From contig CALQZS010000001.1 in NCBI GenBank assembly GCA_943349945.1, positions 1-51,338 of the forward strand: a stretch of 51,338 nt of DNA, in the 5' to 3' direction. The notes beneath the pieces were generated by a model. That model did not search any database. It worked only from the letters and a program-made list of their open reading frames with translations, and was not told where the DNA came from. Source of the DNA: Candidatus Nomurabacteria bacterium. GTDB lineage: Bacteria > Patescibacteriota > Minisyncoccia > Phycocordibacterales > SBAW01. Numbering within the stretch: position 1 is the stretch's first letter; each line of letters begins with the position of its first letter. A program made the position numbers and the translations under genes. Shown in pieces: positions 1-51,338 of this stretch.

Positions 1-142
1 CCACACCCCCCGCCGAGGAAAAGAAGAAAGGTAAGGAAAATTTTTGGTTTTGCTCCCGCGACCGCAGGGAGCGGACGAGGCGCGCAGGTTAGTCCTCGCT
101 CGGATTGTTTTGGAAAAAAGTTCGGATTTTGTTCAGGAGACA

Positions 143-275
143 CAGCCAAAAAATAGAATCACCGTTTTCGCCAAAATTCGGAGCGTCGCAAAGCGACGCG
201 ACTGGAGTTTCCGCCAGAATTCGCCAAGGGTTTTTGAAATCCAAAAGAAGCGAGCGGGACGCGAGGCGGGGGTTC
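143..275. repeat. Left arm of a 133-bp perfect inverted repeat flanking the recombinase gene
   Basis: cagccaaaaaatagaatcaccg...gaggcgggggttc is the exact reverse complement of 1709-1841 (read base by base). Confidence 0.95.
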
Positions 276-359
276 TCTGTTCTCCGAACAGTCAAAATAG
301 TAATTTTGTGAGCCAATCTTTAAGCGATAATTATCAATATTTAACATAAACCTTTTTCT

Positions 360-1868
360 ATGAACAAATTCTTTCTATATGCGAGAAAATCTACCGACGA
401 GCCAGATCGTCAGATTTTGAGTATTGAATCGCAAATTGACGAGTTGAAAGAATTTGCCGAGCGAGAGCAGTTGGAAATTGTTGAAACTTTTGTTGAGTCA
501 CAGACCGCTAAAGAGCCGGGCAGACCTATTTTCAACAATATGCTCTCGCTCATAGAAAAAGGAAAAGCGTCGGGAATTTTAGCTTGGCATCCCGATAGAT
601 TGGCGAGAAATAGTATTGACGGCGGAAAGATAATCTATCTGTGCGACCTTGGCAAAATTAAGGAGCTAAAATTCCCGACCTTTTGGTTCGATGCTACGCC
701 ACAAGGTAAGTTTATGTTAAATATTGCTTTTGGGCAGAGCAAATACTATGTGGATAATCTTTCAGAGAATGTGAAGCGTGGACTTCGACAGAAAGTAAGA
801 CGAGGCGAACAGTCCGGTCAAGCTCTCACTGGATATTTGAATGACAAACTAAACAAGAAAATTATTCCCGACCCAGAAAAATTTCGCCTCGTCAGAAAAA
901 TGTTCGAAGTCTACGCTACTGGAAATTATTCTCTGAAAGCTACAAGGAATTTGCTCGCCCAAAAAGGCTTGCTGTCTAAAAATGGTAAAGTTCTCACTAT
1001 TTCAAACACGCAGATGATATTGAAAAATCCTTTTTACTACGGAATGTTTTTGTTCAACAAAGAACTTTACCAAGGAAAGCACGAGCCAGCGATTTCAAAG
1101 AAACTTTTTGATAAGTGCGCGGAAGTTTCGGCGAGGAATGCTCACCCGATGAAGCGAGGAATTATCAAACATGTCTTTCGTGGAATATTTTTGTGCGGAG
1201 AATGTGGCTGTGGTATCACAAGTGAAGTGCAGAAAGGTCATACCTATTATCGTTGTACTAAAAAGAAAGGTGTTTGTGCGCAAAAATATATCCGCGAAGA
1301 ATTCCTCGCCGAACAAGTGAATGACACTATCAAAAAAGTTTCTTTGCCGTCCGAGTGGAAAGAATTCATGCTCGCTGAATTAGAAAAGGAACAAGCGAGC
1401 AGTTTCCACTCTGACGAGCTTTTCGTTCAAAATCTGAAAAATCAAATCAAAAGTGTTGAGGAGACGCTAGATAGGCTTCTTGACGCTCATTTGGACAGCA
1501 CAATTACGAGCGAGGAGTATATCGCCAAGAAGCAAAAGCTCCTCAACCAAAAAATTGATTTTTTAGAGAAATTGAAAGATTTTGAACGAAAAGGCAATCG
1601 CTGGCTCGAACTTTCTAAACAATTCATTTTAGACAGTAACCAAGCCGTAATTATCGCTTCCGAAGAAAATCTCGAAGCCAAAAGAGATTTTCTTAAAAAG
1701 ATTGGCTCGAACCCCCGCCTCGCGTCCCGCTCGCTTCTTTTGGATTTCAAAAACCCTTGGCGAATTCTGGCGGAAACTCCAGTCGCGTCGCTTTGCGACG
1801 CTCCGAATTTTGGCGAAAACGGTGATTCTATTTTTTGGCTGGGATACAGGGATTCGAACCCCGATTAA
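360..1868 (+). CDS. Large serine recombinase (resolvase N-terminal domain, recombinase domain, zinc ribbon, coiled coil); C-terminal ~50 codons lie in the inverted repeat and tRNA
   Basis: N-terminus FFLYARKSTDEPDRQILSIESQ and LAWHPDRLARN; zinc ribbon CGECGCGITSE...YYRCTKKKGVC. Native C-terminus probably ends near KKIGSN. Confidence 0.9.
   Translation: MNKFFLYARKSTDEPDRQILSIESQIDELKEFAEREQLEIVETFVESQTAKEPGRPIFNNMLSLIEKGKASGILAWHPDRLARNSIDGGKIIYLCDLGKIKELKFPTFWFDATPQGKFMLNIAFGQSKYYVDNLSENVKRGLRQKVRRGEQSGQALTGYLNDKLNKKIIPDPEKFRLVRKMFEVYATGNYSLKATRNLLAQKGLLSKNGKVLTISNTQMILKNPFYYGMFLFNKELYQGKHEPAISKKLFDKCAEVSARNAHPMKRGIIKHVFRGIFLCGECGCGITSEVQKGHTYYRCTKKKGVCAQKYIREEFLAEQVNDTIKKVSLPSEWKEFMLAELEKEQASSFHSDELFVQNLKNQIKSVEETLDRLLDAHLDSTITSEEYIAKKQKLLNQKIDFLEKLKDFERKGNRWLELSKQFILDSNQAVIIASEENLEAKRDFLKKIGSNPRLASRSLLLDFKNPWRILAETPVASLCDAPNFGENGDSIFWLGYRDSNPD
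1709..1841. repeat. Right arm of the 133-bp perfect inverted repeat; starts at the tRNA-Gln 3' end
   Basis: Exact reverse complement of 143-275; the outer end overlaps the CAGCCA 3' terminus of tRNA-Gln on the minus strand. Confidence 0.95.
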
Positions 1869-1909
1869 AGGCTTCAAAGGCCTCTGTCCTACCATTAGAC
1901 GATATCCCA
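1836..1909 (-). tRNA. tRNA-Gln (TTG), CCA encoded
   Basis: Minus strand TGGGATATCGTCTAATGGTAGGACAGAGGCCTTTGAAGCCTTTAATCGGGGTTCGAATCCCTGTATCCCAGCCA; anticodon loop CTTTGAA; acceptor and T stems pair. Confidence 0.93.
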
Positions 1910-1910
1910 A

Positions 1911-2168
1911 TTATTTTACAGATACACTCTCAATTATAGAGAGTTTCTCACTCGCCCCTTTGTAACTTTTAAGATATTTCTCACGCTCTCGGGCTTCCGC
2001 CCTTGTAGCATAAGCTTCTTTATATAAAAGTTCAAAGGGTTTTCGAAACTTTGTTGAACGAACTTTTCCGGCATTATGGTAGGCAAGTCGGTTTGTTGGA
2101 TTTGAAGTCAACCCAACATAATATCCGCCATCTTTCAAACTCCGCAAGATATATACATACCAATGCAT
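1911..2168 (-). CDS. GIY-YIG nuclease domain protein (85 aa)
   Basis: MHWYVYILRSLKDGGYYVGLTSNPTNRLAYHNAGK...EREKYLKSYKG, typical small GIY-YIG protein. Confidence 0.85.
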   Translation of the reverse strand: MHWYVYILRSLKDGGYYVGLTSNPTNRLAYHNAGKVRSTKFRKPFELLYKEAYATRAEAREREKYLKSYKGASEKLSIIESVSVK

Positions 2169-2225
2169 AGTCCTACCATTAGCCTGCCCGCGGACGGGCT
2201 TTGCCGGCCAGGGACGATATCCCAA
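2169..2225 (-). pseudogene. Remnant of the tRNA-Gln 5' half interrupted by a GC-rich ~31-bp insert
   Basis: gtcctaccattag [cctgcccgcggacgggctttgccggccaggg] acgatatcccaat versus intact tRNA gtcctaccattagacgatatcccaat. Confidence 0.8.
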
Positions 2226-2303
2226 TATTTGCCGAACCGCACAATAACTCCTTGAGAATAGCAAAAAATACGGATTTTGCGAACAGGGCGTACTATTAGC
2301 CCC

Positions 2304-2552
2304 ATGTACACGGTCTATATTATTGAGTGCGCCGACAAGTCGCTCTACACCGGCATCACCACAGATCTGAGCCGACGGTTTGCCCAACACCAAGCAGGCA
2401 AAGGCGGGCACTACACACGCGCGCACAAGCCGGTGCGCATTGTCTACAGCGAAGCGCATACAAACCGCAGCCAGGCCTCTGTGCGCGAAGCCGCAATTAA
2501 AAAACTCTCGCGCGAGCAAAAGCACACACTTATTGCCAGCGCGCGCGTTTGA
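2304..2552 (+). CDS. GIY-YIG nuclease family protein (UPF0213/YhbQ-like)
   Basis: MYTVYIIECADKSLYTGITTDLSRRFAQHQAGKGGHYTRAHKPVRIVYSE. Confidence 0.9.
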   Translation: MYTVYIIECADKSLYTGITTDLSRRFAQHQAGKGGHYTRAHKPVRIVYSEAHTNRSQASVREAAIKKLSREQKHTLIASARV

Positions 2553-2667
2553 GGTAGCTGCTTCAGGCAAACTACAGATACTGGTTGTTAGTCTGTACCC
2601 ACAGTGCTTTAATGAAGAGAGGTTCTCCCCCGATTCGATTACACTATTCGCCTAACTATATCTCTCT

Positions 2668-3567
2668 ATGACTAAAATCATTCTCGCAGTAGTTGCCGTG
2701 CTTGTGCTTTTGGGAGTTGGTGCATACTTCTGGCTTCCTGCTGGGTTTATAGCCACAACCAACCCGCCACCCACAACCACGCCCGACCCAACCACCCCAC
2801 CTGCCGCCACCTCAACTCCGCATGGAGGCAAAGTGGTTATAGGCAAGTCGGTCGAAGGTCGCGATATCGAACTCTACCAATACGGCCAAGGCACTACCGA
2901 GCTTTTGTTTGTGGGCGGCATACACGGTGGCTACGAGTGGAACACGACTCTTGTGGCACACAACTTGATGGACTACCTTGCTGCAAACCCCGAGGCAATT
3001 CCAAGTAACATCAAAGTAACCGTCATTCCTACTTTAAACCCAGACGGTCTCTACAGCGTCGTGGGTACTGCTGAGCGCTTCTCTCCTACTGACGTTCCTT
3101 CATCACAAACAACGGTTATCGCCGGACGGTTTAACGCCAACAAAGTCGACCTTAACCGCAACTTCGACTGCGACTGGCAAGCATCCGCAACCTGGCAAAG
3201 CAAGACCGTAAGCGGCGGCACACAAGCCTTTTCCGAGCCCGAAAGCCAGGCAATTAAAGCGTACATAGAGTCCAACACCCCAGAGGCCGTGGTGGTGTGG
3301 TACAGCGCTGGCGGCGGCGTCTTTGCCTCCAGCTGCCACAACGGCGTCTTGGACGAAACCAAAACCATCACCAACCTCTATGCCAAGGCAGCAGGCTACA
3401 AAGCATCAAACGACTTTGACTTTTATTCCATCACAGGAGACATGGTCAACTGGCTCGCCAAAAAAGAAATCCCCGCTATTAGTGTTTTGCTCACCACACA
3501 CAGCAGCATCGAGTGGGACAAAAACCTAAGCGGCATTACCGCATTGTTTAAACACTACGCACAGTAG
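2668..3567 (+). CDS. M14 zinc-carboxypeptidase family protein, probable pseudoenzyme
   Basis: N-terminal TM; GGIHGGYEWN (HxxE), NPDG, DLNRNF conserved, but WYS replaces WHS and SVLL replaces TVEL of the downstream paralog. Confidence 0.8.
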   Translation: MTKIILAVVAVLVLLGVGAYFWLPAGFIATTNPPPTTTPDPTTPPAATSTPHGGKVVIGKSVEGRDIELYQYGQGTTELLFVGGIHGGYEWNTTLVAHNLMDYLAANPEAIPSNIKVTVIPTLNPDGLYSVVGTAERFSPTDVPSSQTTVIAGRFNANKVDLNRNFDCDWQASATWQSKTVSGGTQAFSEPESQAIKAYIESNTPEAVVVWYSAGGGVFASSCHNGVLDETKTITNLYAKAAGYKASNDFDFYSITGDMVNWLAKKEIPAISVLLTTHSSIEWDKNLSGITALFKHYAQ

Positions 3568-3576
3568 CGCTACTAT

Positions 3577-4431
3577 ATGCGGCGTCTACTTGTTATTGTC
3601 TTAATTCTTATGGCGCTTGTAGGCGTGGGTGTGTGGTGGGCAACAAAAGATGCTCCAGCCCCCGCCCCTGTTGCACCCACCGCGCAAGGCCCCGAGGTTA
3701 CCACTATAGGCAAGTCTGTCGAAGGGCGTTCGATAGAAGCCTACACCTTTGGCCAAAGCGGCAAGCACTTGCTGTTTGTGGGCGGCATACACGGCGGCTA
3801 CGAATGGAATAGTGTCTTGTTGGCATACGAACTTATCGACTATCTAAAAGCAAACCCCGCTGTTGCAGAGGGCGTTACTGTTACCATTATCCCGTCCGCA
3901 AACCCAGATGGAGTGTTTAAAGTAGTAGGCAAAGAAGGTCGCTTTAGCGCTGCCGACGCTTCGACAGATGCCGACACTCTGGCGGCTGGACGCTTTAACG
4001 CAAACGAGGTAGATATCAACCGGAACTTCGCCTGCAAGTGGCAACCAACCAGCACTTGGCGTAGCAAACAAGTTAGCCCCGGCACTCAAGCCTTTTCCGA
4101 ACCAGAGGCCCGCGCCATACGAGACTTTGTCTCTAAGTCCTCGCCAAATGCTGTGGTCTTTTGGCACAGCCAAGCAAACGCCGTCTATGCGTCCGAGTGC
4201 GAGGCCGGTGTATTACCCCAGACACGCGCTGTTATGGAAACCTACGCAAGCGCAGCTGGCTACCCCGCAATACTTTCCTTCGATGCGTACCCAATTACCG
4301 GTGACGCCGAAGGCTGGCTAGCGTCTATAGGCATACCAGCCATCACCGTAGAGCTTGCCGACCACACCAGTGTGGAGTGGGAGAAAAACCTCGCCGGCAC
4401 TAAGGCACTATTTGCGCTCTATAGTAAGTAA
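3577..4431 (+). CDS. M14 zinc-carboxypeptidase family protein, residues intact
   Basis: GGIHGGYEWN, DINRNF, FWHSQ, ITVELADHT; N-terminal TM. Confidence 0.87.
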   Translation: MRRLLVIVLILMALVGVGVWWATKDAPAPAPVAPTAQGPEVTTIGKSVEGRSIEAYTFGQSGKHLLFVGGIHGGYEWNSVLLAYELIDYLKANPAVAEGVTVTIIPSANPDGVFKVVGKEGRFSAADASTDADTLAAGRFNANEVDINRNFACKWQPTSTWRSKQVSPGTQAFSEPEARAIRDFVSKSSPNAVVFWHSQANAVYASECEAGVLPQTRAVMETYASAAGYPAILSFDAYPITGDAEGWLASIGIPAITVELADHTSVEWEKNLAGTKALFALYSK

Positions 4432-4481
4432 AAAGTATCCCTAGTAGAGACTCTGATGCACCTTGGTATATACTGGTGTGC

Positions 4482-4745
4482 ATGGACCAACAGGCAGAAA
4501 AGACAGGACTCAAGATTCTCGAAAATATTGAAGAGGAGTTAGAGCAGATTAAAGAGCGCACCCCTACCAGCCGTCATGCTTTTTTGCACGGCATCTGGCA
4601 AGGTGCTGGCGTAATTGTCGGCAGTATTGTTGCCCTGGTGGCTATTGGCTGGGGCTTGTCGCTGCTGGGCATCATACCCGGACTTAATGTGCTGACGCAG
4701 TACTTCCAAGACGCTATTCAACACTTACCTAACCGCACACCCTAG
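4482..4745 (+). CDS. Small membrane protein, DUF5665-like
   Basis: ILENIEEELEQIKERTPTSRHAFLHGIWQGAGVIVGSIVALVAIGWGLSLLGIIPG; single hydrophobic segment. Confidence 0.65.
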   Translation: MDQQAEKTGLKILENIEEELEQIKERTPTSRHAFLHGIWQGAGVIVGSIVALVAIGWGLSLLGIIPGLNVLTQYFQDAIQHLPNRTP

Positions 4746-4747
4746 CT

Positions 4748-5812
4748 ATGCAGCACAAACACACAGCATGGCTTGTGGGCGGGTTTGTCTTTGCATGTGC
4801 GGCAATATACGCACTTAGTTCGTCGAGCCTCTTTGCCGTCAGCTACAACGCAAACGCGCCCATAGAAGAGGCGGCCCCTACCCCTGCGGCAAAAATCCCC
4901 GTCCTAGACAAAGTGGCATACGATGCAAAGATGCTGCACTTGGCTAACAACCCAGCGCCGTCCACTACCACAGCCTCTACCACCAAGCCCACACTCTGGC
5001 CACCTAAAACAGTGTACCCAAACCCGGGCGCCATACTCCCCTTCAGTCGCATCTTGGCGTACTACGGCAATTTTTATTCCAAACAAATGGGCGCGCTTGG
5101 CGAGTACGAAACAGACGACATGCTTGCACGCCTTGAGGCCGAGGTCGCACGCTGGGAGGCGGCCGACCCGGACACCCCTGTCATACCGGCCATAGAGTAC
5201 ATTGCCGTTACTGCGCAAGAAAGCCCCGGCAAAGACGGTAAGCACCGCCTGCGCATGCCCGAGAGCCAACTCGACCACGCGCTTGCTTTGGCAAAGCGAG
5301 TCGACGGTATTGTTATTTTAGATATTCAAATCGGTTTAAGCAGTCTCGAGGCCGAGATAACCGACCTAGACAACTATCTGTCCAAACCAGAAGTGCACCT
5401 TGCACTCGACCCCGAGTTTGCTATGAAGGGCGGTGCCAAACCAGGCACGGTCATTGGCAGCCTGGACGCTGCAGACATCAACTACGCAGCCGAGCACTTG
5501 GCCAAGCTGGTACGCGAGCATAACTTGCCGCCCAAGGTGCTCATCGTGCACCGCTTTACCCACAACATGGTCAAGCGCACAGACCAGATACGCCCGCTGC
5601 CCGAGGTGCAAATTGTCATGGTGATGGACGGCTGGGGCTCGCCCGCAAAAAAGATAGGCACCTACAACCAGGTTATCTACCCCGAGCCGGTGCAATTTGC
5701 TGGTTTTAAATTATTTTACAAAAACGACATACGTCCACCAAGCACACGCCTGCTAACCCCCAAAGAGATACTCGAGCTGCAGCCAAGGCCAGTGTTCATA
5801 CAGTACCAGTAG
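4748..5812 (+). CDS. Hypothetical secreted/anchored protein, possible TIM-barrel fold
   Basis: N-terminal hydrophobic segment, then ILAYYGNFYSKQMGALGEYE...VLIVHRFTHNMVKRTDQI; ORF on the same strand as its neighbours. Confidence 0.7.
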   Translation: MQHKHTAWLVGGFVFACAAIYALSSSSLFAVSYNANAPIEEAAPTPAAKIPVLDKVAYDAKMLHLANNPAPSTTTASTTKPTLWPPKTVYPNPGAILPFSRILAYYGNFYSKQMGALGEYETDDMLARLEAEVARWEAADPDTPVIPAIEYIAVTAQESPGKDGKHRLRMPESQLDHALALAKRVDGIVILDIQIGLSSLEAEITDLDNYLSKPEVHLALDPEFAMKGGAKPGTVIGSLDAADINYAAEHLAKLVREHNLPPKVLIVHRFTHNMVKRTDQIRPLPEVQIVMVMDGWGSPAKKIGTYNQVIYPEPVQFAGFKLFYKNDIRPPSTRLLTPKEILELQPRPVFIQYQ

Positions 5813-5836
5813 CGCACCAAAAGTGCGTGCTACAAT

Positions 5837-6892
5837 ATGTGCATGAGGGCTGAGATACTTCGACCGTATTTTTTGCTTATTTTGTTGGCACTACTGTTTG
5901 TTACTACTGCCTACATTATCCAACCGTTTTTTGGCCCGCTCGTGTTGGCCACAATAGCCGCAGTAGTATTGCAGCCGCTCTATGCATGGGTGTTGCGCTA
6001 CATCCCCGGCCGCGCCATGGCCGCACTCGCCACCGTAGTCTTAACCAGTGTGTGTATTGTGCTTCCGCTTTTCTTCCTTGGCTCACAAATATTCAACGAG
6101 GCTCGATCGCTTTCTACATCCTTTACCGGTACAAACGGCCACACCTACGTGTCGACAACCATAGACAACATCGGCTTGTTGGTAGACCGCGTCATCCCCG
6201 GCGCCGGTGGAGTGTTCGACACGCTGGGCGGCGACCTCGACCAATACGCACGCATGGCCGTGTCGTACTTGGCGACACACCTGGGCAGCGTCGCCACAAG
6301 TATCGCAGCATTTTTCCTTAGTTTGTTGATTTTCTTTATTTCGTTTTACTACATGCTCAAGGACGGTCCGCAATTTAAAAAAGCAATAATCGCGCTTAGT
6401 CCGCTAAGCGACACCGACGACGAGTTTGTCTTTACTCGGCTAGGGTCAGCCATCAATTCGATAATCAAAGGCAGCTTTACCATTGGCCTTATACAAGGCA
6501 CGCTCACCGGGTTTGGGTTTTTCTTGTTTGGTATCCCCAACTTTGTATTGTGGGGTATGGTAGCGACCTTCGCCTCATTCATCCCCGGAGTGGGCACTTC
6601 TTTGGTGCTCGTGCCTGGTATCGCCTTTCTTTTGTTTACAGGCGACACCACGGTGGCACTAGGGCTCGCGCTGTGGAGTATTTTGGCTGTAGGTCTTGTC
6701 GACAACTTCCTGGGCCCACGCCTTATGAGCCGAGGTACCGAGGTACACCCCCTACTCGTGCTTGTAGGCGTGCTCGGCGGGTTAGCGCTGTTTGGGCCGC
6801 TAGGGATATTTTTGGGACCACTAACGCTAAGCTTTTTGTTTGTGCTGCTTGGAATACTCGAGCGACCACCAAAGACACAAAAAGCAAAATAA
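5837..6892 (+). CDS. AI-2E family transporter (PerM/YdiK-like)
   Basis: Multi-TM; FVLWGMVATFASFIPGVGTSLVLVPGIAFLL and DNFLGPRLMSRGTEVHPLLVLVGVLGGLALFGPLGIFLGP. Confidence 0.9.
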   Translation: MCMRAEILRPYFLLILLALLFVTTAYIIQPFFGPLVLATIAAVVLQPLYAWVLRYIPGRAMAALATVVLTSVCIVLPLFFLGSQIFNEARSLSTSFTGTNGHTYVSTTIDNIGLLVDRVIPGAGGVFDTLGGDLDQYARMAVSYLATHLGSVATSIAAFFLSLLIFFISFYYMLKDGPQFKKAIIALSPLSDTDDEFVFTRLGSAINSIIKGSFTIGLIQGTLTGFGFFLFGIPNFVLWGMVATFASFIPGVGTSLVLVPGIAFLLFTGDTTVALGLALWSILAVGLVDNFLGPRLMSRGTEVHPLLVLVGVLGGLALFGPLGIFLGPLTLSFLFVLLGILERPPKTQKAK

Positions 6893-6893
6893 T

Positions 6894-7559
6894 ATGTTAA
6901 AAATACTAGGCACACTTGTGGGCGTTGTGTTGGTTGTAGGCGGGTTAGTATTGGCGTATCGATTTTTGTCGAGCGACGTACCACCGCCTGCGGCTGTGCC
7001 AAGTAGCGCACAGACCAACACCACCCCCGCAGCGCAGGTGCAAAACACCCCTATTACTACTCAGGTTAATACAAAACAAATTATGACCGCTACCCTACAC
7101 ACCAACAAAGGAGCCATAACTTTGGAGCTCTTGCAACAAGACGCGCCAAACACGGTTGCTAACTTTATCAAACTTGCCCAAAGCGGTTTTTATGATGGCA
7201 CCAAATTCCATCGGGTAATAAAAGACTTTATGAACCAAGGCGGAGACCCACTGACCCGCGACGACTCACAAATGGCCCGCTGGGGTACCGGCGGCCCAGG
7301 CTACACCTTTGCCGACGAAATCCATGCCAACAACCGCAACGTGCCCGGCACCATCTCTATGGCAAACGCCGGACCCAACACCAACGGTAGCCAGTTCTTC
7401 CTTAATGTCGCAGACAATGGCTTTTTGGATACCAAGCACACTGTCTTTGGTAAAGTTACCGCAGGCATGGAGGTGATGCTCGCTATAAACAACACACAGA
7501 CCGACGCAGCCGACCGCCCCACAGAGCCTGTAGTGTTGGAGCGCATTACCCTCGAGTAG
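6894..7559 (+). CDS. Peptidyl-prolyl cis-trans isomerase, cyclophilin type, N-terminal TM anchor
   Basis: TNKGAITLELLQQDAPNTVANFIKLAQSGFYDGTKFHRVIKDFMNQGGDP...GSQFF. Confidence 0.95.
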   Translation: MLKILGTLVGVVLVVGGLVLAYRFLSSDVPPPAAVPSSAQTNTTPAAQVQNTPITTQVNTKQIMTATLHTNKGAITLELLQQDAPNTVANFIKLAQSGFYDGTKFHRVIKDFMNQGGDPLTRDDSQMARWGTGGPGYTFADEIHANNRNVPGTISMANAGPNTNGSQFFLNVADNGFLDTKHTVFGKVTAGMEVMLAINNTQTDAADRPTEPVVLERITLE

Positions 7560-7635
7560 TTGCCTGACATTCACAAAAAGTATGCTACTATGGAGGCTCG
7601 GTCGTCTTTACCATGGTAACTAAGTACACACATAT

Positions 7636-7725
7636 ATGGATCCAGAAGAAGTAAAGCCTGAGGAGACCCCAGTTGAGGAGCCTGCAATGCCAGCTCCTAC
7701 AGAGGAGGGAGAGGTTGCTGCGTAA
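7636..7725 (+). CDS. Tiny acidic ORF (29 aa), possible leader or small protein
   Basis: MDPEEVKPEETPVEEPAMPAPTEEGEVAA followed 17 nt later by an intrinsic terminator. Confidence 0.4.
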   Translation: MDPEEVKPEETPVEEPAMPAPTEEGEVAA

Positions 7726-7741
7726 GCACTACTCGACCGCA

Positions 7742-7780
7742 AATAAAACCCCCTCATTATTTTGGAGGGGTTTTATTTTG
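7742..7780 (+). terminator. Intrinsic terminator
   Basis: aataaaaccccctc-attattttg-gaggggttttatt. Confidence 0.85.
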
Positions 7781-7807
7781 TAGAAAAAAGAACTTGTATA
7801 CCTATTT

Positions 7808-9259
7808 ATGGCTAAAGAAGAAGTAATAGTACGATTTGAGGATGTCTCGTTTGACTACGGGCACAACAAACCTATTTTAAAAGAGGTGAGCTTTTCTGTG
7901 CGCCGTGGTACCAAAAACACCATCATGGGCCAAAACGGCGCGGGCAAAAGTACCCTGCTCGACATAATCACCGGCGCCAAAACTCCAGAGTCGGGCGTGG
8001 TGCACCTAGCCCACGGGCTCAAAGTGGCGCAAGCTCGCCAGGTTATACCCAAAGAGCAGCTCGACATGACGGTGCGTGAGTTTTTTGAATCTTGCTTCCC
8101 TACCAAGGTGTACGACATAGACCCGCGTATAGACAAAGTGCTTGATGCGGTGCACCTTGTAGCCGACCACAGCAAAAAAGTACGCGCATTTTCTGGCGGA
8201 CAGCAGGCGCGCTTGCTTCTGGCCTCGGCACTTATACAAGATGCAGATCTGCTACTGCTCGACGAGCCGACCAACAACCTCGACCACGCAGGTATCGAAC
8301 ACCTGACACAGTTTTTGGTTAACTCCAAAAAGACCTGCATTGTTATTTCCCACGACGCCGAATTTTTAAATGCATTTACCAACGTGGTGCTCTACCTAGA
8401 TGTCTTTACACACAAAATCGAACAGTATGCCGGTAACTACTTCGACACCGTGGCACAGATTTCTGCCCGCATAGAAAAAGAAAACCGCAAAAACGCACTG
8501 CTTGCCAAAGAAATTCAGGCCAACAAAGACAAGGCAAACTTTTTTGCCAACAAGGGTGGCCAGATGCGCCTCGTGGCGCGTCGCATGCGCGACAAAGCAG
8601 AAGAAATGGAGGAAGAAATGGTAGATGTGCGCAAAGAAGACCGAACCATTCGGTCGTTTGTGATACCCGCACAAGAAGGGCTCGTAGGCGAAGTGTTGGG
8701 TATTTCATCCTACAAGGTCATCAAAGACCACAAACCTACGGTGCGCAAAGCAAAAATATCGCTCAAGCGCGGCAACCACCTGCAGCTTGCTGGCCCAAAC
8801 GGCATAGGCAAAAGCACCCTGTTGGAGTCGCTCGCAAGCGGCACCGCCGAGGGCACGACCGTGGCGCCTGGGGTCAAAATAGGCTACTACCGCCAAGACT
8901 TCTCTACGCTTAACTTCGACGACACCGTGTACGACTCGCTTATGGCTGTGATGGATAAAAAAGATGAAGAACGGATGCGCTCGGTGGCAGCCGGTTTTCT
9001 CCTTAGCGGCGAAGTGGTACGCACCAAAATAGGCAGCTTGTCGGAAGGTCAAAAAGGCCTCGTGGCTTTTGCTCGGCTAGTCTTGGAGCGTCCGGGCCTA
9101 CTTATACTCGACGAGCCCACCAACCACATAAACTTCCGCCACTTGCCGGTTATTGCCGAAGCACTAAACACCTACCAGGGCGCCATGATACTCGTGAGCC
9201 ACGTACCCGACTTTGTAGCCAAAATTCGTATCGACGAGGTACTAGACTTGAACAAATAA
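7808..9259 (+). CDS. ABC-F family ATP-binding protein (duplicated ATPase)
   Basis: Two ABC domains: GQNGAGKST, FSGGQQARLLLASAL, LLLDEPTNNLD; GPNGIGKST, LSEGQKGLVAFARL, LILDEPTNHIN. Confidence 0.95.
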   Translation: MAKEEVIVRFEDVSFDYGHNKPILKEVSFSVRRGTKNTIMGQNGAGKSTLLDIITGAKTPESGVVHLAHGLKVAQARQVIPKEQLDMTVREFFESCFPTKVYDIDPRIDKVLDAVHLVADHSKKVRAFSGGQQARLLLASALIQDADLLLLDEPTNNLDHAGIEHLTQFLVNSKKTCIVISHDAEFLNAFTNVVLYLDVFTHKIEQYAGNYFDTVAQISARIEKENRKNALLAKEIQANKDKANFFANKGGQMRLVARRMRDKAEEMEEEMVDVRKEDRTIRSFVIPAQEGLVGEVLGISSYKVIKDHKPTVRKAKISLKRGNHLQLAGPNGIGKSTLLESLASGTAEGTTVAPGVKIGYYRQDFSTLNFDDTVYDSLMAVMDKKDEERMRSVAAGFLLSGEVVRTKIGSLSEGQKGLVAFARLVLERPGLLILDEPTNHINFRHLPVIAEALNTYQGAMILVSHVPDFVAKIRIDEVLDLNK

Positions 9260-9267
9260 CCTACACA

Positions 9268-10329
9268 CTACGCTTGTGGGCTTGCAACGCGATAGAGCGC
9301 CAGCTCTAGCGGGATTGCCGGAATAGGTGCGTGCGCGACTTCAAGCAGCGCGGTAATGAGCTCTGCAAGAAGGTTGGCATTTATCGCCGCCCCTGCTGGG
9401 CCTGCCAGCTCGGCAAGTATCGCTTGGTCGCTCTCGCTAAATTGCTCGGCAAATTGTTTGCGAAGCCCAGGCACAAACCGGAGCAACAAGACGCTGCGCA
9501 CTTTTGTTACCACGAGCAACAAAAATACTTTTGGCTCTACCCCGCCCTGGAGTGCGGTATGAAAAACTTCCACCGCTGCCCCGGCGTCCTTGCGCGCAAG
9601 CGCCTGCAAAAAATCATTAACCGCAACAGATGACGGCGCACCCACAACAGCGGCAACCTCTTCCTCAGAGAGGGTTTTGTCTTTTGATACCGTGAGCACT
9701 TTTTGCAAAATCCCAAGCGTATCGCGGAAAGACCCGTCGCCCATAAGCGCTATCAACTCGGCCCCCGCAGGAGACAGCGTCGCACCCTCTTTTTTAGCAA
9801 CATCGAGCGATAACTTTTTGAGTGTTTCGTGGGATGGTTTTTTAAACTTAAAGGTTTGGCACCGCGAGATGATAGTGTCGGGCACTCGGTCGAGCTCGGT
9901 GGTGGCCAACACAAACACAGCGTGGCTAGGCGGCTCCTCAAGCGTCTTAAGCAGCGCCTGCCAGGCCTGGGGGGTCAGCGCATGCGCCTCGTCTATTATG
10001 TAAAACTTGTACGTCGACTCAAACGGCAAGGTCGACACTCCGTCGCGCAACTCGCGTATCTCGTCTATGCCGCGATTGCTCGCCGCATCCATCTCGTAGA
10101 TATCTTGGTCGCTGGTGCCCACTGCGTGTGCCAACGCACGCGCCATAGATGTTTTGCCTGTGCCGCGCCCACCTGCAAAAAGGTACGCATGCGCTATTTT
10201 TTGCTGCGCAACTGCAGCCTCCAACACTTTGACTATTTGGTCTTGGTCGCGAAAATCGTCAAACACGCCTGGGCGGTATTTACGATACAGCGCCAACGAC
10301 ACCCTTTCTTCCACTGCAGCTTTTGCCAT
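9268..10329 (-). CDS. dnaX: DNA polymerase III gamma/tau-like (DnaX) clamp-loader ATPase, short form without Cys4 zinc module
   Basis: LALYRKYRPGVFDDFRDQDQIVKVLEAAVAQQKIAHAYLFAGGRGTGKTSMARALAHA...DAASNRGIDEIRELRD...YIIDEAHALTPQAWQALLKTLEEPP. Confidence 0.9.
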   Translation of the reverse strand: MAKAAVEERVSLALYRKYRPGVFDDFRDQDQIVKVLEAAVAQQKIAHAYLFAGGRGTGKTSMARALAHAVGTSDQDIYEMDAASNRGIDEIRELRDGVSTLPFESTYKFYIIDEAHALTPQAWQALLKTLEEPPSHAVFVLATTELDRVPDTIISRCQTFKFKKPSHETLKKLSLDVAKKEGATLSPAGAELIALMGDGSFRDTLGILQKVLTVSKDKTLSEEEVAAVVGAPSSVAVNDFLQALARKDAGAAVEVFHTALQGGVEPKVFLLLVVTKVRSVLLLRFVPGLRKQFAEQFSESDQAILAELAGPAGAAINANLLAELITALLEVAHAPIPAIPLELALYRVASPQA

Positions 10330-10383
10330 AACACCAGTATACCCGCTTATAGAGCAGTATACATAGGGCAACCCTATGTATGT

Positions 10384-10764
10384 TTAAGAGACTTTTTTAA
10401 CTGCCTTTTTAACAGTCTTTTTTACCTTCTTTGCGGTCTTGGAAGACTGCATGTGCTGCCACGCGGCCTTCAAGTCTTTTGCCATCTGCATAAGCTCTGC
10501 CGAGGTTGCACCGCTCACGCTTGAGTAGCGCTTGACCACCTTGTCGACTATGTCGAGGTAGGTTTGTTTGTCTATGTCGCCCAATTTTTCGACCGCCTCC
10601 AAAACTTCTGCGCGCGCTTTAAACATCCAACTACGTGCAAGCTTGCGATGTTTTGCTGCATTTTTTGCACCATAGAGCCAGTACGCTGCTGCTGCAGTTG
10701 CAGCCGCTGCTGCCACACCCACACTTACCGCACCCACACTACTGTTGTTACTTTTTTTTGCCAT
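10384..10764 (-). CDS. Hypothetical protein: N-terminal hydrophobic segment and histone-H1-like lysine-rich tail
   Basis: VAAAAATAAAAYWLYGAKNAAKHRK...SSKTAKKVKKTVKKAVKKVS. Confidence 0.7.
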   Translation of the reverse strand: MAKKSNNSSVGAVSVGVAAAAATAAAAYWLYGAKNAAKHRKLARSWMFKARAEVLEAVEKLGDIDKQTYLDIVDKVVKRYSSVSGATSAELMQMAKDLKAAWQHMQSSKTAKKVKKTVKKAVKKVS

Positions 10765-10788
10765 AATATTTTAATTACGTGGTAATGA

Positions 10789-11106
10789 TTATTCTGTTTC
10801 TGCCACCTTATCTGCTGCTTTTTTCTTTCTGCTTCGAGTGCCAAACCGGTAGGTAACGAACCCCATAAGCAAGTCGACAATGCCGCGCAACTTTACCCCT
10901 TCTGTTTTAACTTGCGCACGCAGGGTCTCGAAGTCTTGCTCCAGGTCGTCGCTCGCTTTGCGTACCTTGGCCATTACTGCACGCACATCCTTTGCGATGG
11001 CGATGCAATAATATAATAACACACCCACAAAACCGCTCAGTACCAACACCGCTATGGCTGTAATAAAAAAGAAAATATTTGCCTGCAATATGTCACTCAT
11101 ATACAC
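10789..11106 (-). CDS. Small membrane protein, hypothetical
   Basis: Single N-terminal TM (ANIFFFITAIAVLVLSGFVGVLLYY) and a charged C-terminus; on the same strand as its neighbours. Confidence 0.65.
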   Translation of the reverse strand: MYMSDILQANIFFFITAIAVLVLSGFVGVLLYYCIAIAKDVRAVMAKVRKASDDLEQDFETLRAQVKTEGVKLRGIVDLLMGFVTYRFGTRSRKKKAADKVAETE

Positions 11107-11120
11107 GCAGTATACAACAT

Positions 11121-11157
11121 TAAAAAAATAACCCCGCCGGATGTCCGGCAGGGTTTA
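11121..11157 (-). terminator. Intrinsic terminator of pyrE
   Basis: Minus strand aaccctgccgg-acat-ccggcggggtt followed by attttttta. Confidence 0.8.
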
Positions 11158-11174
11158 ACTAGGAAGCGCGACCG

Positions 11175-11879
11175 TTAGCGGTATGCAAGTTCAGGATAAT
11201 TGCGCTCCATTTCCTCGGTCCAGTCCCACGGATTGGCGTGCCACTCTGCAAGAGTGTCGGCGAACCTGGGTCTGTGCTGCTCGAGACAACGCTTCACATC
11301 CGTGAAGCAGCTCAGTGTCGCATGCGGCACACCTAAAATGTCGAACGCCTCCGTCGCCTTGGGAAATTGGTAGTCAAAGAACGAAATGCACGCTTTGACT
11401 TGCCCACCCACGGCTTTTAGTGCCGCGACCGCAGGTGCCGAAGATGTAGCCATGGTCACCACATCTTCAAACAAAATCACTTGCCTGTCGGCGACGTTGG
11501 CGCCCACCACCTGCACCGGGAGCCCATGCTCTTTTTCATCCTTGCGGACATAGCAAAACGGCACACCAAGACGGTCGGCAAGCATCGCCGGTATCGCAGT
11601 AGCCCCCATAGCCACCCCAGCAAACACCACGCCTCGCAAGGAGGCTGTTCCGCAGATGGCATTAATAAATCCAGGGGACGCATTTTGCAAAAACACCAGC
11701 AGCGTATTACGAAACGCCACCTGTCCCAAAAGCCGACGCAGGTCGACATACATAGGCGACAGTATGCCACTCTTAAAGCGCACTGGCACGGCCGGAAAGC
11801 CGATCATCCCCTCTTCGACCAAGCGCACCCCAAGCCCAGGCGGGCGGCGAAGTTCAGGAGCAGTCTGTACAATGTGCAT
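11175..11879 (-). CDS. pyrE: Orotate phosphoribosyltransferase
   Basis: RFKSGILSPMYVDLRRLL, GVPFCYVRKDEKEHG, VILFEDVVTMATS (PRPP loop); SD aggagg upstream. Confidence 0.85.
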   Translation of the reverse strand: MHIVQTAPELRRPPGLGVRLVEEGMIGFPAVPVRFKSGILSPMYVDLRRLLGQVAFRNTLLVFLQNASPGFINAICGTASLRGVVFAGVAMGATAIPAMLADRLGVPFCYVRKDEKEHGLPVQVVGANVADRQVILFEDVVTMATSSAPAVAALKAVGGQVKACISFFDYQFPKATEAFDILGVPHATLSCFTDVKRCLEQHRPRFADTLAEWHANPWDWTEEMERNYPELAYR

Positions 11880-11941
11880 TGAATCCTCCTCGTTTCTAGT
11901 CTGGAAAAGAGTGTACGACTTACCAAGCTAGCGCGCAACCA

Positions 11942-12922
11942 CTAGTGCTGGGTGGTTTGTAAAAACGCTTCCACATGCTCCTCTATTTCTTTGCTGTTTT
12001 GCGTCTCCATCAGACGCATACGTAGCTCTTTGGCGCCGGGAAATCCTTCGCAATACGCTTTAAAATGCTTTTTCATTATCGCAAAGTTTTTCGTACCGCC
12101 CAGCAGTTCTTCAAAAAGTTTTGCATGTTCGACGGCGATACGTAGACGAGTCTCTACCGAATGAGAGTTTTCCGAAGTTCCAAACAACCACGGTCTACCA
12201 AAAATAGCGCGCCCAAGCATAGCCCCGTCGGCGCCACTCATGGCAACGCGCTCACGGGCATCTGCCATGTCAGCGCAGTCGCCGTTGCCAATGATTAGTG
12301 TTTTGCTTTGCATCTCGTTTCTAATTTCGACCGCGCGAGCAACGCGCTCCCACCGCGCAGGTACTTTTGACATCTCTTTTCGGGTACGTGCATGTATGGT
12401 GACGGCCGCAGGTTCCTCGGCCAAAATAACGGGCAACCAAGTATCGAGCGTGTCTTTGTTGTAGCCAAGCCGTGTTTTAACCGACACGGGCAAGTTTGGC
12501 GCGCCCCGCTTGGCTGCGCGGATAACCTCGCGTGCCACGTCTGGATGTGTAATCATCTTTGCCCCTGCACCCTGCTTTTCTATGCTCTTGTCGGGGCAGC
12601 CCATGTTGATGTCTATGCCGTCAAAACCCAACTCCTCTGCCAGGGCAGCCGCCTTCTCCATCGTCTCGGGATTGCTCGTAAAAAACTGCGCCACAATAGG
12701 CCGCTCTGCCTCGCTGTACAACAAGTCGAGCAATAACTTTTGCTTCCCCGCTTCGTCTGCAAAACACAGGCCGTCGGCCGAGACAAACTCGGTCCACATC
12801 ACGTCGGGCCCGCCCGGTTTGCTGTACTTGGCTATCATGTGCCGAAATGCCGCGTCGGTGACGTTGGCAAGCGGGGCTAATACAAAAAATGGCTTAGGAA
12901 GCGTGTCCCAAAATGTCTGCAT
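11942..12922 (-). CDS. dus: tRNA-dihydrouridine synthase
   Basis: LAPLANVTDAAFR, GIDINMGCPDKSIEKQGAGA, VKTRLGYN, IHARTRKEMS, GADGAMLGRAIFGRPW. Confidence 0.95.
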   Translation of the reverse strand: MQTFWDTLPKPFFVLAPLANVTDAAFRHMIAKYSKPGGPDVMWTEFVSADGLCFADEAGKQKLLLDLLYSEAERPIVAQFFTSNPETMEKAAALAEELGFDGIDINMGCPDKSIEKQGAGAKMITHPDVAREVIRAAKRGAPNLPVSVKTRLGYNKDTLDTWLPVILAEEPAAVTIHARTRKEMSKVPARWERVARAVEIRNEMQSKTLIIGNGDCADMADARERVAMSGADGAMLGRAIFGRPWLFGTSENSHSVETRLRIAVEHAKLFEELLGGTKNFAIMKKHFKAYCEGFPGAKELRMRLMETQNSKEIEEHVEAFLQTTQH

Positions 12923-12931
12923 ACTGCAACC

Positions 12932-13759
12932 TTACTGTCCTTTGAGCTTGTAGTAAACCTTGTCTCCAAAGCGCACATCGAGGTACTCAAAATCAGACAA
13001 TGCACGGTCTGCAAATGGGACGGAAGCAAGCGCCAGCAAAAAACGCTCCAGCACAGCACTGCCCGAGTCTGCTACTCCAAAGAGCACCGCAAAGCCGCCT
13101 GCAAACACGGCGCGCACGTCTCCTTCGTGGTTCACCGTCACAGACTGCAAGGCGCCGGTGTCGGCACTTTTTTGCAACGACTCAAGCAAAGGCGGCAGCG
13201 CGTGAAATTGCGCCGCAGTTAAAAATTGCCCTTGCCCTGCTTCCGAATTTTGCAACGGCCCATAGTATGTTTGATACACACCACCCGAATACATCGCGGC
13301 AGGCGCGTACACCAAACCGTCTTCGTCTAAAAAGTGACACGCCGTAGACGAGGCTTGGGACTCGCCGCACCAAAGCGCCGCAGGCTGGCGCTCGGCAATA
13401 GTAACCGCCACGCTTTTAAAATCTTCTGCCTGCACGGTAATCGTTTTAATAGTTGGGAAGCGGCGTGTCAGCTCGCGCGTAATCTCCTTTTGTGGATAGA
13501 GAAAAATATTCGACCGAGCAAAGAGGTAGCCCCAACCACCTGCAAGCTCTTGCCGCACCACCCCCTCGAGCTCTTTTGCATCGAGCGCACGCACCCCAAG
13601 CACAGACACCTGCCCCACCCGCATAAACGGTGCCCATGAAATCGCCACAAGGGCGCCAAGCAACAACAGCGTCGCCAAAGCACACACGCCCACAAACAAT
13701 AGCCGCCGCCTCGAGCGTCGAGCTTTGAGTCTTGATTCTCCCAAATGTACCCGAGCCAT
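12932..13759 (-). CDS. FtsQ-like POTRA-domain cell-division protein
   Basis: N-terminal TM then VGQVSVLGVRALDAKELEGVVRQEL...PTIKTITVQAEDFKSVAVTIAERQPAALWC. Confidence 0.75.
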   Translation of the reverse strand: MARVHLGESRLKARRSRRRLLFVGVCALATLLLLGALVAISWAPFMRVGQVSVLGVRALDAKELEGVVRQELAGGWGYLFARSNIFLYPQKEITRELTRRFPTIKTITVQAEDFKSVAVTIAERQPAALWCGESQASSTACHFLDEDGLVYAPAAMYSGGVYQTYYGPLQNSEAGQGQFLTAAQFHALPPLLESLQKSADTGALQSVTVNHEGDVRAVFAGGFAVLFGVADSGSAVLERFLLALASVPFADRALSDFEYLDVRFGDKVYYKLKGQ

Positions 13760-13770
13760 ATATAGAGAAA

Positions 13771-14292
13771 TTATTTAGGTACTGGCAAACCTAATTTTTG
13801 CAGAGGCAAGTATTTAAAATAATACTGACAACCAACAGAAATGATGTAATCCCGCACATCTTTGTACTCATTCTTATTAAACCAATCACTCAAAATATAG
13901 ATGTATTCCACTTCAATATTGAGTGGGGCCATCAGTTTTGCGTATTGTTTACGCTTAAAATCACAAGTCTGTAATTTTTCATCAACAGAACCAGCAACTC
14001 TTTGAAATTTTAGTTCAATAATAAATAATGTGTTGTTTGTGATTACGTATAAAGCCTCATCAGGAAGAAGCTTTTTAGAAAGAATTTTTTTATAATCTAT
14101 CTTTTGAGACTCAAGAAATTTATATAGACCATTTTTTTTAAAACTTCTAGCAACCTCTTTGTCTTGATATAGAATTACTGTTCCATTTACTTTATACCCT
14201 TTTGTTTTACGTAAAAGCTCAAGAATATCTCTTTCTTTTTCAAAATTTAGACCAGTGAGCGTATTTCCACCTCCTTTTCCACCTTGTATCAT
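13771..14292 (-). CDS. Probable type II restriction endonuclease (MboII/HpyAII-like)
   Basis: GGKGGGNTLTGLNFEKERDILELL; nuclease-like ALYVITNNTLFIIELKFQ; adjacent to a cognate-type methyltransferase; AT-rich. Confidence 0.7.
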   Translation of the reverse strand: MIQGGKGGGNTLTGLNFEKERDILELLRKTKGYKVNGTVILYQDKEVARSFKKNGLYKFLESQKIDYKKILSKKLLPDEALYVITNNTLFIIELKFQRVAGSVDEKLQTCDFKRKQYAKLMAPLNIEVEYIYILSDWFNKNEYKDVRDYIISVGCQYYFKYLPLQKLGLPVPK

Positions 14293-14293
14293 T

Positions 14294-15115
14294 TTATTTC
14301 TTTAAATCAAAAAAACGCTTTTTTGAAAGCTCTAAATAATCTTTCTCTAAGTCGATGCCTATAAACTTCCTACCGTTTGCAGCACTTACTATACCTGTTG
14401 TAGAACTACCTGTGAATGGGTCGAGAACAATGTCGCCTTTATTAGTAGACGCGAGCACTATACGCTTTAGCAAATCAAGTGGTTTTTGTGTTGGGTGTTT
14501 TCCGTATTTTTTTTCTTCTGGTTTTGGTGTTCCCAAAGACCAAACTGAGCGCATTTGAAGCCCAGGTTTTTTCAGTTTATCCTCTGACCACTCGCCGTCC
14601 TTCATTAGACTGTAATTGAAAACATGTTTTGCTTTCTTTTCTTTTCGAGCCCAAATGAGCGTCTCGTGGCTTGCCGTAAAAAACCGACAACTTAAGTTCG
14701 GAGAGGCGTTCGGTTTAAACCAAGAGATATCATTAAGAATATGGTAATTCAATGATTGTAGCGCATGGCCGCACTGATAAATAGAATGGTAGGTTCCACT
14801 TACCCATAGCGTACCGCTAGGTTTGAGCACCCTGCGACAAGCTTCCATCCAGCGATAATGAAACTCATAATCATCTTGGAAACCTTTACTCACATCCCAA
14901 AGTCCTTTGTTCACGCTCACCATACGACCAGCATGTACAGTGAAACCACCGTTTGAGAGATTGTACGGCGGATCAGCAAAAATCATATCAACCGAATTCT
15001 CAGGAAGTTGAGATAGGATTTTTAACGCATCGCCATGGTACAAAACAAAATCATCCTTCAAAAAATAGGGTTTCTCAACAACTATAGAAAGTATTTTCCT
15101 TTCGGCAGTCGTCAT
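14294..15115 (-). CDS. DNA adenine methyltransferase (beta-class; M.MboIIA/M1.HpyAII-like)
   Basis: MIFADPPYNLSNGGFTVHAGRMVSVNKGLWD, LWVSGTYHSIYQ, HPTQKPLDLLKR, DPFTGSSTTGI. Confidence 0.9.
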   Translation of the reverse strand: MTTAERKILSIVVEKPYFLKDDFVLYHGDALKILSQLPENSVDMIFADPPYNLSNGGFTVHAGRMVSVNKGLWDVSKGFQDDYEFHYRWMEACRRVLKPSGTLWVSGTYHSIYQCGHALQSLNYHILNDISWFKPNASPNLSCRFFTASHETLIWARKEKKAKHVFNYSLMKDGEWSEDKLKKPGLQMRSVWSLGTPKPEEKKYGKHPTQKPLDLLKRIVLASTNKGDIVLDPFTGSSTTGIVSAANGRKFIGIDLEKDYLELSKKRFFDLKK

Positions 15116-15162
15116 AACTCTATTGTACCATCTATCTGTTTACGCAACGCCATCCTTTGAAG

Positions 15163-16452
15163 CTAGCTGTTTTTCTCTATTTTCTCTTTGCCGCCCATGT
15201 ATGGGCGCAATACTTCAGGAATAGTTACAGTGCCGTCTTCGTTTTGGTAGTTCTCGAGTATGGCAATGAGCGTGCGTCCTACAGCAAAAGCCGTAGCGTC
15301 GTTCATATGCACAGGTTCGCTCGTGCCATCACTGCGCTTTACTTTAGTGTTTAAACGGCGCGCTTGGAAGCCACCAACATAATCAGCGCTGTGGGTTTCG
15401 CGATAGGTATCTTGGCCAGGCATCCAAGTTTCAATGTCGATTTGTCGCTGGTCTGGGAAGCCCATGTCTCCCGTACACACCGACACCACTTGATGCGGAA
15501 GTTTCAGCTGCTGCATTAAGTATTCCTGTATCGCGACCAAGAAATCCTGCTCTGCAAATCCATCTTCCGGTTTAGAAAAAACTTCCATCTCAATTTTATC
15601 AAACTGATGTTGGCGCAAGATACCACGAGTATCTTTGCCTGCTGCACCTGCCTCACGACGAAACGCTGGAGTATACGCAAAATAACGAATAGGGAGAACT
15701 TCTTCCGTAAGAGTTTCGTCCATATATATGGGGCCGAGTGTATGTTCAGCAGACCCAACAAGCACCAAGTCATCTTTTTCAAAATAAAATCTATCCTCTA
15801 TCGGATCCAGACGTGCCATACGGTTCATTACTTGAGAGCGCATCATCACCGGAGGAACAATCAAGGTAAAGGGATTGTCGCTCACTGAAATATTTGCGGT
15901 TTGTATAATCGCGCGCAACACATCTCGCGATGTAAGCGTTTTTATAGTGAAGTTGAGTAGTGCAAATTGCAGAAGAGCTAAATCGCCCGCAAGATAGGTA
16001 AAACGTGCTCCCGAGACTTTTGCTCCCGTCTCGCTATACAACACCCCTAAATCTTTACCAATATCCCAGTGCGCTTTGGGGGTAAAGGTAAATTGCGGCT
16101 TTTCTCCCCACTGACGCACCACTTGGTTAGCGCTTTCATCTGGCCCAATAGGCGTGTCGGCTGAAGGGATGTTTGGGATTTTCACCAACAGTGACACGAG
16201 CTCTTTTTCAAGCGTTTGATATTTCTCTTCTGCAATGCGCAAGTCTTCTTTTAACTGCTTCCCTGCCTCTGCATCGCGCGCCTCTTGTGCCACGCCTCGT
16301 TTGCGGTTTATCTCGCTCACCTCGCCTGCAAGTTTTTTGCGCTCGTCGGCAAGTACCAACACACGGTCAAGGTCTACACCTTCGCGGTTTTTGTTTTTAA
16401 GTGCTGCGCGCACAATGTCCGGGTTTTCTCGGATAAAAGTGATATCAAGCAT
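15163..16452 (-). CDS. serS: Serine--tRNA ligase
   Basis: MLDITFIRENPDIVRAALKNKN; TPAFRREAGAAGKDTRGILRQHQFDKIEMEVF; class II motifs. Confidence 0.97.
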   Translation of the reverse strand: MLDITFIRENPDIVRAALKNKNREGVDLDRVLVLADERKKLAGEVSEINRKRGVAQEARDAEAGKQLKEDLRIAEEKYQTLEKELVSLLVKIPNIPSADTPIGPDESANQVVRQWGEKPQFTFTPKAHWDIGKDLGVLYSETGAKVSGARFTYLAGDLALLQFALLNFTIKTLTSRDVLRAIIQTANISVSDNPFTLIVPPVMMRSQVMNRMARLDPIEDRFYFEKDDLVLVGSAEHTLGPIYMDETLTEEVLPIRYFAYTPAFRREAGAAGKDTRGILRQHQFDKIEMEVFSKPEDGFAEQDFLVAIQEYLMQQLKLPHQVVSVCTGDMGFPDQRQIDIETWMPGQDTYRETHSADYVGGFQARRLNTKVKRSDGTSEPVHMNDATAFAVGRTLIAILENYQNEDGTVTIPEVLRPYMGGKEKIEKNS

Positions 16453-16480
16453 ATATTTTGATTGTACAATATATACTACA

Positions 16481-17344
16481 ATGCCTTTCCCTATGCGACA
16501 ATTGGCTCGCAAGGACTTCCCCCCACTGCTGCGGGAGATACCCGACTGCCCCACGCGCCTCTACCTGCGGGGCACCATGCCACCGCCTGAGTACAAATTA
16601 CTTTGCGTTGTGGGCTCACGGGCATGCACCCCCTATGGCCGCCGCATGACACAGACTCTTATTGCAGGGCTGGCAAAGTACCCTGTGGGCATTGTGTCGG
16701 GCATGGCGCTGGGGATAGATGCCGAGGCGCACAAAGCCGCGCTTGATGTGGGGCTCCCCACGGTTGCGGTGCTGCCATCGGGGCTTGACGACAAAATTAT
16801 ATATCCACGGATGAATCAGCCGCTTGCGCAGCGCATACTCAAACAAGGAGGCGCCTTACTTTCCGAAAATGAGCACAATTTTGTGGCAATGCTCCACTCG
16901 TTCCCAGAGCGCAACCGCATAGAAGCAGGAATCTCCAAGGCAGCACTCATTATTGAAGCGAGTGAAAAATCGGGTACGCTCATCACGGCACGTCTTGCAA
17001 TGGAGTACAACCGCGAGGTTCTGGCGATACCCCACGAGCTTGGCCGCGAGAGCGGTGCAGGCGTCAATGCACTTATCCGCGAAGGGGCGACATTGGTGCG
17101 GAGCAGCGGCGACATTTTGGAAGCTTTGGGGTTGCGGCCAATTGAAAATCCAACACAAGCCACATTCCCCACTGATTTAACTCCTGCCGAAGTAAAAATA
17201 CTCACTGCTTTAACACAGCCCATGGTGCGCGATGAACTTATCGAACAAACCGATCTCTCTGCCCAAGAGGCAAATATTGCCCTCTCATCACTCCTTATCC
17301 GCGGACTTATTGTGGAGCGGCTGGGCAAGATAGAGCGCGCTTAA
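16481..17344 (+). CDS. dprA: DNA-processing protein DprA
   Basis: VVGSRACTPYGRRMT, GIVSGMALGIDAEAHKAAL, LLSENEH, FPERNRIEAGIS, SGTLITARLAMEYNREVLAIPHE. Confidence 0.95.
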   Translation: MPFPMRQLARKDFPPLLREIPDCPTRLYLRGTMPPPEYKLLCVVGSRACTPYGRRMTQTLIAGLAKYPVGIVSGMALGIDAEAHKAALDVGLPTVAVLPSGLDDKIIYPRMNQPLAQRILKQGGALLSENEHNFVAMLHSFPERNRIEAGISKAALIIEASEKSGTLITARLAMEYNREVLAIPHELGRESGAGVNALIREGATLVRSSGDILEALGLRPIENPTQATFPTDLTPAEVKILTALTQPMVRDELIEQTDLSAQEANIALSSLLIRGLIVERLGKIERA

Positions 17345-18075
17345 TGCCACTTTCGTTTGCGTGTAGGCAACAAACCCACGCGAGCAAGAAGTGTTGTAAA
17401 AGAAAAGAGACTCTGGCGCACCAACATTTCCCGCACCAAGCGTCTCGGCCGAGTGTAGTTCACGAATGCATGGTTTGTTATCGCAGCAAATACGCCAGCC
17501 TGTGTTTTTTCTTGCACCTCAAGCAGTGCGTAGTTTTCGTGCATGTAATCAAAAAAGTGTGTGTCTGAGGTCGCAATAAAGGGTTTGCGGTGATGCGCCG
17601 CCACTTGGGCGGCGCGCGTGTTCCTATTTATCTTTGTCGAGTAGAACCAAGAATGCTCTATCGCATCAAACAAGTCTATATATTTTTCAAGATACGCATG
17701 CAAACTAAAGTTTCCATAAAAATAGGGGTGCGGCGCTATCACCAGCACTCCTTTGTGCGTAGCACGATATGCGGCTAAGTCGGCAAACGTACGTATACGC
17801 TCTGCATCTTTGTCGGCGCCAAGCAACAGCACATGACGCCCTCGCTCGCCCGCACGCTCTGCCACATCTAGCTCAACACCTGGTATAAGCAACACACCTT
17901 TTGTGGCTGCATACGTTGCATATTCTTCGGTCCATGCGCACACTTCGTGACAAGTCAGCGCCAACACCTCGAACCCATGCCGGGCCGCATGGTCTACCGC
18001 ATCAAACAAAGAGTACCCCACCACGTCGCGCGGGTCGTCGCTGGTGTGCATGTGCAGGTTAACTTTTAGTTGCAT
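17341..18075 (-). CDS. PHP domain metal-dependent phosphoesterase
   Basis: MQLKVNLHMHTSDD...LTCHEV...IPGVELDV...VIAPHPYF...IATSDTHFFD. Confidence 0.85.
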   Translation of the reverse strand: MQLKVNLHMHTSDDPRDVVGYSLFDAVDHAARHGFEVLALTCHEVCAWTEEYATYAATKGVLLIPGVELDVAERAGERGRHVLLLGADKDAERIRTFADLAAYRATHKGVLVIAPHPYFYGNFSLHAYLEKYIDLFDAIEHSWFYSTKINRNTRAAQVAAHHRKPFIATSDTHFFDYMHENYALLEVQEKTQAGVFAAITNHAFVNYTRPRRLVREMLVRQSLFSFTTLLARVGLLPTRKRKWH

Positions 18076-18151
18076 AAGTGTTCGTGTGGATAACAATACA
18101 CTATAAAAAGAAACACCTCGGACGCAGCCGAGGTGTGTTGTCTCACGATAT

Positions 18152-18880
18152 CTACCCCGCATATCGCACAGGGTGTGCTGCTTCCCGCAAGTAAAACAAT
18201 CCAGCAAGCACACTTGCCGCAAACATCAGCCCAAGCAGTATAAGCGGCGACACTAGTGGGTAACCAAGCCAGTATAGTTGGCACTGCATCACGAGGATGC
18301 ACAGCCAGTGCAGTGTTGCACGCCCTTTGCCGACACCGTGCACCTCGAGCGGTTGTCCTCGCCGCCAGCGCACGCAAGCTATGCCAGCGACAAAACATTC
18401 AGCCACACATACCGCCGCTATACCCGCCCATACTTCGGGTGTCGCGCTATACAAAAATATGTTGGCAAACATCGCCACGGCGTGCACACGGTCACGTACA
18501 GGGTCGAGCACCTTACCCAGGAAGCTATGTTGGTCGAGCACGTCGGCAGCAATACCATCCAAGACATCGGACAGTATGATACCAATATTCACCAAGGGGA
18601 TAAGCCACAGAAATGTCTTAGAGACAAAGAGCCAACAGTAGAGAGCAACGCCCAACAAACCAAGTACCGTGATGCCGTTTGGCACGGTAACCCATTTGTC
18701 GTGCACTACAAACTGGTGCGCAGTCCCCCGCAAACGAGCAAGGATGACGCGTGCCAGTTGCACAGAAAGTTTTTGTACCAAAACACACTCCTCCCGTTTG
18801 AGTTTGCGTCTATGGGCAAGCATACGCACATTAATTCTCTTGTGCAAATTTAATATCCGTTGTATTACTGTATGTACCAA
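18152..18880 (-). CDS. CDP-alcohol phosphatidyltransferase family protein
   Basis: SDVLDGIAADVLDQHSFLGKVLDPVRDRVHA matches the DxxDGxxAR-x8-GxxxDxxxD motif, with Asp at the usual Arg position. Confidence 0.8.
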   Translation of the reverse strand: MVHTVIQRILNLHKRINVRMLAHRRKLKREECVLVQKLSVQLARVILARLRGTAHQFVVHDKWVTVPNGITVLGLLGVALYCWLFVSKTFLWLIPLVNIGIILSDVLDGIAADVLDQHSFLGKVLDPVRDRVHAVAMFANIFLYSATPEVWAGIAAVCVAECFVAGIACVRWRRGQPLEVHGVGKGRATLHWLCILVMQCQLYWLGYPLVSPLILLGLMFAASVLAGLFYLREAAHPVRYAG

Positions 18881-21117
18881 TGAAGCTCGTCATCGTCGAG
18901 TCGCCCGCAAAGGCCAAGACTATAGAAAAGTACATGTCCAGCATGGGAGATGGTGATTTTGTGGTGCGTGCCTCTGTAGGCCACGTGCGCGACCTACCCA
19001 AGAGCAATAAAAAAGCTATCGATATAGAGGCGGGTTTTGTACCCCACTACGAAGTCGTGCCTGGCAAAATGCAGGTCATAGCCGACCTTCAGGCGCTGGC
19101 CAAAAAAGCAGACCAGGTGATACTCGCCACCGACCCCGACCGCGAGGGCGAGGCTATTGCGTGGCACATAAAAGAGGAGTTGAAGCTCAAAAAACCAAAC
19201 CGCATCGCCTTCCACGAAATCACCAAAGAGGCTATAGCCGAGGCGCTCGAACATCCGCGCCAAATCGACGACCATTTGCGCTTGGCGCAAGAGGCGCGCC
19301 GCGTCTTGGACCGCCTGGTAGGCTACGATTTGTCGGGACTTATCTGGAAGAAGGTGCGCTATGGACTCTCTGCCGGCCGCGTGCAGTCTCCCGCGCTGCG
19401 TATCATTATGGAGCGCGAGCGCGAGATACGCGCATTTGTGCCCGAGACGTACTACGTCATTACTGCACAAACCAAGACTCCCAAAAAGGAGGCACTGACC
19501 CTTACCTGCGTTGATGAGCCAAAAGATGCGCCAGGCAAAAAGGATGGCAAAAAAACTGCCGACGAAATAATCGCCGCAATTACCAAAGACGGCCTTAGTG
19601 TCACCGACGTCACCGAAAGTGAGATGAAGCGCACCACCCGCGCACCCTTTACCACCTCGACCTTGCAGCAGACTGCAAGCTCGCGGCTTGGCTTCTCTCC
19701 TGCAAACACCATGCGCATCGCACAAAAATTGTACGAGGCGGGGCATATCACGTATATGCGTACTGACTCGACCAATTTGGGTAAACCCGCGCAAGCAGCA
19801 ATTTTGGCCTATGCCGAGAAAAAGTTTGGCAAAGACTATGTAGAGCCACATACCTTTACAACCAAATCTAAAAACGCTCAAGAAGCCCATGAAGCGGTGC
19901 GCCCTACCCACCCCGAAAAAGAGTCTTTGGGCAGCACACCCGAACAAAAGAAACTCTACGAGCTTATTTGGCGCCGTACCGTCGCATCACAAATGACCGA
20001 TGCCAAACTACTCAAGACAAAAATAATTGCCAATACCAAAGACAAAGATGTACCAGCATTTACCGCCAACGGCTCGCGTGTGGTGTTTGACGGATGGCTC
20101 AAGGCCGACCCAGCAGCGCGCGGCGAGGATGTCGAGTTGCCAAAAGTAACCCCAGGCGAAGATTTGAAAGTTGAAGATATCTCCGCAGAAGAAAAGCAGA
20201 CAACCCCACCACCCCGCTACACCGAAGCTGGTTTGATTAAAGAGCTCGAGAAGCGCGGCATCGGCCGACCATCTACCTACGCATCTATCATGCGCACGCT
20301 CGACGACCGCGGCTATGTGGCCAAAGAAGGTCGCTCTCTTAAACCCACCGACACCGGCGACGTGGTGTCGAGCTTTTTGGAAGAGAACTTCCCTACCTAT
20401 ATCAGTGACACGTTTACCGCCGAGATGGAGGACGAACTGGATGAAATTGCAAACGGCACGCGCGAGTACGTCAAAACACTCAAAGATTTTTATACACCGT
20501 TTTTGAAGGAGGTAAAAATAAAAGACAAAGAGGCAGGCAAAATTACAGATTTGGGGCCCGCACCCAAAGAATTCCCTTGTCCCCTCTGTGACAGTGCGAT
20601 GGTCTTTAAACTCTCGCGCCAGGGCAAGTTTATGAGCTGCTCGCGCTTCCCCGACTGCATGGGCGCACGTACCGAAGCGGGTGAAGTTATCTCCAACGAC
20701 CCAGCAAAACCAATTGGTACCCACCCCGACACTGGCGAAAATATTTACGTACTCGACGGGCGCTTTGGCCCGTACGTGCAGCTGGGCGAGATGCCCGAGG
20801 GTAAGGGCAAAACAAAAAAGCCCAAACCAAAACGCTCTTCTGTTCCGAAAGAAAAAGACCCGCTCACAGTTACTCTCGCCGATGCTGTACACTACCTTTC
20901 GCTCCCACGCACCTTGGGCACACACCCCGAAACTGGTGCCGAGATTACTGCAAACGTCGGGCGCTTTGGCCCCTACATCGCCCACAACATCAAACCCAAA
21001 CCCGACTTCCGTTCGCTCAAAACTGACGACGTATACAAAATCGACCTCCCCCGCGCGCTAGAGATTTTGAAAGAAGAAAAAAAGCGCCGTGGCTTTGCCA
21101 AAAAGAAAGTAGCGTAG
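18880..21117 (+). CDS. topA: DNA topoisomerase I
   Basis: MKLVIVESPAKAKTIEKYMS; TDPDREGEAIAWHI; ITYMRTDSTNL; C4 zinc finger CPLCDSAMVFKLSRQGKFMSCSRFPDC. Confidence 0.97.
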   Translation: MKLVIVESPAKAKTIEKYMSSMGDGDFVVRASVGHVRDLPKSNKKAIDIEAGFVPHYEVVPGKMQVIADLQALAKKADQVILATDPDREGEAIAWHIKEELKLKKPNRIAFHEITKEAIAEALEHPRQIDDHLRLAQEARRVLDRLVGYDLSGLIWKKVRYGLSAGRVQSPALRIIMEREREIRAFVPETYYVITAQTKTPKKEALTLTCVDEPKDAPGKKDGKKTADEIIAAITKDGLSVTDVTESEMKRTTRAPFTTSTLQQTASSRLGFSPANTMRIAQKLYEAGHITYMRTDSTNLGKPAQAAILAYAEKKFGKDYVEPHTFTTKSKNAQEAHEAVRPTHPEKESLGSTPEQKKLYELIWRRTVASQMTDAKLLKTKIIANTKDKDVPAFTANGSRVVFDGWLKADPAARGEDVELPKVTPGEDLKVEDISAEEKQTTPPPRYTEAGLIKELEKRGIGRPSTYASIMRTLDDRGYVAKEGRSLKPTDTGDVVSSFLEENFPTYISDTFTAEMEDELDEIANGTREYVKTLKDFYTPFLKEVKIKDKEAGKITDLGPAPKEFPCPLCDSAMVFKLSRQGKFMSCSRFPDCMGARTEAGEVISNDPAKPIGTHPDTGENIYVLDGRFGPYVQLGEMPEGKGKTKKPKPKRSSVPKEKDPLTVTLADAVHYLSLPRTLGTHPETGAEITANVGRFGPYIAHNIKPKPDFRSLKTDDVYKIDLPRALEILKEEKKRRGFAKKKVA

Positions 21118-21120
21118 GTA

Positions 21121-21149
21121 TTGACATATCATTCTATTCCTGTTAGTCT
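21121..21149 (+). promoter_or_regulatory. Putative sigma70-type promoter for the alpha-CTD-like gene
   Basis: TTGACA, 17 nt, TAGTCT; SD ggagg upstream of GTG 21178. Confidence 0.5.
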
Positions 21150-21177
21150 ATGTTTTGGTAGAAACAGGAGGCACGTA

Positions 21178-21717
21178 GTGTCATTGTTAGACAAACGGAT
21201 AGAAGACTACCGTGGGAGTCTTCCCAGAGTGGGCTACAATGCCCTCAGGAATGACGGCATTGTCACACTGAGAGATCTGGTGGAACATTCAGAACAAGGC
21301 CTTCTTCGGGTACCATCCTTCGGGCGAGTCAGCTTGGTCGCAGTCATTGAACTGCTCTATGCCCAAGAGCCTCGACTACGCCTTGGAATGACCGCGGAAG
21401 AGATCGAGGCGCTCGAAGCGTCTCCGCCGGAGACAACCGCAGATGAAGGTGTTGCTATTTCCGAAGCGCGCCTTCGGGAGATCCTCGCCGCTGTTGCAAA
21501 CACTCTCGTGGGCTGTACGAGCCCGGGTGGAATGTCTCGCCTGATGTCTTTTGACGCAAGTCCAATGTCAAGTGACGAGCCTGGCGTACTGGTTGCGCTG
21601 ATGCTGGCCCAAAAGGCCAAACTGACGTTGGTGGAATACCAGACGATATTTGGCCCTGCCGTCAGTCAAGCTCTCGCAAACCTCATCGGTGGCAAGGAAG
21701 TCACCATCAAATTCTGA
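21178..21717 (+). CDS. Stand-alone RNA polymerase alpha C-terminal-domain-like (HhH) protein
   Basis: LPRVGYNALRNDGIVTLRDLVEHSEQGLLRVPSFGRVSLVAVIELL aligns by eye to the RpoA CTD pattern; GTG start with SD. Confidence 0.7.
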   Translation: MSLLDKRIEDYRGSLPRVGYNALRNDGIVTLRDLVEHSEQGLLRVPSFGRVSLVAVIELLYAQEPRLRLGMTAEEIEALEASPPETTADEGVAISEARLREILAAVANTLVGCTSPGGMSRLMSFDASPMSSDEPGVLVALMLAQKAKLTLVEYQTIFGPAVSQALANLIGGKEVTIKF

Positions 21718-21728
21718 CGCGCCTTCGA

Positions 21729-21757
21729 CCGCTCCCACACAGGGGGCGGTTTTTTTA
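21729..21757 (+). terminator. Intrinsic terminator
   Basis: accgctccc-acacag-ggggcggttttttt. Confidence 0.8.
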
Positions 21758-21796
21758 TATGCATCTTTTTGTGTAAGTGTTTAGTATACTAAGACC

Positions 21797-23362
21797 ATGT
21801 CGACCGTACAGGATATTTTAAGCCTCATGAACGGACCGTCGAAGGAGGACGCGGCTTTTGTAGAAAAAGCATACGCGTTTGCCGCAGAGGCACACAAAGA
21901 CCACAAGCGCTTTTCGGGCGAGCCGTATTTAAACCATCTTGTAGAGACCGCCAAAGGCTTGGCTGAGCTTGGCATGAGCGCCAAAACAATAGCCGCCGGA
22001 CTTTTGCACGACTCGGTCGAAGACGTGGGCGTAAAGCCCGAAACAATTGAACAAGAGTTCGGCAAAGAGGTACGCTTTTTGGTCGAAGGGGTTACCAAGC
22101 TCGGGCACTTTAAATACCGTGGTGCCGAGCGGCATCGAGAAAGTTTGCGCAAACTGCTGGTCGCCACAGGCAAAGATGCGCGGGTGCTCATCATCAAACT
22201 GATGGACCGCTTGCACAACATCCGCACGCTCGAGCACGTCCCGCCCGAAAAGCGCACCCGCATCGCACTAGAGACACTCGAGATATATGCGGCCATTGCC
22301 CATCGACTAGGTATGGGGTTGGTGCGTCGCGAGCTCGAGGACAAGGCGTTTGAATATGCCTACCCACAGGAATTTGCCGAGGCAACTCGCCTCTTGAGCG
22401 AAGCCGCTAACGACACGGAGGAGCGCTTGGAAAAAATGCTCCGCACACTCAAAAAAGAGCTCGCCGAAAGCGGCATTACCGATTTCCAAACCGACTATCG
22501 TGTTAAAGGTTTGTGGAGTCTGTGGCAAAAACTGCAACGCAAGGGCGGCGATATAAACAGCGTATACGACATAGCCGCGGTGCGTATTATCGTACCCACA
22601 GTGGCCGACTGTTACCGCGTGCTTGGTTTGGTACACAAACTCTGGCAGCCGCTCCCCAACAAAATCAAAGACTACATCGCCTTCCCCAAGCCAAACGGCT
22701 ACCAAGGGCTGCACACCACCGTTTTTTCTGGCGACGGCGGGCTACCCACGCAGGCGGGCATTGTGGAAGTACAGATCCGCACCAAAGCGATGCACCAAGA
22801 GGCGCAGTACGGCATCGCTGCACACGTACTCTATAAAGACGCGCCCACTAGCGGGAGTCAGCCACAGCGCACCTGGCGAGATGGATCGAGCTTCGACTGG
22901 ATACGCAGTTTGATACCCAACTTTAGGCGCAACACCAAGGATACTACAGCGCCCACACCAGAGCGCAAACGAGTGCGCTATGGCGCACCCGAGATGCCCG
23001 AGTGGCTCGCCGAGCTGGAAGAAAAAAGCACCGACCCAGACTTTGAGATGACGCTTAAGACCGACATTTTTACCCACCGGGTCTTTGTCTTTACCCCACG
23101 TGGTGATGCAGTGGACCTGCCTATAAACTCTAGCCCTATAGACTTTGCGTACGCCATACACTCCGACGTGGGCGACCATATATCGGGCGCCAAGGTAAAT
23201 GGCAAGTTGGTGCCGCTCGACACCACGCTCCAAAATGGTGACATTGTGGAGATACAGACCAAAAAATCTGCAACACCAACACAAAAGTGGCTTGGGTTTG
23301 CAAAAACCACTCTTGCGCGCAGACACATCCGCAACGCGATTGATCGTCTAAAAAATAGCTAG
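21797..23362 (+). CDS. RelA/SpoT-family (p)ppGpp synthetase/hydrolase
   Basis: HD domain (LLHDSVEDVGV, KLMDRLHNIRTL), synthetase (DIAAVRIIV, NGYQGLHTTVF, VEVQIRT), TGS-like C-terminus; no ACT domain. Confidence 0.93.
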   Translation: MSTVQDILSLMNGPSKEDAAFVEKAYAFAAEAHKDHKRFSGEPYLNHLVETAKGLAELGMSAKTIAAGLLHDSVEDVGVKPETIEQEFGKEVRFLVEGVTKLGHFKYRGAERHRESLRKLLVATGKDARVLIIKLMDRLHNIRTLEHVPPEKRTRIALETLEIYAAIAHRLGMGLVRRELEDKAFEYAYPQEFAEATRLLSEAANDTEERLEKMLRTLKKELAESGITDFQTDYRVKGLWSLWQKLQRKGGDINSVYDIAAVRIIVPTVADCYRVLGLVHKLWQPLPNKIKDYIAFPKPNGYQGLHTTVFSGDGGLPTQAGIVEVQIRTKAMHQEAQYGIAAHVLYKDAPTSGSQPQRTWRDGSSFDWIRSLIPNFRRNTKDTTAPTPERKRVRYGAPEMPEWLAELEEKSTDPDFEMTLKTDIFTHRVFVFTPRGDAVDLPINSSPIDFAYAIHSDVGDHISGAKVNGKLVPLDTTLQNGDIVEIQTKKSATPTQKWLGFAKTTLARRHIRNAIDRLKNS

Positions 23363-24330
23363 AGAGAAAAACTGCGCGGATCGAACGTATTTTCGTCTAC
23401 CGTCTTCTCTTCTTCTGTCCTGTCGTCAAGCTGCTCTACCGGAAGTTCGGCCTCTGTGGCTGCACCCACAGCGTCAGCCACCGCCTCATTTTTCTTTTGT
23501 GCAATGCGCGACGCAAGCGCTGCAAAGAGCGTCTGCAGATCGTCTTCGGAGAAGAAGTCTATAGACAATTTGCCCCCCACTTCTTTTGGCTCTATAGCCA
23601 CACGCGTACCAAGGGCCTCGGTCAGCTCGCGCTCCATCTCTAAAATCTCGGGCGAGTAGAGATATTCTTTTTTGCGTACTTTATCAAACGCGATGCGGCG
23701 GGCAATAGACTCGGAGTCTCGCACAGTCAGGCGCTTGAGTATAATCTCGCGAAAGAGCGTCTTTTGCTCCTCTGGTCGGTCGATAAGCATAAGTAGTGGC
23801 CGAGTATGCCCTTCGGCGATTTTGCCGTCAGAGAGCGCTTGCTGGATGTCGTCTGGTAGCATCAAAAGGCGGATAGTGTTGGACACATACTCGCGACTCT
23901 TGCCCACCTTCTCGGCCACCTGCACATGCTTAAACCCAAACTCCGACACCAGCCGTGCAAAAGCTTTTGCACGGTCTATGGGGTTTAAGTCTTCGCGCTG
24001 CAGGTTTTCGATAATCGCAACTTCGAGTTTTGTTTTGTCGTCATCAAAGTCGGCGCGGATAATAACCGGCACTTGCGCCACACCTGCAAGTTTGGACGCA
24101 CGCAAACGGCGTTCGCCGGCAATAAGCTCGTAGTCGGTGCCTATGCCGCCGTCGGGCTTTTCGAACTCGCGCCTCGTAACGGTGAGCGGTTGGATGACTC
24201 CGTATTGGCGGATGGATTTGGCCAGGTCTTGGAGCTTTGCTTCGTCAAACTCTTTGCGCGGCTGGAAGGGGTTTGGTTTAATTTTGTCTACCTCGACCCA
24301 AAAAATGGCGTTATTGTAAAACTCTGACAT
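23359..24330 (-). CDS. parB: ParB/Spo0J family partition protein
   Basis: VDKIKPNPFQPRKEFDEAKLQDLAKSIRQYGVIQPLTV, ELIAGERRLRASKLAG, IENLQREDLNPIDRAKAF. Confidence 0.93.
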   Translation of the reverse strand: MSEFYNNAIFWVEVDKIKPNPFQPRKEFDEAKLQDLAKSIRQYGVIQPLTVTRREFEKPDGGIGTDYELIAGERRLRASKLAGVAQVPVIIRADFDDDKTKLEVAIIENLQREDLNPIDRAKAFARLVSEFGFKHVQVAEKVGKSREYVSNTIRLLMLPDDIQQALSDGKIAEGHTRPLLMLIDRPEEQKTLFREIILKRLTVRDSESIARRIAFDKVRKKEYLYSPEILEMERELTEALGTRVAIEPKEVGGKLSIDFFSEDDLQTLFAALASRIAQKKNEAVADAVGAATEAELPVEQLDDRTEEEKTVDENTFDPRSFSL

Positions 24331-24394
24331 AGAGATATACTAGCATACGTAAGGTCGGGTGGTGGTTACAGGAGGCGTGCTAGTTCAAAATAAT

Positions 24395-24478
24395 GCCGGA
24401 GTGGCGGAATGGTATACGCGCGCGACTCAAAATCGCGTCTCGCAAGGGATGGGAGTTCGAGTCTCCCCTCCGGCACCA
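24395..24478 (+). tRNA. tRNA-Leu (CAA), CCA encoded
   Basis: GCCGGAG...CGCGA CTCAAAA TCGCG...GGGAGTTCGAGTCTCCCCTCCGGCACCA. Confidence 0.93.
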
Positions 24479-24541
24479 AAACAATTGAGCCCAGAGCATG
24501 CCTCTGGGTGATTATTGTTTTTGCCGGAGGGGAGACTCGAA
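24456..24541. repeat. Inverted repeat formed by the tRNA-Leu 3' end and a downstream inverted copy
   Basis: ttcgagtctcccctccggca(cc)aaaacaat ... attgtttttgccggaggggagactcgaa; inner hairpin cccagag-catgc-ctctggg. Confidence 0.92.
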
Positions 24542-24619
24542 GGCGAGCGCGGGCACCCAGCGAGCACGCTGGGTCGCGCGAGCAGGGCCGAGAAACTTTT
24601 TGGAGCGACGACAAAAAGT

Positions 24620-24689
24620 GTTCTTGGCCGAGTCTCCCCTACGCATAAGCCCCTCCGGCACCAACTAAAAATGTTCTTGGCCGAGTCTC
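24620..24689. repeat. Direct 17-bp repeats plus another broken copy of the tRNA-Leu 3' end
   Basis: gttcttggccgagtctc at 24620-24636 and 24673-24689; gagtctcccct-acgcataag-cccctccggcacca after the first. Confidence 0.9.
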
Positions 24690-24747
24690 TATACAACAAT
24701 AATTTTTGTAGTACAATCTTTCTGGAACCTTGTATGGAGTAGCTACG

Positions 24748-25449
24748 ATGCCTGCGCCACTTTTGACCTTGGCACTGGACTTGCCCGTATCAGGCTTTGT
24801 TCTTGGACAACTCCTGGAATCTGGAGGGGTTGATATTCTCAAGCTCGGACTATGGAGCATGAGGAGTAGCCCAAATGATAGCGTGCGCACCTACGCAACG
24901 TTTGCTGAGACACTCTGCCCCAAACTAAAAATCCCTCTGTTTTATGACTTAAAACTGGCTGACACGCCAGACACCAATGCGGGAGTTATCAAAACACTCC
25001 TTAAAGGAGGATATGTAACCATAAGCACAACCCTCTACTCACCAGAGCACCTAAAGAAAATGGTGGCACTTTGCAACCAGCAAGAAGTGCAACCCGTCGC
25101 CGTGTCGCTAACCACCGCGACACAAAAACATCCCCTGGTTACACTCGGCACCAGAGAAGGATTTATCCTCTCGGAGATTGCTCGCGCAGTAGAGTGCGGA
25201 TTTACGCATTTTGTCTGCGACGGTTCAATGCTTCCATGTCTGAAGGATGTGCCGATAAAAATTCACGTACCTGGCATCCGGCCCGCATGGTACCCAGAGC
25301 CAGGCAACCACCAACACACCATCGAACCTGCCCAGGCTGCGCGCTTTGGTGCCTATAGCGCCATTGTTGGCAGACCAGTACTCGACAACGAGGAGAGACT
25401 CATGATGGGGGTCTTGAACCAAATACGTCAAGATCTACATTCCGTTTAG
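24748..25449 (+). CDS. pyrF: Orotidine 5'-phosphate decarboxylase
   Basis: LLTLALDLP, PLFYDLKLADTPDT, IHVPGIRP, AIVGRPVLD. Confidence 0.85.
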   Translation: MPAPLLTLALDLPVSGFVLGQLLESGGVDILKLGLWSMRSSPNDSVRTYATFAETLCPKLKIPLFYDLKLADTPDTNAGVIKTLLKGGYVTISTTLYSPEHLKKMVALCNQQEVQPVAVSLTTATQKHPLVTLGTREGFILSEIARAVECGFTHFVCDGSMLPCLKDVPIKIHVPGIRPAWYPEPGNHQHTIEPAQAARFGAYSAIVGRPVLDNEERLMMGVLNQIRQDLHSV

Positions 25450-25459
25450 CCCACCACCT

Positions 25460-25489
25460 AGCACCCCAAAAGGGTGCTTTCTTTTTTTC
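25460..25489 (+). terminator. Intrinsic terminator
   Basis: agcacccc-aaaa-gggtgctttctttttt. Confidence 0.8.
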
Positions 25490-25512
25490 ATATAGCGAGG
25501 TACAAGTGTAGG

Positions 25513-26424
25513 GTGCAAAAGCCAAAAATAATAGCCGTGGTGGGGCCCACCGCCTCGGGCAAAACGTCGCTTGGTATCTTCTTAGCCCAAAAGCTCGGGG
25601 GCGAGGTTATATCCGCCGACTCACGCCAGGTCTATAGCGGACTCGACCTGGGCACAGGCAAGGCAACAGAAAAAGAAATGGCAGGTATACCCCACCACCT
25701 GCTCGACGTCGTGTCTCCAAAAAAGCAATTTGCCGTAAGCGACTTTGTGCGTCTTGCAACGCGCGCACATTCTAGCATTCTGCAGAAAGCTAGAATCACC
25801 ATACTAGTTGGAGGCACGGGGTTGTATGCTGATACGTTTTTGGGCCGCATGACTTATGCAGAAGTGCCACCCAACCCGGCGCTACGTGCCAAACTAGAAA
25901 AGAAAACTGCTCAAGAGCTTTTTACAGAGCTACAAACACTCGACCCACGCCGCGCCGCCAATATAGAAAAAGAAAATCCTCGTAGACTTATACGCGCTAT
26001 AGAAATAGCCAAAGCTATTGGCGCAAGCCCAGCGGGCGGCCCCAGCACGGAGCAAAAGTATGACGTCTTGTGGCTGGGCCTAGCCCCCACGCAAGAAAAA
26101 TTGCACACAAACATCCACACTCGCCTACTAGAGCGTATACAGCAAGGTATGGTCGCCGAAGCAAAGCGGCTGCACACGAGCGGACTTTCCTACAAGCGCA
26201 TGGACGAGCTAGGACTCGAGTATCGCTTTCTTGCACGACTGCTCCAAGGCAAACTATCAAAAGAAGAGTTTGTAGTCGAACTCGAGCGTGCCATACAGCA
26301 CTACGCCAAGCGTCAAATACGCTGGCTTAAACGAAACAAAGACATTCGCTGGGTAGGCAGCCCGCCAACAAGTCGGGCAGGCAAAACAGAAGCGCTGCGG
26401 CTGGCAAAAGAGTTTTTGAAATAA
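25513..26424 (+). CDS. miaA: tRNA dimethylallyltransferase
   Basis: IAVVGPTASGKTSLGIFLAQKLGGEVISADSRQVYSGLDLGTGK; LVGGTGLYADTFL; QIRWLKRN. GTG start inferred. Confidence 0.95.
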   Translation: MQKPKIIAVVGPTASGKTSLGIFLAQKLGGEVISADSRQVYSGLDLGTGKATEKEMAGIPHHLLDVVSPKKQFAVSDFVRLATRAHSSILQKARITILVGGTGLYADTFLGRMTYAEVPPNPALRAKLEKKTAQELFTELQTLDPRRAANIEKENPRRLIRAIEIAKAIGASPAGGPSTEQKYDVLWLGLAPTQEKLHTNIHTRLLERIQQGMVAEAKRLHTSGLSYKRMDELGLEYRFLARLLQGKLSKEEFVVELERAIQHYAKRQIRWLKRNKDIRWVGSPPTSRAGKTEALRLAKEFLK

Positions 26425-26426
26425 AT

Positions 26427-26458
26427 GCAAAAAAGAGCAGCCTAAGCTGCTCTTTTTT
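26427..26458. terminator. Bidirectional intrinsic terminator (miaA / tRNA-Trp)
   Basis: aaaaaagagcagcctaagctgctctttttt. Confidence 0.85.
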
Positions 26459-26462
26459 GGTT

Positions 26463-26536
26463 TGGCGGGCGATGAAGGAATCGAACCTTCGCTAACGGTT
26501 TTGGAGACCGTTGTGATACCATTTCACCAATCGCCC
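26463..26536 (-). tRNA. tRNA-Trp (CCA anticodon), 3' CCA encoded
   Basis: Minus strand GGGCGATTGGTGAAATGGTATCACAACGGTCTCCAAAACCGTTAGCGAAGGTTCGATTCCTTCATCGCCCGCCA. Confidence 0.93.
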
Positions 26537-26559
26537 GTGGGCAAAATATACCACGAGGA

Positions 26560-26718
26560 TTACTTTCGCGCCTCTTTGTGAGTTTGCTGCACCCGGCACC
26601 ACTTACAATACTTCTTGAGCTCGATTTTGCGCTCAACAAGCTTTTTGTTTTTGGATGACCAATAGTTAATGCGTTTGCATTTCCCGCAGGCCAGCTTTAT
26701 AAGACGGTCTTGTGACAT
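26560..26718 (-). CDS. rpmG: 50S ribosomal protein L33
   Basis: MSQDRLIKLACGKCKRINYWSSKNKKLVERKIELKKYCKWCRVQQTHKEARK; CxxC...CxxC. Confidence 0.9.
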   Translation of the reverse strand: MSQDRLIKLACGKCKRINYWSSKNKKLVERKIELKKYCKWCRVQQTHKEARK

Positions 26719-26775
26719 AACAAAAAGACTATACCTGACAAGCACCAAAAGTGCAACCCATGGCCCAAAATAGGC

Positions 26776-27834
26776 CTAGCAGCCTACCTTGGCACACAAC
26801 TTGTTGACGTAATTGCGGGTTTCTTGGTACCCCGTATTGGACACACAAACGGCTGGCCGGGGCGAGGCGGTGCAGTCTACCGCATGGGCCGTACGTGTGC
26901 CGCAGTCCCAGTCACACTGGTAGGCATACCCGCTCGGGCAGCAGGCGCTTTGCTGTACCGCAGATTGCCCGCCATTGTATGCCGCATATGCCAGGGCTAG
27001 ATTATTTTGATTTGCAGCATACACCTGCCCAAAATATGCCACCCCTTTTTGTATCTGGTCGGTAGCACACGCAGTGTCGCCGCTACCGCATGTCTTGCCC
27101 CCGTTTGCGGGCAAAAGCTGCATCAAACCCAAAGCCCCCTTAGCGCTAACAGCACCTGCATTACCGCTGGACTCTGCGGCAATGAGTGCCGCAACGGCGC
27201 CAGTACAGTTTGGCACAGACACACTCTGGCATGCGTTAGAAATTTGCGCACCGTACACACGAGTAACCCCTTCGACGTCGAGCGCTGCTCCGTTTGTGGG
27301 CAGCGGCGTCTGCCCGCCTACATTTACTGGCCCCCCACTAATCCCCCCACGCAAAAAGCTAAACATATCGGTGATGCTGGACTCGCGCGGTCTTTCGCCG
27401 TCGGGTGCACAGGTAAGAGAATTCCAGGTGCCGGTAAGGAAGAAGTTTTTCTTGACCAAAGAATGCAGGATGGTCTGTACCACTAGCCACGCAGAGAGCG
27501 CAATAACAAAGCCGATTATGACGGAGCGGAATATGCCGTGTGCGCGGGTGATGTTTGTAGGATTACCACCCGAGGTAAAGTACAACACCCCAGCCCAGGC
27601 AAAGAGCCCTACCGACAATGGTACCGTCAGCATGAGTAGGAAGTTGATGATGTTTTGGGACAGGGTTACCAAGTCGCATAGGCCGCACTCTGTGGCACCC
27701 AAAGCGTTGCCTGCAGTGACTCCACCGCACGGTACGAGGCCAGAGGGGGTGTGGGGGGAGGTTTGGGCGAAGGCTACAGACGCAGAGAGAAGCAGCGATA
27801 CGCCCACAATTGCTATAAAAGAAAATAGTTTCAT
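26776..27834 (-). CDS. VirB2/TrbC-like two-TM module fused to a lytic transglycosylase (SLT-like) domain
   Basis: Signal peptide; LVTLSQNIINFLLMLTVPLSVGLFAWAGVLYFTSGGNPTNITRAHGIFRSVIIGFVIALSAWLVV; AALIAAESSGNAGAVSAKGALGLMQLLPANGG...ALAYAAYNGG. Confidence 0.8.
   Translation of the reverse strand: MKLFSFIAIVGVSLLLSASVAFAQTSPHTPSGLVPCGGVTAGNALGATECGLCDLVTLSQNIINFLLMLTVPLSVGLFAWAGVLYFTSGGNPTNITRAHGIFRSVIIGFVIALSAWLVVQTILHSLVKKNFFLTGTWNSLTCAPDGERPRESSITDMFSFLRGGISGGPVNVGGQTPLPTNGAALDVEGVTRVYGAQISNACQSVSVPNCTGAVAALIAAESSGNAGAVSAKGALGLMQLLPANGGKTCGSGDTACATDQIQKGVAYFGQVYAANQNNLALAYAAYNGGQSAVQQSACCPSGYAYQCDWDCGTRTAHAVDCTASPRPAVCVSNTGYQETRNYVNKLCAKVGC
27351..27770. repeat. 420-bp duplicated segment, copy A (VirB2/TrbC-like module)
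   Basis: Near-identical to 28338-28757; encoded protein segments look identical. Confidence 0.93.
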
Positions 27835-27837
27835 GTT

Positions 27838-28884
27838 TTATATTGAAGCCCCTGGCAGCTGCAGGTGCCAATGGCTGCCTTCGTTGATAAACAGTGTACC
27901 ATCCGGTGCCTTGTGGGCCGGTGCCCGTGCCCCACCACCAATAGACACTGTCCCTGCAGATGGGTATTTCATAATAACGCTGTCTAAGCTGCCGCCTTTG
28001 CTTATATCAAACGCACTGCCGTTGGTGTGCACATTGCCTGCACCCGAAGTGCCGTGCCCTGTCTCGGTGCCGCCACTTATGTTAATGGTGCAGTTACACT
28101 CGCGTTGCAGCGCCACCAGCCGGTCCACTGTCGTCTTTTGCACACCGTCCAAAGAGGTACACGAACTTTGGTTTGCGTTACTGCAGCCCCCGGTCGAGGT
28201 GTAGGTAAAGCAGGTAGTGCCGCTGCAGGCACCCGCCAATGCAGCACGCGCCGCTTGGTCGGAATATACATCGCCCGTTTGGGCTCGGGGCGTTTCGGTC
28301 GTACCAATTCCACCCGCTCCCCCACTCACTCCCCCGCGCAAAAAGCTAAACATGTCGGTGATGCTGGACTCGCGCGGTCTTTCGCCGTCGGGTGCACAGG
28401 TGAGCGAGTTCCAGGTGCCGGTAAGGAAGAAGTTTTTCTTGACCAAAGAGTGGAGGATGGTCTGCACTACCAGCCACGCAGAGAGCGCAATGACAAAGCC
28501 GATGATGACGGAGCGGAATATGCCGTGTGCGCGGGTGATGTTTGTAGGATTACCACCCGAGGTAAAGTACAACACCCCGGCCCAGGCAAAGAGCCCTACC
28601 GACAATGGTACCGTCAGCATGAGTAGGAAGTTGATGATATTTTGGGATAGGGTTACCAAATCGCATAGGCCGCACTCTGTGGCACCCAAAGCGTTGCCTG
28701 CAGTGACTCCACCGCACGGTACGAGGCCAGAGGGGGTGTGGGGGGAGGTTTGGGCGACAGCGGCTGGCACAAAAAAGAAAAAGAGGGCAACCAGTACCCA
28801 TGCACCAACTGTAAAACGGGCCAACATAGTATGTGCCCCTATCATACCATCCATTTTTTCATATATAAGTAAGCAAAAAGTCAC
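27838..28884 (-). CDS. Same VirB2/TrbC-like module fused to an M15-type (D-Ala-D-Ala carboxypeptidase-like) domain
   Basis: N-terminal module identical to 26776-27834; C-terminus GGTETGHGTSGAGNVHTNGSAFDISKGG...GSHWHLQLPG (H...D...HWH). Confidence 0.75.
   Translation of the reverse strand: MTFCLLIYEKMDGMIGAHTMLARFTVGAWVLVALFFFFVPAAVAQTSPHTPSGLVPCGGVTAGNALGATECGLCDLVTLSQNIINFLLMLTVPLSVGLFAWAGVLYFTSGGNPTNITRAHGIFRSVIIGFVIALSAWLVVQTILHSLVKKNFFLTGTWNSLTCAPDGERPRESSITDMFSFLRGGVSGGAGGIGTTETPRAQTGDVYSDQAARAALAGACSGTTCFTYTSTGGCSNANQSSCTSLDGVQKTTVDRLVALQRECNCTINISGGTETGHGTSGAGNVHTNGSAFDISKGGSLDSVIMKYPSAGTVSIGGGARAPAHKAPDGTLFINEGSHWHLQLPGASI
28338..28757. repeat. 420-bp duplicated segment, copy B
   Basis: See copy A; same length, scattered mostly third-position differences. 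Confidence 0.93.
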
Positions 28885-28913
28885 AGCTTCCAGCTAGGAC
28901 TTTTTGACATTTG

Positions 28914-28996
28914 TGCGCCGGGTTGGATTCGAACCAACGAAGGCCGAAGCCGACAGGTTTACAGCCTGTTGTAATTGACCACTCTACCACCGACGC
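28914..28996 (-). tRNA. tRNA-Tyr (GTA)
   Basis: Minus strand GCGTCGGTGGTAG...ACAGG CTGTAAA CCTGT...GTTGGTTCGAATCCAACCCGGCGC; long variable arm; no CCA. Confidence 0.9.
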
Positions 28997-29066
28997 AGAT
29001 GGAGAACAGTCATACGGTACACTTTTTTTAGAGCTCTGTCGACTCAGCCACTACACCCCTGAAGCC

Positions 29067-31766
29067 TTACCGCGCAATGTAGTCACTAGCCACAGGAGCT
29101 TTGACGCGGCTGCGGGCACTTTTGCGCACCTCAAAGGTAAATTCACTTCCCTTCATATCCACCGTTACTGCCCCACCCGAGAGCACTCCACGGCTCACCA
29201 TAAGGTGCGCCACTTTGGTTAAGATTTTATCTTGTATAAGCCGGCGCAGTGGGCGCGCACCATAGTGCGGGTTGTAACCCTCTTTCGCCAAAAACTCATA
29301 CACAGCAGGCGTGATGCTGAGTGTAATATCTTTTTGTTTCAATCGTGCAACCACCTCCTTAACCTGCAGCCCCACAATTTCTTGTATTGCTTCGGGCGAG
29401 AGGATGTTAAAGATGATTATCTCGTCGATGCGGTTTAGGAATTCTGGACGGAAGTAGTCTTTGAGCGAAGCATTCACCCGCTCTTTGGCCACTTGGTAGT
29501 TGCGGTTGTCGCTTGCGCCGCCGGTAGCAAAGCCCAACTGTTCCATCTTGTCGATGTACTGCGCGCCCACGTTCGAGGTCATGATGATTATCGTGTTGCG
29601 GAAGTTAACCTTGCGACCCTTTGCGTCGGTCAAGTGGCCGTTGTCGAGCACCTGCAGGAGGATGTTAAACACCTCTGGATGCGCTTTTTCTATCTCGTCA
29701 AAAAGCAGCACCGAGTACGGTCGATGGCGCACCAGCTCGGTCAACGCACCACCCTCTTCGTGACCCACATAGCCCGGCGGCGCGCCGATGATTTTCGAAA
29801 CCGAGTGTTTTTCCATATACTCCGACATGTCCACGCGGATGAGCGCCTTGTCGTCGTCGAACATAAACTCCGCGAGCGCTTTGGTGAGTTCTGTCTTACC
29901 CACGCCGGTTGGCCCCAAAAACATAAAGGATGCTATAGGCCGGTTTGGGTCGGCGATGCCCGCGCGCGAGCGCTTAACCGCATCCGCCACCTTTTGCACG
30001 GCCTCGGTTTGACCCACCACACGCCCCTCGAGCATGCGTTCAATGCGCGACAGCTTTTCTGCCTCTTCCTCGAGCATGCGCGACACGGGGATGCCGGTCC
30101 ACTTAGACACCACCGACGCAATGTCGGGCTCGGTTATTTCTTCTTTCAAAATCCGACGAGTGCTTTGTAGTTTTTTGAGTCGTTTTGTCTTTTGCTCCAA
30201 CTCGCGCTCCAACGCCGGTATCTCGCCGTAGCGGATTTCTGCCGCACGCGAAAGATCTACCGCATTCTCTGCAGAGTCGGCCTCCATGCGCAAGGTCTCG
30301 AGCTCTTTTTTAATATTCTTAATATCCAACAGCACCTGCTTTTCGTTTTTCCAACGCAACTCAAGCTCGCCGGTCTTTTCTTTAAGCTCGGCTATTTCGC
30401 GCTCGATAACTTTGGTGCGTGTTTTTGCCGCACGCTCGCCACCGCCCTCGGGCGGCTCTGCGGCCTCTTTACGGAGCGCCTCTTTTTCTACCTCTAGGCG
30501 CATTATCTTGCGGTGCGCTTCTTCAAGCAGCGGCGGCTTGTTTTCGAGCGAGATGCGCAGCGACGACGACGCCTCGTCTATAAGGTCGATTGCTTTGTCG
30601 GGCAAAAAACGGTCCGGGATGTAGCGTGCCGACAGTTGTACCGCGGACACCAAGGCATCGTCGGTAATATGCACGCCGTGGAAGAGCTCGTATTTTTCTT
30701 TAAGCCCACGCAAAATGGCAATAGCGTCGTCTATCGACGGCTCAAGTGCATACACCGGCTGGAAGCGACGCTGGAAGGCCGGGTCACGTTCGATATGTTT
30801 TTGATATTCGCGTAGCGTCGTAGCACCCACCACATGCAAATCACCACGCGCCAAGGCGGGCTTGAGCATGTTTGACGCATCCATAGCGCCTTCCGCAGCG
30901 CCCGCGCCTATCATGGTGTGTATCTCGTCGATAAAGAGCAAAATCTTGCCCTCGGAACGCTCGATCTCTTTAATAATCGCTTTGAGCCGCTCTTCAAACT
31001 CGCCGCGGTACTTGGTGCCTGCAATAAGCGACCCCAGGTCGAGCGATACCAACTCTTTGTCGCGCAGCGACTCTGGCACATCACCGCTGGCAATGCGCGC
31101 AGCCAAGCCTTCTGCTATGGCGGTTTTACCCACGCCTGGCTCACCTATCAAAATAGGATTGTTTTTAGTGCGACGCGACAAAATTTGTATAACGCGGCGG
31201 ATTTCTTCGTCCCGACCAATCACCGGGTCGAGCTTGTTTTCTTGCGCCATCTTGGTGAGCGAGCGCGTGTACTTGGCCAATGCGCGAAACTTCTTTTGTT
31301 CGCCGCCGGCTGGAGTCTTTGCGGTGCGCAGTTCGCTAAGCGCACGCAACACCGACTCGCGCGTGATGCGAAAACGGTTCAGCGTATCGCGTGCCACACC
31401 CGGCACATCAAGCAAGGATATAAAAAGATGCTCTGTAGACACAAACTCGTCGTGGAGCTCGGTTGCTACTTTGGCCGAACGCTCCAGCGCCTGCACCAAC
31501 TCTGGCGTGAGGTACAGCTGATACGACGGCGACAACACCGAGCCGCTTGCACCCCCCTCCAGCGCCTCGAGCACCGTGTCGGTCAACAGCACCAAGTCTA
31601 TTTCGAGCTTGTCTAGCACGCTGGTCACCAAAGACTCTTCTTGCAAGAGCAAAGCCCCAAGCAAGTGTATAGGGCTAACTTGGTTTTGACCGCGCTCTAC
31701 CGCAAGCTCATGTGCGCGGCGTACGGCTTCTTTTGCTTTTGTGGTGAAATGGTTGAATGGTGGCAT
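29067..31766 (-). CDS. Clp ATPase (ClpB/ClpC family chaperone, two AAA+ domains, long middle domain)
   Basis: Clp N domain, [51 protein letters not shown]. Confidence 0.95.
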
Positions 31767-31801
31767 ATATAGTTACAAGTGCAGGGGTGCACGGTTAGTT
31801 A

Positions 31802-32557
31802 CTAGTTTGTACGAACCAGGGTGTATGCGCCCGGACTCTCAAGTATAGACGTACTAGTGGTGATACCTATTACCTCGCCAAAAAGCGTAAGCAAAAGCGA
31901 CCCAGGGGTGGATGACTGCACACTTGCTTCTACTCGACCCTCTGCTCCCCCGTTTGGCAACATAGCAATGACTCCTGTACCCACGGCGTCGACTCCTTTG
32001 CCGCCGATGCGGATAACACTTTGGCCCAGACGCAGTGTAGATGGGTCGGCCACCGCAGCGGGCGCCCAAGCGGTCGAGGTTCCCACAGCCACGGCAACCA
32101 CCGCCATGCTTGAGGTAGCAACAGTAGATTGCAACACCGCCGCGACCCGCGTACCGTCTGCCAAAATGACGTCAAATTTTTCTGCACCGGTTGCGGCAAG
32201 TGCGGCCTTGTCGGTTAGCGCCTTGCCCGAGGAATCTACAATTACCCCGCGCGCAAGCAATTGGTCGCTACCTTGCAGGGTGATGCGGATAACACTCTTT
32301 TGTGCTGCAGCTATAGACTGTGCGGCCAAGTCGTCATCTTTGACCACAAGGGTTTTTTGTACCACTGCCGCATTCTGACTCTGGGGCACCACGGTTTCGA
32401 CCGTGCGCTCTACTATTTGGTTTATGGTGCGCGTGACAGAAAGTGGCGCCTGGCTCATCAAAGACACGGTTACAATACCCGTCGCAATAGACGTTACAAA
32501 GCTCACCAACAAGGTAAGCAAGACTATTTGGTGTTTAGTGAGATGCTCAAGATCCAT
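31802..32557 (-). CDS. HtrA/trypsin-like fold protein lacking catalytic residues, membrane anchored
   Basis: N-terminal TM; GVIVDSSGKALTDKAAL...DVILADGTRVAAV...STPGSLLLTLFGEVIGITT mirrors the HtrA layout without His/Asp/Ser motifs. Confidence 0.65.
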   Translation of the reverse strand: MDLEHLTKHQIVLLTLLVSFVTSIATGIVTVSLMSQAPLSVTRTINQIVERTVETVVPQSQNAAVVQKTLVVKDDDLAAQSIAAAQKSVIRITLQGSDQLLARGVIVDSSGKALTDKAALAATGAEKFDVILADGTRVAAVLQSTVATSSMAVVAVAVGTSTAWAPAAVADPSTLRLGQSVIRIGGKGVDAVGTGVIAMLPNGGAEGRVEASVQSSTPGSLLLTLFGEVIGITTSTSILESPGAYTLVRTN

Positions 32558-32565
32558 TACTACTA

Positions 32566-33753
32566 TTATACAACAATTCGGTACCTCTGCGCAATTTTTG
32601 CCAATGCCCCCGCAATGCGCCTTGCCTCTGTCTGTGTCGCAGTGGGCAAGAGCGTCAAACGCAGCGCAGTTTTTGCAACCTCAACAGACACCCCAAGCGC
32701 CAACAACACTGGCGACGGTTCATCATCCCCTGTGCTGCATGCCGAGCGGGTTGATGCTGCGATACCCATAGCGTCCAGCGCTACTACTGCCATTTGTCCA
32801 TCGAGTCCAGGTATAGAAATAGAGAGATTGTTTGCAACTCGTGCAGTAAATGGTGGCCCCAGCAGCACCGCTTCGGGCAACGCGCGCTGGATTTCTTGCC
32901 ACAAAAAATCCCGAACCCCAGCCACTGACTCTGCGCGTTGCTCGACACCCCGCTGTGCATCCTCAAGCGCCGCCGCAAACGCACCCACAAGCGGCAAGTT
33001 TTCTGTCCCGCTGCGCAGCCCCCGCTCTTGCCCGCCGCCCCGCACAAGCGGCGAGATGCGCACCCCACGTTTTGCATACAACACACCGACACCCTTGGGG
33101 CCGAGGATTTTTTGCCCATCGAGTGTCATCAGGTCGACACCGAGGCGCTCTACCATCAGAGGCAGCCACAGCGGCGCTTGCGATGCATCCACATGCACAT
33201 ACAGAGGCGTCGCACCTGTGCGACTTTTGCGGATGTGGCGAATTTCTTTAACTACTTCGCGCACAGGCTGCACTGTGCCTACCTCGCTGTTAACCAACTG
33301 CAACGACACTAGCACCGTGTCGTCTGTTATTGCCGCCGCAACAGCTGCCGTGTCTACTAACCCCGCACTGTCTACCGGAAGCTCTGTTACTTTGAGCCCT
33401 TGGGGCAGAAGTGCCCGCAGTGGCTCCAACACCGACGGATGTTCAATAGCAGAAGTAACCACATGCGCTGATGCACCTGCGTGCAACAGTGGCCACAAAG
33501 CGCCCACAAGCGCTAGGTTGTTTGCCTCGGTGCCACTTGCTACAAACACCAACTCGTCTGCATGCGCACCAATGGCCGCTGCTGCTTTGGCACGCGCCTG
33601 GTCTAGCTCGCCCTTTGCAGCTACAGCCTCCTTGTGCAAGCCGCCCGGGTTGCCATAGAGCCCCAACAGGCGCAGCAATTCTGCCTCTGCACGGGCAGAG
33701 ACGGGGGTTGCTGCAGCAGCATCAGCGTAGATACGTTTATTCCAACGAAACAC
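32566..33753 (-). CDS. Cysteine desulfurase / class V aminotransferase (NifS/IscS family)
   Basis: MTLDGQKILGPKGVGVLYAKRG, GGGQERGLRSGTENLPLVGAF, STRSACSTGDDEPSPVLLALG. Confidence 0.93.
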   Translation of the reverse strand: MFRWNKRIYADAAAATPVSARAEAELLRLLGLYGNPGGLHKEAVAAKGELDQARAKAAAAIGAHADELVFVASGTEANNLALVGALWPLLHAGASAHVVTSAIEHPSVLEPLRALLPQGLKVTELPVDSAGLVDTAAVAAAITDDTVLVSLQLVNSEVGTVQPVREVVKEIRHIRKSRTGATPLYVHVDASQAPLWLPLMVERLGVDLMTLDGQKILGPKGVGVLYAKRGVRISPLVRGGGQERGLRSGTENLPLVGAFAAALEDAQRGVEQRAESVAGVRDFLWQEIQRALPEAVLLGPPFTARVANNLSISIPGLDGQMAVVALDAMGIAASTRSACSTGDDEPSPVLLALGVSVEVAKTALRLTLLPTATQTEARRIAGALAKIAQRYRIVV

Positions 33754-33776
33754 ATCTTTAGTATATACTGGGGCCT

Positions 33777-34301
33777 ATGCTGTTTGCATCCCAACCATTT
33801 TTGGTCTCTGCCACACACTATCTCACCTTGGCGGCGCCATGGGTCGCGCTGCTTGCGTTGTTGCTGTCTTTGACCGCGTGCATGGTGATGTGGTCGCTGC
33901 GTCGACGCTTTAAACGGCTGGCTCTGGGGCGCAACGGGTCGATAGAAGAGAGTGTTTCTATTTTGACACGCGACATCAAAGAGCTACAGACCTTTCGGGT
34001 TGAGCTCGAGAAGTATTTAAAAGTGGCCGAGCTGCGTATGCGTGGCAGTTTGCAAGGCTTGGGCATCATCCGCTTTAATCCGTTTTCAAGTGATGCAGGT
34101 GGTAACCAAAGTTTTTGTGCGGCATTTCTTGACGAAAGGCACTCTGGCGTGGTATTCTCAACACTCTACACCCGTGACCGCGTTGGCGTGTATGCAAAGC
34201 CCGTAGAAAACGGCATCTCAACTTTTGAGCTGACAGACGAAGAACGCGCAGCTATAGAAAAAGCAAAGAGTGCTATCGTCGAGCATAAGCGCGCGGCCTA
34301 A
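33777..34301 (+). CDS. DUF4446-like membrane protein
   Basis: N-terminal TM, then LGIIRFNPFSSDAGGNQSFCAAFLDERHSGVVFSTLYTRDRVGVYAKPV. Confidence 0.8.
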   Translation: MLFASQPFLVSATHYLTLAAPWVALLALLLSLTACMVMWSLRRRFKRLALGRNGSIEESVSILTRDIKELQTFRVELEKYLKVAELRMRGSLQGLGIIRFNPFSSDAGGNQSFCAAFLDERHSGVVFSTLYTRDRVGVYAKPVENGISTFELTDEERAAIEKAKSAIVEHKRAA

Positions 34302-34313
34302 CCCATTTCATGT

Positions 34314-35852
34314 ATGAGTACAAAAAACAAACCAGGGGCTACCGCCCTATCTAAAGAGTCGCAAGTACGGCCACCTATTGTGGCTATTGTGGGGCACATC
34401 GACCACGGCAAGTCGACCCTGTTGGACTACATCCGCAAAAGCAACACCACCGCCGGCGAGGCAGGCGGCATCACCCAACACCTCTCTGCATACGAAGCCG
34501 AGCATAGCACACACGTAGACGGTAAGGCAGTACTGCGCACCATCACCTTTTTGGACACCCCAGGCCACGAGGCTTTTCGTGCTATGCGCTCGCGCGGACT
34601 CGAGGTCGCCGATGTGGCGATATTGGTCGTATCTGCCGAAGATGGCGCCAAGCCACAGACCCTCGAAGCACTTTCTCTTATCGCCGAAGCAAAAATCCCC
34701 TACATTGTTGCACTAACCAAAATAGACAAGCCAGGTAGCGACGTAGAAAAAGCAAAAATGTCTCTGCTTGAAAACGGCATCTACCTAGAAGGCCTGGGCG
34801 GCGAAGTGCCGTTTGTTGCGGTCTCGAGCAAAACTGGCGAAGGCATCCCCGAGCTGCTTGATTTGATTTTGTTGGCCGCCGAGATGGAAGGGCTTGCCGC
34901 AGACCACTCGCTGCCTGGCAGTGGCTTGGTGATAGAGGCGCATGTCGACAACAAGCGCGGCAACACCGCCACACTCATTGTGCAAAATGGCACCGTGCAC
35001 AGCGGCACCTTTGTGGTGTCGGGCAGTAGTTTTGCACCAGTGCGCATCATGGAAAACTTTTTGGGTAAACATATTACCGAGGCGCTCCCAGGGAGTCCTA
35101 TACGCATCGTCGGGTTCTCTACCCTACCCACCATTGGTGCAAAATGGAGCACTGTAGCATCTAAAAAAGAGGCAGAGGCCGCAGCACAAGCAAACCGCAC
35201 ACAACCCAAAGCAGCACAAAAACAAGACGGGGAGGAAGAGCCGCGCGCAACGCTGCCGCTGGTTATCAAAACCGACTTTGCCGGCACCGGCGACGCCGTG
35301 TTGCACGAGCTAGAAAAGCTGCCTAAAGATGCACGCATGGAGGTCAAGGTGGTGAGCCGCGGTGTGGGCCCTATTTCCGAAGGCGACATACGCTTTGCAG
35401 GCAGCGGCAACCCAGGACTCGTGGTCGGGTTTAATGTCAAAGTAGAGCGCGAAGCAAGCGAGCTTGCGGAGCGTCAAGGTGTTGGGGTGGCGACGTTCGA
35501 CATCATTTACAAACTGACAGAATGGTTGAGCGAAGAGATAGACAAACGCCGCCCACGCGAAAACCAAGAAGAAAAAACTGGTACCGCAAAAATTTTGAAA
35601 GTATTTAGCCACACCCGTGGCAAAGTAGTATTAGGCGGCAAGGTCGAAGACGGCGCCCTCTCCGACGGCGAGCAGGTTAAGATTATGCGCCGAGACTTGG
35701 AGCTTGGCCGCGGAGAAATAGTGAGCCTACAGGCGCAGAAAGCCGCAACCAAAAAAGTGGCCGCGGGGAATGAGTTTGGCGCCATGCTCAAAACAGAGGT
35801 CGAGCCTGCCCCAGGCGACCACCTAGAGTCGTTCACTATTGTTTTTAAATAA
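34314..35852 (+). CDS. infB: Translation initiation factor IF-2, short N-terminus
   Basis: [52 protein letters not shown]. Confidence 0.97.
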
Positions 35853-35854
35853 CA

Positions 35855-35888
35855 ACAAAACTAACGTAGTCAGACTGCGTTAGTTTTA
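35855..35888 (+). terminator. Terminator-like hairpin after infB
   Basis: aaaactaacg-tagtcagactg-cgttagtttt. Confidence 0.6.
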
Positions 35889-35896
35889 TACCCACT

Positions 35897-36211
35897 ATGG
35901 AAAACCGCAGCGAAAAAATACAAGAAGCAGTGCGTGCAACCGCCGCAGAGTTTTTATCCCGCGAAGCGGGGCGCAAGTCGCTTATCACCGTAACGCGCGC
36001 CGACATATCGAGCGACGGGCGGCGCGGAGTTATATACATCACCGTGCTGCCCGACACCGCCGAGGAGTCTGCAGTGCGCTTTGCCAACCGTAGCCGCACC
36101 GACCTTGCGCTGTTTTTTAAAAAACGTGTCCGGGGTGCACAGTTCCCCCATGTGGAGTTTGTGATAGACCGCGGCGAGAAAAATCGCCAACGCCTAGACG
36201 AGCTTTCGTAA
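35897..36211 (+). CDS. rbfA: Ribosome-binding factor A
   Basis: MENRSEKIQEAVRATAAEFLSREAG...LITVTRADISSDGRRGVIYITVLPD...PHVEFVIDRGEKNRQRLDEL. Confidence 0.85.
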   Translation: MENRSEKIQEAVRATAAEFLSREAGRKSLITVTRADISSDGRRGVIYITVLPDTAEESAVRFANRSRTDLALFFKKRVRGAQFPHVEFVIDRGEKNRQRLDELS

Positions 36212-36270
36212 AAATCTCCAAAATACGCTACAGTGTAGGTACCTCAAGTGTAGCTTGAGCGCATTCAAAG

Positions 36271-36342
36271 GGCCACGTAGTCAAGTGGTAAGACAAGAGT
36301 CTGCAAAACTCTTATGCGCGGGTTCGATTCCCGCCGTGGCCT
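36271..36342 (+). tRNA. tRNA-Cys (GCA)
   Basis: GGCCACGTAGTCAAGTGGTAAGACAAGAGTCTGCAAAACTCTTATGCGCGGGTTCGATTCCCGCCGTGGCCT. Confidence 0.93.
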
Positions 36343-36374
36343 CACGATTGCCCCGCCTCGCACCGCGGGGCAAA

Positions 36375-36459
36375 GCCGGGATGATGAAATGGTAGACATA
36401 GGGGACTTAAAATCCCCAGACCAATTACGGTCGTGTGGGTTCGAGTCCCACTCCCGGCA
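36375..36459 (+). tRNA. tRNA-Leu (TAA)
   Basis: GCCGGGA...GGGGACTTAAAATCCCC...GTGGGTTCGAGTCCCACTCCCGGCA. Confidence 0.93.
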
Positions 36460-36464
36460 CAGCA

Positions 36465-37313
36465 ATGGACTTCTTTTTACCAGACATACCCGCCACCGCT
36501 TACTCCCCTTTTGAATGGCCAGAGTACAATCTTTCTCTCGCATATCCTGCGTTTGTGCATGCAAAAAATATTGGCACCAACCCGCCTGGTGTCCGCATCG
36601 GTGTGTGGCCTATATACATAGACGAGTACCGCAGCGACACCGAGCCCGCGCCACAAAAAGGCCCTGTGCAGCTGGCACAGTGGCATCGTCTCACCCGCAC
36701 AGACACGCCGCCGGGGTGGTGGCAGCTACCGCATGCACAACCAGAGCTATACATTGGGATTTATAATGACCTCCGTCCCGGATATACAAACAACTGGAAA
36801 AAAACCGCTGCGTACTATAGTCGCCAAGTTAAAAAAAGACTCCTTGACCAAGAGTACCGTATAGAATCTTTAGATTTTAATATCTTTGCCGAAGCGTTTG
36901 CTCATAGCACGGTTGCTCGCGAAATACCGACACTTGAGATACGCAAATTACAAAAACGTCTGGAGCTCTTTCCACAAAGCATCTCCATGTGGGGCATGCG
37001 TCGAATATCAGACAACAAAATAGTCGCGGGCTTCAGTGCCTTTGATTCGGCACACAACAAAGCAAGTCAGTATGGCTGCAGTTTTTATTTGCCAGAAGTG
37101 TATAGAGATAACCTAGTTGTTGGACTCATAGACCACTGGTTTGAAGTATCGATCCATAAACAAATACGAGTACTACACTTTGGGCTGTTTGCACCAAAAG
37201 GGCAAGGCACAGGGCGTGCAAAAACTATTTCCGATTTTAAATCAAAGTTTATAACTCATCATATCGCCTACCAACCCCCGCTTTGGCGACTCACAGGAGG
37301 AAAACTCTTTTAG
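36465..37313 (+). CDS. Hypothetical protein, possible FemAB/GNAT-like acyltransferase, paralog 1
   Basis: MDFFLPDIPATAYSPFEWPEY...GLIDHWFEVSIHKQIRVLHFGLF...SDFKSKFITHHIAYQPPLWRLTGGKLF; similar layout to the next ORF. Confidence 0.6.
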   Translation: MDFFLPDIPATAYSPFEWPEYNLSLAYPAFVHAKNIGTNPPGVRIGVWPIYIDEYRSDTEPAPQKGPVQLAQWHRLTRTDTPPGWWQLPHAQPELYIGIYNDLRPGYTNNWKKTAAYYSRQVKKRLLDQEYRIESLDFNIFAEAFAHSTVAREIPTLEIRKLQKRLELFPQSISMWGMRRISDNKIVAGFSAFDSAHNKASQYGCSFYLPEVYRDNLVVGLIDHWFEVSIHKQIRVLHFGLFAPKGQGTGRAKTISDFKSKFITHHIAYQPPLWRLTGGKLF

Positions 37314-37332
37314 CGTCTATAATGTCTATCAC

Positions 37333-38202
37333 ATGGACTTCCCCTACGGACAACTCATAGACGCCCCACCAGGGTTTGTAGCACCCGAGCAATGGCCAGA
37401 ATTTATGGCACAGGCAAACCCACCGCCGCTGTGCGCCCGCGAAGTCGTAGGTAGCAACCCCTCGGGTGTGCGTTGGAGCTTGTGGCCACTGACGTTCGAA
37501 GAATATGTAAGCGACATCGAGCCCGACCTTGCCGCATCCGCCATGGGTAAACTTGCACGCAACCGCTTGGTCACCTGGAAGCGCGTTGGTCGCAAGGATG
37601 TACCCCAGGGGTGGTGCGTTGGTAAGTCTCCGTGGCGCATAGACGGCGTATACAACTTGCAGGAAAATCCACACTACACAAAAGACTGGTCACAGACCGA
37701 GCGCCGCCACCAGCACAAGTGGGCAGCTTTGGTTGCACAGCAAAAATATTGCATCGAAGAAATTTCGATGGACGAGTTTTCCAACGCCTACACAAAAAGC
37801 ATCGTTGCAAAAAAATTTGGCACCGAGCTGCTGTTGCTTACCAAGCGCAAACACGCCGCAGCAAACACGCACATAGTACTCTATGGCGTACGCGATATTG
37901 CCAGCCAGGCCATTATCGCAGGGACTGCGGTTATATATTCTCCAACTCACAAAGGCTCCACGTGCGAGAGTCGCTTTATGCTACCCACGGCACGCGGCAC
38001 GCACGCGATGACCGGCCTTATGGACCACTGGTTTGCCGAATCACAAAAACGCGGCATTACTTTTTTGGTGTTTATGTATTTTTGGTACCCTGGTGCACCA
38101 AAAAAATGGCAAGGATTTTCGGAATTTAAATCACACTTTTGCAAGCACTATGTCGCCTACCCTCCCGAGCTTACGCGTTTTGTGCGCGGGAGGTTGTTTT
38201 AA
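37333..38202 (+). CDS. Hypothetical protein, possible FemAB/GNAT-like acyltransferase, paralog 2
   Basis: MDFPYGQLIDAPPGFVAPEQWPEF...GLMDHWFAESQKRGITFLVFMYFW...SEFKSHFCKHYVAYPPELTRFVRGRLF. Confidence 0.6.
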   Translation: MDFPYGQLIDAPPGFVAPEQWPEFMAQANPPPLCAREVVGSNPSGVRWSLWPLTFEEYVSDIEPDLAASAMGKLARNRLVTWKRVGRKDVPQGWCVGKSPWRIDGVYNLQENPHYTKDWSQTERRHQHKWAALVAQQKYCIEEISMDEFSNAYTKSIVAKKFGTELLLLTKRKHAAANTHIVLYGVRDIASQAIIAGTAVIYSPTHKGSTCESRFMLPTARGTHAMTGLMDHWFAESQKRGITFLVFMYFWYPGAPKKWQGFSEFKSHFCKHYVAYPPELTRFVRGRLF

Positions 38203-38270
38203 ACTCAGGCTGGTCACTAGAAAGTTTAGTGTTTTTGTGTACAATTACGCTGTTTGCTGAAGCAACCAAT

Positions 38271-38346
38271 CCGCCCATAGCTCAGTTGGTAGAGCAACTC
38301 CCTCTTAAGGAGATGGTCCCAGGTTCGAGCCCTGGTGGGCGGACCA
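38271..38346 (+). tRNA. tRNA-Lys (CTT), CCA encoded
   Basis: CCGCCCATAGCTCAGTTGGTAGAGCAACTCCCTCTTAAGGAGATGGTCCCAGGTTCGAGCCCTGGTGGGCGGACCA. Confidence 0.92.
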
Positions 38347-38391
38347 AAGGTACAAAGATCCCGCCTGCGCGGGATTTTGTGCTTTGGTCCG
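38340..38391. repeat. Inverted repeat anchored in the tRNA-Lys 3' end
   Basis: cggaccaaag...atcccgc-ctgc-gcgggat...ctttggtccg. Confidence 0.9.
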
Positions 38392-38628
38392 AGCCGGAGC
38401 GATGTCGAGTCAGCAGACGAGACCGCGAGGCGGGGTCGCGACCGAACCCGAGCGTCGGCGAGGGCGAGAGTTGTGATGACAAAAGTCTATAGCAAGTTCG
38501 CGAGCAATTTTGCTGACGAGCAAAATCGACTTGTGATGACGAAGTCCGAGTCTGAGTCATAAACAACTTGACAATCTAACAATTGTATGAGAAAATAAAC
38601 ATAGATGTTCTCGTAACTGGAGGTTTCA

Positions 38629-38988
38629 ATGCGTACGGTACTACTAGCTACTCTGCTCGCAACACTTGGTTTGCTGTGTCTGCACGATACAGCACAGGCC
38701 GCATGTTGGCGTCGAGCCGACGGAACATGTACGGTAGACGAGGTGTCCACCGTACCTGCCCGGCATATATGGCCGAGCGCGCCCTATGGTTGCCGAGTAC
38801 CCCAATGGAGCCCCGTATCTGTTGTGAAGGAGCTCTGTGGGCAAAACACCCGCTCACCGCAGCTCAGGCAGCAACGGCAGTCACGGTTTGTGTCGGCGCG
38901 GACACTGCACCCCGACGCACCCTTTGAGTGCCGACTCCCCGACACAACACCACCAGACATGGTGCTGAATATATGCGGACGGCGCTAG
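38629..38988 (+). CDS. Small secreted Cys-containing protein, hypothetical
   Basis: Signal peptide MRTVLLATLLATLGLLCLHDTAQAA; SD ggagg; terminator immediately downstream. Confidence 0.65.
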   Translation: MRTVLLATLLATLGLLCLHDTAQAACWRRADGTCTVDEVSTVPARHIWPSAPYGCRVPQWSPVSVVKELCGQNTRSPQLRQQRQSRFVSARTLHPDAPFECRLPDTTPPDMVLNICGRR

Positions 38989-38992
38989 CCTT

Positions 38993-39037
38993 ACTCCCCC
39001 ACAGCCACTTGAGCTGTGGGGGAGCTTCTTTTTTTTA
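38993..39037 (+). terminator. Intrinsic terminator
   Basis: actcccccacagc-cacttga-gctgtgggggagcttctttttttt. Confidence 0.85.
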
Positions 39038-39078
39038 AAACTTTCAAATACTCAAAAACAAGGTAGAATCGTCTTATC

Positions 39079-39159
39079 GCCGGGGTGGCGAAATGGTAGA
39101 CGCACTTGCCTTAGGAGCAAGCGAGGTAACTCATGGAGGTTCAAGTCCTCTCCCCGGCA
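39079..39159 (+). tRNA. tRNA-Leu (TAG)
   Basis: GCCGGGGTGGCGAAATGGTAGACGCACTTGCCTTAGGAGCAAG...GGAGGTTCAAGTCCTCTCCCCGGCA. Confidence 0.93.
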
Positions 39160-39199
39160 CAAATCTGTTTTTTATCCTTATTTCTGGCCCTTATATTGC

Positions 39200-39229
39200 T
39201 TGACAACTAGGCATATATGGTGGTATAAT
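39200..39229 (+). promoter_or_regulatory. Consensus sigma70-type promoter
   Basis: TTGACA, 18 nt, TATAAT. Confidence 0.8.
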
Positions 39230-39286
39230 TAAGGAGATGCGGCACGGTACCGCAATGAACCTTAACAATCGGAAGGACTGTGTCCT

Positions 39287-40447
39287 ATGAGCACTCCGTA
39301 CATACTCCTCGTTGTATTCCTAATCTTCGCATTTCCCTTCTTCGCATATGCACTATCGCTTCGTCAAATCTTCTTCACTCAAATCAAGGAAGGTCGGGCG
39401 GTATCTATAGTGCGCGGAGGCGACCATTCGCATTTCATCCTGTCATATCGTGGACATCTCTTGAACGATCCTCGTACCGGACACAAGTTCGATACCGAAA
39501 AACCCGCATGGGAAGTATTACAACATCCGGAGAAAAATACGAATAAAAAAACCTCCGCGTACCGAGCACTCTCTCCATGGAGGATTCTAGAGCGGCTGGG
39601 CATCTATTACTACGGCTTCTGGCCGTTCTTCAAAATAGATTACCAGTGGCAAGACTGGGTCGAGGAAAAACAAAACTCTACGACAGGACACGTGGAGCCG
39701 TGGATTCGACATGAATATACGGGGATAATCTACGTTGCCGCCTTCACCTATCGCTTCCGACTTCCTGCTGCCGAAAACAGCCAAGGGTTTCCAACAACTC
39801 TTGACTACAATGTCGTTATCGAGGTGACAAACTTGTTCACCGTCAGATACCGCATTGCGGACTTCATGAAGCGACTCATTGCCGAGTGCAATGGCGCGAG
39901 CAGAAAATGGGTTGCCGAACGCGACTACAACGAGGCAACAGCGGACATAAGCACAGAGAGCACCACTAGCACAAGTTTTGCTCTCATGCTTCTGAATCTC
40001 AACACAAAAATAGAGACAGAATTAGAGACGGAATCCAAGTCTATTGGACTTCCAGAAGCTCTGGGCGTTTCTATACGTTCCGCTTCTCTGCAAGAAGTGA
40101 CACTGGTCGGAGTTGATGCTGGAGAAATTTCTAAAGCAACAGTCGCCAAGGGCGTAGCCGAACTACAAGCAGAAGCGACTGTCGCAACTGCACAAGGTAA
40201 TGCCAAAGCTGTCCTTATAGCAGCAGAGGCGGAGAAAAATCGCATCACCACCGTCTACGGAGCCGTCCAAGAGTTTGGCGAAGCAGGTTTGGTGATGAGA
40301 CAACTCGATGCGGTAGAAAACTCATCACAAGGCCCCGGCAATACAATAGTCTGGGCAAACAACCCACTAGGACCTTGGTTGGCAAGCCTTTTCGAACGAA
40401 AGGGCCCAGCCAGCCCAACTTCAAATCCAACATCACCCACAGAATAG
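39287..40447 (+). CDS. SPFH/band-7-like membrane protein
   Basis: N-terminal TM; LPEALGVSIRSASLQEVTLVGVDAGEISKATVAKGVAELQAEATVATAQGNAKAVLIAAEAEKNRI. Confidence 0.7.
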   Translation: MSTPYILLVVFLIFAFPFFAYALSLRQIFFTQIKEGRAVSIVRGGDHSHFILSYRGHLLNDPRTGHKFDTEKPAWEVLQHPEKNTNKKTSAYRALSPWRILERLGIYYYGFWPFFKIDYQWQDWVEEKQNSTTGHVEPWIRHEYTGIIYVAAFTYRFRLPAAENSQGFPTTLDYNVVIEVTNLFTVRYRIADFMKRLIAECNGASRKWVAERDYNEATADISTESTTSTSFALMLLNLNTKIETELETESKSIGLPEALGVSIRSASLQEVTLVGVDAGEISKATVAKGVAELQAEATVATAQGNAKAVLIAAEAEKNRITTVYGAVQEFGEAGLVMRQLDAVENSSQGPGNTIVWANNPLGPWLASLFERKGPASPTSNPTSPTE

Positions 40448-40458
40448 AGGGGTACGTC

Positions 40459-41217
40459 GTGAAGGACTATATCATACCACTACTCATAGCGGGAGCAGTC
40501 GTAGGCATCATCGTTTTTCTCATCTACACAGGAGGAAAAAAGGAACAGGAGAAAGTGAGAGTTCGTGCGCCCACAAACTCTCCACAACAAACAGCGGCCA
40601 AGCCTGGTTTCTGGAACTCTGCAGTCACAAAAACTCAAAAGGTGCTTGGTGACGGGTTCGGAATATGGGCGCTGATACTGCTCTTCCTGTCCGGTGCCAT
40701 AGTTTACACAGCGCCTGGCATGCTGGAGCTGTGGTGGCTGTTGCCTCTTGGGCTGATGGTGGTGTTCTTGATACTCAAGGCATCCACCATCAAGTCCGAC
40801 ATAGCTCGTATCGGTGGCATCATCGCAGTTACAGCAGGAGCGTTCTTTCTTGTCCTGCCAAACCTCCCGGGCAGCGTGCCTGGGTCGCCACCAAGACTCA
40901 CTCCAAGTCAGGCGACAAAACTTGCACAGCTCAAGCAAGCCTGCCCCGGCGAGAAAGTACCTTTCACCTACACACCAAGCTACCAGATAGTCAACCAAAG
41001 CCAATGCTTTGTATACTTCTGGACGGGCAAGAACAAAGTCTACATCAGCGACCCAAACGGCAAGGAGTACGGCCCATATTGTGAAGACGGGACAGAATGT
41101 CTCAAGGGTCGGATCACCTACTCAATTCGGTCGGTACGGAGCGCTGGGGCAGAATTCCCTGGACATATCCGCAAAGATCCCGATTTCTCGACACTGACTT
41201 TCATCTATCGAGAATAA
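40459..41217 (+). CDS. Hypothetical multi-TM membrane protein
   Basis: GTG start with gggg(t)acgtc upstream; several TM segments; terminator directly after. Confidence 0.65.
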   Translation: MKDYIIPLLIAGAVVGIIVFLIYTGGKKEQEKVRVRAPTNSPQQTAAKPGFWNSAVTKTQKVLGDGFGIWALILLFLSGAIVYTAPGMLELWWLLPLGLMVVFLILKASTIKSDIARIGGIIAVTAGAFFLVLPNLPGSVPGSPPRLTPSQATKLAQLKQACPGEKVPFTYTPSYQIVNQSQCFVYFWTGKNKVYISDPNGKEYGPYCEDGTECLKGRITYSIRSVRSAGAEFPGHIRKDPDFSTLTFIYRE

Positions 41218-41226
41218 AAACGTCCA

Positions 41227-41260
41227 ACGGCCATCCTTTATGGATGGCCGTCTTTTTTTC
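41227..41260 (+). terminator. Intrinsic terminator
   Basis: acggccatcc-ttta-tggatggccgtcttttttt. Confidence 0.85.
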
Positions 41261-41277
41261 TATATAGTAAGTGAGTT

Positions 41278-41535
41278 TTAGTATGGAAGCTGTTTACCCA
41301 CTATAGACGCGATAAGTCGCACAATAGCAAACGCGGACGACATAATAAACATTCCCGCCAAACCCCAAAACATGTGCTTTTTGCCGTTAGCTGCTTTGTG
41401 CGAACCTTTACTCAAGCTCCACAAAAATTCAACCAATCCGTACACAAACAGCAAGAGTCCAACCGCAAATAGCAGCGCCATGATCGGGTTAAGCACCTCC
41501 CGAGCTAGCAAGTTAACTATTGCTTCTGCTGACAT
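41278..41535 (-). CDS. Small two-TM protein, VirB2/TrbC-like
   Basis: VLNPIMALLFAVGLLLFVYGLVEFLWSLSKGSHKAANGKKHMFWGLAGMFIMSSAFAIVRLI. Confidence 0.65.
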   Translation of the reverse strand: MSAEAIVNLLAREVLNPIMALLFAVGLLLFVYGLVEFLWSLSKGSHKAANGKKHMFWGLAGMFIMSSAFAIVRLIASIVGKQLPY

Positions 41536-41539
41536 TTAG

Positions 41540-41893
41540 CTAGTATCCAGATGATGGGACTGCAGGCAAGGTAGGTTCTGCGCCGCCCGATATACCAAGT
41601 GCACCTTGTGCCATAGTAATTATCCCCCAAATAGACACCATCACAAACAACGAAACAATGCCAGCAATCATGGTGTTTTTGCCTTGTGCAGCAAATTTTT
41701 TGCCGCCTCGCACATAGTTAAACAAACCATAAAAGAAGACGACCATAGTTGCCGCAATAAGCAACGGTATCAACATGCTCACAATCCCATCAACCGCACC
41801 GACAAAGTCATATACAGGGTCAAGTGTGGGAGCTGCAAAAGCTACCGCCGGAAGCAACAAGAATGCAGGGGCAAGAAGTAAAGTTTTTCTCAT
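41540..41893 (-). CDS. Small VirB2/TrbC-like protein with signal peptide
   Basis: LIPLLIAATMVVFFYGLFNYVRGGKKFAAQGKNTMIAGIVSLFVMVSIWGIITM. Confidence 0.7.
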   Translation of the reverse strand: MRKTLLLAPAFLLLPAVAFAAPTLDPVYDFVGAVDGIVSMLIPLLIAATMVVFFYGLFNYVRGGKKFAAQGKNTMIAGIVSLFVMVSIWGIITMAQGALGISGGAEPTLPAVPSSGY

Positions 41894-41965
41894 ATCAAAT
41901 CTTAAATTAATACATCTCTATAGTAACAAGCTGCACCACGAGCACAAGCCGCGCCTGTGGATAGT

Positions 41966-42211
41966 CTATATGGTTGTAAAGAACGATTTTCTTAGGACAC
42001 TGAGTATCCCCCACACAGACACCAACACAAACAATGCGCCCAACCCCCACACAATCAAATCTCTGCCATATGTTTTGGCTTTAGCGTTTGGGGATTTATA
42101 TACGTATTGTACCAACCCCATAAAAAACACGACCATAGCAACCCCCGCCAATAAGCCTACCAAACTGTTAATAAACTCTATAAGTACGCCTACTAATCCT
42201 GCAAAAGTCAT
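41966..42211 (-). CDS. Small VirB2/TrbC-like protein
   Basis: LVGLLAGVAMVVFFMGLVQYVYKSPNAKAKTYGRDLIVWGLGALFVLVSVWGILSVL. Confidence 0.7.
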   Translation of the reverse strand: MTFAGLVGVLIEFINSLVGLLAGVAMVVFFMGLVQYVYKSPNAKAKTYGRDLIVWGLGALFVLVSVWGILSVLRKSFFTTI

Positions 42212-42221
42212 AGGTTATATA

Positions 42222-42647
42222 TTAGCGGCAAACCCCAGCTCCGGACGAGCCACTTCCTGCTCCAAGGGTGTTTATGGTGCTGGCCACTATCTGCCCCAAT
42301 GTCCACGCCCCTAAAAAGAGCATGATGCCTAAAATCACATAGGTGAAGTTTTTTCGAGCTCTCAATAATTCTTTTGGATTGCCACGCGCCTTCACAAACA
42401 AAAAACCAGAGTAGGTTAAAAATAGTACAGCAATAGGTACACCAAAAATAAGCAGCACATCCAGCATTTCTTTGAGCAGCGAACAGAGACTGCCGACGTT
42501 TAATGGATTTACCAATGTATTTGTGCCGCCTCCGGCGGTGTATGTCTGATCGCTTCCACCTCCAAATTGGGCGAACGCTGGTGCCGCCACAATCAACAGC
42601 AAAAAAGCAAACGCTGTAGCTGTGTAATATTTTATGTAGTGACGCAT
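42222..42647 (-). CDS. Small VirB2/TrbC-like protein with signal peptide
   Basis: LDVLLIFGVPIAVLFLTYSGFLFVKARGNPKELLRARKNFTYVILGIMLFLGAWTLGQIVASTI. Confidence 0.75.
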   Translation of the reverse strand: MRHYIKYYTATAFAFLLLIVAAPAFAQFGGGSDQTYTAGGGTNTLVNPLNVGSLCSLLKEMLDVLLIFGVPIAVLFLTYSGFLFVKARGNPKELLRARKNFTYVILGIMLFLGAWTLGQIVASTINTLGAGSGSSGAGVCR

Positions 42648-42656
42648 ATATTAGTA

Positions 42657-43961
42657 CTACTGCCCACGCACCAGTGCCCCAAGAGACAATCCAACTTCTG
42701 CCACAGCACTCCCTAGCTCGGACTTGCCACTTATCACCGATTCTATCATGCCGGCAAAGAGGTCGTCTGTTTTGGCTTTGTCTACATCAAGCCATGCACG
42801 TGCCACCAACGCCGACTGCACAAACACAGCCTGCGCCGCGTCTGCAGAGGTGTCTACAACCACGTCGCGACGCACAGGAGGCAATTTAGACTCCCGTGCA
42901 GCTACCGCAATAGCCGCCTGGCTCGTGAGTGCCTGCACTGCCAACGCTGCCCCCGCCGGGTTTGGTGCCGTGCGTGCGATAGCGATGCCCGTTAGTTGGC
43001 CGAAGGTGAGCGTCGTGCTGTTACCCTGGATTTGTGGTAGCGGCGCCACCCCAAAGCGCAGGTTAGGGTTGCGGGTCGCGAGTGTCCTGTAGTCGCTTGC
43101 CATACCAAAGTACAGCGCCACATCCCCCGCCGTAAAGGCCTGCCCCGCCTCCGGCAAAGAACGGTTCCACGAGTAGGTAGTTTTAGATGGGTTCGCAAAT
43201 TCAGTATAAAACTTCAATGCCGATATAGCCGGGTTTGCCGTGGCACCTTGTGGTGTTTGGCCAAATACGACGTTTGGTCGCCCATCGCCGTCACGCGTCA
43301 CAATATGGTCGCCCGCCTGCAAAAAGAGCGCAGTGAGTATCGCCTTTGCGTGGGTAATATTCCCCCACTCGCCAAGCGCTGCTGCGCTTTTTTGTATATT
43401 GAGCGATGGGTCAAGCACGGTCAGCCGCGGCGCCAAAGTAATCAAATCGCTCCAATAACGAGGCGGTTGCGCAACGCCCGCACTAGCCAACAAGTCGCGG
43501 TTCCAGTACATAACCAGCGGGTCCACAAACAGAGGCAAAGCCAGCACGCCTTGCGGCGTCAAGAAAAGCTGCCCCTCGTCGATGTATGAGTTTACAAACG
43601 TCGACTGCGACACCGTACTGTACGGTAGTATTTGTATTTTATTTGCAAATGGCCACACCTCGTCTTGATTTATCAAAAACAGATCGGGGCCAGTGCCGCT
43701 TGCCATGGCGTTTACCAAGTCGGTCAAGTACGTACTGGGCGCCTTTTGCACATACACAACATCGATAAGCATTTTATTATCCCCGCGCAACTCTTGCAGT
43801 GTGCGGTCCATCAACGCCTGCTCTGTCGCGCCCCAAATCACTACCTTGCCGATGTCGCTCTTGCCTCCGACACCACCAAACAATGCAAAAACTGCCACAC
43901 CTACAAGCGTCAAAAGAACAAACGCGCCGGTAAAGATAAGTTGGAAGTTGGTCATTTTCAT
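42657..43961 (-). CDS. Extracellular solute-binding protein (family 1-like), TM anchored
   Basis: VVIWGATEQALMDRTLQEL...MASGTGPDLFLINQDEVWPFANKIQILPY...LPLFVDPLVMYWNRDLLASAGV. Confidence 0.85.
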   Translation of the reverse strand: MKMTNFQLIFTGAFVLLTLVGVAVFALFGGVGGKSDIGKVVIWGATEQALMDRTLQELRGDNKMLIDVVYVQKAPSTYLTDLVNAMASGTGPDLFLINQDEVWPFANKIQILPYSTVSQSTFVNSYIDEGQLFLTPQGVLALPLFVDPLVMYWNRDLLASAGVAQPPRYWSDLITLAPRLTVLDPSLNIQKSAAALGEWGNITHAKAILTALFLQAGDHIVTRDGDGRPNVVFGQTPQGATANPAISALKFYTEFANPSKTTYSWNRSLPEAGQAFTAGDVALYFGMASDYRTLATRNPNLRFGVAPLPQIQGNSTTLTFGQLTGIAIARTAPNPAGAALAVQALTSQAAIAVAARESKLPPVRRDVVVDTSADAAQAVFVQSALVARAWLDVDKAKTDDLFAGMIESVISGKSELGSAVAEVGLSLGALVRGQ

Positions 43962-43962
43962 A

Positions 43963-44505
43963 CTAAGATTTTTTGCGCACTACAAACCCCCAGTGATAAC
44001 TGCCAGCGGGCGCAGGCTCTACATACGCAAACCCATGTTTATTAAAGAGGTCATGCGCCGTGCCCTCAGTATACACGTGGGTTTCGTGCGGCCCCAAACC
44101 CCCAAACGAGCCCGCCCAGTCCACCACCAACGCCCGCCCGCCGCGCCGCAGCAGACGATACACTTCTTGTACCAGTGCGTCTTTATCTTCCACCGCAAAG
44201 AGCACGTTTGCCACAATGCACACATCAAACTGCTCTTTGGGCAAATGAGTACCGCCCACTTTTTCTATATCACCGTGCACCACCTCTACGTTATGTAGAC
44301 CCTCTAGCACTGCCAGGTTTTTGATGCGCGACAAAATATCTTGCTGGATGTCGACTGCCCACACCATGCCCTTGGGCGCCACTTCGCGCGCCGCTGCGCG
44401 GGTAAAAAACCCCGACCCCGCACCCAAGTCGGCGACGCGCATACCTTCGTGCAATTTTGCTGCGCGTATAACTTTGCCCGGATCTAAAAAAGCACTCTCC
44501 CCCAT
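43963..44505 (-). CDS. Class I SAM-dependent methyltransferase
   Basis: MRVADLGAGSGFFTRAAAREVAPKGMVWAVDIQ...DVCIVANVLFAVEDKDALVQEVYRLLRRGGRALVVDW. Confidence 0.9.
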   Translation of the reverse strand: MGESAFLDPGKVIRAAKLHEGMRVADLGAGSGFFTRAAAREVAPKGMVWAVDIQQDILSRIKNLAVLEGLHNVEVVHGDIEKVGGTHLPKEQFDVCIVANVLFAVEDKDALVQEVYRLLRRGGRALVVDWAGSFGGLGPHETHVYTEGTAHDLFNKHGFAYVEPAPAGSYHWGFVVRKKS

Positions 44506-44545
44506 TACCCACCAGTATACGCTACAAATCCCCTCTCAACCTGTT

Positions 44546-44602
44546 TACAAAGGACAGTCCTTCGTCGAAGGACTGTCCTTTGTATGAAAAACTGGGGATA
44601 AC
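44546..44602. repeat. Long palindrome plus conserved tail, copy 1
   Basis: TACAAAGGACAGTCCTTCG-T-CGAAGGACTGTCCTTTGTA + TGAAAAACTGGGGATAAC. Confidence 0.95.
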
Positions 44603-44638
44603 GTTAAAAGTTATAATTAAGATTTTGTGCGCAGATAA

Positions 44639-44664
44639 AAAAATACTCCCTTTTGGGAGTATTA
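44639..44664 (-). terminator. Intrinsic terminator of the secreted-protein gene
   Basis: aaatactccc-ttt-tgggagtatt, A-run on the plus strand. Confidence 0.7.
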
Positions 44665-45054
44665 ACTTTTGGTATCCGGTGGCACAAAACAGTGTATGGC
44701 TGCCGACAAACCCTGTCCGGTGGTGTCGGGCACCGCACAGACATGGGCATGCCCATCGGGCGTTATGGTAGCCGGCGGATTGTCTGGGTCGTACGCATAT
44801 ACCGGCACAGGCTCGTAGTTGCCTGTCTCCCTAATCCGCACCATCCACACCCAGCCCGCAATATCAAAATATGCCTGCGTTGGGTAGCAGTCCTTCTTGT
44901 TGCAACAAGACTCGTAACTGTTTGGCTTATTCCACTTCGAGTAGAAATCGTAGTGGAGCTGTGCATCAGACGCAGGATGATTATGCGCCGTCTGTGCCTG
45001 CGCCTGTGCGGCGCCCACTACAAACAGCATCACCAACATACAGATTCGGAACAT
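44662..45054 (-). CDS. Small secreted protein, hypothetical
   Basis: MFRICMLVMLFVVGAAQAQAQTAHNHPASDAQLHYDFYSKWNKPNSYESCCNKKDCYPTQAYF; SD gggag upstream. Confidence 0.7.
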   Translation of the reverse strand: MFRICMLVMLFVVGAAQAQAQTAHNHPASDAQLHYDFYSKWNKPNSYESCCNKKDCYPTQAYFDIAGWVWMVRIRETGNYEPVPVYAYDPDNPPATITPDGHAHVCAVPDTTGQGLSAAIHCFVPPDTKS

Positions 45055-45166
45055 GCAGATTCTCCCGTGTTTGATTGTATCTCCTGGTCGTTTCTTCTGT
45101 GTCTGCCTCACACGTTACCGAACCCGCCCCTTTTTAGCAACCAACCCTGTATAGAGCCATCAAATT

Positions 45167-45222
45167 TACGAAGGTCAGTCCTTCGCGAAGGACTGACCTT
45201 CGTATGAAAAACTGGGGATAAC
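45167..45222. repeat. Long palindrome plus conserved tail, copy 2
   Basis: TACGAAGGTCAGTCCTTCG-CGAAGGACTGACCTTCGTA + TGAAAAACTGGGGATAAC. Confidence 0.95.
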
Positions 45223-45223
45223 T

Positions 45224-47704
45224 TTAGAGGCAGACGAAGCTTGCTATTGCATCACCGTCGCGGAGTTTCATGATGCGGACGCCTTGGGTGCCACGAGAGA
45301 GTGATGGAATTTCGGTAAGGTCGGTGCGGATGACTTGGCCTTTTTGCGAGACCACCACAATCTCTGCACTTGCCTCGTCGCCCTTACTTACCACCAACGC
45401 CGCAATCAACGGCCCAGTTTTTGGCGTGACTTTGACCGTTTTAATACCCGAGCCGCCGCGGTTTTGGACTTTGTATTCTGCAACAGGGGTCGTCTTGCCG
45501 TAACCATTGCGGGTCACCACCAACACCTCTGCGGTTTTGTCGCCCTTGCGCACCACATCGGCACCCACAATGATGTCGCCCGTGCCCAACTTCATACCGC
45601 GCACACCGCCTGCGGTGCGGCCCATAGCGCGAATGTCGCTCTCTTTAAATCGTATTGCCTGGCCTTTTTGGGATGTAAGCAACACTTCGTCGCCTTTTTC
45701 TACCAACAATGCCGAGATAAGCTCGTCACCTTTTTGCAGTTTAATAGCAATGAGTCCGCTCCGGCGTACGTCGTGGAATGCAGTTGCATCTACCTTCTTT
45801 GCCACACCTTCTTTCGTAATCATGTACAAAAATCGCTCACCTTCTTTTTGATTTTTGCGCATCGGCAAGACACTCGTTACCTTTTCGCTGTCGCCAATAG
45901 AAAGGAAGTTCACCAGTGCTTTACCTTTGGTCGAACGCTTGCCTTCTGGCAGTTCGTACATTTTTATCTGGTACGCCTTGCCCATGTCGGTAAAGAACAA
46001 CAGGTCGCTGTGGCTCGAAGTGGTCAAAAAGGCAGTAACCACATCTTCTTCTTTGGTGTTCAGGTCTATAACCCCCACGCCGCCGCGCTTTTGGCGCTTG
46101 TATTCTTCGGGGTTAGTGCGCTTTACATAGCCGTCGGCGGTAAGCACCAACACCTGCTCTTCGTCGGGCACCAAGTCTTCTACGTTGATGATGCCGGCAG
46201 CGCCTTTCATCACTTTTGTCTGGCGGTCATCACCAAACTTTTTACCCACCGCTTCTATCTCATCTTTAACCACACCAAGCATCTTCTTTTCGCTCGCCAA
46301 AAGCGCCAGCCACTGTGCGATCATAGCCTGCACCTCATTCAGTTCATCTTCTACTTTTTTGCGCTCAAGGTTTGCAAGCCGCGACAGGCGCATCTCCAAA
46401 ATAGCCTGGGCCTGGAGGTCCGAGAATTTAAATTTCTTTATCAAATTAGCTTGCGCATCAGCCACATCTTTAGATGCGCGAATGGTCTTGATAACCTCGT
46501 CGATATGGTCGAGCGCTTTGGTGAGGCCTAGCAAAATATGCTCGCGCTCTTGTGCTTTTTTGAGGTCAAACTCGGTACGACGCTTCACCACCTCGCGACG
46601 GTGTTTGATAAACTCCTGGAGTATTCCTTTAAGCGACAAGGTTTGCGGCACACCGTCCACCAACACCACCATGTTGAAGTGGAAGGTGTCTTCGAGCGAT
46701 GTGTGTTTGTACAGCGAGTTGAGTACTTTTTGTGGATGTGCGCCCACCTTAAGTTCCACCACCACGCGGATGTCGCGTGTAGACTCGTCGCGCAAGCCGC
46801 GGATACCATCTACTTTTTTGTCGCGCACCAGGTCGGCAATACGGACGATAAGGTCGGACTTGTTTACACGATATGGAATAGACGTAATCACAATCTGGAA
46901 GTTGCCTTTTTTATCTTCCACAATTTCTGCATTACCGCGCACCACCACGCCGCCTTTGCCTGTAGAGTACGCATGCAGCAGGGCTTTTTTATCAAATGCC
47001 ACCGCGCCCGTTGGGAAGTCAGGCCCCGAGACATGCTCCATCAAGTCTTCCACAGTCGCGTCTGGGTGCTCGACCAAGTGCACGAGCGCATTCGTAAGCT
47101 CGGTTAGGTTGTGTGGCGGAATAGACGTCGCCATACCCACCGCGATACCCAGCGTGCCGTTGAGCAAAATGTTTGGCACTGCCGCAGGCAGCACCTCGGG
47201 CTCTTTAAGGGTGCCGTCATAGTTGGCACGCCACGCAACAGTATCTTTTTCCAAATCGTTCAACAGTTGCTGCGCCATCGAGCTCATCTTTGCCTCGGTG
47301 TAGCGCATAGCAGCAGCCGAATCGCCGTCGATGGATCCAAAGTTACCCTGGCCAATGATCAGCGGGTACCGCATAGAAAAATCTTGCGCCATCTTGACCA
47401 TGGCGTCATACACAGACGAGTCGCCGTGCGGATGGTATTTACCAAGCACATCACCCACCACTGCTGCCGATTTACGAAAACGCGCCCCAGGGGAAAGGCC
47501 CATGCGGTGCATGGCATACAAAATACGGCGGTGCACCGGCTTTAGACCATCGCGCACATCAGGCAAAGCGCGGCTGGTGATAACCGACATCGCGTAGTCC
47601 AAGTACGACTCGCGCATCTCGGTCGAGATGTTGCGGTCTACAATACCAAGCGCTGCGTCACGAGGTTCTTCTGGTGGTGTTTGTTTAGATTTTTTGTCTG
47701 CCAT
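45224..47704 (-). CDS. gyrA: DNA gyrase subunit A
   Basis: [73 protein letters not shown]-terminal beta-propeller repeats. Confidence 0.97.
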
Positions 47705-47708
47705 AATT

Positions 47709-47981
47709 TTAGTATGCGTACGGTAGTGTAACCCCGGCACTACTGGTTGCTACCTCTAGCGTATTGCCTCTCGTTTGTGCACTTCCTGCGTTTGCTAACT
47801 GTGTTTGCTGCAAGGATCCATCTTGATTTTGCACCACCGTGCTGGTGCTCGACATGCGCACCCCAAGTGTTGTAACCCACACCACAAACACCAACGCCGT
47901 ACACACACCCGCTATCTGTGTTGCATGTTGGCGGCGCTCGTGCGGCGACTTTGTTTGCATGTGCTGTAAATATTTTTTCAT
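47709..47981 (-). CDS. Small membrane protein, hypothetical
   Basis: Single TM ([19 protein letters not shown]) in an ORF between gyrA and an MBL-like gene, same strand. Confidence 0.55.
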
Positions 47982-47990
47982 AACAAAAAT

Positions 47991-48611
47991 TTAGTAGCTC
48001 AGCACCAGTATCTCACCTTCTTTACCATCCAGATCTTTTTTCTTGAGCGTCAGCTTGTCTGCTGCCTCTACCTTTTCCGCACCAGCCTCTTTCAAAAACA
48101 GTTTGAGCGACTCGGGGCTGTAGTGCATCGGGATTATGGCCTTTGGCTCCAATTGTACCGCCAACTTATACGCTTCGGCATGGTCGAGCACCCCCGCACC
48201 CCCCACAGGCAAAAAGAGTATGTCGATATCATCCAACTCTTGCTTTGCCGCAGGCGGCAGCAAGGGGTTACTAAGCGCCCCCAAAAAGCACAGGTTCATG
48301 CCTTCGAGGATAATACTATATATAGTATTGACCCCTGCCTTGCCGCCGTAGGTCGTTTCAGAAGCAAAACCCCGCACTGCCACATCTTTGACCTCATATT
48401 CGCCAGGGCCTTCGATAACAAACGGTTCGCGCTCGCCAAACGAGGCGTTTTCTATCCCGGCAAAATCAGGGTGATGCGCTGATATAAAAAGGACATCAGA
48501 GCCAAATTTGACGCTCTTTTGTTTGGACTCTTTAGAGGGCAAGTTGAAGGCCAGAGTCAATTCCCCTTGAGTGATTTTAAAACACTCGCCGCCAAAATAG
48601 CTGATAACCAT
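47991..48611 (-). CDS. MBL-fold (UPF0173-like) protein with degenerate metal site
   Basis: ISYFGGECFKITQGELTLAFNLPSK...LFISAHHPDFAGIENASFG...FVIEGPGEYEVKDVAVRGF...IIPMHYSP. Confidence 0.8.
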   Translation of the reverse strand: MVISYFGGECFKITQGELTLAFNLPSKESKQKSVKFGSDVLFISAHHPDFAGIENASFGEREPFVIEGPGEYEVKDVAVRGFASETTYGGKAGVNTIYSIILEGMNLCFLGALSNPLLPPAAKQELDDIDILFLPVGGAGVLDHAEAYKLAVQLEPKAIIPMHYSPESLKLFLKEAGAEKVEAADKLTLKKKDLDGKEGEILVLSY

Positions 48612-48810
48612 GGCAGGATTTTAACATATTTCCCCAAAAAAAGCTGCTTCTGTATCCGGGGGTTGCAAAAACTCAAAAGTTAGGTATATTTGGGCCAATA
48701 GAGAGCAATTTGGCTTTTTATTAGCAACAAGGAGCGCAGGACTTAACCTTCAGCAACTACATAGGCCCGGCCTATGTACCCTGAAAACCCTGCCCGACAA
48801 ATCAATAGTT

Positions 48811-49896
48811 ATGGAAACAGAAGAGAAAAAAGACTTGCGTGCTATGGTCGCGTTTGCAGACAAAGCCCCTAACCCACCCCAGCCGGGTGACATTATAGAG
48901 GGTACTGTTCTAGCACTCGACCGTGCCCGCCTATACATCGACCTGCCACCCTTTGGTACAGGCGTTATTTTTGGTCGCGAGTACATGAATGCCCGCGAGG
49001 TCATCAAGCGCACCAATATTGGCGACACCGTTGCCGCAAAGGTTATAGCTACCGACACCAAGGACGGCTACATCGAGCTCTCGCTCAAAGAGGCTCGCCA
49101 GGCGGTACTGTGGGCCGAAGCAGAAGATGCGGTCAAACAAAAGAAACAGTTTGAACTCGTTATCAAAGAGGCAAACAAGGGCGGTCTTATTTTGGACTGG
49201 CAAGGTATCGCCGGCTTCTTGCCTGCGTCCCAGCTTAAGGCAGACCACTATCCACGCGTAACCGACGGCGACAAGGACAAGATCTTGGACGAACTCCGCA
49301 AGCTTGTGGGCCAAAAAATAGCCGTCTCACTTATTTCAGCTGCACCTAAAGAAGGCAAGCTTATCTTCTCGGAGAAAGGTGCCGACGATAAAGAAAAGCG
49401 CGAGCTTGTCGAGCAGTACCAAGTAGGCGACAGCGTAGAGGGCGAGGTAACCGGCATGGTGGACTTCGGCGTCTTTGTGAAGTTGGAAGAAGGGCTCGAA
49501 GGCCTGGTCCACATTTCTGAAATCGACTGGGGCTTGGTGGATGATCCACGACACTTCTTTAAGGTTGGTGACCGCGTTACGGTAAAAATAATCGACATCA
49601 AAGACGGCAAGGTATCACTTTCAGTCAAAGCACTTAAAGAAAACCCATGGGCAGGCGCAGCAAAACGCTACAACAAGGGCGACAAAGTTGAAGGCGTAGT
49701 GATTAAGTTCAACAAACACGGTGCGCTTGCCTCTATCGAAGAAGGTATCGCCGGTTTGGTGCACGTCTCGGAGTTTGGCACAGAAGACAAGTTGCGCCAG
49801 AGTCTAGAGCTGGGCAAACGATACCCATTCACCATCTCTCTCTTTGATCCAAAAGAGATGCGCATGGCGCTCGCATACGGCGGAGACAAAAAATAA
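48811..49896 (+). CDS. rpsA: 30S ribosomal protein S1-like (multiple S1 domains)
   Basis: VEGEVTGMVDFGVFVKLEEGLEGLVHISEIDWG; KVEGVVIKFNKHGALASIEEGIAGLVHVSEF. Confidence 0.92.
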   Translation: METEEKKDLRAMVAFADKAPNPPQPGDIIEGTVLALDRARLYIDLPPFGTGVIFGREYMNAREVIKRTNIGDTVAAKVIATDTKDGYIELSLKEARQAVLWAEAEDAVKQKKQFELVIKEANKGGLILDWQGIAGFLPASQLKADHYPRVTDGDKDKILDELRKLVGQKIAVSLISAAPKEGKLIFSEKGADDKEKRELVEQYQVGDSVEGEVTGMVDFGVFVKLEEGLEGLVHISEIDWGLVDDPRHFFKVGDRVTVKIIDIKDGKVSLSVKALKENPWAGAAKRYNKGDKVEGVVIKFNKHGALASIEEGIAGLVHVSEFGTEDKLRQSLELGKRYPFTISLFDPKEMRMALAYGGDKK

Positions 49897-49919
49897 ACAT
49901 TCTCGTCTTACGTACACAA

Positions 49920-49951
49920 AAAAACTAACGCGGTCATGCGTTAGTTTTTTT
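49920..49951 (+). terminator. Intrinsic terminator
   Basis: aaaactaacgc-ggtcat-gcgttagtttttttg. Confidence 0.85.
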
Positions 49952-49957
49952 GTTTTG

Positions 49958-50491
49958 CTATACCCTACTGTTTATTTGCGTTCGCGCTTTGTCGAGTCCT
50001 TCGGTAAAAAGCAATTCTAGCGCATCAGCCACCGTCTTTTGTACCTTTTTTAACTTCACAACCTCTGTTGGTTTAAAGGTGCCCAATACAAAATCTACCG
50101 TCTTTTCTGCATCTGGCTTTTTTATCTTACCCGATGGCGTAGCGGGGCTTATGCCAATGCGTATGCGTATAAAATCCTTTGTCTTGAGCGCTTGTTGTAT
50201 CGACAAAACTCCTCGGTGCCCTCCAGCACCACTGCCAAAAGAAAATTTTACTACCCCCAAGGGCAGGTCAAGCTCATCGTGCAACACCACCAGGTTCTCG
50301 GCAGCTTTTTTTGAGGTGATTATTTTTTTAAACGCCGCGCCCGAGTCGTTCATGTATGTGTCGGGCAGTACTATTTTTATTTTTTTGGGAATTTTTTTCT
50401 CGAGTGCACGCAAAAAGTCGCGTCCCACGTTATGACGCGTGCCGTCATACTCACTACCCGGGTTACCAAGCCCTGCGACTATCCATTGCAT
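49958..50491 (-). CDS. pth: Peptidyl-tRNA hydrolase
   Basis: MQWIVAGLGNPGSEYDGTRHNVGRDFLRAL, DTYMNDSG, VLHDELDLPLGVVKFSFGSGAGGHRGVLSI. Confidence 0.93.
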   Translation of the reverse strand: MQWIVAGLGNPGSEYDGTRHNVGRDFLRALEKKIPKKIKIVLPDTYMNDSGAAFKKIITSKKAAENLVVLHDELDLPLGVVKFSFGSGAGGHRGVLSIQQALKTKDFIRIRIGISPATPSGKIKKPDAEKTVDFVLGTFKPTEVVKLKKVQKTVADALELLFTEGLDKARTQINSRV

Positions 50492-50589
50492 GACAAAAAT
50501 ATACCATTCACACGACTTGCATGCATCTTTTTTCTGTTTTCCACTACTCTCTTGCTTGCACAACATGCAAAGCGTACTACAATAGTTGC

Positions 50590-51144
50590 ATGCCACAGGA
50601 GAAACGTGAGAATTTTTTCACAGAACTCCTCAAGTTTGCTCTTATCGCTATCGTCATCGTGCTGCCGATACGACTTTTTGTTGCGCAGCCGTTTATTGTG
50701 TCGGGTGCATCCATGGTGCCCACCTTCTACAATGGACAATACTTAATTGTTGATGAACTTTCGTACCGTTTTGAAGATCCAAAGCGCGGCGAGGTAATTA
50801 TTTTTCGGTATCCAAAAGATCCTTCACAGTTTTTTATCAAACGTATCATCGGACTCCCAGGAGAAACGGTCATATTGTCCAACGGTACTGTTTCGGTACA
50901 AAAAACAGACGGCTCGACCCTGCTACTCGACGAGCAATACGTAACCAAACAAGGAAGCGCGACACAAACCTACGAAGTACCCGCAGACAACTACTTTGTT
51001 ATGGGCGACAATCGGCCCGAAAGCTCCGACTCTCGCACCTGGGGCTTTGTACCAAAAGAAAACATCGTCGGTCGTGCTTTTTTACGCCTGCTTCCCATAC
51101 AAAAAATGACCCTCTTCCCGGGTAGTGTCGCAGAACAACAATAA
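50590..51144 (+). CDS. lepB: Signal peptidase I
   Basis: FIVSGASMVPTFYNGQYLIVDE, FFIKRIIGLPGETV, YFVMGDNRPESSDSRTWGFV. Confidence 0.95.
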   Translation: MPQEKRENFFTELLKFALIAIVIVLPIRLFVAQPFIVSGASMVPTFYNGQYLIVDELSYRFEDPKRGEVIIFRYPKDPSQFFIKRIIGLPGETVILSNGTVSVQKTDGSTLLLDEQYVTKQGSATQTYEVPADNYFVMGDNRPESSDSRTWGFVPKENIVGRAFLRLLPIQKMTLFPGSVAEQQ

Positions 51145-51148
51145 ACTC

Positions 51149-51338
51149 ATGAGCGCACAAACAGTGTCCCCTTCTTTGTTTATCAAACACGCAGCTGACG
51201 TAGCTTCCTTTTATGGGTTTCGGCCTATGCACGAGGTAGAGCGAGGCATCCCCGCGCTGCAGCGCACCCGAGGCGTGCACTCGTTTGGCACGGCCGCAAA
51301 CACGTGCAACCTCATTATTGCGCAAAATCCCACCGACC
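51149..51338 (+). CDS. Partial ORF at window edge, possibly histidyl-tRNA synthetase N-terminus
   Basis: MSAQTVSPSLFIKHAADVASFYGFRPMHEVERGIPALQRTRG; runs off the window. Confidence 0.4.
   Translation, partial: MSAQTVSPSLFIKHAADVASFYGFRPMHEVERGIPALQRTRGVHSFGTAANTCNLIIAQNPTD

Follow-up and report, generated by a model that had tools for sequence, protein, structure and literature searches.

Two adjacent genes of a Candidatus Nomurabacteria bacterium raise the question of how one membrane module came to be repeated, residue for residue, ahead of two different putative wall hydrolases, and what such an arrangement might be for. In the window, by which we mean the whole 51,338-nucleotide stretch of DNA that was analysed, genes A and B form a tandem pair, head to tail, with a gap of only 3 nt between the stop of A and the start of B. 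The pair lies between tRNA-Tyr and tRNA-Trp, and an Rfam search returned the two tRNAs and nothing further. The features of the locus are as follows:

25474..26424, plus strand: miaA, syntenic neighbour on the tRNA-Trp side
26463..26536, minus strand: tRNA-Trp, conserved landmark on that side of the locus
26776..27834, minus strand: gene B, signal peptide, identical module and SLT lytic transglycosylase domain
26950..27195, minus strand: SLT catalytic domain of gene B, with AESSGNAGAVSAKGALGLMQ and AYNGG motifs
27343..27768, minus strand: module copy in gene B, 142 residues identical to the copy in A
27838..28884, minus strand: gene A, signal peptide, T4SS_pilin-like two-helix module and C-terminal domain with LAS/M15 motif
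27847..28275, minus strand: LAS/M15-like domain of gene A, with ISGGTETGH..H-x6-D (HTNGSAFD) and HWH motifs
28330..28755, minus strand: module copy in gene A, 142 residues identical to the copy in B
28913..28996, minus strand: tRNA-Tyr, conserved landmark on the clpC side
29067..31766, minus strand: clpC, syntenic in nearly every congener with a contig extending that far

The open reading frame of gene A opens with a GTG at 28884 (348 aa from this codon); the likelier start is an ATG at 28827, preceded by a Shine-Dalgarno-like AGGGG. The gene B product is 352 aa long. For both genes, hydropathy predicts a signal peptide followed by two transmembrane segments.

Residues 44-185 of A and 23-164 of B, 142 aa running from the end of the signal peptide (AQTSPH...) to ...FLRGG, are identical without a single difference. 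The corresponding DNA match spans ~27340-27771 and 28327-28758, at a repeat offset of 987 nt, and takes in the 420-bp block (27351-27770 and 28338-28757) to which an earlier note, made from the window's sequence, had drawn attention. That note described an unchanged module with mostly third-position differences and called for a dN/dS comparison; across the 142-residue tract we found 17 DNA differences, every one of them third-position and synonymous (dN 0, dS 0.175, NG86), and a longest exact run of 97 nt. Outside the tract, in the signal peptides and C-termini, similarity drops to background within a few codons. The likeness of the two modules far exceeds chance. An assembly duplicate or artefact is ruled out, because the copies differ at 17 sites, their tails and flanks are unrelated, and pairs of the same kind occur in related genomes (G002, G013 and G011).

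The earlier note had likened this module to VirB2/TrbC, and profile searches bear this out. Pfam T4SS_pilin (PF18895) matches the A and B modules at 41.8 and 40.4 bits (cut-off 26.6), which disfavours a generic transmembrane anchor unrelated to VirB2. TrbC/VIRB2 (PF04956) is matched by neither gene and falls below cut-off in several homologues; an order-level homologue with the same layout, L156, passes it (29.1 against a cut-off of 27.9). As in T4SS_pilin and TrbC/VirB2 pilins, the A and B modules combine a signal peptide with two hydrophobic helices and a basic loop between them, but they differ from these pilins in their fused enzyme-like tail of ~160-200 aa, in a conserved C..CxxC..C pattern and in their position away from virB4. 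The predicted topology is a helical hairpin with the conserved cysteines on its extracytoplasmic side. An AF2 model of the module likewise consists of two long helices (24-65 and 70-105; mean pLDDT 67, helices ~75-86). Comparison of this model with PDB structures gave no useful match, and a profile match to a GPCR in the PDB was dismissed as chance. In many homologues the module is preceded by an additional N-terminal region of Ig-like pattern (C...LTW.S..A..G.I.G.GPV...Y.GTF.GPGGT..C; L050, L053, L054, L056, L057, L059, L061-L063 and L065-L067).

The tails of A and B are unequally well defined. That of gene B is a lytic transglycosylase domain, as first suspected, with a Pfam SLT match (PF01464, 1.3e-13) and what reads as the catalytic-Glu motif (ES...GALGLMQ). 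For gene A, the proposed M15-like carboxypeptidase stood at the level of motif and weak profile match, and found no backing in Pfam, the PDB or structure prediction. Alignment of 13 gene-A-type tails from the order gives the pattern ITGG.E.G.H...SH..G.K.DI ... HW[DH], in which the H, G and D are nearly invariant and most other members have HWD where gene A has HWH. Gene A carries H-x6-D (HTNGSAFD) and a terminal HxH-type site (HWH), which together we take to be the zinc-ligand motif of LAS/M15 metallopeptidases. Compared with three M15-type domains, the gene A tail profile aligns with the motif in register (E 6e-4), but at a probability of only 28%; one of the three, in L156, matches Peptidase_M15_3 at 5.9e-16 and is itself fused to a T4SS_pilin module. 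The tail had no match to an M15/VanY/VanX family model in Pfam or in PDB sequences, its structure model (pLDDT 47, from a three-row alignment) gave no Foldseek match of meaning, and a profile match to a ribosomal protein in the PDB was dismissed as chance. Given the 28% profile probability and the poor structure prediction, we call this tail LAS/M15-like by motif and not a confirmed carboxypeptidase. Gene B holds the only Pfam SLT match, and gene A the only LAS-motif domain, that we found in this genome (98% complete; 664 kb in 8 contigs).

We compared the locus across relatives drawn from a public genome collection and named there as Ca. Adlerbacteria or other Parcubacteria. The gene order in the congeners examined is clpC, tRNA-Tyr, one or more module-enzyme genes, tRNA-Trp, miaA and parB. 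Into this fixed setting fall SLT, lysozyme-like SLT_3, CHAP and LAS-like tails, with others resembling 3D-domain or muramidase enzymes by eye; several CHAP and SLT_3 matches lie just below the Pfam cut-off or were assigned by motif, making the classes partly a matter of the reader's judgement. Enzyme type is scattered like shuffled labels on both trees that we built: it needs 17 changes on the module tree (shuffled-label mean 17.1) and 14 on the ClpC+MiaA+ParB marker tree (14.6), or 10 against 10.3 on the latter when SLT and SLT_3 are merged. Well-supported sister species carry different tails (G024/G027, G030/G034 and G003/G008), and the SLT tail of G013 is nearest those of G015 and G032, not that of its sister G002. 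In the window genome (G000), both the SLT and the LAS tail are nearest those of G002, in the same order, unlike the module and the markers, which are nearest G032. The modular shuffling of wall-enzyme tails that the pair had suggested is thus seen at one locus across the genus. In one congener (G026, L172:1171-9405), several kilobases with DNA methyltransferase-like and serine-recombinase-like ORFs, probably a mobile element, lie between miaA and tRNA-Trp.

A wider search for the module and its fused domains, which the earlier note had recommended, detected the family in 256 of the 347 genomes sampled within the order (E <= 1e-15). There it is often a short stand-alone pilin-like protein, and in many cases it lies in long frames; several of the long homologues that we sampled end in a LAS-like, SLT_3-like or M15 tail. 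A draw across the whole phylum met it less often (12 of 145 genomes). In G478, a genome from another order of the class, two such genes lie in tandem, with tails that by eye look CHAP-like and lysozyme-like.

The module also coincides with contig ends. Contigs end inside the module gene in G017, G018, G023, G026, G028 and G029, and probably in G022; six such genomes among 34, against ~0.9 expected from randomly placed breaks, give a Poisson P of ~4e-4, a figure that uses rounded contig counts and a stretch picked after the breaks had been seen. This excess suggests repeated or strain-variable modules that short-read assembly does not resolve. The module at first seemed to be missing from G017, G018, G023 and G026; this is an assembly effect, as the contig ends within the module and the tail is present. 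Short-read genomes may in this way lose module-enzyme genes. Congener contigs that end in the module are L170:3297-3959, L173:5397-6305, L174:2-739, L172:8800-9405, L047:1-452, L071 and L073.

The history of paired modules can be followed in G002 and G013, sister species that both carry an A (LAS) and B (SLT) pair in the same order. A 74-codon module core contains 26 informative sites, each of which unites the two copies of one genome; not one pairs A with A and B with B (quartet site counts 26 to 0 to 0). An AU test rejects a tree in which the A copies are forced together (p 0.013), and the longest exact DNA run is 192 nt between the two G013 copies, compared with at most 21 nt in G002-G013 pairs. 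The module copies of these two species have evolved in concert, by gene conversion or an equivalent homogenisation. The G011 pair, 83% identical over the tract, also groups by genome (100/98), and G360, from another family, has three module-enzyme genes in three places whose modules are far more alike than their tails.

Conversion and recent module duplication both fit the window genome, because its marker-tree sister, G032, carries just one gene (SLT). The gene conversion offered by the earlier note is supported, in the form of homogenised module copies, for G002 and G013; in the window genome it is inseparable from a recent duplication. Under the latter account, the anchor was duplicated in tandem not long ago and fused to another enzyme, and a fresh duplicate would stay similar without any conversion. 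The single gene of the nearest marker-tree relative speaks for this, as does the module dS between A and B (0.175), which is far below that between G000 and G032 (~1.8). However, the A and B tails are each nearest their counterparts in G002, in the same order, which points to an older or imported pair; the ratio of 17 synonymous to 0 non-synonymous changes indicates strong constraint; and homogenisation is independently established in the G002/G013 clade. We consider recent duplication a possible but somewhat doubtful origin, and tentatively infer that conversion made the window-genome modules identical. The choice concerns the source of the identity only, and either fits any function.

Among its checks, the earlier note proposed looking in the full genome for VirB4/VirB6-like genes near the pair. 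A T4SS cluster lies near dnaA, with PrgI (2.2e-10), VirB4 (P-loop_TraG, 2.9e-27), an adjoining pilin and a large membrane protein that lacks a Pfam match and may be VirB6, so that an absence of T4SS or pilus genes, which the earlier note had named as counting against its reading, is ruled out. The virB4 gene (C1:276655) is on the same contig as A and B at a distance of ~248 kb, with a different pilin beside it, and the A/B locus lies among housekeeping genes. VirB4 is present in 31 of 35 genomes of the genus, a near-universality that leaves its co-occurrence with the module uninformative. Closer to the pair, 13-14 kb away, is a further T4SS_pilin cluster (41278-42647; two matches above cut-off and one weak), and several congeners show similar spacing between the two kinds of match:

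41278..41535, minus strand: second stand-alone T4SS_pilin, 85 aa
42222..42647, minus strand: stand-alone T4SS_pilin/TrbC-like pilin, 30% identical to the gene A module

We favour, at a probability of roughly 0.55, the reading that A and B are VirB1-like accessory wall hydrolases of the Patescibacteria T4SS, mounted on a VirB2-type hairpin and carrying an exchangeable enzyme. Both would be membrane-tethered, outward-facing peptidoglycan hydrolases. Their anchor would comprise a Sec signal peptide, two membrane helices and a short basic loop, with both ends outside; a signal peptide, hairpin and tail in this order are predicted to place the tail outside the membrane. By docking or co-assembly, the pilin-like anchor could bring the enzyme to the pilin part of the T4SS, where the tail would cut peptidoglycan locally, in the cell's own wall or perhaps a host's, and so open the wall for the apparatus, the role of VirB1. 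Tandem anchor copies would be kept alike in some lineages by gene conversion and purifying selection, with the enzyme behind the anchor as a replaceable cassette, and a shared anchor would allow different enzymes to dock at one place. An anchor conserved as a shared interface would account for both the constraint on the module and the freedom in the tail. Arguing against a T4SS role are the ~248 kb to virB4, the housekeeping surroundings and the module model's failure to match the PDB.

A rival reading is that of housekeeping wall-remodelling enzymes on a generic hairpin anchor, whose pilin likeness would reflect ancestry with no functional link to a T4SS. In the stretches examined, the neighbours of the locus are clpC and miaA and virB4 is not adjacent, and the genome has PBP, FtsW/RodA and MurD-like genes (by eye) for wall synthesis. 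Yet the pilin signature and the extracytoplasmic cysteines are conserved beyond what a plain anchor would need, in the wider order the family frequently takes the form of a short, unfused pilin-like protein, and random swapping of enzyme class would be odd for an enzyme of the divisome or elongasome; we regard this explanation as unlikely. Alternatively, the enzymes may cut the wall of the host (basibiont) at the contact site, with cassettes swapped to fit the host's peptidoglycan and the locus acting as a determinant of host range. At this one locus, sister species seem to differ in the bond attacked (glycan strand, stem peptide, or amide/cross-bridge), a pattern that would be difficult to account for were the cell's own conserved wall the target. 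Cultivated Patescibacteria depend on hosts, and Ca. S. epibionticum requires its T4SS to grow as an epibiont (PMC10633639). On the other hand, the organism has no known host, swapping may be neutral given that a cell's own wall can be opened by many unrelated hydrolases, and the reach of enzymes that look membrane-tethered would be limited. This host-range reading seems to us unlikely. The apparatus for host or prey contact or for DNA uptake that the earlier note had in mind would be a speculative role as well. Equally speculative, and improbable in our estimate, is a constant-anchor, variable-enzyme display in which the pilin docking module is homogenised by gene conversion and the enzyme exchanged to fit the host wall contacted by the T4SS; exchange would then occur between species and perhaps also within populations, as the contig breaks in the module hint.

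Returning to VirB1-like hydrolases on a pilin anchor, this reading fits a gap in what is known of the phylum, as most Patescibacteria genomes with VirB2 are without VirB1 (PMC12102498). VirB1 enzymes of Gram-positive bacteria are membrane-anchored (PMC12857230). Among these, PrgK of pCF10, TraG of pIP501 and Orf14 of Tn916 have membrane-anchored extracytoplasmic domains of the SLT, CHAP or LytM type, with two activities per system, as predicted for A and B. In contrast to these single multidomain proteins, the activities here are carried by two proteins with identical anchors, or by one enzyme per genome; the anchor is a pilin-type hairpin, and the locus lies apart from the T4SS cluster. Tandem VirB2-like genes also form the VirB2 arrays of Patescibacteria, but members of an array average 25% identity, with a maximum of 54% (PMC12102498), compared with 142 identical residues in A and B, and each copy here carries an enzyme. 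Duplicated T4SS surface genes that are homogenised or diversified have been described in Bartonella, as concerted evolution (Nystedt et al. 2008, as cited in PMC12102498), and in the virB2 paralogues of Anaplasma (PMC3556328). In those systems it is the pilin or surface subunit that varies; in the module-enzyme genes, variation lies in the fused enzyme and the pilin part stays constant.

Each element has precedent, whether T4SS pilins, VirB1 enzymes or T4SS paralogues that evolve in concert. The papers that we read contain no description of enzyme-fused pilins in Patescibacteria, nor of such an anchor kept identical in tandem copies with its enzyme exchanged at a fixed locus, and this combination may be new. 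If the favoured reading is correct, pilin-anchored exchangeable hydrolases would supply the VirB1 enzyme reported missing from most Patescibacteria, and the wall-opening enzyme would be tied physically to the pilin of a T4SS that is essential in the sole patescibacterial species tested (PMC10633639). The enzyme cassette at one fixed locus would also be a readable marker for comparison with host identity.

Two further features of the window involve recombination and tandem enzymes. A serine-recombinase-like ORF (360-1868) overlaps by its 3′ end a tRNA-Gln (1836-1909; by eye), the arrangement expected of a tRNA-integrated element. Next to each other at 2668-3567 and 3577-4431 are two paralogous M14-like zinc carboxypeptidases (by eye), a further pair in tandem that may act on the wall or on peptides.
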